DNA of 64,000 nt from assembly GCA_913056455.1 (NCBI GenBank), contig CAJXMJ010000001.1, forward strand, positions 1,116,001 to 1,180,000, in the 5' to 3' direction. A model generated the notes under the pieces. The model searched no databases, was not told the DNA's origin, and worked only from the letters and a program-made list of their open reading frames with translations. Below are positions 1 through 64,000 of this stretch, in pieces (position 1 is the stretch's first letter; each line of letters opens with the position of its first letter). A program made the translations under genes and the position numbers. The DNA is from an uncultured Fodinibius sp. (GTDB lineage Bacteria; Bacteroidota; Rhodothermia; Balneolales; Balneolaceae).

Positions 1-283
1 CCGCACTATCCTTCGATATATACGTCACATCCTGAACAAGCTCCTCGTCCTTCAGTCGTTCCGAGAGCTCATCAGTGGTTCGCTCATCTAAATCCATCAA
101 AAATACTTCTACATCAATTGATTTTTTAAGCGACTGCGCCACCTCATAGCCGTTATAGCCCAAGCGGGATAATAACCCTAACAGCAATACCGCAATAAAG
201 AGCGAAAATATAGATGTAAATGCTGCGAGTTTTGCCCGGCTTATTCCGGCTATACCCTCTTTAACGACGTAACCTAAACTCAT
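1..283 (-). CDS. ftsX: Cell division ABC transporter permease FtsX (partial, cut by window edge)
   Basis: Only the first ~94 codons are inside the window; the 3' part lies beyond base 1. The protein begins MSLGYVVKEGIAGISRAK, has one N-terminal membrane segment (about residues 20-38) and then the start of the periplasmic domain, with VEVFLMDLDE and the YISKDSA stretch typical of FtsX. FtsX pairs with the ATPase FtsE and, in other bacteria, controls cell-wall hydrolases at division. It lies 15 bp downstream of the beta-barrel gene and is probably the third gene of a cinA-barrel-ftsX operon. No frameshift is seen in the visible part. Confidence 0.85.
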   Translation of the reverse strand, partial: MSLGYVVKEGIAGISRAKLAAFTSIFSLFIAVLLLGLLSRLGYNGYEVAQSLKKSIDVEVFLMDLDERTTDELSERLKDEELVQDVTYISKDSA

Positions 284-298
284 TTTTATGGTTGTTTT

Positions 299-2386
299 TT
301 AATTTCTGAAAAGTGCCCGCACGCTAAAAATAAATCGGCGTTGCGACATGGGATATTGAGCAGTCTCAAAGTAGCCGAGTTGACTAACATCGTCAAGCAC
401 ATTTTCCCATCGTAAAATAAACATAATAGAACGAACCCGGGCCGAAATATCAACATCCAATCTATTGAATATAGGCAACTGCTGATCTTGACTCATCGAC
501 TGCCAGTAATTCAACTCGGCATTATAATGATCGGCTTGGTATCGAAACGGGGCGGCCATTCCTGACACCCCCGCCTTTACGTATGTAGCCCTGTCAAACA
601 GATATCCCTTCCAATAAGCACTACCCTTCAGCCAAACCCGTTCCCGGGGCGACATCGGAATGGTGCCGGATGGAGATAAATAACTATCTGCAAAGCGGTG
701 AAATACAGCTGACCCTTCAAATTCAAAGTTTGTTAAGTCCCATTCAAAAAAGGCTGTAGCTGATTGCGAGGCATAGTTATCTACATTTGTAAAAAGGCTG
801 TCTGCCATCATAATGCCGTCAGTAATCTCTTTATGCTGACTGCGAACACCTATTTTGGTATCAGGGTTAAAATGATAGCTCAGCGTTCCGCGAACATCCT
901 GTATCTTTTCGTTTTTAAGATCCGGATTTCCCTTAAACTGTGAGGACTCCCAATATAGTTGTTGAGGGGTAGGGATAATGGAACCTGAGGATGCTCCCGC
1001 CGTCAAAGTAAAACCACCAGCAGAAATCTCCCCTTCGGCATTTATTTGATACGACTGGAATCCGTCGGAACGCATTTGTAGCTCAGCATCACCCATGATA
1101 TCAATAAATGGAAGAAACCCTACCAGTATACTTCCGTCTGCTTCCACTGTCGCCCAGTCGTCAGCAGGAAAGCTTCTGTTTGCCGATGTTTTATTAAAGG
1201 AATACTCAGCCTTGGCACCGGTCTCCAGCTGCAGACCGCCCCATCTCCACCACTTTCGGGCATTAGCGCCTACCGAGGTTAAGCTGTATCCGGTACTATC
1301 TCCCGGATAGGTTAAAAGGCGTTCATCACTTCGATGGAAAAGTCCCGTCCTGAAATTATCCTCTGTCTGCGTACTGTCGGGATTACGCTGATAGTAATTT
1401 AATGTCAGTATATTATTCTTCTGCTCGGTTGTAGCCGAAGACTGAACGGCCGAAGCAGAATAGCGATCAAAATTAAAAGTCCGCATATCCGACATGGTAT
1501 ACCCAAAAGGTTGACCGATATCATAGTTATTATTGATATAGTTAAGCTTTAGGTATTTATTTTGATCTAAATGATGACTGGCCTTTAAATAAATTTGACG
1601 CCCTGTAATTTCAGAGTTGCTGTATTCTCCGCCGGATCGCCGATCCCAGTAACTTAATTCAACATTGGTTCGCTGGGATAAATTATGGCTTACTTCAAAT
1701 TCCAGGTTCCGGTAGTTGAACTTGCTCTCACTGTAAATAAGCCTCGAAAGCGGTTTATTTATATAATACTGGTGATGATAAAAACGTGATTCGTGCACGG
1801 TCCCCAAATCATCGGTATAAAATTCAGCAATCTTGTTTTGAGGAATTAATTCCCAGTTGACAATTCCGGATACAGGATCATTAAACGAAATATCCTCCCA
1901 GTACAACTGCTGGTGTCGCGGTTCATGGGCATTTCGTTGCACGGCATTGGAACGAATATTTGTTCCCAATCGATAACTGATAACACCCGGTTCTCGATTA
2001 AGTTTATAGGTCCAATCCGACCAGTATTGCCATCGCAAGGTACTATCAGAAGCGGTACGCTCGGCTCCCAGTGGCGCATGAAACTCCCAGGGATTCACTT
2101 TAAAAAGTTCCTCCTTCTCTTCTCCCCCGGCAGCTTGAGCAGTCGTATCTTGAGACGCAGATAAACGCAGTGGAAAACGAAAAAGGGTGTCTGTTGCTAC
2201 CGTATTCAAAGAAGTCGTATCTGTAGTAATCTCCGATAATTCCAACGGATATAAAAAGAGGGTATCCGTTGCCGCAGAATCCAGGTCTAAAGAATCAACA
2301 GTGGTAGAGTCTACCTGTGCTACAGCCACCGACAGTCCACCCGCAAGCAGTATCAAAAGCAAATATGTGATACGAAATATTTTCAA
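299..2386 (-). CDS. Outer-membrane beta-barrel protein (putative porin/receptor-like)
   Basis: A 695-residue protein with a clear signal peptide (MKIFRITYLLLILLAGGLSVAVAQ). A low-complexity Thr/Asp/Ser-rich linker follows, containing a short tandem repeat (ATDTLFLYPLELS, then ATDTLFRFPLRLS). From about residue 100 to the end there are alternating aromatic/polar strands typical of an outer-membrane barrel, finishing in FSVRALFRN, an amphipathic strand close to a C-terminal aromatic signature. I see no carboxypeptidase-like domain and no certain TonB plug, so 'putative porin' or the barrel part of a receptor family are both possible. The ATG overlaps the cinA stop by 4 bp and ftsX follows after 15 bp, so it is probably translated together with its neighbours. 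Substrate unknown. Confidence 0.7.
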   Translation of the reverse strand: MKIFRITYLLLILLAGGLSVAVAQVDSTTVDSLDLDSAATDTLFLYPLELSEITTDTTSLNTVATDTLFRFPLRLSASQDTTAQAAGGEEKEELFKVNPWEFHAPLGAERTASDSTLRWQYWSDWTYKLNREPGVISYRLGTNIRSNAVQRNAHEPRHQQLYWEDISFNDPVSGIVNWELIPQNKIAEFYTDDLGTVHESRFYHHQYYINKPLSRLIYSESKFNYRNLEFEVSHNLSQRTNVELSYWDRRSGGEYSNSEITGRQIYLKASHHLDQNKYLKLNYINNNYDIGQPFGYTMSDMRTFNFDRYSASAVQSSATTEQKNNILTLNYYQRNPDSTQTEDNFRTGLFHRSDERLLTYPGDSTGYSLTSVGANARKWWRWGGLQLETGAKAEYSFNKTSANRSFPADDWATVEADGSILVGFLPFIDIMGDAELQMRSDGFQSYQINAEGEISAGGFTLTAGASSGSIIPTPQQLYWESSQFKGNPDLKNEKIQDVRGTLSYHFNPDTKIGVRSQHKEITDGIMMADSLFTNVDNYASQSATAFFEWDLTNFEFEGSAVFHRFADSYLSPSGTIPMSPRERVWLKGSAYWKGYLFDRATYVKAGVSGMAAPFRYQADHYNAELNYWQSMSQDQQLPIFNRLDVDISARVRSIMFILRWENVLDDVSQLGYFETAQYPMSQRRFIFSVRALFRN

Positions 2387-3669
2387 GCCGGTTGTTTTTT
2401 GAGTCCGTATGGCATTTCTTCAATTCCCAGTATCGATCGCCTGATGACTTCTAAGGCCACGGCCGCCGATCGCTCTTTATTGATCAGTCGGTCGTTCGTA
2501 AAGCGGGCTTTCAACGCAAAGTGCTCTTCTTTACTCCAAAATCCTATCCAAACCGTACCCACCGGCTTTTCTTCAGTTCCACCGCCCGGCCCGGCAATAC
2601 CCGTTGTTGATACGCCGATATCAGCTCCCAACCTTTCAGCAACACCCTTGGCCATCTGTAGCGCCACCGGTTTACTCACAGCGCCGTATTCATTCAGGTC
2701 ATCCGACAAAACCCCAAGTTGATCTATTTTTATCTGATTTGCATATGCAATGATTCCCCCCATCATATAGCGACTGCTACCCGGTATATCGGTAATGGCA
2801 TTCGACAGGTACCCTCCGGTACAGCTCTCAGCAGTGCCTAAGGCCAAGTCGCGATCTTCCAGTAAATCACCAACTGCTTTGGCCAGATCAAGGTCTTTGC
2901 CTTCCCCAATAATATATTTTTCAGCTTGCTGCTTAATGTGATTCCGCACAGGATTAATGCGTGCATTAATTTCATTATCTGAACTGCCGTAAGCACTAAT
3001 TCTTATGCGTGTGCCTTGCGGACTCGGCAAGTAGGCCACGCTAACATGCTTAGGCAATACATCTCCAAGCGGCCCAACAACCTCATCACTGAGCGTACTT
3101 TCTCCGATCCCGGCCGTCGTAATATAGTGCGAACGCCGAAATTCCGTGTCCCCATTGATAGCTCTGACCTTGGGTATCACCTTTTCATTTACGAGGTGTT
3201 TCATCTCATGTGGCACGCCCGGCAGTACTGCTAACCTTACCGATCCGCGATCAAACCACATGCCCGGGGCGGTCCCCTGCGTATTAAAAAGTACTTCGCA
3301 ACAGTCAGGCACTTCTGCTTGATGGTAATTTGACTTGCTAAACGGAATATTACGCTTCTTAAAAACCTCTTTAATAAATTCCAACACTGAATCTTTGAGT
3401 ACCAACTCGCAATCAAAAAGCTCGGTCACAGCCCGTTTTGTAATATCATCGTGTGTAGGCCCAAGTCCACCGGTTGTTATTATAAGGTCTGTAGAAGAAA
3501 GAGCATCTGACAAAATCTCTTTCATTCTCTCCAGATCATCACCGATCGTATAAATGTGGGTCACATCCACCCCTGCCTCAGTAAGTACATCGCCCAGCCA
3601 GCTAGCATTGGTGTTTACCGTATCACCGATAAGTAATTCATTTCCTATAGATAGTATCCTACACTCCAT
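2383..3669 (-). CDS. cinA: CinA: competence/damage-inducible protein A, NMN amidohydrolase
   Basis: 428 residues, the normal two-domain CinA length. The N-terminal MoCF/molybdopterin-binding-like domain (about 1-170) has LSIGNELLIGD and TTGGLGPTHDD. The C-terminal PncC domain (about 260-415) has GTAESCTGG and TTGIAGPGGG. CinA family proteins hydrolyse NMN and ADP-ribose in pyridine-nucleotide salvage. The start ATG at 3667-3669 gives MECRILSIGNE, matching the family N-terminus. It is the first gene of the minus-strand operon and overlaps the next gene by 4 bp. A 17-bp palindrome sits just upstream (3676-3692). Confidence 0.95.
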   Translation of the reverse strand: MECRILSIGNELLIGDTVNTNASWLGDVLTEAGVDVTHIYTIGDDLERMKEILSDALSSTDLIITTGGLGPTHDDITKRAVTELFDCELVLKDSVLEFIKEVFKKRNIPFSKSNYHQAEVPDCCEVLFNTQGTAPGMWFDRGSVRLAVLPGVPHEMKHLVNEKVIPKVRAINGDTEFRRSHYITTAGIGESTLSDEVVGPLGDVLPKHVSVAYLPSPQGTRIRISAYGSSDNEINARINPVRNHIKQQAEKYIIGEGKDLDLAKAVGDLLEDRDLALGTAESCTGGYLSNAITDIPGSSRYMMGGIIAYANQIKIDQLGVLSDDLNEYGAVSKPVALQMAKGVAERLGADIGVSTTGIAGPGGGTEEKPVGTVWIGFWSKEEHFALKARFTNDRLINKERSAAVALEVIRRSILGIEEMPYGLKKQPA

Positions 3670-3675
3670 ATAACA

Positions 3676-3692
3676 TCAATATTTAATATTGA
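3676..3692. promoter_or_regulatory. Short AT-rich palindrome upstream of cinA
   Basis: TCAATATT and AATATTGA are perfect inverted arms around one central base, 6 bp upstream of the cinA start codon and in the divergent cinA/pgsA gap. It could be an operator or a weak mRNA hairpin at the cinA ribosome-binding region. No known regulator is recognised. Confidence 0.3.
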
Positions 3693-3785
3693 CCAAAAAT
3701 CGTTGATCAAAATATCAAACTCTTGCAGCTTTTCGAAGCTAATTATTGTGCCACAAAAAAGATTTAATTCTCTATTACAATTACT

Positions 3786-3793
3786 ATCTTTGG
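3786..3793 (+). promoter_or_regulatory. Candidate Bacteroidota-type -7 promoter element for pgsA
   Basis: TATCTTTG matches the Bacteroidota housekeeping -7 consensus TAnnTTTG exactly. Transcription would start only a few bases downstream, at or beside the GTG at 3797, so the pgsA mRNA could be leaderless or nearly so. No clear TTG box at the usual spacing upstream was confirmed. Confidence 0.4.
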
Positions 3794-3796
3794 GCC

Positions 3797-4408
3797 GTGC
3801 GTCAAATACCCAACATATTAAGTACCATTCGTATTATTCTGGCTCCCATCTTCTTAATCCTGTATGTGCAGGATGAAGTGGTATGGCGTGCCCTTAGTGT
3901 TGGTATTTTTGCCGTAGCTGTGGTTACCGACTTTTTTGACGGGTATATCGCCCGCATGTACAGCGCCGAAACGGAATACGGGGTGTTTTTGGATCCTCTG
4001 GCCGACAAGTTTTTAACCTTTGCAGGTTTTATCTGTTTACCCTTTATTGATGCCACACAATTTCCATGGTGGGCCATTTCGGTCATTGTTTTCAGGGATA
4101 TTTTTGTCACCGGCATGCGTATGCTGGCCGATTACCGCAATATCACCATGGATACCCGCCTGACGGCCAAAGCAAAGACCTTAAGTCAGATGTTCTTTCT
4201 TTACCTGGCACTTATGGTGGGCGTTTTTATCGAAACCGATGTATGGCTCAGCAGCTATTGTGTAGAACTCCTGCAATCGGGAATTTTGGGATGGCTGATG
4301 ATGATTATCGTAGCCATCACCGTTTATTCAGGAATAGAATACGTTTTTATCAACAGAAAAATATTTTCAATACAGAAAGATGCCAAAACTGAAACCGATA
4401 CTCGGTAG
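3797..4408 (+). CDS. pgsA: PgsA: CDP-diacylglycerol-glycerol-3-phosphate 3-phosphatidyltransferase
   Basis: Integral membrane CDP-alcohol phosphotransferase (203 residues from this start) that makes phosphatidylglycerol phosphate. The family motif D-G-x2-A-R-x8-G-x3-D-x3-D is present as DGYIARMYSAETEYGVFLDPLAD. Several hydrophobic helices follow. I prefer the GTG start at 3797 (RQIPNILSTIR), which matches the usual PgsA N-terminus. An upstream TTG at 3746 would add 17 unusual residues and would lie before the candidate promoter. It overlaps pgpA, the next enzyme in the same pathway, by 29 bp. Confidence 0.9.
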   Translation: MRQIPNILSTIRIILAPIFLILYVQDEVVWRALSVGIFAVAVVTDFFDGYIARMYSAETEYGVFLDPLADKFLTFAGFICLPFIDATQFPWWAISVIVFRDIFVTGMRMLADYRNITMDTRLTAKAKTLSQMFFLYLALMVGVFIETDVWLSSYCVELLQSGILGWLMMIIVAITVYSGIEYVFINRKIFSIQKDAKTETDTR

Positions 4409-4853
4409 TTTCTTTAACGCCGGTTTTTTACCAAATGCTCCCGGGACCTGGGGCAGTTTTTTTGCGCTTTTCCCTATTTATCTTGTGGGATTGTATAGCC
4501 CGTGGATAGGCATGGCTCTTATCACGGGGCTATTTTCCTTTATTACCGTTTGGGTTTCAGAAGAGTGTGAAAAAGAATGGGGCGGTGATCCCTCTCCCCT
4601 GGTGATGGACGAGTTTGCCGGGCAAGCAATGGCATTTATCGCTATTCCTTTTAGCGGAATGCTTTCTCAAGATCTGCTCTTACTACTCGTTGGATTTATC
4701 TTCTTTCGCTTTTTTGATATCCAAAAACCACTTGGCGTAAATAAATTGCAGAATCTACCCGGTGGCTGGGGTATTCTGGCTGATGACCTTTTAGCCGGAG
4801 TCTATGCCCTAATATGTATGCAGGGACTTTTATATATTTTAGAAATAATTTAA
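4380..4853 (+). CDS. pgpA: PgpA: phosphatidylglycerophosphatase A
   Basis: 157-residue membrane phosphatase that removes the phosphate from the PgsA product to give phosphatidylglycerol. Family signatures are the N-terminal APGTWGS, VSEECEKEWGGDPSPLVMDEF with its acidic residues, and the C-terminal GGWGILADDLLAG. Three to four membrane helices are visible. The start lies inside the end of pgsA, so the two consecutive pathway steps are probably translationally coupled. Confidence 0.92.
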   Translation: MPKLKPILGSFFNAGFLPNAPGTWGSFFALFPIYLVGLYSPWIGMALITGLFSFITVWVSEECEKEWGGDPSPLVMDEFAGQAMAFIAIPFSGMLSQDLLLLLVGFIFFRFFDIQKPLGVNKLQNLPGGWGILADDLLAGVYALICMQGLLYILEII

Positions 4854-4933
4854 TAATATGCTAATCAGCGGCAGCTACTTTTTTGTATTATTACGGTTGC
4901 CTTGTTAGCAAGAGAATTACTAAACAGTTTTAT

Positions 4934-5575
4934 ATGATTATCGATCAAACATTCGCAAAAGAGTTAGCACTTGATTTATTAGATATCAATGCGGTTATCC
5001 TTCGTCCTAACGATCCCTTTACGTGGTCTTCGGGATGGCATTCCCCTATTTATTGTGATAACCGACTAACCATGCGGCATCCCAAGATCCGTAAGAAAAT
5101 TGCCAAGAAATTTGTTGATTTTATTTTCGAAGAATATCCCGATGTGGATGTTATTACAGGAACGGCCACCGCCGGCATACCTCACGCTGCTTGGGTAGCA
5201 GAAAATATGGATAAACCTCTTTCGTACGTCCGTGCCAAAGCTAAAGCTTATGGACTCGGAAACCAGATCGAGGGCGGCATACAGAAGGGAGAAACAACGA
5301 TTGTTATTGAAGACTTGATATCTACCGGAGGATCGGCCATTTCGGTCGTGGAGGCTCTACAATTTATCGGTGCCGAAATTGAGGCTGTACTCAGCATCTT
5401 TACCTACGGTTTTGACAAAGCCAATAAGCGCTTCGATAAAGCGGGCGTTCCCATGTTTACGCTTACCGACTATTCTACCCTTATTGATGTTGCCAGTGAA
5501 AACGACTATGTAAACGAATCAGACCTCGAAACTCTGGGCGAATGGCGCCAAACACCTGACACCTGGCCAAATTAG
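4934..5575 (+). CDS. pyrE: PyrE: orotate phosphoribosyltransferase
   Basis: Pyrimidine biosynthesis enzyme that joins orotate to PRPP to form OMP. 213 residues from the ATG at 4934 (MIIDQTFAKELALDLLDINAV). Substrate motifs are PFTWSSGWHSPIYCDNR near the N-terminus, the TGTATAGIPHAAW region, YVRAKAKAYGLGNQIEG, and the PRPP loop VIEDLISTGGSA. An upstream in-frame start at 4883 would add 17 non-homologous residues and is less likely. The gene lies 80 bp after pgpA and ends before a good terminator at 5680-5715. Confidence 0.95.
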   Translation: MIIDQTFAKELALDLLDINAVILRPNDPFTWSSGWHSPIYCDNRLTMRHPKIRKKIAKKFVDFIFEEYPDVDVITGTATAGIPHAAWVAENMDKPLSYVRAKAKAYGLGNQIEGGIQKGETTIVIEDLISTGGSAISVVEALQFIGAEIEAVLSIFTYGFDKANKRFDKAGVPMFTLTDYSTLIDVASENDYVNESDLETLGEWRQTPDTWPN

Positions 5576-5679
5576 TGATTCTTTAACATATCATCCTGAA
5601 CTTGGCTTGCCCTATTTTTTGAGGTTTCAGGGTCGATTGTATAATCAAGTATTCATATTGTATTAAAAGGATTTATTCA

Positions 5680-5715
5680 GGCTCGTAAAATTTCCAAACT
5701 TTGCGGGCCTTTTTT
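5680..5715 (+). terminator. Rho-independent terminator after pyrE
   Basis: GGCTCGTAAA pairs with TTTGCGGGCC (10 bp with two G-U pairs, 10-nt loop) followed directly by a run of T. It closes the pgsA-pgpA-pyrE transcript before miaB. The rest of the 231-bp gap (5576-5806) holds nothing else I can support. Confidence 0.8.
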
Positions 5716-5806
5716 ATAAATCTCTGCTCTACCTTCTCAATTATCAGCTTCATAAAGAGTGAATCTCTTCTTATATTAACCAATCTAAATAATCAGGAAT
5801 AAAACA

Positions 5807-7183
5807 TTGTCCACAGTGGATCAACGCAATTTTTACATTGAGACGTACGGTTGTCAGATGAACGTCTCTGATACCGAAATCGTCAACTCTATTTTGATGG
5901 AGGAAGGTATGCAACCGGTGAATGAGCCGGAAGATGCCGAGGTTATCTTCATCAACACCTGCTCGATTCGTGAGAACGCTGAAGAACGCGTCTGGAATCG
6001 GCTTAAGGAATTTAAAGCCCTCAAAAGAGAGCGAAAGAATCGTGATATGACGGTGGGCGTGCTGGGTTGCATGGCCGAGCGTATTCGTGAGCAGATCATG
6101 GAAAAAGAAGAACTCGTTGATCTCGTTGTGGGGCCCGATGCCTATCGCGATCTGCCCAAATTGCTTTCTGATGTTGAAGACGGACAAAAGGCGGCAAATA
6201 CTATTCTCTCACTTGAAGAAACCTATGCCGACATTAAGCCCGTACGCCGCAATGACAACGGTGTTAGTGCATTTGTTACCATTATGCGGGGCTGCGACAA
6301 CATGTGCGCGTTTTGTGTAGTACCGTTTACTCGCGGACGTGAGCGAAGCCGAACGGCCGAAAGTATTATTGAAGAGCTGCAACAACTCAGTGATCAAGGT
6401 TATAAAGAGGTTACCCTGTTGGGACAAAATGTTAACTCCTATGATGATGGGGAACACTCTTTTGCCGAGCTGATGTACAAGGCCAGCCAGGTTGATCCCG
6501 AAATGCGCATTCGCTTCTCTTCCCCCCATCCCAAGGATTTCCCCGAAGAACTACTTGAAATTATTGCCGAACAGCCAAATCTATGTAATTACATCCATAT
6601 TCCTGCTCAGTCGGGTAACAACGAGGTACTGGAACGCATGCGACGTCCCTATACCCGGGAGCAATATTTAGAGCTAGTTGAAAAAATGCGCAATATCATT
6701 CCCGGCGTTACGCTTTCAACCGATATTATTACCGGTTTCTGTGGAGAAACAGAAGAAGAGCACGAAGATACAATGTCATTAATGGCCGAGGTGAAATACG
6801 ACTTGGCTTACATGTTTGCCTACTCCGAACGCGGACGTACTCTTGCACAGCGGAAATACGAAGATGACGTCCCCGAAGATGTAAAAAAACGTCGCCTTTC
6901 TGAGATTATTGAACAACAGATGAACATTCAGGAGGAGCTCAACAAGAAAGAAATTGGCCGGCGACACTTGGTGCTTGTAGAAGGCACAAGCAAGCGGTCT
7001 GACGAACAGCTGTGTGGACGTACAGATACCAACAAAATGGTTGTCTTTGATCGTCAAGAGCACATTGGAAAAGGCGACTATGTAGAGGTAACTATTACGG
7101 ACTGCACTTCTGCTACCTTGATGGGTGATGTCATCAAAAAGAGCAGCATTCAGGAGTACAACCAGGAAACAGTTGCCGCATAG
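5807..7183 (+). CDS. miaB: MiaB: tRNA-2-methylthio-N6-dimethylallyladenosine synthase
   Basis: 458-residue radical-SAM methylthiotransferase that modifies A37 of tRNAs reading UNN codons. The N-terminal UPF0004 domain carries three cluster-binding cysteines ([27 protein letters not shown]). The radical-SAM CX3CX2C motif is CDNMCAFC at about residues 164-171. A C-terminal TRAM domain ends near residue 450. The start is TTG at 5807, supported by AGGA at 5795-5798 with suitable spacing; GTG at 5816 is the alternative. It begins a run with the sigma-54 activator and lptE, an order I recall from other Bacteroidota. Confidence 0.95.
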
Positions 7184-7191
7184 CATTTTTA

Positions 7192-7214
7192 CTGAATGAT
7201 TTTAAATCATTCAG
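7192..7214. promoter_or_regulatory. 23-bp perfect palindrome downstream of miaB
   Basis: CTGAATGATTT and AAATCATTCAG flank a single T. It lies 8 bp after the miaB stop. There is no U-run after it on the plus strand, so it is a poor intrinsic terminator. It could be a transcript-end hairpin or a dimeric regulator site. Confidence 0.5.
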
Positions 7215-7276
7215 GGCAAGTACATTAACGAATAGATAATTGCTGAGAAACGCTTGAAAAGCAGCTCTCGTTATAT

Positions 7277-7316
7277 TAATTACTGCCGAATCTTTATGTA
7301 TCTAAAGCAGTAATTA
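7277..7316. promoter_or_regulatory. Inverted repeat upstream of the sigma-54 activator gene
   Basis: TAATTACTGC and GCAGTAATTA are perfect 10-bp arms separated by 20 bp, 60 bp before the start codon of the activator. The arms suit a regulator dimer pair or a leader hairpin. No -24/-12 promoter (TGGCAC-N5-TTGC) was found nearby. Confidence 0.4.
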
Positions 7317-7375
7317 TTACCTTTAACAATATAGAACAGTTTTAACACCAATTTTTTCAAACGAGCTTCTCCCCT

Positions 7376-8680
7376 ATGGATCGTGAAGCATTTCAAGAAC
7401 GATTTGGACTTATCGGAGAATCTGCCGCACTTAAGCAGGTTGTCGACAAAGTTATACAAGTGGCGGATACAGATATTACTGTGCTGTTAGAAGGTGAAAG
7501 TGGCGTCGGTAAAGATGTGACGGCAAAAGCCATCCATGAGATAAGTCACCGCTCCAATAACAACATGGTGATTGTCAACTGTGGTGCTATCCCGGAAGGC
7601 ATCATTGAAAGTGAACTATTCGGACACGAAAAAGGAGCTTTTACAGGGGCTCATGAAGCGCGGGAAGGCTATTTTGAAAAAGCCAACGGCGGCACCATTT
7701 TTCTGGATGAAATCGGTGATACTCCTGCCAATATCCAGGTAAAATTACTTCGGGTGCTCGAAACCGGGGAATACTTCCGGGTAGGATCAAGCAACGTACG
7801 TAAAACAGATGTGCGTGTGTTAGCTGCTACCAACAAGGATTTATGGCAACTGGTCCAGGATGGTGATTTCCGGGAGGATCTCTATTACCGGCTGGATACC
7901 GTAAAAGTGAAACTCCCCCCTCTTCGTGAACGTCCCGATGATATTATCCCAATTTTCAGAAAATTTGTTACTGAATTTTCTGCCAAGTACGATTCAGTAT
8001 TCAAAGGCTTTTCGGATGATGCAAAAGAACTTTTGATCTCTTACCGATGGCCGGGCAATGTCCGTGAACTTCGAAATGTAGCCGAGCAGTTGGTCGTACT
8101 CGAGAAGTCCCAATTTATTGATACCGAAAAACTTCAAAAGTATCTCAAGGGACGACAACACGAAGGGTCGGCTGATAATCTGCCTATACTTGCTGAAAAA
8201 GATTCACAGGGTGGAGCAAACGGAGCCTTCGGTAATGACGACCAGCGGCTTATTTACCGAGCACTGGTTGAACTGCAAAGTGATATTGGTGATTTAAAAA
8301 AAATGTTGGGAACCTTCCTCTATTCAACATTTTCACAAAAAAACATGAAGGCTCTTCCCCAGAATATCCAGGATGAGTTTAGCCAGGGCAATATGTCTGA
8401 TGTTGATATGAATGTAGATATCGGTGATGCTGCAGAGGAGGAGATCGGCGGCGTAGAATCATTCGCCGAAGCAGATATTTCGGAAGAAGAAACGGATGAT
8501 GATAATATATTCTATCAGTTTTTTAACGATGATGAAGTTCCCTCTATAGAAAAGGCGGAACAGTTTCTAATCGAACAGGCACTCAGAAAATTTGACGGTA
8601 ATCGCCGCAAAGCATCCGAAGCACTGGGCGTTAGTGAACGAACTCTTTACCGTAAGCTGGACCAATATGATCTGCAATAA
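7376..8680 (+). CDS. Sigma-54-dependent transcriptional activator (AAA+ plus Fis HTH, no receiver)
   Basis: 434 residues. The AAA+ domain (about 10-240) has Walker A GESGVGKD (40-47), the sigma-54 contacting loop GAFTGA (87-92) and Walker B TIFLDEIGD (about 107-115). After an acidic, poorly conserved linker (about 260-385) comes a Fis-type HTH (about 391-434, GNRRKASEALGVSERTLYRKL). There is no N-terminal receiver, GAF or PAS domain, so activity is probably set by partners or by level, as in PspF-type regulators. lptE starts 14 bp inside its 3' end, which couples them. Targets unknown; control of envelope genes is an inference from the neighbour. Confidence 0.9.
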   Translation: MDREAFQERFGLIGESAALKQVVDKVIQVADTDITVLLEGESGVGKDVTAKAIHEISHRSNNNMVIVNCGAIPEGIIESELFGHEKGAFTGAHEAREGYFEKANGGTIFLDEIGDTPANIQVKLLRVLETGEYFRVGSSNVRKTDVRVLAATNKDLWQLVQDGDFREDLYYRLDTVKVKLPPLRERPDDIIPIFRKFVTEFSAKYDSVFKGFSDDAKELLISYRWPGNVRELRNVAEQLVVLEKSQFIDTEKLQKYLKGRQHEGSADNLPILAEKDSQGGANGAFGNDDQRLIYRALVELQSDIGDLKKMLGTFLYSTFSQKNMKALPQNIQDEFSQGNMSDVDMNVDIGDAAEEEIGGVESFAEADISEEETDDDNIFYQFFNDDEVPSIEKAEQFLIEQALRKFDGNRRKASEALGVSERTLYRKLDQYDLQ

Positions 8681-9185
8681 TAAACGAGGAATACTTGCGG
8701 TACTACTCATCGCCTTTGTTCTAAGCGGGTGCTTCAGATATAGCTTTACGGGTACTTCTATTCCAGACGATGTCAACTCAGTTTATATTCCCTTTTTCGC
8801 CGATCAATCGTCGGGTGGTATAGGAAACTTGAGCGATCAACTCAATACGGCACTCGTTAATCGATTTATAAATCAAACCAAACTTCAGCTTTCAAATTCA
8901 CGAACTGCTGCTGATGCCGTTTTAGAAGGATCCATCGTCAGTTATGCCAATGAAGCATTTAGTGTTACCGGCGAAGGCCAAAGCAGTTTAAACGAAGTTT
9001 CCATTTCGGTACGGGCTACATTTCAATACACGGATAAGGAACAGGCCGAATGGAGTAGCACATTTCGCGGATCAGATACCTACGATACTAACGAAAACCC
9101 TATTGAAGGAGAAACCAACGCCGCCGAGGAAGCACTCAATCAAATAGCCGATAATATGTTCAATGATGCGGTAAGCGGTTGGTAA
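8667..9185 (+). CDS. lptE: LptE-family LPS-assembly lipoprotein
   Basis: 172 residues from the ATG at 8667 (MICNNKRGILAVLLIAFVL), with a lipobox LSGC, then YSFTGTSIP, SVYIPFF and NLSDQLNTALVNRFI, the pattern of the Bacteroidota LptE family. LptE plugs the LptD barrel for lipopolysaccharide delivery to the outer surface. A longer frame reaching to 8592 would sit inside the activator gene and would lack a proper signal peptide, so the 8667 start is chosen. It overlaps the activator by 14 bp. LptD is not in the window. Confidence 0.85.
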   Translation: MICNNKRGILAVLLIAFVLSGCFRYSFTGTSIPDDVNSVYIPFFADQSSGGIGNLSDQLNTALVNRFINQTKLQLSNSRTAADAVLEGSIVSYANEAFSVTGEGQSSLNEVSISVRATFQYTDKEQAEWSSTFRGSDTYDTNENPIEGETNAAEEALNQIADNMFNDAVSGW

Positions 9186-9270
9186 TGTCGAATTACATTT
9201 TGATGGTCGGTACAAATCTATTTATATAATAAGCGTACAAAATTGGTCGGGAATCAGTAAAAAATAAAAG

Positions 9271-9909
9271 ATGCCTCAGTTACCGTTTAAAATTCCAAAA
9301 TCACTGGCTTCTTATGCCGAACATTTTGACGAGGAGCCGATAGAAGCTACGAAACGACTACAAAAACAGCTTAAAAAGCGTGGCCCCGATGCTGTTGGTC
9401 ATTTTCTGTTGGCATGGTTTTACCATTTAGAGGGAATGGATGATCAGGCTGTTGATGAAGCTCTTAAGGCTCGAATTTTTGCTCCGGGAAGCCCCTTTTT
9501 TGAGAAGCTCCACTATTATTTGAGTCATCCGAATACCTTTGAAGCATGGACCCCTGACTCTGAAACTGTTGCCTCTCCAAAAAGCACACAGTCAGTTCAT
9601 GAACCGGGCCCCGTTTTAAACCTTGATTCTCTAATACAAAAGCTTGCTTCGGTTGAATCAAAAAGGATACGTCCAGACGAGAAAGAAGAACCTGAAGACA
9701 AGAATAACAAAAAGGTTTCCGGCGATAATGTTGATGATATCGTCTCGGAAACACTGGCTCAAATTCATGAACGTCAAGGTAAGCTGAATGCAGCTATTCG
9801 AACCTATGAACGGCTTATAGAATTAAGACCACAAAAAAGAGAGCAATACCAAGAAGAGATTATTCGGCTCAAAGCCCAAAAAGGGCAAGGCAGCAACGAA
9901 GAAGAATAA
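9271..9909 (+). CDS. TPR-repeat protein of unknown function
   Basis: 212 residues with no signal peptide or membrane segment, so cytoplasmic. An N-terminal helical hairpin region (about 20-85: HFLLAWFYHLEGMDDQAVDEALKA) looks like one TPR, a charged Lys/Glu-rich linker follows, and a C-terminal TPR (about 165-200: ERQGKLNAAIRTYERLIELRP) ends in a coiled, Lys/Glu-rich tail. It follows lptE by 85 bp. In other Bacteroidota a similar hypothetical gene sits between lptE and secG (from memory); no secG is present here, since the next gene is convergent. Confidence 0.75.
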   Translation: MPQLPFKIPKSLASYAEHFDEEPIEATKRLQKQLKKRGPDAVGHFLLAWFYHLEGMDDQAVDEALKARIFAPGSPFFEKLHYYLSHPNTFEAWTPDSETVASPKSTQSVHEPGPVLNLDSLIQKLASVESKRIRPDEKEEPEDKNNKKVSGDNVDDIVSETLAQIHERQGKLNAAIRTYERLIELRPQKREQYQEEIIRLKAQKGQGSNEEE

Positions 9910-9919
9910 CAGCTGCTGC

Positions 9920-10555
9920 TTATTCTTTTACAAAAGGGTTGGCTTGCTTCTCATGCCCGACCGTTGTCTTTTCTCCATGACCGGGATACACTATCGTATC
10001 ATCAGGAAGCGAATATAGTTGCTCTCGAATAGACTCTTCCAACACGTTGAAATCTCCTTTATATAGATCAGTACGACCAATGCCCTCTTTAAAAAGAGCA
10101 TCCCCTGCAATCACTATGCCGTCGGATTTACTATAGAGTGACACATGGTCGGGAGCATGACCGGGTGTATATCGAACATCAAAAGAGAAATTGCCAATAT
10201 TCCATTTATCAATAATTGGCAAAACTTCCGGATCAAACGAAAAGCCATCAGAGGTAAACCCAAACATAGCTGCTTGCGAGCCAAAGTTATTCCAAAGATG
10301 GCGATCTTTATCACTCAAATAAACAGGAACATCAAAATCATCAACTACTCTTTGCAATCCCAACACGTGGTCGACGTGAGCATGGGTTAACACAACTGCA
10401 AATAGTTCTAAGTCCTGCTCATCAATTTGTTTTTTGACTGTTTGAAATTCAGAATCCTCTAAGAAACCGGGATCAATAATCAGAGCCTGCTCTCCTTCAA
10501 TCAGCAGGTATGTATTTTCAGCAAAGGGACCTACAGTATATTTGATAATATTCAT
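9920..10555 (-). CDS. MBL-fold metallo-hydrolase (glyoxalase II-like)
   Basis: 211 residues from the ATG giving MNIIKYTVGPFAENTYLL. It has the metallo-beta-lactamase-fold metal motif THAHVDH, IIDPGF upstream of it, YTPGHAPDH, the GDALF motif with its bridging Asp, and a final YPGHGEKTT. The family includes hydroxyacylglutathione hydrolase and other thioester hydrolases; the substrate cannot be assigned from sequence. Probably cytoplasmic. Its stop is 10 bp from the convergent TPR gene. Its own promoter must lie downstream of the terminator at 10582-10620. Confidence 0.88.
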   Translation of the reverse strand: MNIIKYTVGPFAENTYLLIEGEQALIIDPGFLEDSEFQTVKKQIDEQDLELFAVVLTHAHVDHVLGLQRVVDDFDVPVYLSDKDRHLWNNFGSQAAMFGFTSDGFSFDPEVLPIIDKWNIGNFSFDVRYTPGHAPDHVSLYSKSDGIVIAGDALFKEGIGRTDLYKGDFNVLEESIREQLYSLPDDTIVYPGHGEKTTVGHEKQANPFVKE

Positions 10556-10581
10556 ATGTAACACTCATCATAAGTATTATA

Positions 10582-10620
10582 AAATAAAAAAGGGATGCAT
10601 CTCCTTACGGAATGCATCCC
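10582..10620 (-). terminator. Rho-independent terminator of rpmE2
   Basis: On the minus strand GGGATGCAT pairs perfectly with ATGCATCCC around an 11-nt loop, followed by TTTTTTATTTTAT. It ends the MoxR-rpmE2 transcript. Confidence 0.85.
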
Positions 10621-10645
10621 TAAATTTCTTAACCTCCAAATAGAC

Positions 10646-10864
10646 TTAGTCGTCTTGCTTCCCGTAACGCTTCTTAAAGCGATCGATACGACCAGCTTTC
10701 TTCTGGAAGTTCATATTGCCGGTATAAAAAGGATGGTTTTTAGAATCAACCTCACTTCGATACACACCGTCTTCGGTATCTATCGTACTGCGAGTTTTAA
10801 ATTCCGTGCCATCGCTCATCACAACCGTAATCTCTTCGTACTCTGGGTGAATTCCGTCTTTCAT
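10646..10864 (-). CDS. rpmE2: 50S ribosomal protein L31 type B (cysteine-less)
   Basis: 72 residues starting MKDGIHPEYEEITVVMSDG, with FKTRSTI and SKNHPFYTG, as in type B L31. There is no cysteine, so this is the zinc-independent paralogue type, which in other bacteria can replace the zinc-binding form under zinc limitation. A longer frame upstream (to 10942) would overlap the preceding ATPase gene and adds unrelated residues, so the internal ATG is chosen. No Zur-type operator is recognised upstream. It lies about 75 bp after the ATPase gene and ends at a strong terminator. Confidence 0.92.
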   Translation of the reverse strand: MKDGIHPEYEEITVVMSDGTEFKTRSTIDTEDGVYRSEVDSKNHPFYTGNMNFQKKAGRIDRFKKRYGKQDD

Positions 10865-10938
10865 GGGATCTTTAAATTTCTTTATTGCTTTATTCGGTCG
10901 GTAAATATAAGGGCTTAGGAGCCTACTTGCAATCGCAA

Positions 10939-12438
10939 TCACTGATCAAAATCATCGAAATCGTCCAGATCATCAATAGATCCGAGCATACTTCCCAGCA
11001 TATCAGAATAGCTGCGAGCATCGTCTAACTCCTCTTTACCCACCATCGAATGCTGATGAAGAGCCTCGATAACAAAATCCATAAGTACATACTGATCATT
11101 TTCCTTATTAATTAATGAATTTTCACCTGCCAAGGATGAGAGTCCATCAACGCCGTCAAGTAATTCCTTATATTCATTTCGACCCATATTATCACTGATT
11201 TCTAATGTATTGCCATCGGCAAACCAATCCAACACCGGCTGATAAATATTCTCATCACTTTTCTTCTGTTCGCCGGGATCAGGAAAATACCGGGCAAACG
11301 TCTTCTTTATCCCCTTTCCGATGATATGCTTCGCAACATTTGAAGCCCCCTCCTGTTCGCCTTCGTACACCAGCTCGAGCTTTCCGGTCAATGCAGGTAC
11401 GATATGATATAGATCTGTGATGCGTGCCACCGTTTCAGACTCATTATTCACAAGCGCCCGACGTTCAGCTGCAGATATAAGCTGTTCCATCGCTGTAATG
11501 GTCATTCGAGTAGACACCCCGCTCTTCTGATCAATGTACTCTGAATCCCTTGCTTCAAAAGCAATATGTTCCAGTAATTCCTCAATCACCGGAGGAATGG
11601 TCACATTCACAGCTCCATCGCGGGAAATCCAGGCCTCCTGCTGAGTAATCTTCATGCCCGTTTCCAGCTGTTGGGGATAATGGGTTAAAATCTGGGAGTC
11701 GATACGATCTTTAAGAGGCGTAATAATACTTCCCCGGTTTGTATAATCTTCGGGGTTCGCAGAAAAAACCATCAATACATCCAAAGGAATGCGAATATTA
11801 AAGCCTCGAATCTGGATATCACGCTCCTGCATAATATTGAGCAGTGCCACCTGAATGCGCGGCTGTAGGTCGGGCAGTTCGTTAATAGCAAATATTCCCC
11901 GATTTGTTCGTGGGACCAATCCAAAATTTATCACATTTTCATCGGCCAGCGTTAACTTCTCAGCTGCAGCCTTGATAGGATCGATATCCCCAATAAGATC
12001 AGCCACAGCTGTATCCGGCGTCGCAAGCTTTTCGCCATACCGCTCACTGCGATGGATCCAGCGTATAGGAGTATCATCCCCTTTTTCATCCACAAGTTCC
12101 CGAGCCTGTTTCGAAATTGGGTTAAAGGGATCATCATTAATCTCCGATCCTGCAATAACTGGCATATACTCATCCAAAAAAGAGATCAACTGACGCAATA
12201 TTTTGGTCTTTGCCTGCCCCCTAAGCCCCAGTAAAATGATATCGTGCTTTGCCAAAAGCGCATGCTGCAACTGTGGGATAACAGATTTGTCATATCCCAG
12301 AATACCGGGAAATAGATTCCCTCCCGATCTAATTTTCTCAATTAAATTTTGTCTAATCTCTTCCTTAACCGGGATGGACTCCCAGCCCGATTCCCTTAAT
12401 TGCCCTAACGTTTGAACAGTATTATGCAAGTTATCCAT
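10939..12438 (-). CDS. MoxR/ChlI-like AAA+ ATPase
   Basis: 499 residues resembling magnesium-chelatase subunit I/MoxR AAA+ ATPases. It has a nucleotide-binding loop variant LLGLRGQAKTK (about 88-98) instead of classical GxxGxGKT, then the helix-2 insert region GIFAINELPDLQPRIQVALL, NIMQERDIQIRG and a sensor-1-like VFSANPEDYTNRG. The C-terminus ends in a very acidic DDLDDFDDFDQ tail. The protein is cytoplasmic. Related ATPases usually act with a von Willebrand factor A partner; none is adjacent. The altered P-loop (RGQAK) is known in this subfamily as far as I recall. Function here unknown. Confidence 0.8.
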   Translation of the reverse strand: MDNLHNTVQTLGQLRESGWESIPVKEEIRQNLIEKIRSGGNLFPGILGYDKSVIPQLQHALLAKHDIILLGLRGQAKTKILRQLISFLDEYMPVIAGSEINDDPFNPISKQARELVDEKGDDTPIRWIHRSERYGEKLATPDTAVADLIGDIDPIKAAAEKLTLADENVINFGLVPRTNRGIFAINELPDLQPRIQVALLNIMQERDIQIRGFNIRIPLDVLMVFSANPEDYTNRGSIITPLKDRIDSQILTHYPQQLETGMKITQQEAWISRDGAVNVTIPPVIEELLEHIAFEARDSEYIDQKSGVSTRMTITAMEQLISAAERRALVNNESETVARITDLYHIVPALTGKLELVYEGEQEGASNVAKHIIGKGIKKTFARYFPDPGEQKKSDENIYQPVLDWFADGNTLEISDNMGRNEYKELLDGVDGLSSLAGENSLINKENDQYVLMDFVIEALHQHSMVGKEELDDARSYSDMLGSMLGSIDDLDDFDDFDQ

Positions 12439-12634
12439 TGACCTCTCAATAATTATTGTGATTTGGAATAGTTAACAACCCATAAATAAACAGAATCATT
12501 TCATCATGAAACGGATATAATTGTTAGCGCAAACATCTCAAAAATACATAGCTTAATCACAGTATAAAAAATTTACCGATTGAGTACGTATTTACTTGAA
12601 TCTCTCCTCATAAATTGTTAGATATCAGGAGACA

Positions 12635-12648
12635 TGAAAGCGCTTACA
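12635..12648. promoter_or_regulatory. LacI/CcpA-type operator O1 upstream of susC
   Basis: TGAAAGCGCTTACA matches the LacI-family/catabolite-responsive consensus with the central CG. It sits about 140 bp upstream of susC. Its 16-bp context is the exact reverse complement of the second site. The likely ligand protein is the LacI-family regulator encoded at 31382-32401. Confidence 0.8.
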
Positions 12649-12681
12649 TATCCTGTTGGGATTAAAAATTTTCGCGCGTTA

Positions 12682-12695
12682 TGTAAGCGCTTTCA
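12682..12695. promoter_or_regulatory. LacI/CcpA-type operator O2 upstream of susC
   Basis: TGTAAGCGCTTTCA, the mirror copy of O1, with centres 47 bp apart. Paired operators of this kind often allow cooperative binding or DNA looping; that is an inference here. The pair could also fold into a 16-bp stem if transcribed. Confidence 0.8.
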
Positions 12696-12785
12696 TTAAT
12701 AGTGAAATTGTAAATGATCAACACATTTTACCCTCTGTTAAAGAGTATGTTCAAGACTTATCCACAATAATCTAAACCAACCTCT

Positions 12786-15755
12786 ATGATACCAATCAAA
12801 AAGCTACTCATTACGTCGTGCTTGATGCTGGGGCTTACGCTTCCCGGATTAGCACAGAGTTCCGTATCGGGAACCGTAACAGACGCTCAAAGCGGGGAAA
12901 CCCTGCCCGGCGTTAATATTACTGTTAAAAATATGCCCGAACGCGGAACTGCAACTACTGCAGACGGAACCTACTCACTAAATGTACCATCGTTGCAAGA
13001 TACGCTGGTCTTTTCTTTTGTAGGATTCGTTAAGCAAGAAGTCCCAATCAATGGACGCACAACCATTGATGTTGCTCTTTCACCTGATGTACAACAACTT
13101 GAAGACGTTGTGGTTATCGGTTACGGTACACAGGAAGTAGACGATAATACCGGATCGGTTACCTCTGTAAATTCTGAAGATTTTAACGAAGGAGCGATCA
13201 CATCTCCAGAGGAGTTATTTCAAGGTAAAGCAGCTGGTGTTACTGTTACATCAAATGACGGGGCCCCCGGTAGCGGAGCTACTATTCGAATTCGTGGTGG
13301 ATCTTCCCTGTCGGCCAGCAATGATCCCCTATTTGTAATTGACGGGGTACCGCTCGATGGAAACGCCGTTTCTGGTATGAGAAATCCACTCAACACGATT
13401 AATCCAAATGATATTGAGTCGATCTCTATTCTGAAGGATGCCTCTGCAACAGCCATTTATGGTTCTCGTGCTTCAAACGGTGTTGTTCTAATTACTACCA
13501 AGCGAGGCACCGCCAATCAGCCATTGGAGGTTGCTTATACCGGCAAGTTTTCTTTCCAAACAAAGACCAAAGAGTTAGATGTTCTTTCTCCCAACATGTT
13601 TCGATTTGTGGTAGAAAGTGAGCTGCCTCCTTCTGCTTTTGATCTTACCAGCGATGGAAATACCGACTGGCAAAGCCAAATATATAAAAATGCTTACAGT
13701 CAACAGCATAACATAAGTCTCACAGGGGCCTTTAAGAGTGTTCCTTATCGCGTATCCTTAGGATTTAATGGCAACAACGGGATACTGAAAACATCCAACA
13801 TGGATCGTTTTACCGGTTCTATTGCGGTAAATCCTACATTCTTTGATGACAACCTTAAAGTTGACCTTAATATTAAGGCCTCCCAGGTTGACAACCGTTT
13901 TGCAAATCGCGGTGCTATCGGATCAGCTGTAACCTATGATCCGACCAAACCAGTTCATGCAGAAAACGATTTTGGAAATTACTATGCTTGGACTGACCAA
14001 AATGGCAACCCCATTTCCATTGCAACTTCCAACCCAGTGGCGCTGTTGCAACAAACTATCGATGAGTCAACCGTCTACCGGTCTATCGGTAATGCCAAAT
14101 TTGATTACACACTCCCCTTCGAAGAAAACATAACAGCTACACTGAATCTGGGTTATGACTATTCTGATGTAGGTGATGGTAATTATAGGGTCACTGACGA
14201 AGCCGCATTTGAATATGTTGGACCGGGAGAGCCAAATGGTACTCGAACTACATACGACCAACGTAAAGAAAATGAGCTGCTCGACTTCTATCTTAATTAT
14301 AAAAAAGAAGTAGAGTCAATAAACAGTGACTTTGATGTTACTGCCGGTTATTCCTGGGAGCATCACTACGAGGAAAGCTCTAACTACGTTACCAACTATA
14401 ATGTACAAGATACACTGGCCGTTGACGAAGACACCGACTTTAAAACCGAACACTATATTGTCTCGTTCTTCGGTCGTCTTAACTATACCTTTAATGATAA
14501 GTACTTGCTGACAGCTACCTTACGTCAAGACGGTACTTCCCGTTTTGCTGAAGATGAACGTTGGGGACTGTTTCCATCTGCTGCGCTGGCATGGAAAATC
14601 CACGAAGAACCATTCATGGGTGGCTTTGAGGATCTCTCGCAGTTAAAGCTGCGATTAGGTTATGGTATTACCGGTCAGCAGCGTATTGATCAGGGGGACT
14701 ATCCTTACCTGGCACGATATACCGCCAGTCAGCCTACAGCCCGATACCTATTCGGTAACGAGTTTATAACGACGCTTCGCCCGGAAGGATACAACGCTAA
14801 TCTGAAATGGGAGGAAACAACCACCTATAACATTGCGTTGGATTACGGCTTCTTCAACGATAGACTGTTCGGTTCTTTGGAAGCTTACCACCGGGTAACG
14901 GATGACCTGCTAAATGTGGTTCCCGTACCGGCCGGTACCAACTTCACAAATCGGATACTATCTAATATTGGCACGCTGGAAGTTCAGGGACTTGAAGCTA
15001 ACATAACAGGACGCATAATCTCTACCGAAGATACGTACCTCGAAGTTGGCTTTAATGCTACACATAATGTGAATGAAGTTACCAAACTCACCAATGTAGA
15101 CTCCGAAGACTATATCGGCGTAGAAACCGGTGGAATCTCTGGTGGTGTAGGTAATACCATTCAAATACACAGTGAGGGACATCCCCGAAGTTCGTTCTAT
15201 GTATATGAACAGGTGTATGACGAAAATGGAAACCCCTTAGACGGTGTTTATGTTGATCGTAATGGAGACGGACAAATAACGGCCGATGACAAATACCGGT
15301 ATGAAGATCCTGCTCCCGATTTTACCTTTGGGCTTTCATCCAAGTTTGAATACAAAAACTGGGATGCATCATTTTCTGCCCGGGCGAATGTCGGTAATTA
15401 CGTTTATAACAATGTAGCATCTAACCACACGGTTTATGAATTCATGTATAACAGTACCGGCTTCCTTAACAATGCAATGAATGCTATTAATGACTATGGC
15501 TTCAGCGGTGCTCAATACGAATCTGATCACTACGTTGAGAATGCTTCCTTCCTGCGCATGGATAACATGTCGGTAGGATATACGTTCAACAATCTATTCG
15601 ATCAGGTTCAATCGCTGCGTGTCTCCGGTACCGTACAAAATGCCTTTGTAATCACCAATTACAGCGGGCTGGATCCCGAGGTTTTCAGTGGAATTGATAA
15701 TGAAGTATATCCACGTCCTCGCACCTTTATCCTTGGATTAAGCCTCAACTTCTAA
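12786..15755 (+). CDS. SusC-like TonB-dependent outer-membrane transporter
   Basis: 989 residues. Order: signal peptide (1-23, ending GLAQ), carboxypeptidase-regulatory-like beta-sandwich (about 25-108, SGTVTDAQSGETLPGVNI), a TonB-box-like segment VVVIGYGTQ, the plug domain (about 115-225, with IRIRGGSSL and PLFVIDGVPL), and a 22-strand type barrel ending PRTFILGLSLNF. SusC proteins form the channel through which oligosaccharides captured by SusD enter the periplasm with TonB energy. The substrate is inferred to be alpha-glucan from the GH13/GH65 neighbours. It starts the plus arm of the locus, 25 bp before susD, and is preceded by two LacI-type operators. Confidence 0.95.
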   Translation: MIPIKKLLITSCLMLGLTLPGLAQSSVSGTVTDAQSGETLPGVNITVKNMPERGTATTADGTYSLNVPSLQDTLVFSFVGFVKQEVPINGRTTIDVALSPDVQQLEDVVVIGYGTQEVDDNTGSVTSVNSEDFNEGAITSPEELFQGKAAGVTVTSNDGAPGSGATIRIRGGSSLSASNDPLFVIDGVPLDGNAVSGMRNPLNTINPNDIESISILKDASATAIYGSRASNGVVLITTKRGTANQPLEVAYTGKFSFQTKTKELDVLSPNMFRFVVESELPPSAFDLTSDGNTDWQSQIYKNAYSQQHNISLTGAFKSVPYRVSLGFNGNNGILKTSNMDRFTGSIAVNPTFFDDNLKVDLNIKASQVDNRFANRGAIGSAVTYDPTKPVHAENDFGNYYAWTDQNGNPISIATSNPVALLQQTIDESTVYRSIGNAKFDYTLPFEENITATLNLGYDYSDVGDGNYRVTDEAAFEYVGPGEPNGTRTTYDQRKENELLDFYLNYKKEVESINSDFDVTAGYSWEHHYEESSNYVTNYNVQDTLAVDEDTDFKTEHYIVSFFGRLNYTFNDKYLLTATLRQDGTSRFAEDERWGLFPSAALAWKIHEEPFMGGFEDLSQLKLRLGYGITGQQRIDQGDYPYLARYTASQPTARYLFGNEFITTLRPEGYNANLKWEETTTYNIALDYGFFNDRLFGSLEAYHRVTDDLLNVVPVPAGTNFTNRILSNIGTLEVQGLEANITGRIISTEDTYLEVGFNATHNVNEVTKLTNVDSEDYIGVETGGISGGVGNTIQIHSEGHPRSSFYVYEQVYDENGNPLDGVYVDRNGDGQITADDKYRYEDPAPDFTFGLSSKFEYKNWDASFSARANVGNYVYNNVASNHTVYEFMYNSTGFLNNAMNAINDYGFSGAQYESDHYVENASFLRMDNMSVGYTFNNLFDQVQSLRVSGTVQNAFVITNYSGLDPEVFSGIDNEVYPRPRTFILGLSLNF

Positions 15756-15780
15756 TTGAAATTCTTTAAAACCGACCATT

Positions 15781-17682
15781 ATGTTTAACACAAAACTTAA
15801 AATTGTCTCGGTAGCATTAATTGCCATTATGGCTATTACTGCTACTTCATGTACGGACGATCTCAATACCAGTCCGATTGATGATGATGTACAAACATCA
15901 GAGTCTGTTTATACGAGTCCGCAAAACTATCAGCAGGTACTTGCCAAACTATATGCAGGCTTTGCCACTACCGGACAGCAAGGGCCCGCAGGTGATCCTG
16001 ATATTCAGGGTATTGACGAAGGCTTCTCAAGCTATCTTCGTCAGCTGTGGGTTGCGCAAGTAATCTCAACAGACGAAGCAGTTGTTGGATGGAATGACGA
16101 CGGCCTCCCAGAATACAATTACCAGGCCTGGAACGCTTCCAACGACTTTGTGATGGCTCTGTACAGCCGTATCTACTATCAAATTGCCCTGGCTAACGAG
16201 TTTATACGCAATGCCCAAGGCAATGAAAACCAACAGGTGCAGCAGTATCTTGCCGAGGCTCGCTTCCTGCGTGCCCTCAGCTACTGGCATGCCCTTGATA
16301 TGTTTGGCGGCAATGTACCTTTTGTAACTGAAGAAGACCCTGTTGGAGCCTACCAACCGGAACCCATTGGAGCCCAGGAACTCTTCAATTATATTGAGAG
16401 TGAACTCACCGACATTGAAAGTGAAATGCCCGCACCCGGTGATAACGAATACGGCAGAGCCGACCAGGGTGCCGTTTGGACACTTCTGACAAAACTCTAT
16501 CTCAATGCTGAAGTGTACATAGACCAGGCTCGTTATGGAGATGCTGTCACCTATGCCAATAACGTCATTGAACAGGGCGGTTATACGCTTGAAGAGGATT
16601 ACGGCGACCTATTCCGCGCTGACAATCATACAGCCAATGGACTTATTTTCTCTATTCCTTTTGATGGGGTAAATACCCAAACCTATGGTGGAACAACATT
16701 TATTCATCATGCAGCCATTGGCGGTGATATGAACCCCGCTAACTTCGGTACCTCTGAAGCCTGGGGCGGTCATCGTACGACACCAGAATTTGTAGATATT
16801 TTGGAATATTCTGGATACCAAACCCCTAATCCTTCCGGCAATGATGAAATATATGTCCCAGGTGGTTACCAAGCTTCCAGTGGGTATGGCAGTGACTGGA
16901 CTCCAGCAGATGCTCCTGCTCTTGTCTCTGAAAACAATAATGATGTGTATACTGGACTTGTTTATATAGGTGTTTCTAATGCTGAACTAAAGTTTACACC
17001 CGATCAAAACTGGAATTCTAATTACGGTGATAACGGTGCTGATGGAACCCTGGAAGCTAATGGGGCAAATATTGCTACTGAACGCCTAGGACTTCATAGA
17101 GTTACAGTTGATCTAAATAACAATACCTATGAAATTGAATATGCAGACAGTCGTAACTCATTATTCAAAGATGGCCAACAAAAAGAAATACCATCGGTTG
17201 ATGTATTAGCTGAATTCACCAACGGTTATGGCCTTACCAAGTGGAAAAACTTGACGTCAAACGGACAAACTGGATCAGATCAGGTATTCGTTGATATCGA
17301 CTTTCCGATGTTCCGTCTTGCCGATGTTTACTTAATGTACGCTGAAGCAACACTTCGGGGCAATTCTGGTGATCCTAACAAAGCAGTAAATCTCATTAAC
17401 GAACTTAGGGATCGCGCTCACGGAGACGGTGTCCTTAATATTGATCAGTCTGACCTGACATTAGACCTCATACTGGACGAACGTGGACGTGAGTTATATT
17501 GGGAAGCACACCGAAGAACCGACTTGCGACGTTTTAATCAATTCACCGGTGATCAATATATATGGTCTATGAAAGGCCAAGATGCAGAAGGAAGGGCTAC
17601 CGATGAGAAATATGAAATATTCCCTATCCCGGCATCGGATATCAACTCGAATCTAAATCTGGAACAGAATCCGGGTTATTAA
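15781..17682 (+). CDS. SusD-like glycan-binding lipoprotein with inserted SusE-type module
   Basis: 633 residues with a lipobox near residue 24 (ATSC). The SusD N-terminal TPR-rich half includes LAEARFLRALSYWHAL. The C-terminal RagB/SusD half includes FRLADVYLMYAEA and ERGRELYWEAHRRTDLRRF. Between them, at about residues 357-455 (nt ~16849-17150), is a segment beginning IYVPGGYQASSG that aligns end to end with residues of the SusE protein encoded next door (IYVPGGYQSASN). About half the positions are identical by eye, including KFTP, NW, GADGTLE and VDLN. The insertion probably adds a starch-binding surface to SusD. Extra length against a typical ~530-residue SusD fits this. It is cotranscribed with susC and susE. 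Confidence 0.93.
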   Translation: MFNTKLKIVSVALIAIMAITATSCTDDLNTSPIDDDVQTSESVYTSPQNYQQVLAKLYAGFATTGQQGPAGDPDIQGIDEGFSSYLRQLWVAQVISTDEAVVGWNDDGLPEYNYQAWNASNDFVMALYSRIYYQIALANEFIRNAQGNENQQVQQYLAEARFLRALSYWHALDMFGGNVPFVTEEDPVGAYQPEPIGAQELFNYIESELTDIESEMPAPGDNEYGRADQGAVWTLLTKLYLNAEVYIDQARYGDAVTYANNVIEQGGYTLEEDYGDLFRADNHTANGLIFSIPFDGVNTQTYGGTTFIHHAAIGGDMNPANFGTSEAWGGHRTTPEFVDILEYSGYQTPNPSGNDEIYVPGGYQASSGYGSDWTPADAPALVSENNNDVYTGLVYIGVSNAELKFTPDQNWNSNYGDNGADGTLEANGANIATERLGLHRVTVDLNNNTYEIEYADSRNSLFKDGQQKEIPSVDVLAEFTNGYGLTKWKNLTSNGQTGSDQVFVDIDFPMFRLADVYLMYAEATLRGNSGDPNKAVNLINELRDRAHGDGVLNIDQSDLTLDLILDERGRELYWEAHRRTDLRRFNQFTGDQYIWSMKGQDAEGRATDEKYEIFPIPASDINSNLNLEQNPGY

Positions 17683-17724
17683 ACAGTTTGATGTAACGAT
17701 CTTAAATCTTAAAAACGCATTATC

Positions 17725-18780
17725 ATGAAGAAACTAAGCCTATTATCAATTCTACTTGCAGGGCTCCTTGTCTTCTCCTCTTGTGATAAAGAGGAGCTGG
17801 GACCCGTAGCAAATACTTCTGAGCCGGGTGCTCCGGCTATGACTTCACCTTCATCCGGTGAAAGCTTTACCTTAACAGAAGGAGAAGCAGACAGTGTACT
17901 AACAACTATTGAATGGTCAAAGCCTGACTTCGGTTTTCCATCTGCACCGACATACAGTATAGAATTCACCGAAACTGGTAGTGATGGTTTTGTTGAATTC
18001 GCTCAAACCCAGAGTACTTCTTATGAAGTTATTACTAAGGATATCAATAACGCACTGATTTCCGAAGAGTTTGTCACAGGACAAGAGCATTCTATTGATC
18101 TACGTATTGTGGCTTCTCTCCCAGATGAATCTGTAGGAGCTGCACATTCTGAACCAGTAACAATCTCCATAACTCCTTATTTCGCAGAAGTTACCTATCC
18201 GGAAATTTACGTACCAGGTGGTTATCAATCAGCAAGTAATGAAGGTGGCGACTGGGATCCGGGAACAGCCCCTGCTCTTTACTCTGTAAATGATGACGAT
18301 ACCTATGAAGGGTATGTATACATGGCAAATGCCAATAACCAGTTCAAGTTTACCCCTGAACGTAATTGGGATAATGATTGGGGGGATACCGGAGCAGACG
18401 GCACCTTAGAATCTGGTGGAGACAACATTGCATTGTCTGATGCTGGCTATTATAAAATGAATGTAGATCTCAATGAGATGACCTACGAAACCCTTAAGAC
18501 TACTTGGGGAGTTGTCGGTGATGCAACAGGTAGCTGGGATGTGGACCAAGATATGACCTATGATCCACAAGAGAAGGTTTGGACCATTACGCTTGATCTT
18601 TCAGCAGGTGAAATGAAGTTCCGTGCTAATGATGCTTGGAATCTAGATTATGGAGATGACGAAGGTGACGGCAGACTTGAGCAAGGTGGAGGAAACATTG
18701 CTGTAGATCAAGCTGGTAACTACACCGTTATCCTTGATTTGAGTGAAGCGCCTTATACGTACGAGCTCAATCAAAACTAA
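17725..18780 (+). CDS. SusE/SusF-like starch-binding outer-membrane lipoprotein
   Basis: 351 residues with a lipobox (LVFSSC at about 15-20). An N-terminal SusE Ig-like domain (about 30-150, with TIEWSKPDFGFPSAPTYSIEF) is followed by two related glycan-binding modules: about 163-265 (IYVPGGYQ to VDLNEMTYE) and about 268-351 (WGVVGDATGSWD to LDLSEAPYTYEL). SusE/F proteins hold starch at the cell surface beside the SusCD transporter. The first module is a close relative of the one inserted in SusD. The gene lies 42 bp after susD and ends at a strong terminator 26 bp downstream. Confidence 0.9.
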   Translation: MKKLSLLSILLAGLLVFSSCDKEELGPVANTSEPGAPAMTSPSSGESFTLTEGEADSVLTTIEWSKPDFGFPSAPTYSIEFTETGSDGFVEFAQTQSTSYEVITKDINNALISEEFVTGQEHSIDLRIVASLPDESVGAAHSEPVTISITPYFAEVTYPEIYVPGGYQSASNEGGDWDPGTAPALYSVNDDDTYEGYVYMANANNQFKFTPERNWDNDWGDTGADGTLESGGDNIALSDAGYYKMNVDLNEMTYETLKTTWGVVGDATGSWDVDQDMTYDPQEKVWTITLDLSAGEMKFRANDAWNLDYGDDEGDGRLEQGGGNIAVDQAGNYTVILDLSEAPYTYELNQN

Positions 18781-18806
18781 TTTTTAATTAACTCAAGATA
18801 CAAAAA

Positions 18807-18839
18807 GCCCACTCATCCAGATGATGGGTGGGCTTTTTT
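18807..18839 (+). terminator. Rho-independent terminator after susE
   Basis: GCCCACTCATC pairs with GATGGGTGGGC (one G-U pair) around a 5-nt loop, then TTTTTT. It separates susCDE from the amylase gene, suggesting that downstream expression depends on read-through or its own promoter. Confidence 0.88.
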
Positions 18840-18854
18840 ATTAACTCCTTTTTT

Positions 18855-21800
18855 ATGCGACGCATAGCTACGACACTCCTCTTTTTACTCGGGCTTTTGA
18901 TCACAGTCCAGGCACAAGTTACAACCGATCCTGAATTCCCTGTTTCCGGGGAATCGGTAACCATTACCTTTGATGCTACCGAAGGCAACACTGAGCTGGA
19001 AGGATATACGGGAGATGTCTATGCCCATACCGGCGTTATTACCGACCAAAGCACTGACGGTTCTGACTGGAAATATGTAGTCGCCGATTGGGGCGAAAAT
19101 ATCCCCAAAGCCAAAATGGAGCGCGATCCGAACAATCCCAATCTTTATACGTTGGAGATTTCTCCCTCCATTCGAGAATTTTACAATGTGCCTGAAAGTG
19201 AAACCATTGATCAGATGGCCTTTGTGTTTCGAAGTAGCAACGGCTCACAACAAACCAATGATCTATTCGCCGAAGTCTATCAAAACGAATTTAATGTAAG
19301 TATAACCTCCCCCACCGATGACCCCGCATTTACCTCAAAAAACAGTACCGTTACCATCGAGGGAATTGCATCTACCAACACCGGTAACGAACAGCTTACG
19401 CTTTTTGTAGACAATCAGCAGGTTGCACAGGTCAATAGTAATTCTATTCAGTATGATTATCCTGCTCAAAATGCCGGTAACTTTGAAGTCCGCCTTGAAG
19501 GAACCGACGGTACCAACACTGATCAAGTAACGCAACAACTGGTCGTCAACCCTGAAATCACCCAACAAGCCCGTCCCCAGGGACTGCAAGACGGCATCAC
19601 CTATGTCGATGCCAACACAGTGCGATTATCTCTTTTTGCGCCTAATAAAGAATTTGTCTACGTGATTGGAGACTTTACGAATTGGGAAATAGATCCCAAT
19701 TACTTTATGAATAAAGAGGTTGTGAATGCCGACAGCAGCTATTACTGGATCGAAATTTCCGGCCTTACACCCGGCGAAGAGTATGGATTTCAATATTTTG
19801 TGGACGGAGAAGTACGAGTGGCCGATCCCTACTCCGAAAAAGTCTTGCAACCGGATGACCAGTATATCAGCAATGCCACCTATCCCAATTTAAAGCCTTA
19901 TCCCAGTGACCAAACAGACTTTACCGCAGGTGTGCTACAACCCGGGAAAACAGAGTACCAGTGGCAGCACCAAAGTTATGACCGCCCCAATAAAGAAGAC
20001 CTAGTTGTCTACGAATTATTGGTTCGAGACTTTGTCGAAAATCACGATTTCCAAACCCTTACCGATACATTGGACTATCTTGACCGCCTTGGCGTGAATG
20101 CCATAGAACTGATGCCGGTCATGGAGTTTGAAGGAAACATCAGCTGGGGATATAATTCAGCCTTCCTGTTTGCTACCGACAAGTATTATGGTCCTGCCGA
20201 TGATCTTAAAAAATTCATAGATGAAGCCCACTCCCGCGGCATGGTGGTCATTTTAGATATTGTGTTAAACCATGTATATGGACAATCTCCACTGGTTCGG
20301 CTGTGGAATGAAGGAGATTACGGGCAGCCTACTACCGAGAACCCTTATCTAAATGTCCAATCTCCAAATCAAACGTATTCTTGGGGATATGATTTTAATC
20401 ATGAATCCCAAGCCACAAAATACTATGTAGACCGCGTAACCCGCTACTGGCTCGAAGAGTTCAATGCTGACGGCTATCGCTTCGATTTTACCAAGGGTTT
20501 TACGCAAAATTCCGGCGATGGCTGGGCCCGGGATGAAGATCGCATTCGATTGCTAAAGCGAATGGCTAACCAACAGTGGGCGGTTGATGATTCTTCCTAT
20601 GTAATTCTTGAGCACCTCACGGAAAACAGCGAAGAACAGGAATTAGCTGATTATGGCATGCTGCTTTGGGGCATCATGCATGGTAATTACAAACAGGCTT
20701 CCATGGGATACGAGGATGGAAGTAATTTCTCTGGTGTTTATCATGAGAACCGAAATTGGAGTAAGCCTCATTTGGTTGGTTATATGGAAAGCCACGATGA
20801 GCAGCGTATTATGTATGAAAACCTTAATTACGGTAACAGCGGTAGCAACAGTTCCTATGATATAAAAGAGCTAAATACAGCGCTTAATCGAATTAAACAG
20901 TCAGCTGCTTTCTTTTTCACGGTACCCGGTCCTAAAATGTTTTGGCAGTTTGGTGAACTCGGATATGATTTTAGTATCAATCGATGTGAAGATGGTTCTA
21001 TTAACAATAGCTGCAGAACTGCACCTAAGCCCATCAGATGGGATTACTATCAGGATGAAGAACGCAAAAAGCTTTATGATTCCTATAAAGCCCTTATTCG
21101 CCTTCGTAATTCCCATGAAGCCTTTACTTCGACTACCTCCAATGTTTCGATGGACGTAAGTAACGTCACTAAACGCATTACGATTAGTCATCCTGAGTTA
21201 AAAGTTACAATAGCCGGCAATTTTGGCGTTACAGACACCGAAATGCAGCCGAAATTCTCACAAACCGGGGACTGGTACGATTTCTTCTCCGGGGATACCC
21301 TATCGATCAACAATACCGATACAACCATTGCGATGAATGCCGGTGAATTTCATATCTACACTACTAAAAAGTTTGAAGCCCCTGCTGGAGATCTCCTCCG
21401 CTTTGTCCCCACACAGATTAATCTTGATATATCAAAGACATTTAATGGAGCCTCCTCCCCTCAGGACTATCAATTGATTGCTTTGCCCGGCCAATCAAAT
21501 GAAGCACTTAAAGATGTTTTGAATGGTGATCCAAGTGTTGACTGGCAAGCGTTCTGGGATAACGGAACAAGCGAAAATTATATGATGAAGTACGACGGTA
21601 GTTCTACCTTTAATACAAATCCCGGTAAAGGGTTTTGGGTCACAAGTAAAGAAGACTTTACCTATACTCAGACTGTTCCTACTGTTGAACTTAGTGAGAA
21701 TAACCAAGCCTCAATTCCACTCCACGATGGTTGGAATATTATATCGAATCCACTGCATACTGATGTGGCATGGAGCCAAGTATCGTCAGCAAATGACGCT

Positions 21801-22682
21801 AATCTACAGCCGTTATGGAGTTTTGACGGATCCTGGAGCCAGGCTACTGATTTTGTTTCGGCCCGTACAGGTAAAGCCTTTTATTTCTTAAATGACCAGG
21901 GATTAAATGAACTGCTCATACCCTATGAAGAGACTTCAGCCAAGAAAAAAACTGAAGTTACCCAAACAGAAGTTCAACTCATTACACGAATAGATGGAAA
22001 ACAAACATCTTCGAGCCGTCTCACTTTTGTAGACTCTGAACAACCCCCTGCTGATGCTATAGCTCCGCCTTCGAAGTTTGAAGGTACTTCTTTACGGTTC
22101 AAAGCTGATACCAAAGATCATAAATCCTCTCGCACAAGCTCATTAGCCCATATTTATCGCAATAAAAACAAGCAGGAACATCGATTAAAGGTCACACTGT
22201 CGGCTACACCGAAAGAACCGGTCACTATTAGTGCTGAAGGATGGGATAACAATCCGAGCATACAAATGGCCCTGTTGGATACTGATTCCGGACGCAAATA
22301 TGATTTAAGTAATAAAAATGAAATAACCATTATCCCAGACAACGAAAAAACCTCTATGCTACTGGTGATCGGAGATACACGGTATATCAATGAGCAACAA
22401 GAGGAGCTCCTGCCCCAAAAAATTAGTGTAAATCCTAATTATCCTAATCCATTTAATCCATCCACGACCCTGCGATTTTCACTTCCAGAACAAGCAGAAG
22501 TTCATGTGCAGGTATACAATATTTTGGGACAGCAGGTCAGTACGTTAATTAATAATGAAACCCGACAAGCCGGAGTTCACACTATAACATTTGATGGGAG
22601 CCGGCGGGCCAGTGGCTTGTATTTTGCTGTTTTTGAGATCGGCGACCAGCGGTTCGTCCAAAAAATGACGTTAATCAAATAG
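18855..22682 (+). CDS. Secreted multidomain GH13 alpha-amylase with T9SS sorting domain
   Basis: 1275 residues from the ATG at 18855; an earlier in-frame ATG at 18828 lies inside the susE terminator and is rejected. Order: signal peptide (ends TVQAQ), N-terminal starch-binding/Ig-like domains (about 20-230), CBM48-like domain (about 240-345, VRLSLFAPNKEFVYVIGDF), GH13 barrel (about 375-760) with Asp544 in GYRFDFTKG, Glu586 in VILEHL and Asp648 in MESHDEQR, a T9SS-associated beta region with WNIISNP, then a C-terminal sorting domain (about 1190-1275, NYPNPFNPSTTLRFSLPE to FVQKMTLIK). It should cut alpha-glucans outside the cell or on its surface, feeding SusCDE. Confidence 0.93.
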   Translation: MRRIATTLLFLLGLLITVQAQVTTDPEFPVSGESVTITFDATEGNTELEGYTGDVYAHTGVITDQSTDGSDWKYVVADWGENIPKAKMERDPNNPNLYTLEISPSIREFYNVPESETIDQMAFVFRSSNGSQQTNDLFAEVYQNEFNVSITSPTDDPAFTSKNSTVTIEGIASTNTGNEQLTLFVDNQQVAQVNSNSIQYDYPAQNAGNFEVRLEGTDGTNTDQVTQQLVVNPEITQQARPQGLQDGITYVDANTVRLSLFAPNKEFVYVIGDFTNWEIDPNYFMNKEVVNADSSYYWIEISGLTPGEEYGFQYFVDGEVRVADPYSEKVLQPDDQYISNATYPNLKPYPSDQTDFTAGVLQPGKTEYQWQHQSYDRPNKEDLVVYELLVRDFVENHDFQTLTDTLDYLDRLGVNAIELMPVMEFEGNISWGYNSAFLFATDKYYGPADDLKKFIDEAHSRGMVVILDIVLNHVYGQSPLVRLWNEGDYGQPTTENPYLNVQSPNQTYSWGYDFNHESQATKYYVDRVTRYWLEEFNADGYRFDFTKGFTQNSGDGWARDEDRIRLLKRMANQQWAVDDSSYVILEHLTENSEEQELADYGMLLWGIMHGNYKQASMGYEDGSNFSGVYHENRNWSKPHLVGYMESHDEQRIMYENLNYGNSGSNSSYDIKELNTALNRIKQSAAFFFTVPGPKMFWQFGELGYDFSINRCEDGSINNSCRTAPKPIRWDYYQDEERKKLYDSYKALIRLRNSHEAFTSTTSNVSMDVSNVTKRITISHPELKVTIAGNFGVTDTEMQPKFSQTGDWYDFFSGDTLSINNTDTTIAMNAGEFHIYTTKKFEAPAGDLLRFVPTQINLDISKTFNGASSPQDYQLIALPGQSNEALKDVLNGDPSVDWQAFWDNGTSENYMMKYDGSSTFNTNPGKGFWVTSKEDFTYTQTVPTVELSENNQASIPLHDGWNIISNPLHTDVAWSQVSSANDANLQPLWSFDGSWSQATDFVSARTGKAFYFLNDQGLNELLIPYEETSAKKKTEVTQTEVQLITRIDGKQTSSSRLTFVDSEQPPADAIAPPSKFEGTSLRFKADTKDHKSSRTSSLAHIYRNKNKQEHRLKVTLSATPKEPVTISAEGWDNNPSIQMALLDTDSGRKYDLSNKNEITIIPDNEKTSMLLVIGDTRYINEQQEELLPQKISVNPNYPNPFNPSTTLRFSLPEQAEVHVQVYNILGQQVSTLINNETRQAGVHTITFDGSRRASGLYFAVFEIGDQRFVQKMTLIK

Positions 22683-22690
22683 GAAACATT

Positions 22691-23125
22691 ATGAAACGAA
22701 TGTATAGATTATTTGCCATATCATTTGCCCTTTGTGGGTTCCTGTTCTTTACCTCTTGCGGCGGTTCTTCAACGGGTCCGGATAACGGTGGAAATGGTAC
22801 TGATGAAGCTCCTTCAGCTCCTGCTAATTTTGATGGAACTTCAGGTGATCAGGAAGTTGTACTTAGCTGGGATGCCAACAGCGAAGACGATCTGGCAGGA
22901 TATAACTTATACCGTTCTACCAGTAGTATCTCAAACACCTCGGAAATGAGTCCCGTCAATGGATCCGAGCTGATATCAAATCCGGAGTACACTGATACCG
23001 GTGTTGAAAATGGAACCACATACTATTACCGGATTACAGCTGTTGACGAAGGTTCCAACGAAAGCAATACATCTTCACAATTGGAGATCACTCCATTTTC
23101 GGGTCCACCCGACAGACCAAGCTAG
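22691..23125 (+). CDS. Small fibronectin type III lipoprotein
   Basis: 144 residues with a signal peptide and lipobox (FTSCGG), a short linker containing SSTGPDN, and one FN3 domain (about 48-135; VVLSWDANSEDDLAGYNLYRS and TTYYYRITAVDEGSNES). No catalytic residues are visible. It starts 8 bp after the amylase stop and is probably cotranscribed, so a role in holding enzyme or substrate at the surface is possible but unproven. It shares its STGPDN linker style with the beta-helix lipoprotein at 56179-57897. Confidence 0.85.
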   Translation: MKRMYRLFAISFALCGFLFFTSCGGSSTGPDNGGNGTDEAPSAPANFDGTSGDQEVVLSWDANSEDDLAGYNLYRSTSSISNTSEMSPVNGSELISNPEYTDTGVENGTTYYYRITAVDEGSNESNTSSQLEITPFSGPPDRPS

Positions 23126-23257
23126 TTCACAACCCAATACTTCAAATCGACAATACGCTTCATTCTTTAAGGAAAATGAGGAATATCAAGACTATAAATT
23201 TCATATAGCAATATCTTTTAGATAGGCATAAACTCATAAATCTTATCTGGCAATATT

Positions 23258-25120
23258 ATGAAAACCAATTTACGTTGTTTACTTCTCTCATCTATCTTCG
23301 CCTTCTTTCTTTTCGGATCCGTTAGTGCCCAGGATTACGCCATTGAGCGCGTAGAGCCTCTCCACTGGTGGGTTGGAATGAAGAATCCCGAACTCCAGGT
23401 TATGATCTATGGTGATGATATTGGCAACCTCTCTCCTGCTATAGACTATGATGGGGTGGAAATCAAACGTATCCAAAAAGTTGAAAACGACAACTATCTG
23501 TTTGTCTATTTGGATATCTCAAAAGATACAGATCCCGGGAAGTTTGATATTATACTTTCAAGAGATGGAGATCAGGAATTAAAGTACACTTATGAACTTA
23601 AAGAACGCGAGCAAAATTCTGCTCAACGAGAAGGCTTTAACTCCTCAGATGTTATGTATCTCATTACTCCCGATCGCTTTGCCAATGGAAATCCCGGCAA
23701 TGACAGCGTAGCTGGATATGCTGATAGCCTCGACAGAGATGATGACTACGGGCGTCACGGTGGAGATATCCAAGGAATTATCGATCACCTTGATTACATT
23801 GATGAGATGGGTTTTACGGCTATCTGGCTCAATCCCGTAAAAGAAAATGCGATGGAAAGCTCCTCGTACCACGGTTATGCCACTACGGATTATTACAAGG
23901 TGGATCCGCGATACGGAAGTAATCAACTCTATAAAAAACTGAGTGAGGAAGCTGAGAAACGAGGCATTAAGCTCATCATGGACATGATCATGAACCATTC
24001 GGGTTCTAACCATTGGTGGATGGATGATCTGCCCACAGACGATTGGGTACATTATCCTGATAATTATCAGCAGACCAATCACCGCCGTACAACGCTGCAT
24101 GATCCCTATGCTGCTGATATCGACAAGAAAAGAATGACGGACGGATGGTTTGTAAAGTCTATGCCGGATCTAAATCAAGACAATCCCCTGCTGGCCGACT
24201 ACCTCATTTACAATAGTTTGTGGTGGATTGAATATGCCGGATTACGAGGCATTCGTCACGATACTCATCCCTACGCCGGACAGGAATTTATGGCCGAATG
24301 GACATGCCGTATCATGGAAGAATATCCCAACTTTAATATTGTGGGCGAAGAATGGTCGGTTGATCCGTTGGTATTATCAAAATGGCAGCGTGGCAATGAT
24401 AAGCCCGATAATTTCAGTTCATGCCTACCCAGCTTAATGGATTTTCCCATTCAAACTACCCTTGTCGATGCTCTCACAAGTGAAGAAAGCTGGGGCAGCG
24501 GCTTCGTTGATCTCTATGAGACATTAAGCTTCGATTATGCTTATCCCAACCCCTTAAACATGGTGATCTTTCCCGATAATCACGATATGGATCGTTTTTA
24601 TCGACAGGTAAATCAGGACTTCGACCTGTATAAAATGGGATTGGCCTATATAATGACCATGCGCGGTATTCCCCAATTTTATTACGGTACCGAGCTGTTG
24701 ATGAGCAACGAAAAAGGACATGATCACGGACAGATTCGGGAAGATTTCCCCGGCGGATGGGAAGGTGACACCAAAAATGGCTTTACCGGGAAAGGGTTAT
24801 CCGACAAACAGAAAGAAGCCCAGACATTTGTAAAAAAGTTGGTCAACTGGCGGAAAGATAATCCCGTTATTCATAGCGGTGAACTGATGCAGTACGCTCC
24901 CAAACATGATGGCGTTTATGTATACTTCCGATACAACGAACAAAAATCAGTGATGGTAGCTTTCAATAAGAGCAAAGAGTCTATATCGTTAAATAAGGAT
25001 TACTATTACGAACGGTTAGATGGCTTTACCACAGGAACTGATATTATAACAAATAAAACATATCAACTGAATGACCTTAAAATTCCGTCACGATCGGTAT
25101 TAATTCTGGAGTTGGAGTAA
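23258..25120 (+). CDS. Periplasmic GH13 neopullulanase/cyclomaltodextrinase (SusA-like)
   Basis: 620 residues. Signal peptide (ends GSVSAQ), an N-terminal cyclomaltodextrinase-type beta domain (about 25-115, VEPLHWWVGMKNPELQVMIYG), then a GH13 barrel with YLITPDRFANGNP, MDMIMNHSG, predicted nucleophile Asp335 (GIRHDTHPYAG), acid Glu364 (NIVGEEWS) and Asp443 (PDNHDMDRF). The VEPxxWWxGM opening is typical of periplasmic SusA-type enzymes. It would trim imported maltodextrins. It is the last gene of the plus arm, 132 bp after the FN3 lipoprotein, and ends before a bidirectional terminator. Confidence 0.93.
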   Translation: MKTNLRCLLLSSIFAFFLFGSVSAQDYAIERVEPLHWWVGMKNPELQVMIYGDDIGNLSPAIDYDGVEIKRIQKVENDNYLFVYLDISKDTDPGKFDIILSRDGDQELKYTYELKEREQNSAQREGFNSSDVMYLITPDRFANGNPGNDSVAGYADSLDRDDDYGRHGGDIQGIIDHLDYIDEMGFTAIWLNPVKENAMESSSYHGYATTDYYKVDPRYGSNQLYKKLSEEAEKRGIKLIMDMIMNHSGSNHWWMDDLPTDDWVHYPDNYQQTNHRRTTLHDPYAADIDKKRMTDGWFVKSMPDLNQDNPLLADYLIYNSLWWIEYAGLRGIRHDTHPYAGQEFMAEWTCRIMEEYPNFNIVGEEWSVDPLVLSKWQRGNDKPDNFSSCLPSLMDFPIQTTLVDALTSEESWGSGFVDLYETLSFDYAYPNPLNMVIFPDNHDMDRFYRQVNQDFDLYKMGLAYIMTMRGIPQFYYGTELLMSNEKGHDHGQIREDFPGGWEGDTKNGFTGKGLSDKQKEAQTFVKKLVNWRKDNPVIHSGELMQYAPKHDGVYVYFRYNEQKSVMVAFNKSKESISLNKDYYYERLDGFTTGTDIITNKTYQLNDLKIPSRSVLILELE

Positions 25121-25174
25121 ACATAGAACAGAGTGAAGCTCCGCTCAAATCCCAAGGATATTTTACTTCAATAA

Positions 25175-25210
25175 AAAATGCCCTACACTTTGAAAGTGCA
25201 GGGCATTTTT
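25175..25210. terminator. Bidirectional terminator between the two convergent arms
   Basis: AAAAATGCCCTACACTT pairs with AAGTGCAGGGCATTTTT (one internal A-C mismatch), with A-rich and T-rich flanks so that it can stop transcription from either side. It lies between the GH13 gene ending at 25120 (plus) and the transporter gene ending at 25287 (minus). Confidence 0.88.
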
Positions 25211-25286
25211 ATGTGCCGTTAACTTATCATTATAAGAAATCTACTCAACATGGAATACAGCTGTTGTCAAATGGGCTAACAATCAG

Positions 25287-26852
25287 TTACTCTGCCGGTT
25301 CTACAGCTTGCGGATCATTCATTTCCTGAGCAGCTTTATCATCCACAAAAATCATCATAAGGGCAGCAAAGGCCATCGCTCCCCCTCCTGCTATGAGGGC
25401 AAAAATTGCTTCCCCGTTGAAGAGGTTTCGGAGCATCGTTCCTAAAATACTGGCCGCTACAATTTGAGGAATTACAATAAAAAAGTTAAAAAGTCCCATA
25501 TATATCCCCATCTTCTTGGCGGGAATAGCGCCTGAAAGGATAGCATAGGGCATCGCCAGGATACTGCCCCAGGCAACACCAATACCAAGCATCGGCAGAA
25601 TGAGCATCATGGGATCACTTATCAAGTAAATACTAGCAAGACTTATGCCTCCTATTAACAATGATACGGCATGCACAATCTTGCGACTTGTCAGTTTTGC
25701 AACATACGGGAGTGCGAAAGCTATAATAGCAGCAAAACCGTTGTATATGGCAAACAGTATGCCCACCCAGTCAGCTCCTTCGTTATAGAGCACTGACGTT
25801 GTATCACTGGTTCCATACACATGGGAGGTTACCGCTGCAGTAGTATAAATCCACATGGCAAAGAGAGCAAACCAAGAAAAGAACTGAACAGCCGAAAGTT
25901 GTACCATGGTCTTAGGCATACTCAAGAAATCTGAAACAACCACAACGAGCCCATGTTCATCTTTATCCAGATATTTTTGCATAAAGCCAGCCACAGCCAT
26001 AACCAATCCGAATACGGATACACCAATACTGAATATGTATAACTCCTGCTCAAAGTTGGCGCCATAAATATAGTAGGTTAATGCAAGTCCGGCAGCAATT
26101 AAAATGGAACCTATGGTAAATTTACGCTTGGCGTTTCCTGTATCAACTTCTCCCTTTTTTGCAGCGTCAATAATTGAACCTTCTCCCGGCTCGTTTTCTG
26201 AATAACGCTCCAACTCCTCGGGCGGATACTCTTCGGTAGTCCAAACGGTCCACAAAACAGCTCCCAGAAAGGTTGCAGCCCCGATATAAAACGACCACTG
26301 TACCGCTGGTGGAATTTCACCAGGAGCTGCGGTATTTGCCAAACCCACCCAGTTGGTCATAATATAAGGTAACGCCGATGCTATCACCGCCCCGGTGCCA
26401 ATAAAGAAGGTTTGCATGGCAAAACCTTTGGTATGCTGTTCAGCAGGAAGCATATCGCCCACAAATGCACGAAAAGGCTCCATCGAAATATTGATCGAAG
26501 CATCCATTATCCAAAGCATACCGGCGGCCACCCAGAGAACGGGCGAATTGGGCATTATAATTAGTGCTATCGATGCAAAAATGGCCCCAAACAGGAAATA
26601 CGGTCTTCGTCGACCGAGACTATTCCAGGTTTTGTCACTAAGATGACCAATAATCGGCTGTACCACTAGGCCTGTAACGGGCGCGGCAATCCAGAGAATG
26701 GGAATATCATCAACGCTGGCCCCAAGCGTTTCGAAGATTCGGCTGACGTTTGCGTTTTGGAGAGCAAAACCAAACTGGATGCCCAGAAATCCAAAACTCA
26801 TATTCCATATTTCCCAAAAACTTAGTCTCGGCTTTTCACTGTTCTTATTCAT
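25287..26852 (-). CDS. MFS/GPH-type sugar transporter (maltose/maltodextrin importer)
   Basis: 521 residues, about twelve membrane helices, with no signal peptide. It begins LSFWEIWNMSFGFLGIQFGFALQNANVSRIF and has WIAAPVTGLVVQPIIGHLSDKTW followed by GRRRPYFLFGA, the signature of SLC45/sucrose-maltose type proton symporters. A cytoplasmic charged loop (about 215-240) separates the two halves. It sits 44 bp after the lipoprotein GH13 gene at the end of the lacI operon, so it is the probable inner-membrane importer of maltose or short dextrins. Exact substrate inferred from context. Confidence 0.9.
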   Translation of the reverse strand: MNKNSEKPRLSFWEIWNMSFGFLGIQFGFALQNANVSRIFETLGASVDDIPILWIAAPVTGLVVQPIIGHLSDKTWNSLGRRRPYFLFGAIFASIALIIMPNSPVLWVAAGMLWIMDASINISMEPFRAFVGDMLPAEQHTKGFAMQTFFIGTGAVIASALPYIMTNWVGLANTAAPGEIPPAVQWSFYIGAATFLGAVLWTVWTTEEYPPEELERYSENEPGEGSIIDAAKKGEVDTGNAKRKFTIGSILIAAGLALTYYIYGANFEQELYIFSIGVSVFGLVMAVAGFMQKYLDKDEHGLVVVVSDFLSMPKTMVQLSAVQFFSWFALFAMWIYTTAAVTSHVYGTSDTTSVLYNEGADWVGILFAIYNGFAAIIAFALPYVAKLTSRKIVHAVSLLIGGISLASIYLISDPMMLILPMLGIGVAWGSILAMPYAILSGAIPAKKMGIYMGLFNFFIVIPQIVAASILGTMLRNLFNGEAIFALIAGGGAMAFAALMMIFVDDKAAQEMNDPQAVEPAE

Positions 26853-26896
26853 AGCATCACTTTTCGGGTATAAGGTTAGAGTATTTGTAATCGAAA

Positions 26897-28279
26897 TTAC
26901 TTTTCAAGTACCAAATAGCTATGAGCTTCAAGCGTCACTCCCTCACTGTCCACTGTAATATTTTCTCCGCTAAACACATCAGTATAGTTAACCGAATTGT
27001 CCAGATTAGGGAAAGAAATATCCTGCTCGCTATCTTCGAAATTAAGGATCACGAAAACCTCATCATCACCTTTTACGCGTTTATAAGCATATGTTTGTCC
27101 AGATGATTCGGTAGGTACAGCAACAAAGTCACCGCCATATTGACCATTCCAAAGGGCTTCATTGCGATCTTTCAGCTCAAAAAGAGTACGATAGAAATCC
27201 TCATATTCAAAACCGTCCCACTCGATGGGATCTTTCTTAAAAAACTCAAGCCGCTTATCAAGTCCGGTTTCCTGTCCACTATAGATCAACGGCATGCCAT
27301 CTATAGTAGCAGCCATCACGGCGAAATTTTCAAAATTATCTCCAAAGAGTTCCTCATCCGTTCCATTCCAAGAGTTTTCGTCGTGATTCGAGGTAAAATA
27401 GAGTCGATACGCATGAGCCGGGAAACGCTCCTCTTCTTGGGCCATATACTCCGTTATCTCATTAACAGAGGTATCTCCCTGTGCTATCTCCGTTGAAAGG
27501 TGAAAATATTCCCAAGTGTATGTTGCATCAAACCATGGATGCATATCGGGGGTATTCCACTCGGCCAGCCAGAAGAAATCTTCTTTAGACTTATTGACCT
27601 CGGGAATGGCTTTTTTCCAAAAGTCCAGCGGGATATCATGACCGGCATGATCTACGCGATAGCCGTCAATATTCGTCTCGTCAATCCAAAACTTCATCCG
27701 ATCGATCATCTTATCCCAGAGCTCTTTGTTCTCGTAGTTGAGCTGAGCAATATCGGTCCAGTCAGCTTCGTAGGTAATCGCGCCCGTGGAATCCTTCATA
27801 TAGTACTCAGGATGTTCTTCAGTCCACGGATGATCCCATGCCGTATGATTAGGTACCCAATCTAAAAAGAGTTTCATATCATGTTCATGAGTCGCCTCAA
27901 CCAGATCCTTAAAATCCTGCATCGTCCCAAAGTTGGGATTTACCGCTTTATAATCCTGAATGGAATAATAGCTTCCGAGCTCTCCCTTGCGTTTTTCCTT
28001 CCCAATGGGGTGGATAGGCATCAACCAAAGGATATCAACCCCCATCTCTTTTAGTCGTGGGATATGCTCTTCAAAAGCTTTGAAAGTACCCTCTTCGGTA
28101 TATTGGCGGATATTAACTTCATACATGTTGGCACTTTTAGACCACTCGGGATGTTCAATATGATTCCGTGCCTGCACATCCTCTTCTATTGATTCAGTGC
28201 ACCCCAACGTCAGTAACGACGCTGAAAGCAGTAAAACGAGCGGAAGTATTCTGGTATAAAACGGTGAACGACTATTCAT
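26897..28279 (-). CDS. GH13 alpha-amylase family lipoprotein
   Basis: 460 residues with a lipobox (LTLGC at about 23-27), so anchored to a membrane facing the periplasm or surface. The GH13 barrel has ANMYEVNIRQYTEEGTF at its start, LDWVPNHTAWDHPW, nucleophile Asp210 (GYRVDHAGHD), acid Glu240 (FWLAEWN) and Asp300 (TSNHDENSW). The C-terminal beta domain is short. The type resembles periplasmic amylases of Bacteroidota that release maltose or short dextrins. It lies 31 bp after maltose phosphorylase and 44 bp before the transporter. Confidence 0.92.
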   Translation of the reverse strand: MNSRSPFYTRILPLVLLLSASLLTLGCTESIEEDVQARNHIEHPEWSKSANMYEVNIRQYTEEGTFKAFEEHIPRLKEMGVDILWLMPIHPIGKEKRKGELGSYYSIQDYKAVNPNFGTMQDFKDLVEATHEHDMKLFLDWVPNHTAWDHPWTEEHPEYYMKDSTGAITYEADWTDIAQLNYENKELWDKMIDRMKFWIDETNIDGYRVDHAGHDIPLDFWKKAIPEVNKSKEDFFWLAEWNTPDMHPWFDATYTWEYFHLSTEIAQGDTSVNEITEYMAQEEERFPAHAYRLYFTSNHDENSWNGTDEELFGDNFENFAVMAATIDGMPLIYSGQETGLDKRLEFFKKDPIEWDGFEYEDFYRTLFELKDRNEALWNGQYGGDFVAVPTESSGQTYAYKRVKGDDEVFVILNFEDSEQDISFPNLDNSVNYTDVFSGENITVDSEGVTLEAHSYLVLEK

Positions 28280-28310
28280 TGCAGTATAATTTTAGTTGGT
28301 CTTAAAAATG

Positions 28311-30632
28311 TTAGTTACTCAGTACGGGTGCTGATATTACGACTTCTTTATCGTTAGAAATCTCATACTTATCTCCATATACAAAACAGGTTGACCCACT
28401 GCCCTTTTCACAAGTAATAATAACCTGCTCAGGTTCAACTCGAACATTAAGTCGATTACCCTTATGCAAAATCTTAAATGAGTAGGCTTCCCATTCGTCA
28501 GGCAGTGACGGTGAGAAATGAAGCTGTCCTTCTTTAGCCCGTTTCCCGGCAAATCCCTCTACAATCGACATCCAAGTACCGGCCATGCTGGTGATATGCA
28601 ATCCCTGGTGTACTTCCTTGTTGTAATCGTCGAGATCAAGGCGTGCCGTACGCAAATACAGCTGGTAGGCCTTATCACTATAACCGAGCTTTGAAGCAAT
28701 TATAGCATGGATACAAGGCGAAAGCGATGATTCGTGTAGTGTTCGGGGCTCGTAAAAATCAAAATTGCGACGAATTGTGTCCTCATCAAAATGATCTTCA
28801 AAAAAGTACAACCCTTGTACTACATCTCCCTGTTTTATAAAACAGGAACGCAGAATGCGATCCCACGACCAATACTGGTTAATGGGTCGGTCACTCTTAT
28901 CAAGCTCACTGGCCGTTCGCTGAACTTTATCCAGGTAGTTATCCTGTTGAAGGAAAATCCCGAGATCTTCATCTTCACCAAGATAAACCCTATTTAGAAT
29001 ATCTTTCCAGCGTTCAGCTTCAGCATCTTTGTACGAAGATTTTTGCTGAATCTCCTCAAATCGTTCCGGAGATTCATTACGAACTTTGTCAATGGCTTCC
29101 ATCGTATAGCGCATGCACCAACAAGCAATGTACGAAGTGTACCAGTTGTTGTTAATATTGTTTTCATATTCGTTTGGACCGGTCACGCCCAGCATTACGT
29201 ACTGCTGACGCTTCTCGGAAAAGTTAAACCGCTGACTCCAGAATCGTGAAATGGCGATCAATACCTCGAGCCCGGCTTCTTCGAGGTATGATTCGTCACC
29301 CGTATGACGAATGTAATTGTAAATTGCATACGCAATAGCGCCGTTTCGGTGGACTTCCTCAAATGTAATTTCCCACTCGTTATGGCACTCTTCTCCGTTC
29401 ATTGTTACCATGGGATACAATGCAGCCCCATCGGTAAATCCAAGCTTTTCAGCATTTTCAATAGCCTTTGGTAAATGACGATAGCGATACCACAACAGCT
29501 GTCGAGCCACTTCATTGGGAGCCGTATTCAAATAAAAAGGCAAACAGTACGCTTCTGTATCCCAATACGTACATCCACCATATTTTTCCCCGGTAAATCC
29601 TTTGGGACCTATATTCAGTCGTTCATCTTCTCCGGTATATGTTTGGTACAGTTGGAAAATGTTAAATCGAATGCCCTGCTGGGCCTCCTTATCACCCTCA
29701 ATATGTACATCACTACCCTTCCAGATATTATGCCAGCGATCGGTATGTTCCTGCTTTAGTTGCTGATAACCAATCTCTGCCACATCGGTCACTGCTTGCT
29801 TAGCATGCGAATGTAAGCGCTTACGATCATGGTTCAAAGAAGATGCTACAACAACATATTTGTGAAGTTGAATTTCGTCATTTTCATCTACCGGTACTTC
29901 ATACGACTGATCAATATACATCGTAGAAACAGATGCCGTTGCATCAAGACCTACTGACTCCCCATTTTTTTGAATACTATTTTTCATCGCCGCCGCAACA
30001 TGGAAATCAAGCTTCTTCGTTTGCGTAGTAACTACACCACCATCTTCAAAAGAATTCTGGGCTCCCTCTTCCCAAAAAATCTCATCATAATTGGCATCTT
30101 CGTTATACACTTCTCCGTTGATATAGGGAGAAAGAGTAATGGTTCCTGAAAAATTCAGTGTCTTGATCTCATATTCTATCACTCCTACTTCGGTCCGTTC
30201 CATACTCACGAACCGACATGCTTCAACCAAAATTTTATTCCCGTTTTGAAGCTCGGCAACAAAACTACGCTGTAACAATCCCTTCTTCATATCCAAGGTG
30301 CGGGTAAAATCAGAAACGGCACATTTTTCCAGATCCAACTGTTCACCGTTGATATAGATATCAATACCAATCCAGTTTACCGAATTGAGTACCTTAGCAA
30401 AATAGTCTGGATAGCCATTTTTCCACCATCCAACTTTTGTGGGATCTGGATAATAAATTCCCCCGATATAACTGCCTTGCAGAGAATCACCGCTGTAATG
30501 CTCTTCAAAATTAGCCCGCTGCCCCATATGTCCATTCCCAATACTGAAAATACTTTCAGATGAGCGCTGGCGCTCCGGATCAAATCCTTCTTCTATAATT
30601 TTCCATTCGTCAGTTTGCAAATACTTGTCCAT
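28311..30632 (-). CDS. GH65 maltose phosphorylase
   Basis: 773 residues, the usual GH65 length, cytoplasmic. It has the N-terminal beta-sandwich (FSIGNGHMGQRANFEE), the (alpha/alpha)6 barrel with NGEECHNEWEITFEE near residues 415-424, and VTGPNEYENN near 484-493, which holds the Glu (about 488) expected to be the general acid. It ends with the C-terminal beta domain. It splits maltose with phosphate into glucose and beta-glucose-1-phosphate, which fits the beta-phosphoglucomutase encoded 40 bp upstream. Other GH65 specificities (kojibiose, trehalose) cannot be excluded from sequence alone. A LacI-type operator lies inside the gene at 29812-29825. Confidence 0.9.
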   Translation of the reverse strand: MDKYLQTDEWKIIEEGFDPERQRSSESIFSIGNGHMGQRANFEEHYSGDSLQGSYIGGIYYPDPTKVGWWKNGYPDYFAKVLNSVNWIGIDIYINGEQLDLEKCAVSDFTRTLDMKKGLLQRSFVAELQNGNKILVEACRFVSMERTEVGVIEYEIKTLNFSGTITLSPYINGEVYNEDANYDEIFWEEGAQNSFEDGGVVTTQTKKLDFHVAAAMKNSIQKNGESVGLDATASVSTMYIDQSYEVPVDENDEIQLHKYVVVASSLNHDRKRLHSHAKQAVTDVAEIGYQQLKQEHTDRWHNIWKGSDVHIEGDKEAQQGIRFNIFQLYQTYTGEDERLNIGPKGFTGEKYGGCTYWDTEAYCLPFYLNTAPNEVARQLLWYRYRHLPKAIENAEKLGFTDGAALYPMVTMNGEECHNEWEITFEEVHRNGAIAYAIYNYIRHTGDESYLEEAGLEVLIAISRFWSQRFNFSEKRQQYVMLGVTGPNEYENNINNNWYTSYIACWCMRYTMEAIDKVRNESPERFEEIQQKSSYKDAEAERWKDILNRVYLGEDEDLGIFLQQDNYLDKVQRTASELDKSDRPINQYWSWDRILRSCFIKQGDVVQGLYFFEDHFDEDTIRRNFDFYEPRTLHESSLSPCIHAIIASKLGYSDKAYQLYLRTARLDLDDYNKEVHQGLHITSMAGTWMSIVEGFAGKRAKEGQLHFSPSLPDEWEAYSFKILHKGNRLNVRVEPEQVIITCEKGSGSTCFVYGDKYEISNDKEVVISAPVLSN
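29812..29825. promoter_or_regulatory. LacI/CcpA-type operator inside the maltose phosphorylase gene
   Basis: TGTAAGCGCTTACG agrees with the susC operators at 13 of 14 positions or better when the arms are compared. On the coding strand it is read as codons for R-K-R-L-H near residues 270-274. It may act as a downstream roadblock or auxiliary looping site for the regulator that controls the operon promoter. Confidence 0.55.
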
Positions 30633-30672
30633 AGAATCGTACTTTTTAGATCAAAATCTTATTTCTTAGCTG

Positions 30673-31335
30673 TCACTTGTCGTTAAGTTTTTTGAATAAC
30701 TTTTCTGGCGTCAGGCCAATAAAATTGGGGATAACGAGATTAGCATCACCTAAATACTCTGCGGACCCGACCCCAACACTGATAAAATTACCATTGTTAG
30801 CAGCCTCAACTCCCGAAGCAGCATCTTCAAATACAATAGTTGACAAAGGATCGGCTTGCAACGCTTTTGCACCTTTTAGAAAGACTTCTGGATCGGGTTT
30901 GGTATTTTCTACTTTTGTCCCGTCAATAATAACTTCAAAGGTGTCATTGAGCTGCAGGTAGTCAATAATAAATTGTGCATTCTTGCTTGATGATCCGATT
31001 CCCAGCGGAATTTCCATTTCTTGTAATGATTCTAAAAAAACGGGCACTCCTTCCAGGATATCATCAGGGGTTAATTCGGCAATAGAGTCTTGGTACCAGC
31101 TATTCTTTTTATCCATTAGGCGTTGAATCTCCTCCTCGGGCAATTGACGATCGTCAAGAGCTAAAATCTTTTCAATTGATTTTCGTCGACTTACCCCTTT
31201 AAGCTGCTCATTAAATTCCTCACCAAATGATATACCCAGTGATTCAGCAAGTCGCTGCCATGCTTTAAAATGAGCATCTGATGTTTCAACAATAACGCCG
31301 TCTAAATCAAAAATACATGCATCAGGTTTAGTCAT
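30673..31335 (-). CDS. pgmB: Beta-phosphoglucomutase
   Basis: 220-residue HAD-superfamily enzyme. Motif I is FDLDGVIVETSDAHFKAW (Asp10 nucleophile, Asp12 acid/base). The cap domain has LKGVSRRKSIEKIL, the beta-PGM signature, and later motifs are GIGSSSKNA and VFEDAASGVEAA. It converts beta-glucose-1-phosphate to glucose-6-phosphate, joining maltose phosphorolysis to glycolysis. It sits between lacI (46 bp upstream) and maltose phosphorylase (40 bp downstream). Confidence 0.95.
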   Translation of the reverse strand: MTKPDACIFDLDGVIVETSDAHFKAWQRLAESLGISFGEEFNEQLKGVSRRKSIEKILALDDRQLPEEEIQRLMDKKNSWYQDSIAELTPDDILEGVPVFLESLQEMEIPLGIGSSSKNAQFIIDYLQLNDTFEVIIDGTKVENTKPDPEVFLKGAKALQADPLSTIVFEDAASGVEAANNGNFISVGVGSAEYLGDANLVIPNFIGLTPEKLFKKLNDK

Positions 31336-31381
31336 AAATCACAAAAAATTATTTATCATAACTTAATTGATAGAAGTCTTG

Positions 31382-32401
31382 TCAAACTTCTTCTTTAATT
31401 TCTTTTTCGGTAGAGGATCGCAGAATCAACTCAGGTGCAAAAACTTTTTGCTCAGGATCCGCTTCTCTGTCCTTCATTCGATTCATTAGTTTTTTAGTCG
31501 CCAGAGTCCCCATATCATACATTGGCTGACGAATGGTCGATAAGCCTATAAAGTTCGAAATTGTGATATCGTCATATCCTATAATGGGTATCTCCATCCC
31601 TTTTTCTTCCATTGCTTTCATAGCTCCAACAGCCTGTATATCCGAAGTGCAAAAACAAGCCTCGGGCGGATTCGGCAACTCCAATAATTTAGTCATCGCC
31701 TCGTAGCCATTCTGTTCCGAAAAACCATCACGATACATAGAATCGCCTGTTACAATGAGATCTTCCTCAACGGCAACACCTGCATCCTTTAGCGCCTTTC
31801 TATACCCCTCTATACGCTGCCTTCCCGGCTTTGAGGTCTTCATGGCACTAATTATGGCAATACGGGTCATTCCGTTATCTAAGAAATAGTTCATTGCTTT
31901 TTCAATACCCTTCTCATTATCGACAGAGACAGAATCCATTCCTGGGTAAGACTCGTCAATAAGAGTAATGGGCATATCATAATCCTGCAGCTGATCGAGT
32001 TCAGCATCTCGCAGATGAGTAGAAATAAAAAGATATCCATCAGCCCACTGGCGCTTGATTATATTCTCTACCTGCGGAAACATGGTATCTTTGCCATTGC
32101 TCTGCACATTGAAAATATTCAGATCATAATTGTAATTGGATATCTCATCTTGAATACCTGCCAACACCTCCATAAAAAAGTAATTGGACAAAACCGGCAC
32201 TACCACCATGATAATATTCTTTTTCTTACGTGCTAAACCCTGCGCGTAAGCCTGCGGATAATACCCCAGTTCATCAGCTACTTTTAATACTTTTTCTCTT
32301 GTTTTATCCGCAATGCCATCGCTGTTGTTAACTACGCGTGAAACGGTAGCTATACTTACACCTGCTTTTTTTGCAATATCATATATTGTGCTTCCAGCCA
32401 A
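31382..32401 (-). CDS. LacI-family transcriptional regulator of the alpha-glucan locus
   Basis: 339 residues. N-terminal HTH (about 5-26, IYDIAKKAGVSIATVSRVVN) and hinge (about 48-60), then a periplasmic-binding-protein-like effector domain (about 60-330; GYDDITISNFIGLSTIRQP). The start is TTG, supported by a strong AGAGGA ribosome-binding site (plus-strand 32409-32414). A matching operator lies 50 bp upstream, suggesting autoregulation, and two more precede susC. Effector unknown; a maltose-like sugar is plausible from the neighbours. It is the first gene of the five-gene minus-strand operon. Confidence 0.93.
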   Translation of the reverse strand: MAGSTIYDIAKKAGVSIATVSRVVNNSDGIADKTREKVLKVADELGYYPQAYAQGLARKKKNIIMVVVPVLSNYFFMEVLAGIQDEISNYNYDLNIFNVQSNGKDTMFPQVENIIKRQWADGYLFISTHLRDAELDQLQDYDMPITLIDESYPGMDSVSVDNEKGIEKAMNYFLDNGMTRIAIISAMKTSKPGRQRIEGYRKALKDAGVAVEEDLIVTGDSMYRDGFSEQNGYEAMTKLLELPNPPEACFCTSDIQAVGAMKAMEEKGMEIPIIGYDDITISNFIGLSTIRQPMYDMGTLATKKLMNRMKDREADPEQKVFAPELILRSSTEKEIKEEV

Positions 32402-32408
32402 TTGTTAT

Positions 32409-32414
32409 TCCTCT
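32409..32414 (-). promoter_or_regulatory. Strong ribosome-binding site deciding the lacI TTG start
   Basis: AGAGGA on the minus strand lies 7 bases before the TTG at 32399-32401. It explains why translation can begin at this weaker codon, right before the conserved HTH. Confidence 0.6.
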
Positions 32415-32450
32415 AAAAACCTGATTAAAAATGACAGTTTATGTAAAAAA

Positions 32451-32464
32451 TGTAAGGGCTTACA
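32451..32464. promoter_or_regulatory. LacI-type operator upstream of the lacI operon
   Basis: TGTAAGGGCTTACA has perfect 6-bp arms TGTAAG/CTTACA, with centre GG in place of CG. It lies in the 159-bp gap between pabB and lacI and is the natural site for autoregulation of the lacI-pgmB-GH65-GH13-transporter operon. Confidence 0.8.
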
Positions 32465-32560
32465 TTTCTAATAATAACTAATTTCAAGGATTTCTCAACT
32501 CCTCATTTGTTTGCTCGAAATACGCCTGCAAAGCCGTAAAACGGTATTTCCTAAAAAGAA

Positions 32561-33841
32561 CTACTCATTTTCGACATTCTGAAACACATGCAAGAGCGCG
32601 CGAGCTTTTATTTGTGTTTCTTCCCACTCTTTATGAGGATCAGAGTCGCCGGTAATTGCTCCCCCTACAGCATAAAACAAATGATCATTTTTGATGATCG
32701 CGGTTCTGATAACCACATTAAAATCAAAATCACCATGAGGAGTTATATATCCTATGGCCCCGGAATAAATTCCCCTTTTATAATCCTCGAGTTCTTCAAT
32801 CGTCTCCATTGCACTTATTTTGGGAGCCCCTGTCATCGATCCCATCGGAAAACATGCTTGGAGGATAGTAACCGGCTCATCATCTTCTGCTTCGGCGGTA
32901 ACGGTAGATACCATCTGGTGTACTGTACCAAACGACTGTATCTCGAAAAGTTCCGGAACTTTCACTGTACCTTTTTTTGCTATCCGACTTAAATCATTTC
33001 GAACCAAGTCTACAATCATCAGGTTTTCGGCCTGTTCTTTCTCTGATGAAATCAACGCTTTCTTTAACATCTCATCTTCATCCGTGGATCTCCCACGTTT
33101 TGAGGTCCCTTTAATCGGCTGCGAATAAACGGTGCCTCCCTCCTTTCTTAAAAATCGTTCAGGCGACTGACAGCAAACCGAAATTCCGCTGCATTGCAAA
33201 TAACTTCCAAAAGGTACAGGCCCTACTTCACGCATCTTTTTGTATAACTGCACTGGAGAACCTTTAAAAGGAGCCTTCATTTGATGAGAAAGGTTTATTT
33301 CGTAAAAGTCTCCCTCTGCAATAAGAAACTGCGCCTTTCTAATTTTTTGGGTATATCTCTGACGACTTGTTTGGGGATGTAAGCTTTCAATCTCAAGTTT
33401 TCCTCGTGGAGCAATGCTCTGATCAATTTCAGTTTTCGAAGGCATGTCTCCGATGATCACATCCTGATTTTTGGTTTCATGGTCATATCGCAGTAAAAAT
33501 TTGGGCACCATAAAATACATATCCGGCGCCCCCACCGGGTCATCATTTGAGGAATGTAACTGCTCAACATGATTCTTTAAATCATAGCCTAAATAGCCAA
33601 ACAACCAGCTATCTACTCGGTTTCTAAATTCCCGTAAAGCTTCCCATGGATTTTTGGTGTACTCTCTCTTTTTATTACCTGCCGTTTCAGAAATTTGATC
33701 TTCGTGCGCCCTGATTGTTGCCTCTGGCTGTGCTGCTAAATACGATATTTGCGATGAAGGGTGATGTTCAGACTGGGAATGCAGCAACATCACATCGCCG
33801 CGAGAGGAAAAAAACTGTGTTAATGCAAGCAGATCGGTCAT
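32561..33841 (-). CDS. pabB: PabB: aminodeoxychorismate synthase component I
   Basis: 426 residues of the chorismate-binding family. It has FGYLGYDLKN in the N-terminal half, EINLSHQMKAPF, SPERFLRKEGGTVYSQPIKG, and the catalytic GSMTGAPKISAMETIEELE. It converts chorismate plus ammonia to 4-amino-4-deoxychorismate for folate. Anthranilate synthase I is the closest alternative, but the SQPIKGTSKRG motif and the adjacent pabC favour PabB. It starts 5 bp after pabC. The glutaminase partner PabA is not in the window. Confidence 0.9.
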   Translation of the reverse strand: MTDLLALTQFFSSRGDVMLLHSQSEHHPSSQISYLAAQPEATIRAHEDQISETAGNKKREYTKNPWEALREFRNRVDSWLFGYLGYDLKNHVEQLHSSNDDPVGAPDMYFMVPKFLLRYDHETKNQDVIIGDMPSKTEIDQSIAPRGKLEIESLHPQTSRQRYTQKIRKAQFLIAEGDFYEINLSHQMKAPFKGSPVQLYKKMREVGPVPFGSYLQCSGISVCCQSPERFLRKEGGTVYSQPIKGTSKRGRSTDEDEMLKKALISSEKEQAENLMIVDLVRNDLSRIAKKGTVKVPELFEIQSFGTVHQMVSTVTAEAEDDEPVTILQACFPMGSMTGAPKISAMETIEELEDYKRGIYSGAIGYITPHGDFDFNVVIRTAIIKNDHLFYAVGGAITGDSDPHKEWEETQIKARALLHVFQNVENE

Positions 33842-33846
33842 GCTAA

Positions 33847-34725
33847 TTATGGTTTTAGCGATTTTACGTTATCTCGACGAAAGACTGTATACCGATTTTG
33901 TAACTGCTCGATGGCAGGATGATCAACTTCAAAGTCTTGATCATCAATCTGTTTTACAGCTAAAACTTCTCGGACTGAATTACAAATCCACACAGCATCA
34001 GCATCATAAAGATGATCGAGAGAGTACTTGCCTTGTTCAGACTTCCAATGATTATTCTCTTCTAATATATCCAAGATAATTTTTCGCGTAATTCCGGGGA
34101 TAAGATCACATTCTTCATCAGGTGTATAAATTGTATCTCCCTTTACCCAAAACACATTTGCAATAGTAGTCTCGGATACAAACCCATTAACCGTTTGCAT
34201 CAAGGCATCATCACCTCCTTTGTCGGCAGCTGACTGGGCTGCTAAAATATAATTAATGCCATTTGTAAACTTTGCGGTTGATGGCATCGATTGAGATGGA
34301 ATACGTCTTTGATCAACCGTAGCCAATATCGGATGAGAAAAAAACTCAGGCCAATCCGAAGCTGTAACAGAGTAATGTATACTACTATCACCTTGCGGAT
34401 GATATCCCCGTTGGCCATCCCGCCACACTTGCAACCGGACAATTGCATCAGTATGTAACAGCTGCTGCTTTTCAAGCAGTTCCCATAGTTTCTTTTGAAG
34501 TGTATCAATTTCTAAGTCGTTCCGCACTTCCATCCCTAATATCTCCATTCCTGAGTGCAAACGAGTGATATGTTCTTCAAGAAGAAGTGTATTTCCCCGG
34601 TAGACTCGTAAAGTATCAAAAACACCATCTCCGTACATGAGTCCCCGAGAAACTACAGGCACAACCGGCTGGTCTGCCAGGGTAATTTTACCATCATAAA
34701 TAAGCCAATTATCACCGGGTTCCAT
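33847..34725 (-). CDS. pabC: PabC: aminotransferase class IV, probable aminodeoxychorismate lyase
   Basis: 292-residue PLP enzyme of fold type IV. It has SRGLMYGDGVFDTLRVYRG, the Lys-containing segment TAKFTNGINYILAAQSAA, and NGFVSETTIANVFWVKGD, then LIPGITRKIIL. It would cleave aminodeoxychorismate to p-aminobenzoate and pyruvate. A D-amino-acid or branched-chain aminotransferase of the same fold is the alternative, but its tight link to pabB (5 bp) favours PabC. The start overlaps the TlpA-like gene by 14 bp. Confidence 0.85.
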   Translation of the reverse strand: MEPGDNWLIYDGKITLADQPVVPVVSRGLMYGDGVFDTLRVYRGNTLLLEEHITRLHSGMEILGMEVRNDLEIDTLQKKLWELLEKQQLLHTDAIVRLQVWRDGQRGYHPQGDSSIHYSVTASDWPEFFSHPILATVDQRRIPSQSMPSTAKFTNGINYILAAQSAADKGGDDALMQTVNGFVSETTIANVFWVKGDTIYTPDEECDLIPGITRKIILDILEENNHWKSEQGKYSLDHLYDADAVWICNSVREVLAVKQIDDQDFEVDHPAIEQLQNRYTVFRRDNVKSLKP

Positions 34726-35257
34726 TTTTTATAAGCACTCGTAAGCTATCATATTGACTATCATCAGAATATCCCAAGAACACATGCCTAAGATCAAGTT
34801 GTCGATCATACACAAATTGAACAGGCAATCCGGGCATATTAAACTCAGAAAACTGTCTTGAGCCTGCCACAAAGTGAAAGGGAAACTGATGTTCTTGGAT
34901 ATATTGCTCAACCTCCTTCTTTTGAAGTCCCACTGCCGCGGCTAAAACCTGCACTTCATCAGGATACTGGCTCTTAATTTTGGCCAGTTCGGTATGCGAT
35001 CTCAACGATGCATCCGACCAGTTCGACCATAAATCCAGTACAATATAAGTTCCTTCGTAATCAGCTACTTTTACGCTGTCACCAGACTGCACATTATTCC
35101 ACCAGGTCGTTTGAAGAGAATCCTGCGCAAACATCCGCTGCTTAAAATCAGATTTTTCGGCCACGCGGTTACTAACAATAAAATAGGCAATCAGTGAAGC
35201 GGCCACTACCGCAACTATGAGTAAAAAGGTATTAAAATATTTTGGATCTATACGCAT
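34712..35257 (-). CDS. Cysteine-less TlpA-like thioredoxin-fold membrane protein
   Basis: 181 residues. One N-terminal membrane anchor (about 9-28) is followed by a thioredoxin-like domain: GTYIVLDLWSNWSDASLRSH occupies the position of the usual WCxxC motif, and NMPGLPVQFVYD supplies the cis-Pro-type loop. There is no cysteine anywhere in the protein, so it cannot be a thiol oxidoreductase. It may be a binding or scaffold derivative facing the periplasm. It lies 2 bp after the cytoplasmic GH13 gene and overlaps pabC. Confidence 0.75.
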   Translation of the reverse strand: MRIDPKYFNTFLLIVAVVAASLIAYFIVSNRVAEKSDFKQRMFAQDSLQTTWWNNVQSGDSVKVADYEGTYIVLDLWSNWSDASLRSHTELAKIKSQYPDEVQVLAAAVGLQKKEVEQYIQEHQFPFHFVAGSRQFSEFNMPGLPVQFVYDRQLDLRHVFLGYSDDSQYDSLRVLIKNGTR

Positions 35258-35259
35258 AA

Positions 35260-37035
35260 CTAACTCTGTTCGGGAGATAATACTGCACCGGAAATGGGCG
35301 GAAGCGTAATCGCTGTTTCTCTGCCTGTTATTTCTGCACGATTACCGGTAATAACATTTTCCAGATGCTTTTCTTCTTCAACTTCAAAATGATCAAGGGA
35401 TATTTTGATTTTCTGCGTCTGACTTGAACGATTTATAGCCACCAGGCAAAACTCATGTTTATTTAAAAAACGGGCAAAAACAACTACATTCGCATCATTT
35501 TCAATCAACAGCTCCCGGAATTTACCTTTTCGCAATGCCAAATGCTCATTCCTGATTCTACCCAGTTTTTTATACCAGTTGAACATCCCCTCATCAAAAG
35601 CATTCTCATCAGCGGGACGTTCTTGATCCAACGGATGTGTTGCCTCCGGTTCAAAATCAAATTCTGGCCATACCATCGGTTTTCGGTCATCGGGATCGTC
35701 AGCCCCCCACATGCCGGCCTCGGTGCCGTAAAAGATCATAGGAGCACCCACATATGTATATTGAAATAACGCAATGAGTCGCTGCAGGCGACGTTCTTCA
35801 GAGGTCGGTTTACGAACGTCAAATCCTTCTTCAGGCTTAGTCTCAGTATCAAACTCGCGACCGGGATTCACAACCATCGATGCCAGGCGTGGCGTGTCAT
35901 GGCTGTCCATTAGATTCTGCTGTACCAGTTCAGCCTCGTTCGGCAATCCCGCCCTTATTGATCGCAGTCGTTTCATAAATATAGAAGCCGAAACCGATTG
36001 ATCAATCATATAGTTCTGTACCGCTTCGGTAAAAGGATAGTTCATAGCAGCGGTAAAAAGTTCACCGTTAATCCATTCCCTGCCCTTGTCTGTCCATATT
36101 TCTCCGACTGTATAAGCATTGGGATTAATACGCCGAACCAATGCACTCCATTCTTTCCAAAACTTTTGACCGATTTCTTCAGGCACATCGAGCCGCCAGC
36201 CGTCAATACCATCAGACGGATCACCATCTCGATCCGGATCCATCCAACGTTTCGTAATTGCAAAAATATGCTCCCGAACGGGCTTTAACAGCGTACCATC
36301 AACCTCTTTTAACTCGGGCAAACTTTTGACTCCCCACCATCCATCGTAATCAAATTTCTGGCCGTTGCCATCCGCAAACGAGTTGACGGAGTACCAGTCT
36401 TTATACCGGGATTTTGACTGCTTCTCTTTCACGTCCCTGAAAGCCCAAAAATCAGTACCCGTATGGTTAAAGACCCCGTCAATTATAATTTTCATCTCCC
36501 GTTTATGGACCTCTTTAATCAACTTTAGAAACAGTTTATCCGCCGATGTCCACTGCCACGTATCCGGGTTCTCGGGGTCTTCCCGTTTCATAATTTCCAC
36601 ATCACCCTTGGGATCAGGGCCAAAAAAGCGATCAATATGGTGATAGTGGCTGGTATCATACTTATGCAGAGATACGGCATCAAAAACAGGATTTAAATAT
36701 ATTCCTCCGATTCCCAACTCTTGCAGGTAATCCAGCTTATCAATGATACCCTGCAGATCACCGCCATACCGGCGTTTAAAAACACCATCTCGAAAAGAAT
36801 CTCCCAATGATTGTTCCCAATCAGTCTGTTTATACCAGTCACCGGTCCAAGGAGATATTTTCCATCCTTCTGGTCCACCAACTCTTTCACGTGTTGGATC
36901 GTTAGAGGGATCTCCATTACGAAAGCGTTCAGGAAAAATCTGATACCAAATTACATGCTTTGCCCATTCCGGTGCATGGTAAGAAGCATTAACAGTATTT
37001 CCGTTATCTGATGTATGATTGAGGCTTTGGTCCAT
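35260..37035 (-). CDS. Cytoplasmic GH13 neopullulanase/cyclomaltodextrinase-like enzyme
   Basis: 591 residues, no signal peptide. The barrel starts almost directly (HVIWYQIFPERFRNGDPSNDP) with no complete N-terminal CBM34 domain. Catalytic residues are Asp283 (GWRLDVPEEI), Glu312 (YTVGEIWTD) and Asp380 (MDSHDTPR). A C-terminal beta domain ends near residue 590. It likely hydrolyses imported maltodextrins in the cytoplasm to maltose and glucose, supplying maltose phosphorylase. It lies 21 bp after pfkA, placing intracellular glucan breakdown and glycolysis in one transcript. Confidence 0.92.
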   Translation of the reverse strand: MDQSLNHTSDNGNTVNASYHAPEWAKHVIWYQIFPERFRNGDPSNDPTRERVGGPEGWKISPWTGDWYKQTDWEQSLGDSFRDGVFKRRYGGDLQGIIDKLDYLQELGIGGIYLNPVFDAVSLHKYDTSHYHHIDRFFGPDPKGDVEIMKREDPENPDTWQWTSADKLFLKLIKEVHKREMKIIIDGVFNHTGTDFWAFRDVKEKQSKSRYKDWYSVNSFADGNGQKFDYDGWWGVKSLPELKEVDGTLLKPVREHIFAITKRWMDPDRDGDPSDGIDGWRLDVPEEIGQKFWKEWSALVRRINPNAYTVGEIWTDKGREWINGELFTAAMNYPFTEAVQNYMIDQSVSASIFMKRLRSIRAGLPNEAELVQQNLMDSHDTPRLASMVVNPGREFDTETKPEEGFDVRKPTSEERRLQRLIALFQYTYVGAPMIFYGTEAGMWGADDPDDRKPMVWPEFDFEPEATHPLDQERPADENAFDEGMFNWYKKLGRIRNEHLALRKGKFRELLIENDANVVVFARFLNKHEFCLVAINRSSQTQKIKISLDHFEVEEEKHLENVITGNRAEITGRETAITLPPISGAVLSPEQS

Positions 37036-37056
37036 TATCGCAGGTTAGCACAACCT

Positions 37057-38031
37057 TTAAATTGAAATGATATCAGCCGTACGAAGCAATTCCTTATCCA
37101 TTTTAGGATTTTGCTTGGTTGCCTTTTCAAAATCAGTGTAGCGGATTTGACGATCACGAATACCAACCATAAGATCTCTCTTTCCATCTCGTAACGCCTC
37201 AACCGCAATAACCCCAAGACGGCTTGCCAGTACCCGGTCGGCACAACTCGGTCGACCACCGCGTTGAACGTGACCCAAAATGGTTACTTTGGTTTCATAG
37301 CGATCCCCGAACTCATCTTTCACTTTTTCTTCGAGATCATAGACGCTGCCATTGTTATCGCCTTCTGCAACAATGACCAATCGTGATGTTTTATTACGTT
37401 TTGATGTTCTTGCCAGTGACTCAAAAAGTTTCTCTACCCCTCGGTCTTCCTCCGGTATAAGAACCTCTTCAGAACCGGCCGCAATGCCAGAATACACGGC
37501 AATAAATCCGGCATCTCGTCCCATTACCTCAATAAAAAACAGTCTGTTATGGGAAGTGGCTGTATCCCGAATTTTATCTACCGCCTCAACAACTGTATTT
37601 ACAGCGGTATCAAATCCCACGGTAAAATCAGTCCCGTAAATATCGTTGTCGATGGTTCCGGGAATCCCAACAATGGGCAAATCAAACTTTTTACCAAATT
37701 CCATAGCGCCTGTAAAGGTACCGTCTCCACCGATCACTACAAGGCCATCAAGCTGGTGCTTCTTAATATTTTCCCAAGCCTTTTGCATACCCTCTTCTGT
37801 TTTGAAATCGAGACTGCGGGCCGACTTTAAAATCGTACCCCCCTGGTGAATGATATGCTTTACTGAACCGGCATTCATTTTTTCGATCTCGTTCCGGATC
37901 AACCCTTCGTATCCCTGGTAAATGCCATAGGGCGTTATATTGTAATACACACAAGTTCGAACTACCGCACGTATGGCGGCATTCATGCCCGGCGCATCAC
38001 CGCCGGATGTTAATACACCTATTCGTTCCAT
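37057..38031 (-). CDS. pfkA: PfkA: ATP-dependent 6-phosphofructokinase
   Basis: 324 residues, the length of bacterial PfkA. It has GVLTSGGDAPGMNAAIRAVV, VIGGDGTFTGA (Gly rather than Asp after GGD, as in ATP-dependent forms), the catalytic GIPGTIDNDIYGTDFTVGFDTA, EVMGRDAGFIA and ILGHVQRGG. It phosphorylates fructose-6-phosphate in glycolysis. It is the first gene of the pfkA-GH13-tlpA-like-pabC-pabB run. Confidence 0.96.
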   Translation of the reverse strand: MERIGVLTSGGDAPGMNAAIRAVVRTCVYYNITPYGIYQGYEGLIRNEIEKMNAGSVKHIIHQGGTILKSARSLDFKTEEGMQKAWENIKKHQLDGLVVIGGDGTFTGAMEFGKKFDLPIVGIPGTIDNDIYGTDFTVGFDTAVNTVVEAVDKIRDTATSHNRLFFIEVMGRDAGFIAVYSGIAAGSEEVLIPEEDRGVEKLFESLARTSKRNKTSRLVIVAEGDNNGSVYDLEEKVKDEFGDRYETKVTILGHVQRGGRPSCADRVLASRLGVIAVEALRDGKRDLMVGIRDRQIRYTDFEKATKQNPKMDKELLRTADIISI

Positions 38032-38118
38032 TATTTATTGTAGAATTGAAATTCTTAATTATTTTGATGTGCCAAATGCAACTATCAAAAGGCCAACTTC
38101 AGCCGCCTAAGATAATGA

Positions 38119-38883
38119 TTATTGCAGATCATAAATAAGTTTTCTGCACTGTTCTTTTAGTCTGGGATCATCGGGGGTTCGGCTTTTCAGTTCCACTGCA
38201 TTTTTGCAAACCGAAACAGCCTGCTGGTCGCGTCCCATCTCATCGTAAACTTTAGCCAAGTCATAATAGTACAAGATATTATTATCATCTAGATCTATAG
38301 CCTTTTGAATAGCATCGGCAGCTTTTTGATTGCTTGCATCTCCTGGAATGCCCCCAAACAGGGTGTTGGCCGCCGCCCGTTCTATCCAGCTCAAGTTCGC
38401 CACCTTAAAATGCCAACGTCCCAGCACGTGCCAAGCTCCTGCATGATTTTCATCATACTCCAATGCTTTATCAACATGCTTTTTGATAGCACGTGATGCG
38501 GCAACCCGTTCTCGAGCCCCAGAAATAAGTGCTTTGCGTCCCATGGCAACCGACATCACAAAATGAGATTGGGCATCCGCAGAGTCCACTTCAAGAGCAC
38601 GTTTCGCAAGGTCGATACCTTGGTTAAAATATTCTTTTTGATCATCCTCGTCGTTAAGCCTGTTTCCAATCCGAGAATACAAGAAGCTTGCCCGCCATAG
38701 TGCTCTATAATTTTGAGGTTCTTCATCCAGGATATTTCGATACAGTTCCAGTGCTTCTTTCTCCTGAAAAGATTCATAAAGAGAATCGGCACGCTGCTTT
38801 TGATCCACAATATTTTGCTGGGCCAAAAGAAGTAATGGAAAGGCTAAAAAAACAACAGAAGTTATAATACTTTTTCTAAGCAT
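38119..38883 (-). CDS. Secreted TPR-repeat protein
   Basis: 254 residues with a signal peptide (MLRKSIITSVVFLAFPLLLLAQ), so periplasmic. TPR-like helical pairs run through the whole chain, for example ALELYRNILDEEPQNYRALWRASFLYSRIG, then the segment HAGAWHVLGRWHFKVANLSW and a last repeat near residues 200-235. This layout matches a Bacteroidota family of regulator-of-microtubule-dynamics-like TPR proteins. Binding partner unknown. It stands alone on the minus strand between pfkA and a lipoprotein gene. Confidence 0.8.
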   Translation of the reverse strand: MLRKSIITSVVFLAFPLLLLAQQNIVDQKQRADSLYESFQEKEALELYRNILDEEPQNYRALWRASFLYSRIGNRLNDEDDQKEYFNQGIDLAKRALEVDSADAQSHFVMSVAMGRKALISGARERVAASRAIKKHVDKALEYDENHAGAWHVLGRWHFKVANLSWIERAAANTLFGGIPGDASNQKAADAIQKAIDLDDNNILYYYDLAKVYDEMGRDQQAVSVCKNAVELKSRTPDDPRLKEQCRKLIYDLQ

Positions 38884-38941
38884 ATTTATAAAAAATTATA
38901 TCAAAACTCTTATTCATTAAACCCAGCGAGTAATATATTTA

Positions 38942-39580
38942 TCACAACTCATTTATACCACCTTCCGAATTGATTTCATACTCAGCTGTAATAGTATTTT
39001 TTTGTTCTAACGGATACTTAATATCACGAATGGTCTCAGAACGAATTAACATCTTATTTTCTCCTTTCCCATCAACCGATATTTTTGTGCGAATATTGTG
39101 AGCCGGAATCTTTTCGTACATCCCTACCGTGTTAAAACTACGTAATTCTCTATCCATAAAGGTAGCAACAACGATTTCTGCATCACGATATGCTGACTGA
39201 TGCTTTAGTAAAAACCATCGTACCAACAACGGTTCCAATGATTGTTCACCCAACAACGTTAATTGTCGACCTTCCTTTTCTGAAATACATAGATCTGCAC
39301 TATTCGTTAACTCCTCCAGCATATCCCAATCAAGTGAAAAAGAAATTTCAAAGTTAGAGCTAGAGGAACAATCCGATATTTCAACTAAATCATCCGCTAA
39401 ATTTTGGGAATTGCTGTTCTTTGTTAATTCTCGGTCGGTATTCTTTTTAAAACTGGAATATTCTTTTGAATCAAGATACTGTTGGTCAACTCTCTGTTTT
39501 TGATCCTCATCAGAACAGGAAATAACATTTATAACCACAGAAAACACAATAAAGAAATACAAGAACTTCCCTTTCACCAT
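38942..39580 (-). CDS. Lipoprotein of unknown function
   Basis: About 212 residues from the ATG at 39580 (MVKGKFLYFFIVFSVVINV), with a lipobox ending VISC. A TTG six codons earlier, directly after the ispG stop, is the alternative start. The mature part is charged and Ser-rich at first and then forms a mixed alpha/beta domain with no motif I recognise. It follows ispG by about 18 bp and may be cotranscribed with it. Confidence 0.65.
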   Translation of the reverse strand: MVKGKFLYFFIVFSVVINVISCSDEDQKQRVDQQYLDSKEYSSFKKNTDRELTKNSNSQNLADDLVEISDCSSSSNFEISFSLDWDMLEELTNSADLCISEKEGRQLTLLGEQSLEPLLVRWFLLKHQSAYRDAEIVVATFMDRELRSFNTVGMYEKIPAHNIRTKISVDGKGENKMLIRSETIRDIKYPLEQKNTITAEYEINSEGGINEL

Positions 39581-39598
39581 GGCAGTAAATTGATTCAA

Positions 39599-40861
39599 CT
39601 ATTTAGAAGCACCCTCTTCAACCGCTTTACTTTCCTCTTCCCCATTGGCATTCCCATAATTTCGCATTACATAATCATCCAGCATATTTCGAAATTCTTC
39701 TCCAATTCCTTCGCCGCGCAGTGTCTTATAATGTTCACCGTCCATATAAACCGGAGCTTTGGGTTCCTCAAAAGTACCGGGCAGCGAAATGCCGATGTTG
39801 GCATTCCGCGATTCTCCCGGACCGTTAACCACACATCCCATTACCGCAACATTCATCTCTTCAACACCCGGATACACATCACGCCAAATGGGCATCATTT
39901 CACGCAGATAATCTTGAATTTCATCTGCAAGCTCCTGGAAATACGTACTGTTTGTACGTCCACATCCCGGACAAGCTGTTACTTGCGGTACAAAGTTTCG
40001 AATACCCAATGATTGCAAAATCTGTTGACAAATTCGGACTTCTTTAGCCCGGTCTCCACCCGGTTTAGGCGTCAGCGAAACGCGGATAGTATCCCCGATA
40101 CCCTGTTGCAATAAAACGGACAGTGCAGCTGTACTCGATACTGTTCCTTTCATACCCATGCCCGCTTCGGTAAGACCTACATGCAACGGATAGTCGAGCA
40201 GTTCGGCAATACGTTCGTACACGTGTACCACATCCTGAACATGCGACATCTTGCAGCTGATAATAATCTTATTAGATGGCAGTCCTACGTCTTCAGCCAA
40301 CGCTGCAGAGCGGCGGGCACTTTCAACCATAGTATCCAGCATCACTTGTTTGGATGATTTGGGAGTCTCGAGCTCGCTATTAGCATCCATTTTCTTAGCC
40401 AATAACTTCTGATCCAGCGAACCCCAGTTCACACCAATACGCACAGGCTTGTCATGCTTTATAGCCTGCTCAACAATAGTACAAAAGTTCTCATCCCGCG
40501 TTTTGGTACCGGTATTGCCGGGATTGATACGAAATTTAGACAGTGCTTGTGCTGCCTCCGGATAATCGACCAGCAGCTTGTGACCGTTGTAATGGAAGTC
40601 ACCGACAATAGGAACAGTTACATCTTCCGCAAGAAGCTTTTCCTTAATTTTGGGAACAGCCTTTGCCGCAGCGTCATTGTTTACAGTAATGCGAACAACC
40701 TCCGAGCCTTCCCTATGCAAGTATTTAATCTGTTCTGCTGTAGCGTCAACGTCCGACGTATCTGTATTCGTCATCGACTGCACCACAATAGGCGCACCAC
40801 CGCCTACCGGCACATCACCAACCATTACTTGAATAGAATCTCGTCGTTTAATGTGAGACAT
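39599..40861 (-). CDS. ispG: IspG: 4-hydroxy-3-methylbut-2-en-1-yl diphosphate synthase
   Basis: 420-residue Fe-S enzyme of the MEP isoprenoid pathway. The N-terminal barrel begins [24 protein letters not shown]. Cluster cysteines are in ACPGCGRTN and [10 protein letters not shown], followed by a conserved Glu. It makes HMBPP for menaquinone and undecaprenyl chains, which fits the menA gene in this window. A short low-complexity tail rich in Glu/Lys/Ala ends the protein. Confidence 0.95.
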
Positions 40862-40935
40862 AATATCGTTATTTCTTTTTCTTATTGTACCCTAAAGAAC
40901 CACAGGTACGATAAAAATCATTCAAATTTCTGCAA

Positions 40936-41802
40936 TTAATTTCTATCACTGAGCTCAAAGAGCTTTTGCTTTTCCTCATCGGTCAAACCATCATAACCTT
41001 TTTGAGAAATTTTCTCCAGAATCGCATCAAGCTCAGACTGATTCGTTTCATCAATAATTTCCACATCAGAAACGGAATGCATATTCTTGTTTTGGGGACG
41101 GGATTTCTTCTTCTGATAAACTCCTTTCAATCGATACCAAAACTGTTCAATAGGTAATACCCAGCGACTCAGGTCATTGCCCTGGCGATGATATTTCATC
41201 AACAAATAACCCATGCCGGCTCCCGCAAGGTGAACAATACGTGCTGTCCCATCCGATGAGCCCAGAAGCAAAGCATCGATAGCTATAAGACCAGCTACTA
41301 CATAGCGCGCCTGGATGGGAGGCAAAAGAATCAACATAATAGGCATGGTCGGGTACAACATTGCAAAAGCAACCATAATACCATAAACGGCTCCTGAAGC
41401 ACCAATAACGGGATTAAATCCCAGCACCGGGGCCGCAATAATATTGAATAACGCCCCCCCTATGCCAGCACCAAAAAAGAGAACCGAAAATGTCCGCGGT
41501 CCCATCGATTCTTCAACTGATCGACCCAGCCACCAAAGCCAAAGCATGTTAAAAAGCAGGTGAAACGCACCACCATGCAAGAACATGTAGGTAATCGCTC
41601 TCCATGGCTGAAAAAGCGCCGTCTGCCAATCCGGATAAAAGGCAAACGCATCAATAAATAAATTGCTGTAGGTAGGACTGAAGATACTCAGCAGCGTCTG
41701 GATGATAAAAATGGCTACGTTGATCGTAATAATCACACGAATTGCCACCGGCAATCCCCAATAACCGCGCTTTACTGAGTTACCGAAAGAGTCGTTATAC
41801 AT
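40936..41802 (-). CDS. Rhomboid-family intramembrane serine protease (copy 1)
   Basis: 288 residues with six membrane segments. It has MFLHGGAFHLLFNMLWLWWLGR in the L1/TM2 region, catalytic Ser137 in GASGAVYG and catalytic His191 in IVHLAGAGMGY. A cytoplasmic C-terminal tail (about 225-288) is acidic and ends in a motif seen in Bacteroidota rhomboids (EKISQKGYDGLTDEEKQKLF). Both catalytic residues are present, so it should be active. It is followed upstream by a second rhomboid gene 59 bp away. Confidence 0.92.
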   Translation of the reverse strand: MYNDSFGNSVKRGYWGLPVAIRVIITINVAIFIIQTLLSIFSPTYSNLFIDAFAFYPDWQTALFQPWRAITYMFLHGGAFHLLFNMLWLWWLGRSVEESMGPRTFSVLFFGAGIGGALFNIIAAPVLGFNPVIGASGAVYGIMVAFAMLYPTMPIMLILLPPIQARYVVAGLIAIDALLLGSSDGTARIVHLAGAGMGYLLMKYHRQGNDLSRWVLPIEQFWYRLKGVYQKKKSRPQNKNMHSVSDVEIIDETNQSELDAILEKISQKGYDGLTDEEKQKLFELSDRN

Positions 41803-41861
41803 ATTCGTAGTCCACAGTTAATGCTATTGATGCATTAGGTAAAGTTAATAAAAATTTACTG

Positions 41862-42491
41862 TTAGTAGTAAGATTCTTCACTTTTTAATCCCCAATATTT
41901 TATCAGGATAAAACCGATAAGCATCCCTCCCAAGTGAGCAAAATGTGCTACGCCGGAGTTCGCTCGAGTTAATCCACTGATAAGTTCAATAGCTCCAAAA
42001 ATAGCTACGAAATACTTTGCTTTTATGGGAATAGGTGGAAATAGAAGCATGATTGGTCGATTTGGAAACATCATACCAAAGGCCAGTAAAATTCCGTAAA
42101 CGGCTCCTGACGCTCCCAATGTAGGTGCTCCCCCTCCGCCAATCAACATATGCAGCAAAGCAGCACCAATGCCAGTCAGAAAGTAGTAGATTACAAAACG
42201 ATTAGTCCCCCAGAAGTTTTCGATAGCCTGCCCAAACATCCACAGGGCAAACAGGTTAAAAAAGATATGTCCAAAACCGGCATGCAGAAACATATATGAC
42301 ACTAACTGCCAAACACCAAAACGACCGGAACCAATGGGCCAAAGAGCTCCATAGGTAAACAAGTACTCTGACACCACCGGTGTACTTAGAGCTACAAATG
42401 CCAATAAGTTGATAATCAGCAGGTGTTTAACTGCCGGAGGAAATATCGATAGTTGGGTATTGGGACTGTATTGCGGGGATTGATAATTCAA
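41862..42491 (-). CDS. Rhomboid-family intramembrane serine protease (copy 2)
   Basis: 209 residues, six membrane segments and no C-terminal tail. It has FLHAGFGHIFFNLFALWMFG, catalytic Ser128 in GASGAVYG and catalytic His186 in FAHLGGMLIGF. It is clearly related to its neighbour, so the pair probably arose by an old tandem duplication. Substrates unknown. Confidence 0.92.
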   Translation of the reverse strand: MNYQSPQYSPNTQLSIFPPAVKHLLIINLLAFVALSTPVVSEYLFTYGALWPIGSGRFGVWQLVSYMFLHAGFGHIFFNLFALWMFGQAIENFWGTNRFVIYYFLTGIGAALLHMLIGGGGAPTLGASGAVYGILLAFGMMFPNRPIMLLFPPIPIKAKYFVAIFGAIELISGLTRANSGVAHFAHLGGMLIGFILIKYWGLKSEESYY

Positions 42492-42724
42492 GAATAAATG
42501 ATATTTATTAGTAATTTATTTTGGTGGAATATACGGGTACTGATCGTGAATTCTAATAGCTTATATTATGCTTAATAGGAATATATAGATACGAATTCAG
42601 AGTCTTTTTGTTGTAAATTTTATGAAGCCGGGTACAGCTAATTTTATAATGAAACAAATATTACTAAGCCTCATAACAAAAATAACGCTTACTTTGTTTG
42701 AAAGAGCACTAAACTACATGTTAG

Positions 42725-44053
42725 CTACTGACTTCCATATTGATTCATATAATCAACTGTAAGGGCAACCATTGATTTTACTCCAAGCTTCATTCCCTTT
42801 TCCTCAATATAAAAATCAGGCGTATGGTGAGGAGGCGCCTCAGCCGGATCCATGCCTTTCGGCATTCCACCGACAAACCAGTATAAGCCGGGTACTTCTT
42901 TTTGATAGAATGAAAAATCTTCGGCTCCGGTAATGGCGTCCGATAAAATCACATCTTCTGTACCCGCAACACCCTTTAACGTAGGAAGCATTTGATCGGT
43001 AAGCTCTGGATCATTGTACGTCACCGGATATCCTTCTTGAATTTCTACCTCAGCCGTTGCTCCCATGCTTTCTGCCGTTTTTGTTGCCACATGTCGTATT
43101 TTTTTGTGAATGATATTCTGCATCTGAGTATCGAGCGTGCGAATGGTGCCAATCATCTCCGCTTCTTCCGGGATGATGTTATTGCGTACTCCGGCCTCAA
43201 TTTTTCCAACTGATATTACAGCTGCAGCTTTCGTAAGCTCAGTTTGACGGCTAATGATTGATTGTAATCCCTCAATAATTTTTGCCGATGTAACAATAGG
43301 ATCGACGCCAGTCCAAGGTGTAGATCCATGAGTTTGTTTTCCTTTCACTGTAATCACGAAACGATCAGAGGCCGCCATAATGCCTTCGGGACGATATCGA
43401 ATTTTTCCCACTTCAGTTTGTGAATTAATGTGCTGACCAAAAATTACATCTACATCAGGATTTTCCAGCACTCCTTCCTTCACCATTAATTCAGCACCCC
43501 CTTCCTCACCCGGTGGCGCTCCTTCTTCAGCCGGCTGAAAGATAAACTTAACAGTCCCATGTAAATCATTTTTCATATCAGCAAGAATTGTTGCTGCGCC
43601 CATCAGCATAGCAATATGGGTATCATGTCCGCAAGCATGACTCACCCCTACTTTTTTACCAAGATAGGTTGTCGTTTTCGTTGACTTAAAAGGTACATCG
43701 GCCCGTTCCTTAACCGGTAAAGCATCAATATCAGCCCGCAGTCCAACAACCGGGCCCTCTTTACCTCCTTCCAAAACTCCTACCACTCCGGTATGCGCGA
43801 TCCCTGTTTCAACTTTTATTCCCAGATCACGCAGATAGTCAGCAATATATTCAGCAGTTTCTTCCTCTTTGTTCGAAAGTTCTGGGTTCTTGTGAAAATG
43901 GCGCCGCCACTCCACCACCTGATCAAATATTTTTTCAGTCTGCTCGCTGATCTGCTTATATACTTTCGGGGTGGTTTCTTGCTGTGCCAAAGCAGGCCAT
44001 TGTAACCCTAATAAAAGTACTGCAATGAGCAATCCCGTGCTTATTCTATCCAT
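42725..44053 (-). CDS. Secreted M20-family amidohydrolase
   Basis: 442 residues with a signal peptide (ends LQWPALAQQ). It has the M20D pattern: EWRRHFHKNPELS, ADIDALPV, metal ligands in SHACGHDTHIAMLMG, FQPAEEG with the catalytic Glu pair, and TGAEDFSFY near the end. The family removes acyl groups from amino acids or peptides (N-acyl amino acid or aminobenzoyl-type amidohydrolases). The export signal suggests scavenging in the periplasm. Standalone gene with a 233-bp gap downstream in which I see no convincing element. Confidence 0.9.
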   Translation of the reverse strand: MDRISTGLLIAVLLLGLQWPALAQQETTPKVYKQISEQTEKIFDQVVEWRRHFHKNPELSNKEEETAEYIADYLRDLGIKVETGIAHTGVVGVLEGGKEGPVVGLRADIDALPVKERADVPFKSTKTTTYLGKKVGVSHACGHDTHIAMLMGAATILADMKNDLHGTVKFIFQPAEEGAPPGEEGGAELMVKEGVLENPDVDVIFGQHINSQTEVGKIRYRPEGIMAASDRFVITVKGKQTHGSTPWTGVDPIVTSAKIIEGLQSIISRQTELTKAAAVISVGKIEAGVRNNIIPEEAEMIGTIRTLDTQMQNIIHKKIRHVATKTAESMGATAEVEIQEGYPVTYNDPELTDQMLPTLKGVAGTEDVILSDAITGAEDFSFYQKEVPGLYWFVGGMPKGMDPAEAPPHHTPDFYIEEKGMKLGVKSMVALTVDYMNQYGSQ

Positions 44054-44190
44054 AATATTACGATTAATTAAAAGCCATAGTTATCGATCCTTCTTATTTT
44101 GTTGAAATAAATTCAGATCTGCAAAAAACGAATCCATTCATCTTATCTAAAATTATTTCCCCCTTAATCGTACAATACAATCACGGACAA

Positions 44191-44224
44191 ATAAAAACCC
44201 CCAGGGCTATAGATACCCTGAGGG
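44191..44224 (-). terminator. Rho-independent terminator after glnN
   Basis: On the minus strand CCCTCAGGG pairs with CCCTGGGGG (one G-U pair) around a 9-nt loop, followed by TTTTTAT. It ends the glnN transcript 30 bp after its stop. Confidence 0.85.
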
Positions 44225-44254
44225 CTAATACAAATGACCGTTAATCAGATGCTA

Positions 44255-46438
44255 TTATTTTACAAACAGCATCTCCCGATAAATGGGTAACGGCCAATAG
44301 TCATCTGCTACATGACGCTCCAGATAATCGACCGAATCACGAATCTTTACCATTGCCGGCCGTACATTATCCTTTACATATGTAGCACTCTCTAACACCG
44401 ATTCTCCATTACCTTGAAGAACTATCTCTCGAAGCTCCTCCAAAGCATCGTTGAGATCATTTAAACCGGTATTTACTTTTTTAAGCATTTCAAGTGATCC
44501 TCTGTTCTCAAGACCCAATCCGTCAATGCGCTCTACATTATCGGCAAGCTCATTCATATATCGTACTGCTGCCGGATAAATCATCGTTTTTGCCATCGAC
44601 TCGGTTGTATCAGCCTCGATATTGAGCGTTGTTAAATACTGCTCAGCCCAGATTTCCTGCCGAGAATGTATCTCACGCTTATTAAGTACCTGGTGCCTCT
44701 CAAACAGATCAATATTTTTCTCATCTGTTAGCATTGGAAGAGCATCCATGGTGGTAGGAAGATTAAGCAATCCCCGTTTCTCCGCTTCTTTTTCCCATTC
44801 ATCGGAATATCCGTCACCGTTAAAAATGATATCATTGCAATCCGAAAGTGCCTCTCGAATCACTTCACCAAGCGACTCTTCCAAGTGTTCGCCATCTTCA
44901 ACCTTTTCCTCAAGATCAGTGCAAAGTTTATCAATGGCATCCGCCACAATGGTATTTAACACAACAATGGGGAACGAGACAGACTGACTGGATCCAACGG
45001 CACGAAACTCAAATTTGTTGCCGGTAAAGGCAAAGGGTGAGGTTCGGTTACGGTCTCCCGCGTGTTTGGGCAGTGAAGGTAATACGGGAGTTCCTAATCC
45101 CAATAGTCCTCTCTTCTTAGATTCCTTAGCTCCGCCATTTAATAGCTGACCAATAACATCTTTGAGTTGTTCACCGATATACGCCGAAATAATAGCCGGT
45201 GGAGCTTCATTAGCTCCCAGACGGTGGTCGTTACCTGCATGCGCAATACTAATACGAAGGAGATCCTGATGCTCATAAACAGCTTTTAAAACAGCGGTAA
45301 AGAAAAACAGGAACTGCATATTGTCATGGGGATTGTCACCCGGCTCCAACAGATTCATTCCATCACTGGTACTTAACGACCAGTTGAGGTGTTTACCACT
45401 CCCATTTAATCCATCAAAAGGCTTTTCATGCAAAAGACATTCAAAACCGTAATTACGTGCTATGCGCTTTAATGTAATCATCATCAACTGCTGATGATCA
45501 GCGGCAATATTACACGTTTCAAAAATGGGCGCAATCTCAAATTGCCCGGGTGCCACCTCATTGTGTCGTGTTTTGACGGGGATTCCAAGTTTATACAGTT
45601 CTTTCTCGGCCTCCAACATAAACGATAATACTCGTTCCTGAATAGTACCGAAATAGTGATCGTCGAGCTCTTGCCCACGCGGTGGCTTCGCTCCAACCAA
45701 CGTTCTCCCGGCCGTCATCAAATCTGGCCGACGATAGAAAAACTCCTGATCAATCAAGAAATATTCCTGCTCACAACCGGCGGTTGACGTAACCCGCTTG
45801 GCATCAACATCAAAAAGGTTAAGTGCCCTTTTGGCTTGCTTATCCAAGGTTTCATTGGAACGCAAAATAGGCGTTTTGTGATCAAGTGCTTCCCCGGACC
45901 ATGATGCAAAAGCAGTGGGAATACAAAGGTAGCAGCCATTATCATTTTCCATGATAAAAGCCGGTGACGTAGGATCCCATGCAGTATAACCTCGGGCTTC
46001 GAACGTTTGTCGTAATCCCCCGCTCGGGAAGCTGGAAGCATCCGGCTCACCCTGAATTAAGTCTGATCCCGAAAATTCGGCAATCGCCCCTCCTCCCTGG
46101 TTAGGAGTAATAAAGCTGTCATGCTTTTCAGCAGTTAGTCCTGTTAACGGCTGAAACCAGTGTGTAAAGTGAGTGGCCCCCTTCTCAGTAGCCCAATCTT
46201 TCATGGCCACAGCCACAGCATCCGCTACTTCAGAATTCAGCTGTTCCCCTTCTTCGATTGTTTTTTCCAAGTCTTTCCAAATAGCCTGGGGAAGTCGCTC
46301 CTCAAGGTCCTCTTGCTGAAATGTATTTTCACCGAATATTTCGGTGATGTTCATTGCCTCTCGTTCTTCACCATTCGACTTCGGTGACCAGTTTCGAGCA
46401 GCCGCCAAAGGATCGTATCGTCTCATTGCTTTTGTCAT
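44255..46438 (-). CDS. glnN: Type III glutamine synthetase
   Basis: 727 residues, the size of GSIII and much longer than GSI. Family signatures include [51 protein letters not shown] and [22 protein letters not shown]. It forms glutamine from glutamate and ammonia in the cytoplasm. GSIII is common in Bacteroidota and cyanobacteria. It is a single-gene unit, divergent from menA across a 280-bp AT-rich gap. ATG at 46438 or four codons later are both possible starts. Confidence 0.96.
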
Positions 46439-46718
46439 TGGAGTAGTTGGTATCAGTACTTTGTTAGAATTTTAAACTGCCCTAAATATAATCGATAGAT
46501 AACCCATAACACAAATTATTTAATTAATATTTTATTAACATATTATTTTTAAAGGCCTAATATAATTTTTTATTAACTTTTTTAATTAAAATTGGCGTAA
46601 TTGCCATTCCTGGCTAAATAAATTTAACACAAATTGAAAATAGCTTGTTTTTTTAAGCGAGAAATTTATTGCTATAATTGGAGCCAAACTTTTCCACAAT
46701 TTTTTCCGCAATTTACAC
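46439..46718. other. Divergent AT-rich promoter region between glnN and menA
   Basis: 280 bp with long A/T runs. It holds a small inverted repeat TGGC-N6-GCCA (46593-46606) and, about 40 bp before menA, TATAATTG, one mismatch from the TAnnTTTG promoter element. Nothing else can be supported. Confidence 0.4.
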
Positions 46719-47615
46719 ATGAATAGTTCGAAAATGCTGAGCATTTGGATCAAGGCTGCGCGTCCGCAAACTCTTCCGGCAGCTTTTGTTCCTGTCTGTG
46801 TTGGTGCTTCCTTAGCATATCATGATCAGTTACTTTCATGGGATGCTACACTCGTTGCACTACTATGTGCTTTTCTTATTCAAATAGGCACAAACTTCGC
46901 TAACGATTATTTTGACTTCAAGAAAGGGGCTGATACCGATGAACGGATTGGCTTCGATCGAGCTACAGCAAAAGGACTTATTTCTGCGGATGCAATGCGA
47001 AATGCCACTATTATTACCATGGGAGTGGCTTTTCTCTTAGGATTATACCTTGTTTGGCATGCCGGCTGGGTTATCTTCTGGGTTGGTGTGGCCTCTCTTA
47101 TCTTTGGTGTACTTTACACGGGCGGGCCCTTCCCCCTCGGTTACAATGGACTCGGGGATGTTTTTGTATTCATTTTTTTTGGCATTGTTGCCGTAATGGG
47201 AACCTATTATGTTAATGCCCTGGAATGGAGCAGCGCTTCCTTCTGGGCTTCATTAGCCGTGGGAGCACTTTCTACAAATATTTTGGTCATTAACAATCTG
47301 CGCGATGTTGAGCAGGATAAGGTTGCCGGAAAAAATACGCTTGGTGTACTATTCGGAGAAGATACCCTTCGGTGGGAATACCTGCTGATGCTGTTCCTGG
47401 CATTGGCCATCCCCCCTCACTTTTATTTTCAGCTGGGATATAGTGCAGCTATATTTCTCCCTTTTGTAACCGCCCCCTATGGATTTGTACAACTTTATAA
47501 AGTTTGGTTCTGGGATGACAAACAGAAATTTAATAAAGTATTGGAACATACGGCTCGTTTCATGACCTTTTATGGAATTCTGTTTAGCATAGGAATTATC
47601 ACAGATCATCTATGA
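46719..47615 (+). CDS. menA: MenA: 1,4-dihydroxy-2-naphthoate polyprenyltransferase
   Basis: 298-residue UbiA-family membrane prenyltransferase with eight to nine helices. It has AARPQTLPAAFVPV, the first Asp-rich motif NFANDYFDFKKGADTDE and the second NNLRDVEQDKVAGKNTL. It attaches the polyprenyl chain to DHNA in menaquinone synthesis. Its stop overlaps the menC start by 4 bp. Confidence 0.95.
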   Translation: MNSSKMLSIWIKAARPQTLPAAFVPVCVGASLAYHDQLLSWDATLVALLCAFLIQIGTNFANDYFDFKKGADTDERIGFDRATAKGLISADAMRNATIITMGVAFLLGLYLVWHAGWVIFWVGVASLIFGVLYTGGPFPLGYNGLGDVFVFIFFGIVAVMGTYYVNALEWSSASFWASLAVGALSTNILVINNLRDVEQDKVAGKNTLGVLFGEDTLRWEYLLMLFLALAIPPHFYFQLGYSAAIFLPFVTAPYGFVQLYKVWFWDDKQKFNKVLEHTARFMTFYGILFSIGIITDHL

Positions 47616-48682
47616 AGTTAGCCTGCTACTCATATCGGCTTCCATTCTCAAAACCACTGCATACAAGTGGACAAACATTTCATCATCGCAAGGGCTTTCT
47701 TTTATCACTCTCAACAAAAGAACAGCTGTTTTATGGAGAAGCAGCACCTTTGCCGGGGTTCTCTACCGAAACCTACAAATCAGTCCAAAAACTTCTGACT
47801 TCTCACAAACAGACAATCACCAAAAATTTATGCGCCCCAAAGCCAATTAACAAGCTTCAAGAGTTTTATCAGGATTTCAACATCCCTCCCTCTCTACAGT
47901 TTGGGATCGATGCTCTTGCATATCAGGTTGAAGCCTATAATCATGACCAATCACTACTCTCTTATCTATTCCCAGATGTATCCCCACAAGTTGAAGTCAA
48001 CGCCTTGGTTTCACTACAAGAAGAGGATGATTTAAAAGATGTGGTAGGTAATATGAGAGCCGGATTTAAAACCATCAAATGTAAGATCGGGCTTCAGTTT
48101 GATAAGGAGCTTGAGTTCCTTCATAAAATTAGAAACACATATCCTGAACTGACCATCAGAGTTGATGCTAATCAGGCCTGGGATCTGGAGAAAGCCCTGG
48201 ACCACTGTAATAAACTCGATAAACTGAATATTGAATATTGTGAAGAGCCACTGACCGAGACCACTCCAGCTAATCTTGAGCAATTATCTCAACAAACAGC
48301 CCTGCCTATTGCATTGGACGAGTCAATAACTCAACATTCTTACTGGCCAAATTTACTTCCTTTCACAAAATATCTTATTATGAAGCCAATGGTTGTTGGC
48401 AGCTTCCAGAAAAATATTGAAACAAAACGACTTGCAGACACTCATAATAACAAAATTGTGGTTACAACCAGCCTTGAAAGTAGCGTTGGTCGACATTTTA
48501 CAGGGTTAATAGCAGCAGGATTGGGAACCCCACAAACAGCACATGGACTTTCAACCGGTTTTTTATTTGCCCGAGATATTTTCCCAGAAAAAAAGGGAAT
48601 TTCAGAGGGATCTATTGATTTATCCTCCCGACATCTACAAACGATCAATTTTGACCAACAGCTTTTTACAAAACTTTTTTAA
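47612..48682 (+). CDS. menC: MenC: o-succinylbenzoate synthase
   Basis: 356 residues, enolase superfamily. Catalytic Lys is in TIKCKIG, metal ligands are Asp in RVDANQAW, Glu in EYCEEPL and Asp in ALDESI, and a second Lys is in YLIMKPMVVG. It dehydrates SHCHC to o-succinylbenzoate. It sits between menA and menE with a 4-bp overlap and a 2-bp gap, so the three genes form one operon. Confidence 0.93.
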   Translation: MKLACYSYRLPFSKPLHTSGQTFHHRKGFLLSLSTKEQLFYGEAAPLPGFSTETYKSVQKLLTSHKQTITKNLCAPKPINKLQEFYQDFNIPPSLQFGIDALAYQVEAYNHDQSLLSYLFPDVSPQVEVNALVSLQEEDDLKDVVGNMRAGFKTIKCKIGLQFDKELEFLHKIRNTYPELTIRVDANQAWDLEKALDHCNKLDKLNIEYCEEPLTETTPANLEQLSQQTALPIALDESITQHSYWPNLLPFTKYLIMKPMVVGSFQKNIETKRLADTHNNKIVVTTSLESSVGRHFTGLIAAGLGTPQTAHGLSTGFLFARDIFPEKKGISEGSIDLSSRHLQTINFDQQLFTKLF

Positions 48683-48684
48683 CG

Positions 48685-50199
48685 GTGGGTAACACAGACC
48701 AAATACCAACATTTACAACGCCCCGAGAAGATGACCTCTTCTTGGGTTCCAGCTTTGGTTTGCACTCTTATGGAGATCTCAAGCAATTTGAGCGCTTTTT
48801 TCTTCAATTCTTGTTCGATTTTGATCACAGCTTTGAGAAACCTGTTGGGTTTCTTGCTCCCTCTTCTGACACCCTTATTTTTGCAATTACCGCCTGCTGG
48901 AATCTTGGAATCCCCTTTGTTTCATTTGATACGAAAGCCACGTCGGAGGAACTTGATCGTCAGCTTGAACAGGTTGATCCCGGCTTAGTTTTTGTCGGGC
49001 AAGAGTTACAATCAAAAATCAACCATCCCGATGCCATAGATATCAAGCAGCTTGATATAAAACGATCTCTTGAAATTGATGTCATGCTTGGTTTCGAAGC
49101 TAAAAACTTTAATCCGAAAACTGACCCGGACAATATATTCGGATATTTTTTCACTTCTGGAACTACTACCGGTACCCCTAAAATTGTCCCACTCAAACGA
49201 CGACAGATGCTTTTTGCAGCAAAGGCCTCAGCCGAAAACTTTAAACCTCGCAAGAATCATTTTTGGTTACTTTGTTTACCATTAAATCATATTGGCGGTA
49301 TTTCAATCATTTTGCGATCTCTCCTTTATGGATCTGCCATCTTTCGGATGAAGAGCTTCCATCCCAAAATGATTACTACGTTTTTAACGGAAAATAAGCT
49401 TTTCCAAGCGGCTTCATTAGTCCCAACAATGCTGAACCGCTTGTTGGAGCGATCCGGTTTTTTTGTTCATCAAAACTTTAAAGCAATTTTACTTGGGGGT
49501 GGTCCTATAGATACCAACCTGATCAAGGAGTGCAGGAACAAAGGTATTCCACTGGTTCCAAGTTACGGTATGACCGAAACCTGTGCTCAAATTGCTGCCA
49601 ATCCGATTCTTAAACCCAGCGGTACATATGGACCGTTAAAAAGTGTAGGGACAGTATTTGAACCAAACAGAATTCAAATTCGAGATGAGAACGACGAGAC
49701 AGTAAGTATTAATACGGCAGGTGAAATATGGATTAAGGGACCACAAGTTTTTGACGGATATCTACAACTTGATAATAAAGACTTTTTTGATGCAGACGGA
49801 TGGTATCGAACGGGTGATTTTGGCTATTTTAATGCTAAAAAACAGCTTTTTATTGATTCCCGTCGCTCTGATCGCATCATTACAGGTGGTGAAAACGTAT
49901 CTCCTTTCGAAGTTGAATCTAAGCTCAATGAACTAAAAGATATCGACGAATCTGCCGTATTTGGAATATCTGATAAAGAATGGGGTCAAAAAGTTGTGGC
50001 CGCTGTAGTAACCGAAAAAGGAAGATCCATTAATCCCGTCACCATCCAAGAGGATTTAAAACAAATCCTTGCTGATTATAAAGTCCCCAAAGAGATTATT
50101 CAGGTTGAGGAGCTTCCCAAAACAAGGACGGATAAAGTTATCCGCAGCAAACTTCCTGAGCTGTTCTTAGAGCGAGCAAAACAAAGTGAAAAATCCTGA
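48685..50199 (+). CDS. menE: MenE: o-succinylbenzoate-CoA ligase
   Basis: 504-residue ANL-superfamily adenylating enzyme. It has the P-loop TSGTTTGTPKIVPL, YGMTETCAQ, GWYRTGDFGYF and the late lysine in KTRTDKVIRSKL. It activates o-succinylbenzoate with ATP and CoA. The start is GTG at 48685, two bases after the menC stop. The stop is 15 bp from the convergent purD. MenB, MenD, MenF and MenH are not in the window. Confidence 0.93.
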   Translation: MGNTDQIPTFTTPREDDLFLGSSFGLHSYGDLKQFERFFLQFLFDFDHSFEKPVGFLAPSSDTLIFAITACWNLGIPFVSFDTKATSEELDRQLEQVDPGLVFVGQELQSKINHPDAIDIKQLDIKRSLEIDVMLGFEAKNFNPKTDPDNIFGYFFTSGTTTGTPKIVPLKRRQMLFAAKASAENFKPRKNHFWLLCLPLNHIGGISIILRSLLYGSAIFRMKSFHPKMITTFLTENKLFQAASLVPTMLNRLLERSGFFVHQNFKAILLGGGPIDTNLIKECRNKGIPLVPSYGMTETCAQIAANPILKPSGTYGPLKSVGTVFEPNRIQIRDENDETVSINTAGEIWIKGPQVFDGYLQLDNKDFFDADGWYRTGDFGYFNAKKQLFIDSRRSDRIITGGENVSPFEVESKLNELKDIDESAVFGISDKEWGQKVVAAVVTEKGRSINPVTIQEDLKQILADYKVPKEIIQVEELPKTRTDKVIRSKLPELFLERAKQSEKS

Positions 50200-50214
50200 A
50201 TACATTATACTCTT

Positions 50215-51495
50215 TTACCCAATGTATTTCAGTCCTTTTGTACCAATATCCGACCGGTAATACTTATTGTCGAAATCAATTTTTTTCACTTCTGTATAGG
50301 TATTTTTAATAGACTCCTGTAGAGAATCACCGGCACCAACTACACTCAATACACGTCCGCCGTCGCTATAGATTTTGTCCTCCTCAGTTTTCGTCCCTGC
50401 GTGGAAAATGAGCGCATCTTTAGAAACATCTTCTATTCCCGTGATCTCTTTGCCTTTTTCATAATCCAATGGATATCCATCCGAAGCCATAACAACACTA
50501 CAGCGATATTTGTCATCAATTTTGATTTCTTTAGTATTCAGTTGTTCATTCACGGCAGCATCCATTAAATCCAAAAAGTCAGATTCCAATGACGGCAATA
50601 CTGCTTGCGCTTCAGGATCGCCCAGTCGACAATTAAATTCAACAACCTTGGGTCCGTCTTCGGTAATCATTAATCCGCAATACAGAATGCCTTTATACGG
50701 GTTTTCATCCAACAGCATAGCTGAAATTGTAGGTAGTATTACCTCTTTTTCCACGCGTTGCAGCATACGATTTCCTATTACGGGCGTCGGGCAGTAAGCC
50801 CCCATTCCGCCCGTATTAAGCCCCGTGTCGCCCTCACCAATACGTTTGTGATCTTGGGCATAGTGTAAAACCTTGGCGGTCTTTCCATCCGATATAACGA
50901 ATACCGATGCCTCATCTCCCCTCAAAAATTCTTCAACCACCAGTTTTTGCGCTGCATCTTCAAAGCGGTCATCTTCTTTTAATTCGTTTAATCTTTTTTC
51001 AACTTCCTCTGCCGACTCGCAAATAAAAACGCCCTTTCCACCGGCCAAGCCGTCAGCTTTTAATACTACAGGATATTCGTCCTTACTTTTGATAACTTTT
51101 AGGGCTTTGTCAAATTCATCACGACTATAAGTTTGGAAGTCCGCAGTCGGAATGCGGTTCTCCTTCATAAATTCATTGGCAAACTTTTTACTGCCTTCGA
51201 GCTGTGCCGCAACCTTGGATGGACCGAAAACCTTATGTCCTTTTTCCTCAAGGAAATTAGTAATACCATCTACCAGTGGCTTTTCCGGTCCTACTACCGT
51301 TAATGCAATATCATGCTCTTCAATAAAAGTAAGAACTGCTTCAAAGTCTGCCGGGTCAACATCTACGTTGGTACCTACCTGAGCCGTACCCGGATTCCCC
51401 GGGGCGATAAAAAGGTTATCTAACTTATCTGATTTGGCAATACTCCAAGCCATTGCATGTTCGCGACCGCCGCTGCCCAGTAGTAATACATTCAT
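50215..51495 (-). CDS. purD: PurD: phosphoribosylamine-glycine ligase
   Basis: 426-residue ATP-grasp enzyme of purine synthesis. It begins MNVLLLGSGGREHAMAWSIA and contains VGPEKPLVDGI, VLKADGLAGGKGV, HDHKRIGEGDTGLNTGGMGAY-like active-site residues (AQDHKRIGEGDTGLNTGGMG) and EFNCRLGDPEAQ. It joins glycine to phosphoribosylamine. A 149-bp gap with a terminator-like hairpin separates it from tpiA upstream. Confidence 0.96.
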   Translation of the reverse strand: MNVLLLGSGGREHAMAWSIAKSDKLDNLFIAPGNPGTAQVGTNVDVDPADFEAVLTFIEEHDIALTVVGPEKPLVDGITNFLEEKGHKVFGPSKVAAQLEGSKKFANEFMKENRIPTADFQTYSRDEFDKALKVIKSKDEYPVVLKADGLAGGKGVFICESAEEVEKRLNELKEDDRFEDAAQKLVVEEFLRGDEASVFVISDGKTAKVLHYAQDHKRIGEGDTGLNTGGMGAYCPTPVIGNRMLQRVEKEVILPTISAMLLDENPYKGILYCGLMITEDGPKVVEFNCRLGDPEAQAVLPSLESDFLDLMDAAVNEQLNTKEIKIDDKYRCSVVMASDGYPLDYEKGKEITGIEDVSKDALIFHAGTKTEEDKIYSDGGRVLSVVGAGDSLQESIKNTYTEVKKIDFDNKYYRSDIGTKGLKYIG

Positions 51496-51558
51496 AAATT
51501 GTCAGCTATTAAATATTGAAAAAAGATTATAAACTATTGGCTCTTGAAAATAAACTTC

Positions 51559-51590
51559 CAAGGTCCAAAGCTTCTAATTTTGGAACCTTG
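51559..51590 (-). terminator. Probable terminator after tpiA
   Basis: On the minus strand CAAGGTTCCAAAA can pair with TTTGGACCTTG, leaving a one-base bulge, and a T-rich tail follows. It is less regular than the other terminators of the window. Confidence 0.5.
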
Positions 51591-51644
51591 AAGTTGTGAA
51601 GTTTTTCAAACATCCCTATTTGTGATATACTAATACTTCAGCTC

Positions 51645-52424
51645 CTAATCACTTTTAGAAAGCTCCTCAGCAACATGGATAATATCCGTAAAACTATCAG
51701 CTTTCAATGACGCACCACCGATAAGCCCCCCGTCCACATCAGGCTGCTTAAGAAGTTCTTCAGCGTTATGTGGTTTCATACTACCACCATATAATATTCG
51801 AATATCGTTTGCAACATCATCGGAATAAAGATCAGCAACAACTTCCCGAATCATCGCGTGCATTTCCTGTGCTTGATCAGGGGTTGCCGTTTCACCGGTT
51901 CCGATCGCCCAAATAGGTTCATAGGCTATGACAAGATTAGAAGCATCTTCATCCTCAACACCGATTAAAGCAGCTTGTACCTGTTTCTTAACACGCAACT
52001 TATGCTCATTGGCTTTACGCTGCTCCAGCGATTCGCCAACACAAATGACCGGTTTTATTTCATCGTTCAATGCTTTATTGACCTTGGCATTTACCGTTCG
52101 ATCCGTTTCACCAAAATATTGGCGACGTTCAGAATGACCCAGTATTACATACTCACAATTTATCTCATTAAGCATATCGGTGCTTACTTCACCTGTAAAA
52201 GCACCATTGTCTTCAGAATGAACATTTTGGGCTCCCAGGGCAAGACCTCCTATATCTTGTAATTCAACAGAGGCCGTTGTTAACGAAATAGTTGGCGGAC
52301 ACACTAATCCATCAACAGACTCAGGCATATCTCCAATAATATTCTCTATACCCTGCAGAAGAGTTGATGTCTCTTTAGGTCCACAATTCATTTTCCAGTT
52401 TCCGGCAATTAAAAATCGTCTCAT
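51645..52424 (-). CDS. tpiA: TpiA: triosephosphate isomerase
   Basis: 259 residues. AGNWKMN holds the catalytic Lys, ILGHSERR the His, AYEPIWAIGTGETATP the Glu and flexible loop, and YGGSMKPHNA and GGLIGGASL bind phosphate. It interconverts DHAP and glyceraldehyde-3-phosphate. It overlaps the upstream lipoprotein gene by 4 bp. Confidence 0.97.
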   Translation of the reverse strand: MRRFLIAGNWKMNCGPKETSTLLQGIENIIGDMPESVDGLVCPPTISLTTASVELQDIGGLALGAQNVHSEDNGAFTGEVSTDMLNEINCEYVILGHSERRQYFGETDRTVNAKVNKALNDEIKPVICVGESLEQRKANEHKLRVKKQVQAALIGVEDEDASNLVIAYEPIWAIGTGETATPDQAQEMHAMIREVVADLYSDDVANDIRILYGGSMKPHNAEELLKQPDVDGGLIGGASLKADSFTDIIHVAEELSKSD

Positions 52425-53794
52425 TGTGATGACTCCTCACTGTTATCTTTATTAATAATTTTCTGAATACCTTGTATTACATCATCAAATTCATTGCCTA
52501 CATACTTCCTGATAATTTGACCATTCTCATCTACAAGGAAGCGGGTAGGAATCATTCGAATATTAAATTTTTCCAGTAACTCTTGTCGATCGAAAGCTTT
52601 TGCATCGGCTACCGGCCATGGCTTGACACGTTCTTCAAAAAAAGCATCCACTGTAACCTGACTTTCATCAAGAGGTAATGTTACTACCTCCAACCCATAG
52701 TTTTTATAGATACTGTGTATTACGACCGTTCGATCAAATTGCTGCTGATACAATTGATTGCTCAGTCTAGTTACTTCCAGAATATAAGGCGTTCCCGAAA
52801 GTGAATCACGGCTAATTACCTTGCCATTCTGAGAAAATTCAAACTTTGGAATGCTATCACCCGGTGATAGATAGTTGATGTCATAACTCATGGACTCAAC
52901 CCAGTTACTCGTTGAATCTTCGGGGTACGCCTCTTTAAAAGCAGTAAGTTCTTGCTGCGCCTGCTCTACCCTTGCACTATCGTAAAGCAGTTTTATTCTT
53001 TCGCGGGCAATGTATTTCGAATTATTGGCTGACTCTGTCATTTGCGATAATGAATCCAAATATACCAGCGCCGAATCAAGTCCCTTGTTCTCTGCCATAT
53101 ACCGTTTACCAAAGGTTGCCCCCAAATCACTCAAATCATCTTGATCATCAACAATACGAATGCGGTTCATCATTTGGGGTTTGTCAAAACTTTCCAGGAT
53201 TTTAATCGCCTCCCGAGCAGCAAATTTCGATGCAAAGGTACCTTCTTCCTCCTCATAAACATCCCAATATAGATTAGTCCATTTTTGGAGTTCTTCGCGC
53301 AGGGTATCCCCTTTAAGCTGTCCGGCCCGCGCCACCTGCATCACCCTCCGAAAATTCTTACCCAATCGCTGATAAGTTTCCAACGCATCATGCTCACGGG
53401 ATGCTATATTCAGCGTTTGCCTGATATTGGGAAGCTGGCCCGTAATAAAAACGGAATCATCCTCGGCCAGTATAACCCCTCCGCGCGCTAAATTTCTGTT
53501 ATTTCGGCTTACAAGGAAGGGATATCGCCGCTTCTCTTGAAATGTCGCCATTCCCGAAAAACTACCATTAGAATCGGTTACAGCATGATAAAGCGTATCG
53601 GCATCTACATTAGCAGAATCTTTTTGGATGATAGTAAACCCAATACCCGAAAAATCTCCACTGGTGTCTATTGAGTCTGAAACAGTAAAACTTCCGGAAA
53701 TGTGTGCCGTTTTTGTTTCCGATTCACTTGAACATCCCCAACTGAGTACCCCGACAATCAGAACAATAAAAAAATACTTTAACCTGGTTAGCAT
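52421..53794 (-). CDS. Thioredoxin-like lipoprotein lacking redox cysteines
   Basis: 457 residues. The lipobox is SWGC (about 18-21), followed by a beta-rich N-terminal domain (about 30-130) like the DUF4369 region of Bacteroidota TlpA-type proteins. A helical middle comes next, then a C-terminal thioredoxin-like domain (about 310-445; SPGDSIPKFEFSQNGKVIS, and MIPTRFLVDENGQIIRKYVG). Where CxxC should stand the chain reads YILEVTRLSNQLYQQQ, and the lipidated Cys is the only cysteine. It is probably a structural or binding derivative in the periplasm. It is coupled to tpiA by a 4-bp overlap. Confidence 0.78.
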   Translation of the reverse strand: MLTRLKYFFIVLIVGVLSWGCSSESETKTAHISGSFTVSDSIDTSGDFSGIGFTIIQKDSANVDADTLYHAVTDSNGSFSGMATFQEKRRYPFLVSRNNRNLARGGVILAEDDSVFITGQLPNIRQTLNIASREHDALETYQRLGKNFRRVMQVARAGQLKGDTLREELQKWTNLYWDVYEEEEGTFASKFAAREAIKILESFDKPQMMNRIRIVDDQDDLSDLGATFGKRYMAENKGLDSALVYLDSLSQMTESANNSKYIARERIKLLYDSARVEQAQQELTAFKEAYPEDSTSNWVESMSYDINYLSPGDSIPKFEFSQNGKVISRDSLSGTPYILEVTRLSNQLYQQQFDRTVVIHSIYKNYGLEVVTLPLDESQVTVDAFFEERVKPWPVADAKAFDRQELLEKFNIRMIPTRFLVDENGQIIRKYVGNEFDDVIQGIQKIINKDNSEESSQ

Positions 53795-53838
53795 ATAATA
53801 TTTCTGAATATGTAAGATTTTATTTTTTGATAACGTAC

Positions 53839-55290
53839 CTACTCTTGATCCAGACGATCCGAAATCATCTCTCGTACCATTTCCGGATTCGCCTTGCCTT
53901 GTGAACGCTGCATAACCTGTCCTATAAAAAAGCCAATCAATCCTTTTTTGCCATCTCTATATCGCTCTACCTCATCGGGATGTTCCTCAATAACTTCATC
54001 AACAATGGGCTCCAAAAAGTCAGTATCTGAAACCTGTACTAAGTTCATTTCTTTCGCCAACTCTTCGGCAGTCTTATCCTCCTCAAGCATGGCATCATAG
54101 ATTTCGGTCATTGCTGATGAATTAATTTTATCGTCCTCTCTCAGCTGTACCAAGCCCGCCAGCCGGTCTTCAGATATCGGAAACTCCTCAATGCCAATAC
54201 TGCGATCATTTAACGTTCGTAACACCTCGGTTAGAATCAAATTAGAAACCGCTTTTGGATTACCCACATGGAGCAGTACCTCTTCATAGAAGTCTGCAAG
54301 ATACCGGTCTTCAGTCAACGTTTGCGCATCATCATTACTCATATCAAACTCATCAATAAAGCGTTGCTTGCGCACATCGGGCATCTCGGGCAGCTCTTCC
54401 TTGATATCTTCAAGCATCTCGTCTGTTACCACTACCGGTGGAATATCCGGCTCGGGAAAGTAGCGATAATCATGGGCTTCTTCCTTAGAACGCATCATGC
54501 GGGTCTCCATTTTGTTGGCATCCCAGAGCAAAGTCTGCTGTATAACCTTTTCGCCCGATTCAATGAGCTCAATCTGACGCTCGATTTCAAAATCAATAGC
54601 TCGCTCCACATTACGAAACGAATTCATATTTTTGAGCTCTGTTCTTGTGCCGAACTCTTCTTGTCCTTTTGGCCGGACCGATACATTGGCATCACATCGC
54701 AAACTCCCTTCTTCCATGTTGCCATCACAGATTTCCAGATACTGTACAATCTGTTTAATTCGCTTCAAATACTCATATGCCTCTTTTGCCGATCGAATAT
54801 CCGGTTCCGATACAATCTCAATTAGGGGCACTCCCGCTCGATTAAGGTCGATTAGCGTGTTAAAAGGGTCCTGATCATGAATAGATTTTCCGGCATCTTC
54901 CTCCATATGGATACGTGTTATGCCGATCTCCTTATCCACTCCATCCGTCGTTATATTAATATGTCCATCGTGGCAGATCGGGGTATCATATTGCGAAATT
55001 TGGTATCCCTTGGGAAGATCCGGGTAAAAATAGTTTTTCCGTGCAAAAATTGATTTTCGGGCGATATCACAGTTCGTAGCCAACCCCATTTTAATAATAT
55101 AACGCACCAGGTTTTCATTGAGTACCGGCAGCGTTCCGGGATGTCCCAAACAGAGTGGAGAAACCTGGGTGTTGGGCGACCCGCCAAATTCTGTAGAAAC
55201 CGGGGCAAAAGCTTTACTTTCTGTTAATAACTGGGCGTGCACTTCTAGCCCAATAACTGCTTCGTAATTCTCGTTAACCAAACTGCTCAT
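53839..55290 (-). CDS. gatB: GatB: aspartyl/glutamyl-tRNA amidotransferase subunit B
   Basis: 483 residues. It starts with YEAVIGLEVHAQLLTESKAFAP and contains the conserved NYFYPDLPKGYQISQYD, IHMEEDAGKSIHD, NRAGVPLIEIVSEPD and GSLRCDANVSVRP, with a C-terminal YqeY-like tail (about 400-480). With GatA and GatC, which are not in the window, it converts Glu-tRNA(Gln) or Asp-tRNA(Asn) to the amide. Confidence 0.97.
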   Translation of the reverse strand: MSSLVNENYEAVIGLEVHAQLLTESKAFAPVSTEFGGSPNTQVSPLCLGHPGTLPVLNENLVRYIIKMGLATNCDIARKSIFARKNYFYPDLPKGYQISQYDTPICHDGHINITTDGVDKEIGITRIHMEEDAGKSIHDQDPFNTLIDLNRAGVPLIEIVSEPDIRSAKEAYEYLKRIKQIVQYLEICDGNMEEGSLRCDANVSVRPKGQEEFGTRTELKNMNSFRNVERAIDFEIERQIELIESGEKVIQQTLLWDANKMETRMMRSKEEAHDYRYFPEPDIPPVVVTDEMLEDIKEELPEMPDVRKQRFIDEFDMSNDDAQTLTEDRYLADFYEEVLLHVGNPKAVSNLILTEVLRTLNDRSIGIEEFPISEDRLAGLVQLREDDKINSSAMTEIYDAMLEEDKTAEELAKEMNLVQVSDTDFLEPIVDEVIEEHPDEVERYRDGKKGLIGFFIGQVMQRSQGKANPEMVREMISDRLDQE

Positions 55291-55473
55291 TACTTATGAT
55301 TTATGTTACTTTAAATGGAATATTCTAAAATACGATGTCGACCCGACATGAGCTCTCAATCACAGAAAACAAATGCGTTTTCATGAACTCATTTTGGTGA
55401 CGAAAGATATTAAACGTCTGGGACTTTTATTAATCATTCTGGTATAAAATCGGTACATCTTACTGTAATTACA

Positions 55474-56022
55474 ATGAGACTTAAAGAACTGCATGTATTT
55501 GAAGAAAGCAACCACCTTTTGTGGGGTCTAATTATTCTGGTTGCTACATCTTTGGGAACGTATTTGCTGGTTGGTTCTTTTGTGACAATGGAATGGTATC
55601 CTTTTAATATAAGACAGCTGCTGGCATTAGGGCTTTTTGGGATTAGCTTCGCCGGAATTATCAGTTTATCAGAACCGCTGTACCATTTTATACTCTACTT
55701 TGATGATGACCTGCTAATCATTGATATCAAGAAGGGAGATACAAAAACCGATACCCTTAAGATTCCCGTCGATCATATTCAACACCTGAAATTTGCCCCG
55801 CATAATCCCCGCGATGCCGATGAAGCCCTGTTCGATTTCTCCACAAATTACCACCTGCTCTATAAGAAAAAAGATGATGCCACCTTTCATAAACTTCTTG
55901 GAGACCAATCTGCCTCAATCACTCTTAAGGTAGATGATATAGCAGATATCATGCGATTTATCAGCAACCGAAATCCGGATATTGAAATTCCAAGAGAACA
56001 AGCTGCCTATTTTAATCTGTAA
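55474..56022 (+). CDS. Small membrane protein of unknown function
   Basis: 182 residues. Two membrane helices (about 15-37 and 47-70) are followed by a soluble part with short beta strands (DDDLLIIDIKKGDTKTDTLKIPVDHIQHLKF) that recalls PH-like domains of small bacterial membrane proteins. No family is recognised with confidence. It stands alone, divergent from gatB and convergent with the lipoprotein gene at 56179. Confidence 0.7.
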   Translation: MRLKELHVFEESNHLLWGLIILVATSLGTYLLVGSFVTMEWYPFNIRQLLALGLFGISFAGIISLSEPLYHFILYFDDDLLIIDIKKGDTKTDTLKIPVDHIQHLKFAPHNPRDADEALFDFSTNYHLLYKKKDDATFHKLLGDQSASITLKVDDIADIMRFISNRNPDIEIPREQAAYFNL

Positions 56023-56086
56023 ACCGATGTCAATTAGTGTTTGTTATTCAACCCACCGTTACATTCTTAAGAAACCTTAAATAAAT

Positions 56087-56142
56087 AAATGCCACCACCC
56101 TAAGGCGATGGCATCAAAGGTATCTATCTCTATCAGAGTAGT
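56087..56142 (-). repeat. 56-bp direct repeat copy A with terminator hairpin
   Basis: On the minus strand it reads ACTACTCTGATAGAGATAGA, then a stem TGCCATCGCC-loop-GGTGGTGGCA-like hairpin and TTTATTT. It lies 37 bp after the stop of the PKD/beta-helix lipoprotein gene and should act as its terminator. It matches copy B (57978-58033) at 54 of 56 positions. Confidence 0.85.
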
Positions 56143-56178
56143 TTTATTTATTAGAAATTAGCATTAACCAATGGAGCA

Positions 56179-57897
56179 TCAGTTACAGACTTCGCCGCTG
56201 CCAGAACCCCAACGTAAACTACCACCTTGATCAGCAACCCCAATCTCTCCATTTTCGTAATCAGCGGAACATCGAGGATCTGCCCCATTAGACCAAGTAT
56301 TTCCTAAGGCAGGGATTTCCGAAGTCACCTCTCCACTACGCGAAACCTGAACGTCCCAGCCTCCGACGTTTTGAAAAATATTATTTCCGAGTTCCTCTGA
56401 GGTACCTAAGTCCACATAGAAATCATTGTCATTAGGTAAATTAGGACCGCCAATATCTATCGCACTCGTATTAATATCTCTAAATGTTGTGCCCCTGACT
56501 ATCAATGTACCGTCGAGTTGTCGAATAGCATCATACGCCAAATTCACATTTGACTCTTGTGTAAGAACTCCCTCTATAATACTATTCGTAACTTTCACAA
56601 CCGATCCCCTCATCATAATGGCCGACCACTGTGTGAACTTAATACTCGAGTTATTGACCTCAATATTAGTGTTGGGCTGAGTATTGTTCATAACGATACC
56701 ATACTTAAAACGTTCGCCCGATTCTGTACCAGATTTACTGGTAATAGTAACCTCTTCAAGCGTTAAATTAACTTCATCCTTTAATTCAAACGCAGAATCA
56801 TTTACGTTTCCACTACCAGCATTGAACATGGAGTTTTCTACATTTATAGTGAGGTTATTAACGTCATCTACATCAATAACCCCCCCATCTCCTGGGTTTG
56901 AAAAATCGGTATCTGAAATATTAAATTTCACATTTCCCGTATTAAATCGATTCGTGTAAGCCAAACTCACATTATTACCATCGAAGAGATTGCGAGCCCC
57001 ATCATATCCCTTTAATTCCAAAGTGATATTATTGCCGGTCGAAATACCTTTCCCTTCCTCGGCATTCATCGTTATGGTTACGTCTTCTAAGACCACAGTT
57101 GAGCTATTCATGTCGGTTCCACTCGTCACAAATACCGCATCCGGATCACCATTAAAAGTACCGCCGGTATAGCCGTTTTCAATTTTTAAATGTCGGAGTG
57201 TCACACCTTCTCCTACGTATATTGCAGGATCACCATCGACGTCAGGACTTTGAATATGGATATTATTTCGATCTACTCCCTGATCTCCTTTTACAATCAA
57301 GTCACCTGAAAAACTCAAAGGAAAACTTTCACCATTAGCCTGATCATATAATCCCTCAGCAACACGTATTGTATCTATATCCAAGAAGGCATCATTCTCA
57401 TTTTGATCATATACAGACAGTGCCTTTGTGATCGTTTTTAATGGACTGTTTTCCATATATCCATTAATATCTCCGTCAGCACCATTGTTGGCATCCACAA
57501 AAAGACGCTTTGCAATAGCCGAAAAAACCACCTCATCGGTATCACTTTCATCATCCGAAGTGACCTCAAGCTGCAATGTATACTCTCCGGGCAAATCCGG
57601 GATAAAGCTGGGACTCTCTGTATCTGCATCACTTAATGACGCACTACTATTTGCTGGCTGGCTATCAATTGTCCACGAATAACTTACGCTACCACTACCG
57701 CTCGACCCAGATCCATCTGCCACTATCTCAAAGCCTACAATTTCATCTGAGTCACTGCCCGCATCTGCCGTTGCACTTGCTACAGGTGAATTATCTCCAC
57801 CTCCGTTATCATTATCAGGCCCCGTACTGCTATCACTGCACCCAAAGAAAAGCATTATCGATATGAATATACTGATTAGTGTGGCTTTATTAATCAT
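56179..57897 (-). CDS. PKD plus beta-helix surface lipoprotein
   Basis: 572 residues with a lipobox (FFGC) and a Ser/Asn/Gly linker with STGPDND. A PKD-like domain (about 35-130; SYSWTIDSQPANS and FIPDLPGEYTLQLEV) is followed by a DUF1565-type parallel beta-helix (about 133-570), opening with LFVDANNGADGDINGYMENSP and having rung-like VTLRHLKIENG and NITLELKG repeats. Such proteins are surface-exposed binding or carbohydrate-active types. No catalytic residues can be assigned. The gene is flanked on both sides by the 56-bp direct repeat. Confidence 0.85.
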   Translation of the reverse strand: MINKATLISIFISIMLFFGCSDSSTGPDNDNGGGDNSPVASATADAGSDSDEIVGFEIVADGSGSSGSGSVSYSWTIDSQPANSSASLSDADTESPSFIPDLPGEYTLQLEVTSDDESDTDEVVFSAIAKRLFVDANNGADGDINGYMENSPLKTITKALSVYDQNENDAFLDIDTIRVAEGLYDQANGESFPLSFSGDLIVKGDQGVDRNNIHIQSPDVDGDPAIYVGEGVTLRHLKIENGYTGGTFNGDPDAVFVTSGTDMNSSTVVLEDVTITMNAEEGKGISTGNNITLELKGYDGARNLFDGNNVSLAYTNRFNTGNVKFNISDTDFSNPGDGGVIDVDDVNNLTINVENSMFNAGSGNVNDSAFELKDEVNLTLEEVTITSKSGTESGERFKYGIVMNNTQPNTNIEVNNSSIKFTQWSAIMMRGSVVKVTNSIIEGVLTQESNVNLAYDAIRQLDGTLIVRGTTFRDINTSAIDIGGPNLPNDNDFYVDLGTSEELGNNIFQNVGGWDVQVSRSGEVTSEIPALGNTWSNGADPRCSADYENGEIGVADQGGSLRWGSGSGEVCN

Positions 57898-57977
57898 ACT
57901 GTCAAGTTTTTAAATTCGGTGATTGAAAGGTTTCTATTATTATATACGATAGAAAAATGCTAAGGAGCTCAAAATTA

Positions 57978-58033
57978 AAATGCCACCGCCCTAAGGCGAT
58001 GGCATCCAAGGTATCTATCTCTATCAGAGTAGT
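57978..58033 (-). repeat. 56-bp direct repeat copy B with terminator hairpin
   Basis: Same orientation and sequence as copy A except for two substitutions. On the minus strand TGCCATCGCC pairs with GGGCGGTGGCA, followed by TTTTAATTTT. It starts 7 bp after the stop of the collagen-like lipoprotein gene. A second small hairpin CTCT-GAT-AGAG precedes the main stem in both copies. Confidence 0.87.
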
Positions 58034-58040
58034 GTCGCTT

Positions 58041-58895
58041 CTATTTATAAAAACCATAATACTCGGCTACTTCACTATAATTTGAAAGATCCAATTTATC
58101 GGGAATAATAGTATCCCCTTTCTGTTTGCGGTTATCCACCGTTTCGCTGGATTCTATTCGTACGATCACGATTGGATCATAGACCTCACCCGTGCCCTCT
58201 GATCGACTTATTACAAAAGTTCCATTAACATCTGCATAATAAAATTTATAAGTAGAACCATATGCAGTACCTGGAATCTGATATTTCCAGCCATTTTCAC
58301 TTACCATATACACAAGCCACGCACTTTTATTAATTTCTTCCTGACTTAAGTTTATGCTTACACTCATTTCGTGGTCAGCTGAAAAATCATGCTCCGGAAA
58401 GATATACCGCGTTACATTGGCATTACCATCAGCACCTTTCAGATTTAAAGGAGTTCCCCAGCCACTGGCGGTTTTGGGGCCATATAACTCATAGTTGCTT
58501 TTATCAAGATAATAATCTCCCTCAACACCTAATGAAGCATCGGGAGTACCGGTGCCTGCATAAATCTGGCTGCCATCGGCCCCATCCTGTCCGTCAGCCC
58601 CATCTTGACCGTCTTCACCCATTAATACAATAATCGGATTTCCCCATCCATCATCTTTGGGTCCGTAATATTCGCCCGAGGTGGTATTAAGATAGTAATC
58701 CCCCTCTTGGCCAATATCAGAAGTGGGAGCATCGGGACCGGCGTACATAACGCTGCCGTCTTCACCTGCAGGTCCAATCGGCCCTACCTCTCCCTGCGGA
58801 CCTTGGGGACCTTCTGATCCCGAAGGTCCTTCGCAGGCTAACGAAATTAAGCTTACCAAAAGAATACTTAATACAATTCGACTTACTTTATACAT
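58041..58895 (-). CDS. Collagen-like lipoprotein
   Basis: 284 residues with a lipobox (SLAC). A Gly-X-Y stretch (about 22-48; GPSGSEGPQGPQGEVGPIGP) is followed by two copies of a ~55-residue unit built on YAGxxxPxxxxGxEGDYYL and YGPKxxGWGxP, separated by GEDGQDGADGQDGADGS. A C-terminal globular domain (about 165-284) follows. The unit type occurs in surface and tail-fibre-like proteins of Bacteroidota. It is probably a surface adhesin or structural protein; binding partner unknown. Confidence 0.85.
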   Translation of the reverse strand: MYKVSRIVLSILLVSLISLACEGPSGSEGPQGPQGEVGPIGPAGEDGSVMYAGPDAPTSDIGQEGDYYLNTTSGEYYGPKDDGWGNPIIVLMGEDGQDGADGQDGADGSQIYAGTGTPDASLGVEGDYYLDKSNYELYGPKTASGWGTPLNLKGADGNANVTRYIFPEHDFSADHEMSVSINLSQEEINKSAWLVYMVSENGWKYQIPGTAYGSTYKFYYADVNGTFVISRSEGTGEVYDPIVIVRIESSETVDNRKQKGDTIIPDKLDLSNYSEVAEYYGFYK

Positions 58896-58979
58896 AACTC
58901 TCCATTTTTTTATTTAGCTATTATTAGCTGTTGAGGTTCCATAGGTAACTACGAAATGCAGAACAAAATCAGCTCAAAA

Positions 58980-59013
58980 GAAAAGGCGAGGCACTATTAA
59001 CGCCCCGCCTTTT
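58980..59013 (-). terminator. Terminator after the three-repeat beta-helix lipoprotein gene
   Basis: On the minus strand AAAAGGCGGGGC pairs with GCCTCGCCTTTT (one G-U pair), with a T-rich tail. It is unrelated in sequence to the 56-bp repeat terminators. Confidence 0.82.
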
Positions 59014-59052
59014 AACAGCTATTTGAATATAAAACTATACCCTACAATAAAC

Positions 59053-60490
59053 TTAGTAGGTGTATAAATCGTCATTGTTATTATTTAGATACGTAACGTT
59101 ACTTCCTATATTGAGCTGAGCTCCTCGACTATTTCTTACAATAATGCCATAGTTAGCGCTATTCTCAATGGCTGCATTTGATAAATTCAGGTATGCATCA
59201 CTATGAACCCCTAAATTCCCAGAACTCATATATATATCCAGGTCTTTGCCGCCCCCATACTCTATCAAGATATGGTCCATCTCATTCTCAAGTGAGCCCG
59301 AAGAAACCCATATACCTCCCCAAGCACCTTTGGCCTTAGATCGACCACTAAATACAATAGGATCGTTGGCTGTACCTAATGCTTTTATATATCCGGGACT
59401 GTTTCCTCCGGGAACTTTTAAAACTACATCAGTTCCCATTTCAAGAAGTGCTCCAGCTTCAACTGTTACCCCTTTCTCGATGGAGACGGTAGAAGTGAAA
59501 TAGTAGGTTCCGTTATTCAGATTGCTCCAAGTCTCAGACCCGGAAGATTCTGTATCTCCTCCATAAACTTCAACGTCCCCTCCATTGAAATTAGTTTGAT
59601 TATCGATAAAATCGATCTGTGTTAGATGAATATGCATATCGTGATTAGCGTTATTGTCAAACTCAGAGTTCTCCAAGGTAAAATCGGAACCGTCTCTTCG
59701 GGTTTCAATTCCATAACCCGCACTTCCTGTAAAGGAAACATTACGAAGGGTTATCTTTGCATTATCGATCACCATATTGGTTTTTCCAAAGTAGGTTGCC
59801 ATAGTAGTACTGCCACCATAGCTGATATCTACGTGCTCCATGATATTATCGACGGAGGCAGAACCGATAAATATACCGCGCCATGCCCCTGCAGTTTTAC
59901 TGGTACCGGTAAACACAATTTTATTAGATGCTGTCCCTACAGCCTCAATAACAGCACCATTGCGCACAACAATGCCGGCATCCGGAACAAACTCAAATTC
60001 TACACCTTCATTAATTACGATGTGATGCTCAAATTCAACATTGTTTTCGATTTGAAATTTGGCACCATCCAATGCGGCAACGGTCATATCCCCCGTAGTA
60101 CCACCGCCAAAAGCCGTCACATATCCTCCGTCAAACGTACTTCCCGCATCCACATACCCTATTTGACTAATATGGATGTAGGCATGATAATCGCCATTTT
60201 CGGAAAAGGTCATATTCTGCATGGGAAATTCAGAACCGTCTCTTCGGGTATGAATTCCATGTCCACCGCTGTTGGTAATAGAAACATCTGCCAGCTGTAC
60301 CTTGGCCTGATCAATCGTAAGTGCAGCAGGGTCAAAGTAAATACCCGCTTCTTTACTACCAGCATATTCTATGGTTGTATGACTTATTTCATTTTCTACG
60401 GTATTTGATGAGATATGAATACCTCCCCAATATCCATTTGATTTTTCTTCGCCTGTCAAAGTAATAGGCTCTCCCGCAGTTCCTGACGAA
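59053..60490 (-). repeat. Internal tandem repeat of the beta-helix gene
   Basis: Three coding units, roughly 60490-60100, 59940-59560 and 59380-59053, encode related sequences. The base string GAACCGTCTCTTCGGGT recurs at both ~59689 and ~60231, showing that units 1 and 2 are still similar in DNA. The third unit is more diverged and shorter. Confidence 0.65.
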
Positions 60491-61071
60491 ACAAATACTG
60501 AATTATCTGAATTGATATGAAGGCCGGCATCTGAGGCAAATTCTACCGTTACACCCGGCTCAATAGTCAATTTAGCACCAGATCTAACATCTATATAAGC
60601 CGTTACGCGATAAAAATTGTCTGCGGTCCAAGTTTCATCTTCAGTAATATCCTCACTGATTATCACAACATCCGATTCAGCCGCTATCGTAACATCATCC
60701 TGATCGGATTCACCATTCCCATCACTAACCGTTACGGTAGCCACATAGTCGCCGGCCACATCGGGAGTAAAAGTTGGATTTTCTGCCTGATCATCAGACA
60801 GCTGTGAGCTACTTCCGGACGGGCTATTCAAATTCCAGCTAAAAGAAAGGTTATCGCCGTCGGGATCCGAGGACCCTGATGCATCTAAAGTCACCTGTTG
60901 CCCCACATCAATAGTTTGCGCATCTGCATCAGCCTCAGCAGATGGAGCCTGATTAGTTGGTGGATTATTTGTACTACCCGTATTGTTAGAACTCGAAGGA
61001 CTGTTGCTGCAAGCACTAAATAGCATTAATGCCATGATCGATATTCCAAGTAACATTCGTATCATCTTCAT
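59053..61071 (-). CDS. PKD plus three-repeat beta-helix surface lipoprotein
   Basis: 672 residues with a lipobox (FSAC) and an Asn/Ser/Pro linker. A PKD-like domain (about 40-133; SFSWNLNSPSGSSS, FTPDVAGDYVATVTVSDGNG) is followed by three tandem beta-helix units of about 160-190 residues. Each opens like GYWGGIHISSNTVENEISHTTIEYAG, GAWRGIFIGSASVDNIMEHVDISYGG or GAWGGIWVSSGSLENEMDHILIEYGG. Units 1 and 2 also share HTRRDGS/ETRRDGS. The gene faces the ECF sigma gene across a 278-bp gap. Probable surface protein; no catalytic site recognised. Confidence 0.86.
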   Translation of the reverse strand: MKMIRMLLGISIMALMLFSACSNSPSSSNNTGSTNNPPTNQAPSAEADADAQTIDVGQQVTLDASGSSDPDGDNLSFSWNLNSPSGSSSQLSDDQAENPTFTPDVAGDYVATVTVSDGNGESDQDDVTIAAESDVVIISEDITEDETWTADNFYRVTAYIDVRSGAKLTIEPGVTVEFASDAGLHINSDNSVFVSSGTAGEPITLTGEEKSNGYWGGIHISSNTVENEISHTTIEYAGSKEAGIYFDPAALTIDQAKVQLADVSITNSGGHGIHTRRDGSEFPMQNMTFSENGDYHAYIHISQIGYVDAGSTFDGGYVTAFGGGTTGDMTVAALDGAKFQIENNVEFEHHIVINEGVEFEFVPDAGIVVRNGAVIEAVGTASNKIVFTGTSKTAGAWRGIFIGSASVDNIMEHVDISYGGSTTMATYFGKTNMVIDNAKITLRNVSFTGSAGYGIETRRDGSDFTLENSEFDNNANHDMHIHLTQIDFIDNQTNFNGGDVEVYGGDTESSGSETWSNLNNGTYYFTSTVSIEKGVTVEAGALLEMGTDVVLKVPGGNSPGYIKALGTANDPIVFSGRSKAKGAWGGIWVSSGSLENEMDHILIEYGGGKDLDIYMSSGNLGVHSDAYLNLSNAAIENSANYGIIVRNSRGAQLNIGSNVTYLNNNNDDLYTY

Positions 61072-61349
61072 AGTCGTATTTTTTTAATAGTTTTTTAAAG
61101 CCAGTTATTAGGGAATATTCCCCGCTACTAATGGAATACGCAGCCAAAAAGTGAAAGAGCTCAAACCAACCCTGTTTTTTTGACCGGTCAAGGTATAACT
61201 TTTTATAGAAGAGAGTGTGTATAAGTAAACTGGCGTATAACGAATAATTTATGTTAATTGGGTCAAAATTAATTCATCGTGAAAGCATAAGGCATTAATA
61301 TCAGGGATATGCCTGTCAGCTTTGATTAACAAAATAGACTACAGACAAA
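61072..61349. other. Divergent region between beta-helix lipoprotein and ECF sigma genes
   Basis: 278 bp. It contains the perfect 12-bp palindrome TTGACCGGTCAA (61180-61191), directly followed by TATAACTTTTTATAG. The palindrome is a candidate operator for either side. No small gene and no RNA is recognised. Confidence 0.4.
61180..61191. promoter_or_regulatory. 12-bp palindrome in the lipoprotein/sigma divergent region
   Basis: TTGACCGGTCAA is a perfect palindrome about 160 bp upstream of the sigma gene and about 110 bp upstream of the lipoprotein gene. It could be a binding site for a dimeric regulator. No matching regulator is identified. Confidence 0.4.
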
Positions 61350-61928
61350 ATGAGTACAGGCTCAGAAGTAACACAGCTACTTGTACGTCTTAGGAAAGGG
61401 GAAGAAGGAGTTTTTGACAAAATATATCCTCTTATCTACAAAAAATTACATCGTATGGCCCACTCTCATATGATCCGTCAAAGTCCGGATCATACGCTTT
61501 CAAAAACGGAGCTGGTACATGAGGCCTATCTTAAAATGATAGATCAAACCCAGATTGAATTTAATGATAAATCCCATTTTTTAGCTATAGCGTCGCGATG
61601 CATGCGACAAATTTTAATTGACCACGCAAGAAAAAAACATGCTCAAAAGCGAGGTGGGCAAGATAAAGATCTTACGTATGTTGATGGTATCCTGAATGCC
61701 CAAAAACAAAAGGCCGAAGAATTTATAAATATAGATGACGCATTAAATGAATTGGAAAAGCTAAATGAAAGACTGGTCAGAGTCGTTGAAATGCGCTTTT
61801 TCGGAGAGATGACCATTGCTGAAACGGCCACTGCCCTTAACATATCTGAAAGTACTGTAAAGAGAGATTGGATGAAAGCACGGGGATGGCTCTATAATAA
61901 GTTAAAGCAAAGATTTGAAGTAGAGTAA
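61350..61928 (+). CDS. ECF-type RNA polymerase sigma factor (TIGR02999-like)
   Basis: 192 residues. Region 2 (about 8-90) has YPLIYKKLHRMAHSH and HFLAIASRCMRQILIDHARKKHAQKRGG. Region 4 (about 125-188) has VEMRFFGEMTIAETATALNISESTVKRDWMKARGWLY. This form, with the LIDHARKKxAxKRGG segment, is the type that in Planctomycetota, Acidobacteriota and Balneolota is encoded beside a Ser/Thr kinase. No anti-sigma gene is adjacent; the kinase 99 bp downstream is the natural partner. Confidence 0.92.
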   Translation: MSTGSEVTQLLVRLRKGEEGVFDKIYPLIYKKLHRMAHSHMIRQSPDHTLSKTELVHEAYLKMIDQTQIEFNDKSHFLAIASRCMRQILIDHARKKHAQKRGGQDKDLTYVDGILNAQKQKAEEFINIDDALNELEKLNERLVRVVEMRFFGEMTIAETATALNISESTVKRDWMKARGWLYNKLKQRFEVE

Positions 61929-62027
61929 GTGAACTGATTCATGCAATATACTTCGTATATCTAGATAGGTGGCACGAACTTAATACACTGCCCTTTCAGA
62001 CAACAATAACTTATACAGGTCTATGAC

Positions 62028-64000
62028 ATGGGTGATCTAAACTGGGATAAAGTTGAAACAATTATTGACGAAGTTCTAAACCTTCCCGAGGAAAAACGAT
62101 ATACCTATATAGAAGAAACATGTGGCCATGACCAGCGCCTAAAAAGTGAGGTTACCCAACTGATTGAATCCATTTTTGATTCAGAAGGATGGCTGGAAGA
62201 TTTAAATGATAATAAGCATGAGTTTTATAACGATGTTTCAGAAGACTTAAAATCTCTTAGTTCCAATCAAGATTTTGTTGGTCAACAAGTTGGATCCTAT
62301 ACGATCAAGAAAAAAATCGGTCAGGGCGGTATGGGGTTGGTATATTTGGCCAAGCATGCCGATGATAATTTTGAACATCAAGTTGCCATCAAAATAATAC
62401 GGCAAAATCAGGCCACTGAAACAAACATAGAACGGTTTAGAAGAGAGCAGCGTATTTTAGCCGGTCTTAAGCATCCGGGAATTGCTCAGCTTTATGACGG
62501 AGGCGTAACAGCCGAATCATTTCCCTATATCATTATGGAATATGTTGATGGCATTCCAATCACTGAATATTGTCAGAGACATAATTATTCGCTTGAGGAT
62601 CGGATTGCCTTATTTGAACAAGTTTTAAAAGCAGTCCGATATGCCCACGAGAATCTGGTCATACATCGGGATCTAAAACCAGACAATATCTTAGTTGATC
62701 AAAAAGGAAATATTAAAATCCTGGACTTTGGGATTTCAAAAATATTGCAAGATGAAGATGACCTCTCTCTCACGCGAACAGGATCACGAATTCTGACGCC
62801 TAAGTATGCTGCCCCCGAGCAGATTACACAAACGAACATTACTACTGCAACGGATTTATATTCGCTGGGAGTTATTTTTTATGAACTTTTGGCAGGTGTT
62901 CCACCTTTTGACTTCGCTAATTGCACCACCTATCAGGCCGAACAAATAATCCTTGAACAGAGTCCTCCCAAACCCAGCTCCAAAGTCTCTGATCCTAAAA
63001 TTAAGAAGCAACTCAAAGGAGATTTGGATGCCATTACTTTGAAAGCCATCCGTAAAGAACCTGACTATCGTTACCGTATGGCTAATGAGTTTTTGGAAGA
63101 ACTAAAAAATTATCAAAAAGGAATCCCGGTTACGGCACATGAAAACTCTTTTAGCTATCGTAGCCAAAAATTTATTACCCGACATAAACAAGGAATCACT
63201 GTCACGGTCGGAATTATCCTACTCCTTATCGGTCTTACCGGCTTTTATACCTGGCGTATAGCCCAGGAAAGAAATCAAGCCCAGCTACAAGCCCAGCGAG
63301 CAGAACGTCAGGCTGAACGGGCTGAACAAGTTTCTAAATTTATGATTGATTTGTTTGACAGCAATTTGCCTGAACGTACACCCGGTGAAGACATTCCAGT
63401 AAGTGCAGTCATTGATGCGGGGATAACGAATCTAAATAAACAGCAATTAAGTCCGGTTAACCGGGCAACAATACTTGGTGTGATTGCCCAAGTGCAGGTA
63501 AAACTTTCTGAAATTGAATCTGCCCGACAACTAAGCAACGAAGCTTTTGATTTAATAACGGATTCCGTAAAAAAACATAATATCAACACGGTAGTTGTAC
63601 CAACGATATACGGACAAATTGCTTACCAAGCTGGTAATTTTGAAGAAGCAGTACGGGCGTTTCAAACAGGTGATTCTTTATTTAAGGCAAATAATCTTAC
63701 CAACACATATGAATACCACACCTTAAAGTACAATCTGGTTAATCTCTATACCGAACAAAAAAAATATCAAGAGGCTCTTAAAGTTCTTGATGAATTAGAT
63801 CCAGACGCTTTTGGTATAGATAGAGAAGCAGTCATAGAAAAAAGCGATTATTATAACTATAAAGCCATCACTCTTAAAAACTTGGGACAACTAAGAGAAG
63901 CATTGCCAATCTACAAAAAAGCTCTCAAATACAGATTAGAGATGTATGGGGCAAATAACCCTGAGGTCGGTACCATATATCACAATATTAGCAATGTATA
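62028..64000 (+). CDS. Membrane Ser/Thr protein kinase with TPRs (partial, runs off right edge)
   Basis: Open from ATG 62028 to the window end, about 657 codons seen. After an N-terminal helical region (about 1-85), the kinase domain (about 88-365) has the Gly loop IGQGGMGLVYLA, Lys in VAIKII (about 122), HRDLKPDN (about 211) and DFG (about 231). One membrane helix (about 388-408) separates it from an outer part with a coiled Ala/Gln/Arg-rich segment and TPRs (about 470 onwards; LGQLREALPIYKKALKYRLEMYG). All catalytic residues are present. It is expected to control the adjacent sigma factor. The C-terminus is missing. Confidence 0.92.
   Translation, partial: MGDLNWDKVETIIDEVLNLPEEKRYTYIEETCGHDQRLKSEVTQLIESIFDSEGWLEDLNDNKHEFYNDVSEDLKSLSSNQDFVGQQVGSYTIKKKIGQGGMGLVYLAKHADDNFEHQVAIKIIRQNQATETNIERFRREQRILAGLKHPGIAQLYDGGVTAESFPYIIMEYVDGIPITEYCQRHNYSLEDRIALFEQVLKAVRYAHENLVIHRDLKPDNILVDQKGNIKILDFGISKILQDEDDLSLTRTGSRILTPKYAAPEQITQTNITTATDLYSLGVIFYELLAGVPPFDFANCTTYQAEQIILEQSPPKPSSKVSDPKIKKQLKGDLDAITLKAIRKEPDYRYRMANEFLEELKNYQKGIPVTAHENSFSYRSQKFITRHKQGITVTVGIILLLIGLTGFYTWRIAQERNQAQLQAQRAERQAERAEQVSKFMIDLFDSNLPERTPGEDIPVSAVIDAGITNLNKQQLSPVNRATILGVIAQVQVKLSEIESARQLSNEAFDLITDSVKKHNINTVVVPTIYGQIAYQAGNFEEAVRAFQTGDSLFKANNLTNTYEYHTLKYNLVNLYTEQKKYQEALKVLDELDPDAFGIDREAVIEKSDYYNYKAITLKNLGQLREALPIYKKALKYRLEMYGANNPEVGTIYHNISNV

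Follow-up and report, generated by a model that had tools for sequence, protein, structure and literature searches.

A SusE-type X25-like module inserted in a loop of the SusD lid protein of a Balneolaceae alpha-glucan locus

The SusD protein of an uncultured Fodinibius sp. (Balneolaceae) carries, within an otherwise complete SusD scaffold, a complete module of the X25-like type found in SusE. With a probability of about 0.7, we read this protein as the lid of an alpha-glucan import locus in which an insert derived from SusE module 1 would serve as an additional, predicted starch-holding site. The window, i.e. the whole stretch of 64,000 nucleotides analysed here, contains an alpha-glucan (starch-type) locus in the order SusC, SusD, SusE, followed by two GH13 enzymes (Table 1). 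On the opposite strand, beyond the GH13 pair, Pfam recognises an MFS transporter, another GH13 and a GH65.

Table 1. Features of the alpha-glucan locus in the window, and loci elsewhere that encode the five-module protein.
Feature	Position	Strand	Basis
SusC-type TonB-dependent receptor, transporter partner of SusD	12786..15755	+	Pfam Plug, TonB barrel, CarbopepD_reg_2
susD with inserted module, 633 aa lipoprotein	15781..17682	+	Pfam SusD_RagB 130.9 bits; 3jys Z 51.1
SusD scaffold, N-terminal part, residues 1-343, containing the starch-site counterparts R87, W104, D106, Y302 and W328	15781..16809	+	Alignment to 3ck7/3jys; residue mapping
Linker leading into SusD insert, residues 344-353	16810..16839	+	Alignment with uninserted relatives
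SusD insert, SusE/F-type (X25-like) module, residues 354-455	16840..17145	+	BLASTP to SusE, PF22058, pLDDT, conservation
SusD scaffold, C-terminal part, residues 456-633	17146..17679	+	Second alignment block to 3jys and 3ck7
susE, 351 aa lipoprotein	17725..18780	+	Pfam SusE and SusF_SusE
SusE X25-like module 1, closest paralogue of the insert in the genome	18190..18504	+	BLASTP, genome search, module tree
SusE X25-like module 2	18490..18774	+	Sequence match and module profile
GH13 alpha-amylase with CBM48 and C-terminal secretion tail	18828..22682	+	Pfam
GH13 cyclomaltodextrinase/neopullulanase-type enzyme	23258..25120	+	Pfam
Five-module protein, one member scanned (L078)	L078:1727-3499	-	Type IX secretion tail at end
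Further loci with five-module protein	L080, L115, L117, L125, L130, L134-L138, L149		

An earlier note, made from the sequence alone, had proposed a SusE-type module within SusD at 16849-17150, with about half of its residues identical to the first SusE module and the DNA also alike. Both points are borne out, with the boundaries now set at 16840-17145. In BLASTP, SusD residues 356-451 align to SusE residues 160-255 without a gap, 53 of 96 residues being identical (55%) and 70 of 96 similar (112 bits, E=1e-31), and at the DNA level the insert shares 63% identity with SusE module 1 across 290 bases. SusE module 2 gives a second, weaker match (38% over 60 amino acids, E=4e-10), and a search of the whole genome returned these three places only: the SusD insert, SusE module 1 and SusE module 2. 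The X25 profile (X25_BaPul_like, PF22058) scores the insert at 29.5 bits, above its cutoff of 27, and the SusF_SusE profile (PF16411) at 24.2 bits, below its cutoff of 27.5; the inserted SusDs of relatives reach 37.3, 28.9, 55.4 and 63.8 bits with the latter profile. The insert architecture is thus already visible to databases, since Pfam recognises SusF_SusE modules in some such SusD proteins. Misassembly or a fused reading frame can be dismissed because the same architecture recurs across many assemblies.

The scaffold around the insert is complete. It scores 130.9 bits with the SusD_RagB profile (PF07980, cutoff 23.1). NF033071, the exception-level NCBIfam model of B. theta type SusD, gives 430 bits and the uninserted relative L073 likewise falls short with 458 bits; we do not file the protein under this narrow model because its score lies under the curated cutoff of 725. 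The lipoprotein cysteine C24 is invariant in an alignment of 88 SusDs. The closest solved SusD, 3jys, which has no insert, aligns to residues 42-351 and 453-633, and its own residues 314 and 316 meet at the insertion point. Uninserted SusDs of the same genus (G014, G016, G019) have a sequence like ...FVDKFDTDNDGRAMFYT... at this site, and the inserted ones are about 110 residues longer. The graft site is one fixed loop, approximately 20 residues past W328, where B. theta SusD has about 37 additional residues and no X25 module. The starch-site residues of B. theta SusD, which we take to be R81, W98, N101, Y296 and W320, map to R87, W104, D106, Y302 and W328 here; R87, W104, Y302 and W328 are retained, N101 is swapped for D106, and R87, W104 and W328 are invariant across the 88 SusDs.

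An AlphaFold model was computed from 88 sequences (mean pLDDT 92.4, pTM 0.89), replacing a first model from 24 sequences that was poor in the scaffold (pLDDT 64.8). In it the insert forms an all-beta block predicted with confidence (pLDDT 92-98), the remainder being a normal SusD, and a structure search superimposes the scaffold on 3jys with a Z score of 51.1 (466 of 479 residues, 1.8 Å). This search, run with the full SusD model in which the insert was folded within the whole protein, lists SusD scaffolds only and no SusE/SusF fold match. The insert is predicted to form a separate beta-sandwich that stands on the SusD lid. The earlier reading of a module grafted into a complete SusD is therefore supported by the BLASTP match, the 3jys alignment, the model and the fold match of the scaffold. 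When SusD homologues were searched, the segment was missing from most and so is not a normal SusD part; its absence from 3jys, from B. theta SusD and from uninserted same-genus relatives excludes it as an ordinary element of the SusD fold.

Among 92 Balneolaceae genomes, 25 have a match to the module in SusD or SusE. In a spread sample from across the phylum, 98 of 395 genomes had a close SusD (E<=1e-60), and X25-type inserts were found in 9 of 13 of these from the same family and in 5 of 85 elsewhere; long SusDs without a module match were also checked for this count. A scan of named genomes found many more inserted SusDs, a number biased towards inserted proteins because the query itself bears the insert. 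According to the module profile, starch-type SusDs of Balneolota and Bacteroidota carry 0, 1, 2 or, once, 3 modules in the same loop. SusDs of Balneolaceae have a single A-type module and those of Flavobacteriaceae a single B-like one. The A plus B pair occurs in Saprospiraceae, Prolixibacteraceae, Lentimicrobiaceae and further Bacteroidales, and the set of three in one bin of Mariniphaga (L133). The Balneolaceae insert is common to four genera and is lost or absent in several relatives, four SusDs of the same family being without it.

SusE adjoins SusD in all 11 insert-bearing Balneolaceae loci. In four of the family's genomes (L063, L064, L065, L069) the SusD insert is retained and the downstream SusE has diverged (about 31-34% identical overall); there, insert and SusE have therefore separated. 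Of 38 double-module loci, 27 have an adjacent SusE, and 10 of the remaining loci have a five-module protein nearby instead. Loci of this Saprospiraceae type often lack an adjacent SusE and encode a protein of 590-640 amino acids with five X25-like modules, usually divergent and upstream of susC. Other kinds of insert occur as well. Two SusDs of group f28, L079 (6817-8655, minus strand) and L165 (G370), have an unrelated insert, some 88 residues long, in that same loop, without a Pfam match in the case of L079, and a Chitinophagales SusD (L094:5971-7968, plus strand) has a different insert of about 120 residues there, again without a Pfam match. The loop therefore tolerates various domains. A Spirosoma-type SusD (L129:5983-7827, plus strand) has an additional stretch elsewhere, following its GYAISKYRNI segment.

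Where the insert came from was addressed with module trees, which have about 100 columns. In the careful A-type tree (62 rows), the Balneolaceae inserts form one clade (support 100/98) nested among the first modules of Balneolaceae SusE proteins (97/84 and 97/92), and a 104-row quick tree rooted with B modules gives the same grouping. The inserted and SusE modules are thus linked, and the suggestion that the module was copied from the neighbouring gene is supported, since it nests in the branch formed by module 1 of SusE proteins from this family; the copying, however, was neither recent nor strain-local. A very recent copy of the adjacent gene is excluded by the 63% DNA identity and by the four genera that share the insert. 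On a scaffold tree computed with the insert excluded, there are at least 16 changes in the number of modules, and inserted and uninserted members are intermixed within the Balneolaceae clade, for which the simplest reading would be one gain followed by several losses.

Elsewhere, the types and numbers of modules at the same loop show, although on short alignments, that more than one graft would be required. On the 62-row tree, placing every inserted A-type module in a single clade is rejected (p-AU 0.0045). Flavobacterial inserts cluster with SusE modules from Flavobacteriaceae and Cytophagia (96/82) and separately from the double-insert B modules. On these two grounds the loop seems to be a site of repeated grafting. 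We considered instead a single ancient insertion of an A+B pair, with later loss of A in some lineages and of B in others and with exchange between susD and the adjacent susE. This would explain why the same loop is used everywhere and why the A-then-B order of double inserts matches that of SusE; the one-clade test for B-type inserts is borderline (p-AU 0.053), and in one Bacteroidales bin (L127) the A modules of SusD and SusE are sisters (100/99), as expected from exchange or recent copying. The rejection of one A-type clade (not rejected on the larger quick tree, p-AU 0.119) and the closeness of flavobacterial inserts to their own SusE modules stand against it, and we regard it as doubtful; all these p-values are only indicative, because the groups were named once the first trees were known. 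At 71% identity, the L127 modules suggest in themselves that susD and susE have exchanged this sequence or that it was recently copied from one to the other. On balance we lean towards repeated grafting: a SusD surface loop into which one, two or three X25-like modules would have been taken repeatedly and independently from SusE across Balneolota and Bacteroidota, giving polysaccharide-gripping lids, with some Saprospiraceae pairing a double-module lid with the five-module protein, the adjacent SusE being gone.

We next consider what the insert may do. W373 and W411 are present in all 11 Balneolaceae inserts, spanning four genera, and the same two tryptophans in 10 of 10 SusE modules; PGGYQ and G..W motifs are also common to SusD inserts and SusE. 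When the insert is matched to SusF (4fe9) by profile, its first tryptophan aligns with tryptophans 177 and 396, which we take to be binding residues, and W287 lies nearby in the middle module. K404 of the insert is not conserved in every relative. Between nearest relatives the insert is 62% identical vs 83% for the scaffold and so changes faster; its dN of 0.30 against a dS of about 3 gives a dN/dS well under 1, a rough value since dS is saturated, and points to purifying selection. The X25 modules of SusE and SusF bind maltooligosaccharides, with a Kd of about 300 uM for SusF modules, and a maltooligosaccharide-binding site with two tryptophans has been described for X25 (PMC9112005). In the levan system, SusD lids move and separate surface proteins act as glycan grapplers (PMC7618045). 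A starch-binding role of the insert is likely, as predicted from its conserved residues and gene neighbourhood. A lid with its own grappler would be the likeliest reading, since the tryptophans are kept, X25 modules bind maltooligosaccharides and SusD lids move; binding and geometry are both predicted.

The insert might alternatively be a structural or docking element that sets the position of the lid relative to SusE, the amylase or SusC without binding glycan itself. X25 modules may lose binding when alone, as seen for single modules excised from R. bromii proteins (PMC9112005), the insert evolves faster than the scaffold, and the inserts of some other lineages (L079, L165, L094) are not X25-like. 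A docking element would, however, leave unexplained the invariance of both tryptophans across the 11 inserts and the occurrence of PGGYQ and G..W motifs in inserts and SusE alike, and we judge it unlikely. That the insert is largely neutral and kept by inertia, as its scattered occurrence (16 or more changes of state on the scaffold tree) and the otherwise normal starch loci of uninserted same-genus relatives could suggest, is highly improbable given the low, if rough, dN/dS, the invariant aromatic positions and the repeated gain of SusE-family modules at one loop by separate lineages.

We thus return to the lid with an additional starch-holding site. Module 1 of the neighbouring SusE would have been copied into one SusD loop in a Balneolaceae ancestor. 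The insert would bind alpha-1,4-glucan via W373 and W411 and, in concert with SusE and the usual SusD site, may raise avidity for long or branched chains, which would be held at the SusC mouth during lid opening and closing. It would add to SusE rather than replace it, because SusE is still encoded next door.

Several known systems resemble this arrangement in part. B. theta SusD (3ck7-3ckc) and Bacteroides vulgatus 3jys share the scaffold, the lipoprotein nature, the SusC neighbour and R81, W98, Y296 and W320, but neither has the X25 module. The X25-like modules of SusE and SusF (PF16411/PF22058; SusF 4fe9) share sequence family, the two conserved tryptophans and the locus, but are strung on a separate lipoprotein, whereas here one module lies within a loop of the lid protein. 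The SusG amylase carries a CBM58 inserted in a loop and is likewise a Sus protein with a starch-binding module so placed, but the host is an enzyme and the CBM family a different one. The 'looped' and 'open' alpha-glucan SusD groups of marine Flavobacteriia also vary in a loop near the SusD binding site; this loop has 17 residues and is not a domain, and we do not equate it with the graft loop (PMC11093988). A search of open-licence papers, without supplements, found no description of a SusD with inserted SusE modules.

Whether SusE/SusF and the SusCD transporter form a stable complex or a transient assembly is debated (PMC7618045). A natural fusion of a SusE module to the lid fixes the place of that module and its 1:1 ratio, and same-genus relatives with and without the insert provide a ready comparison. 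The finding is also a warning that domain-level annotation of SusD genes overlooks such hybrids.
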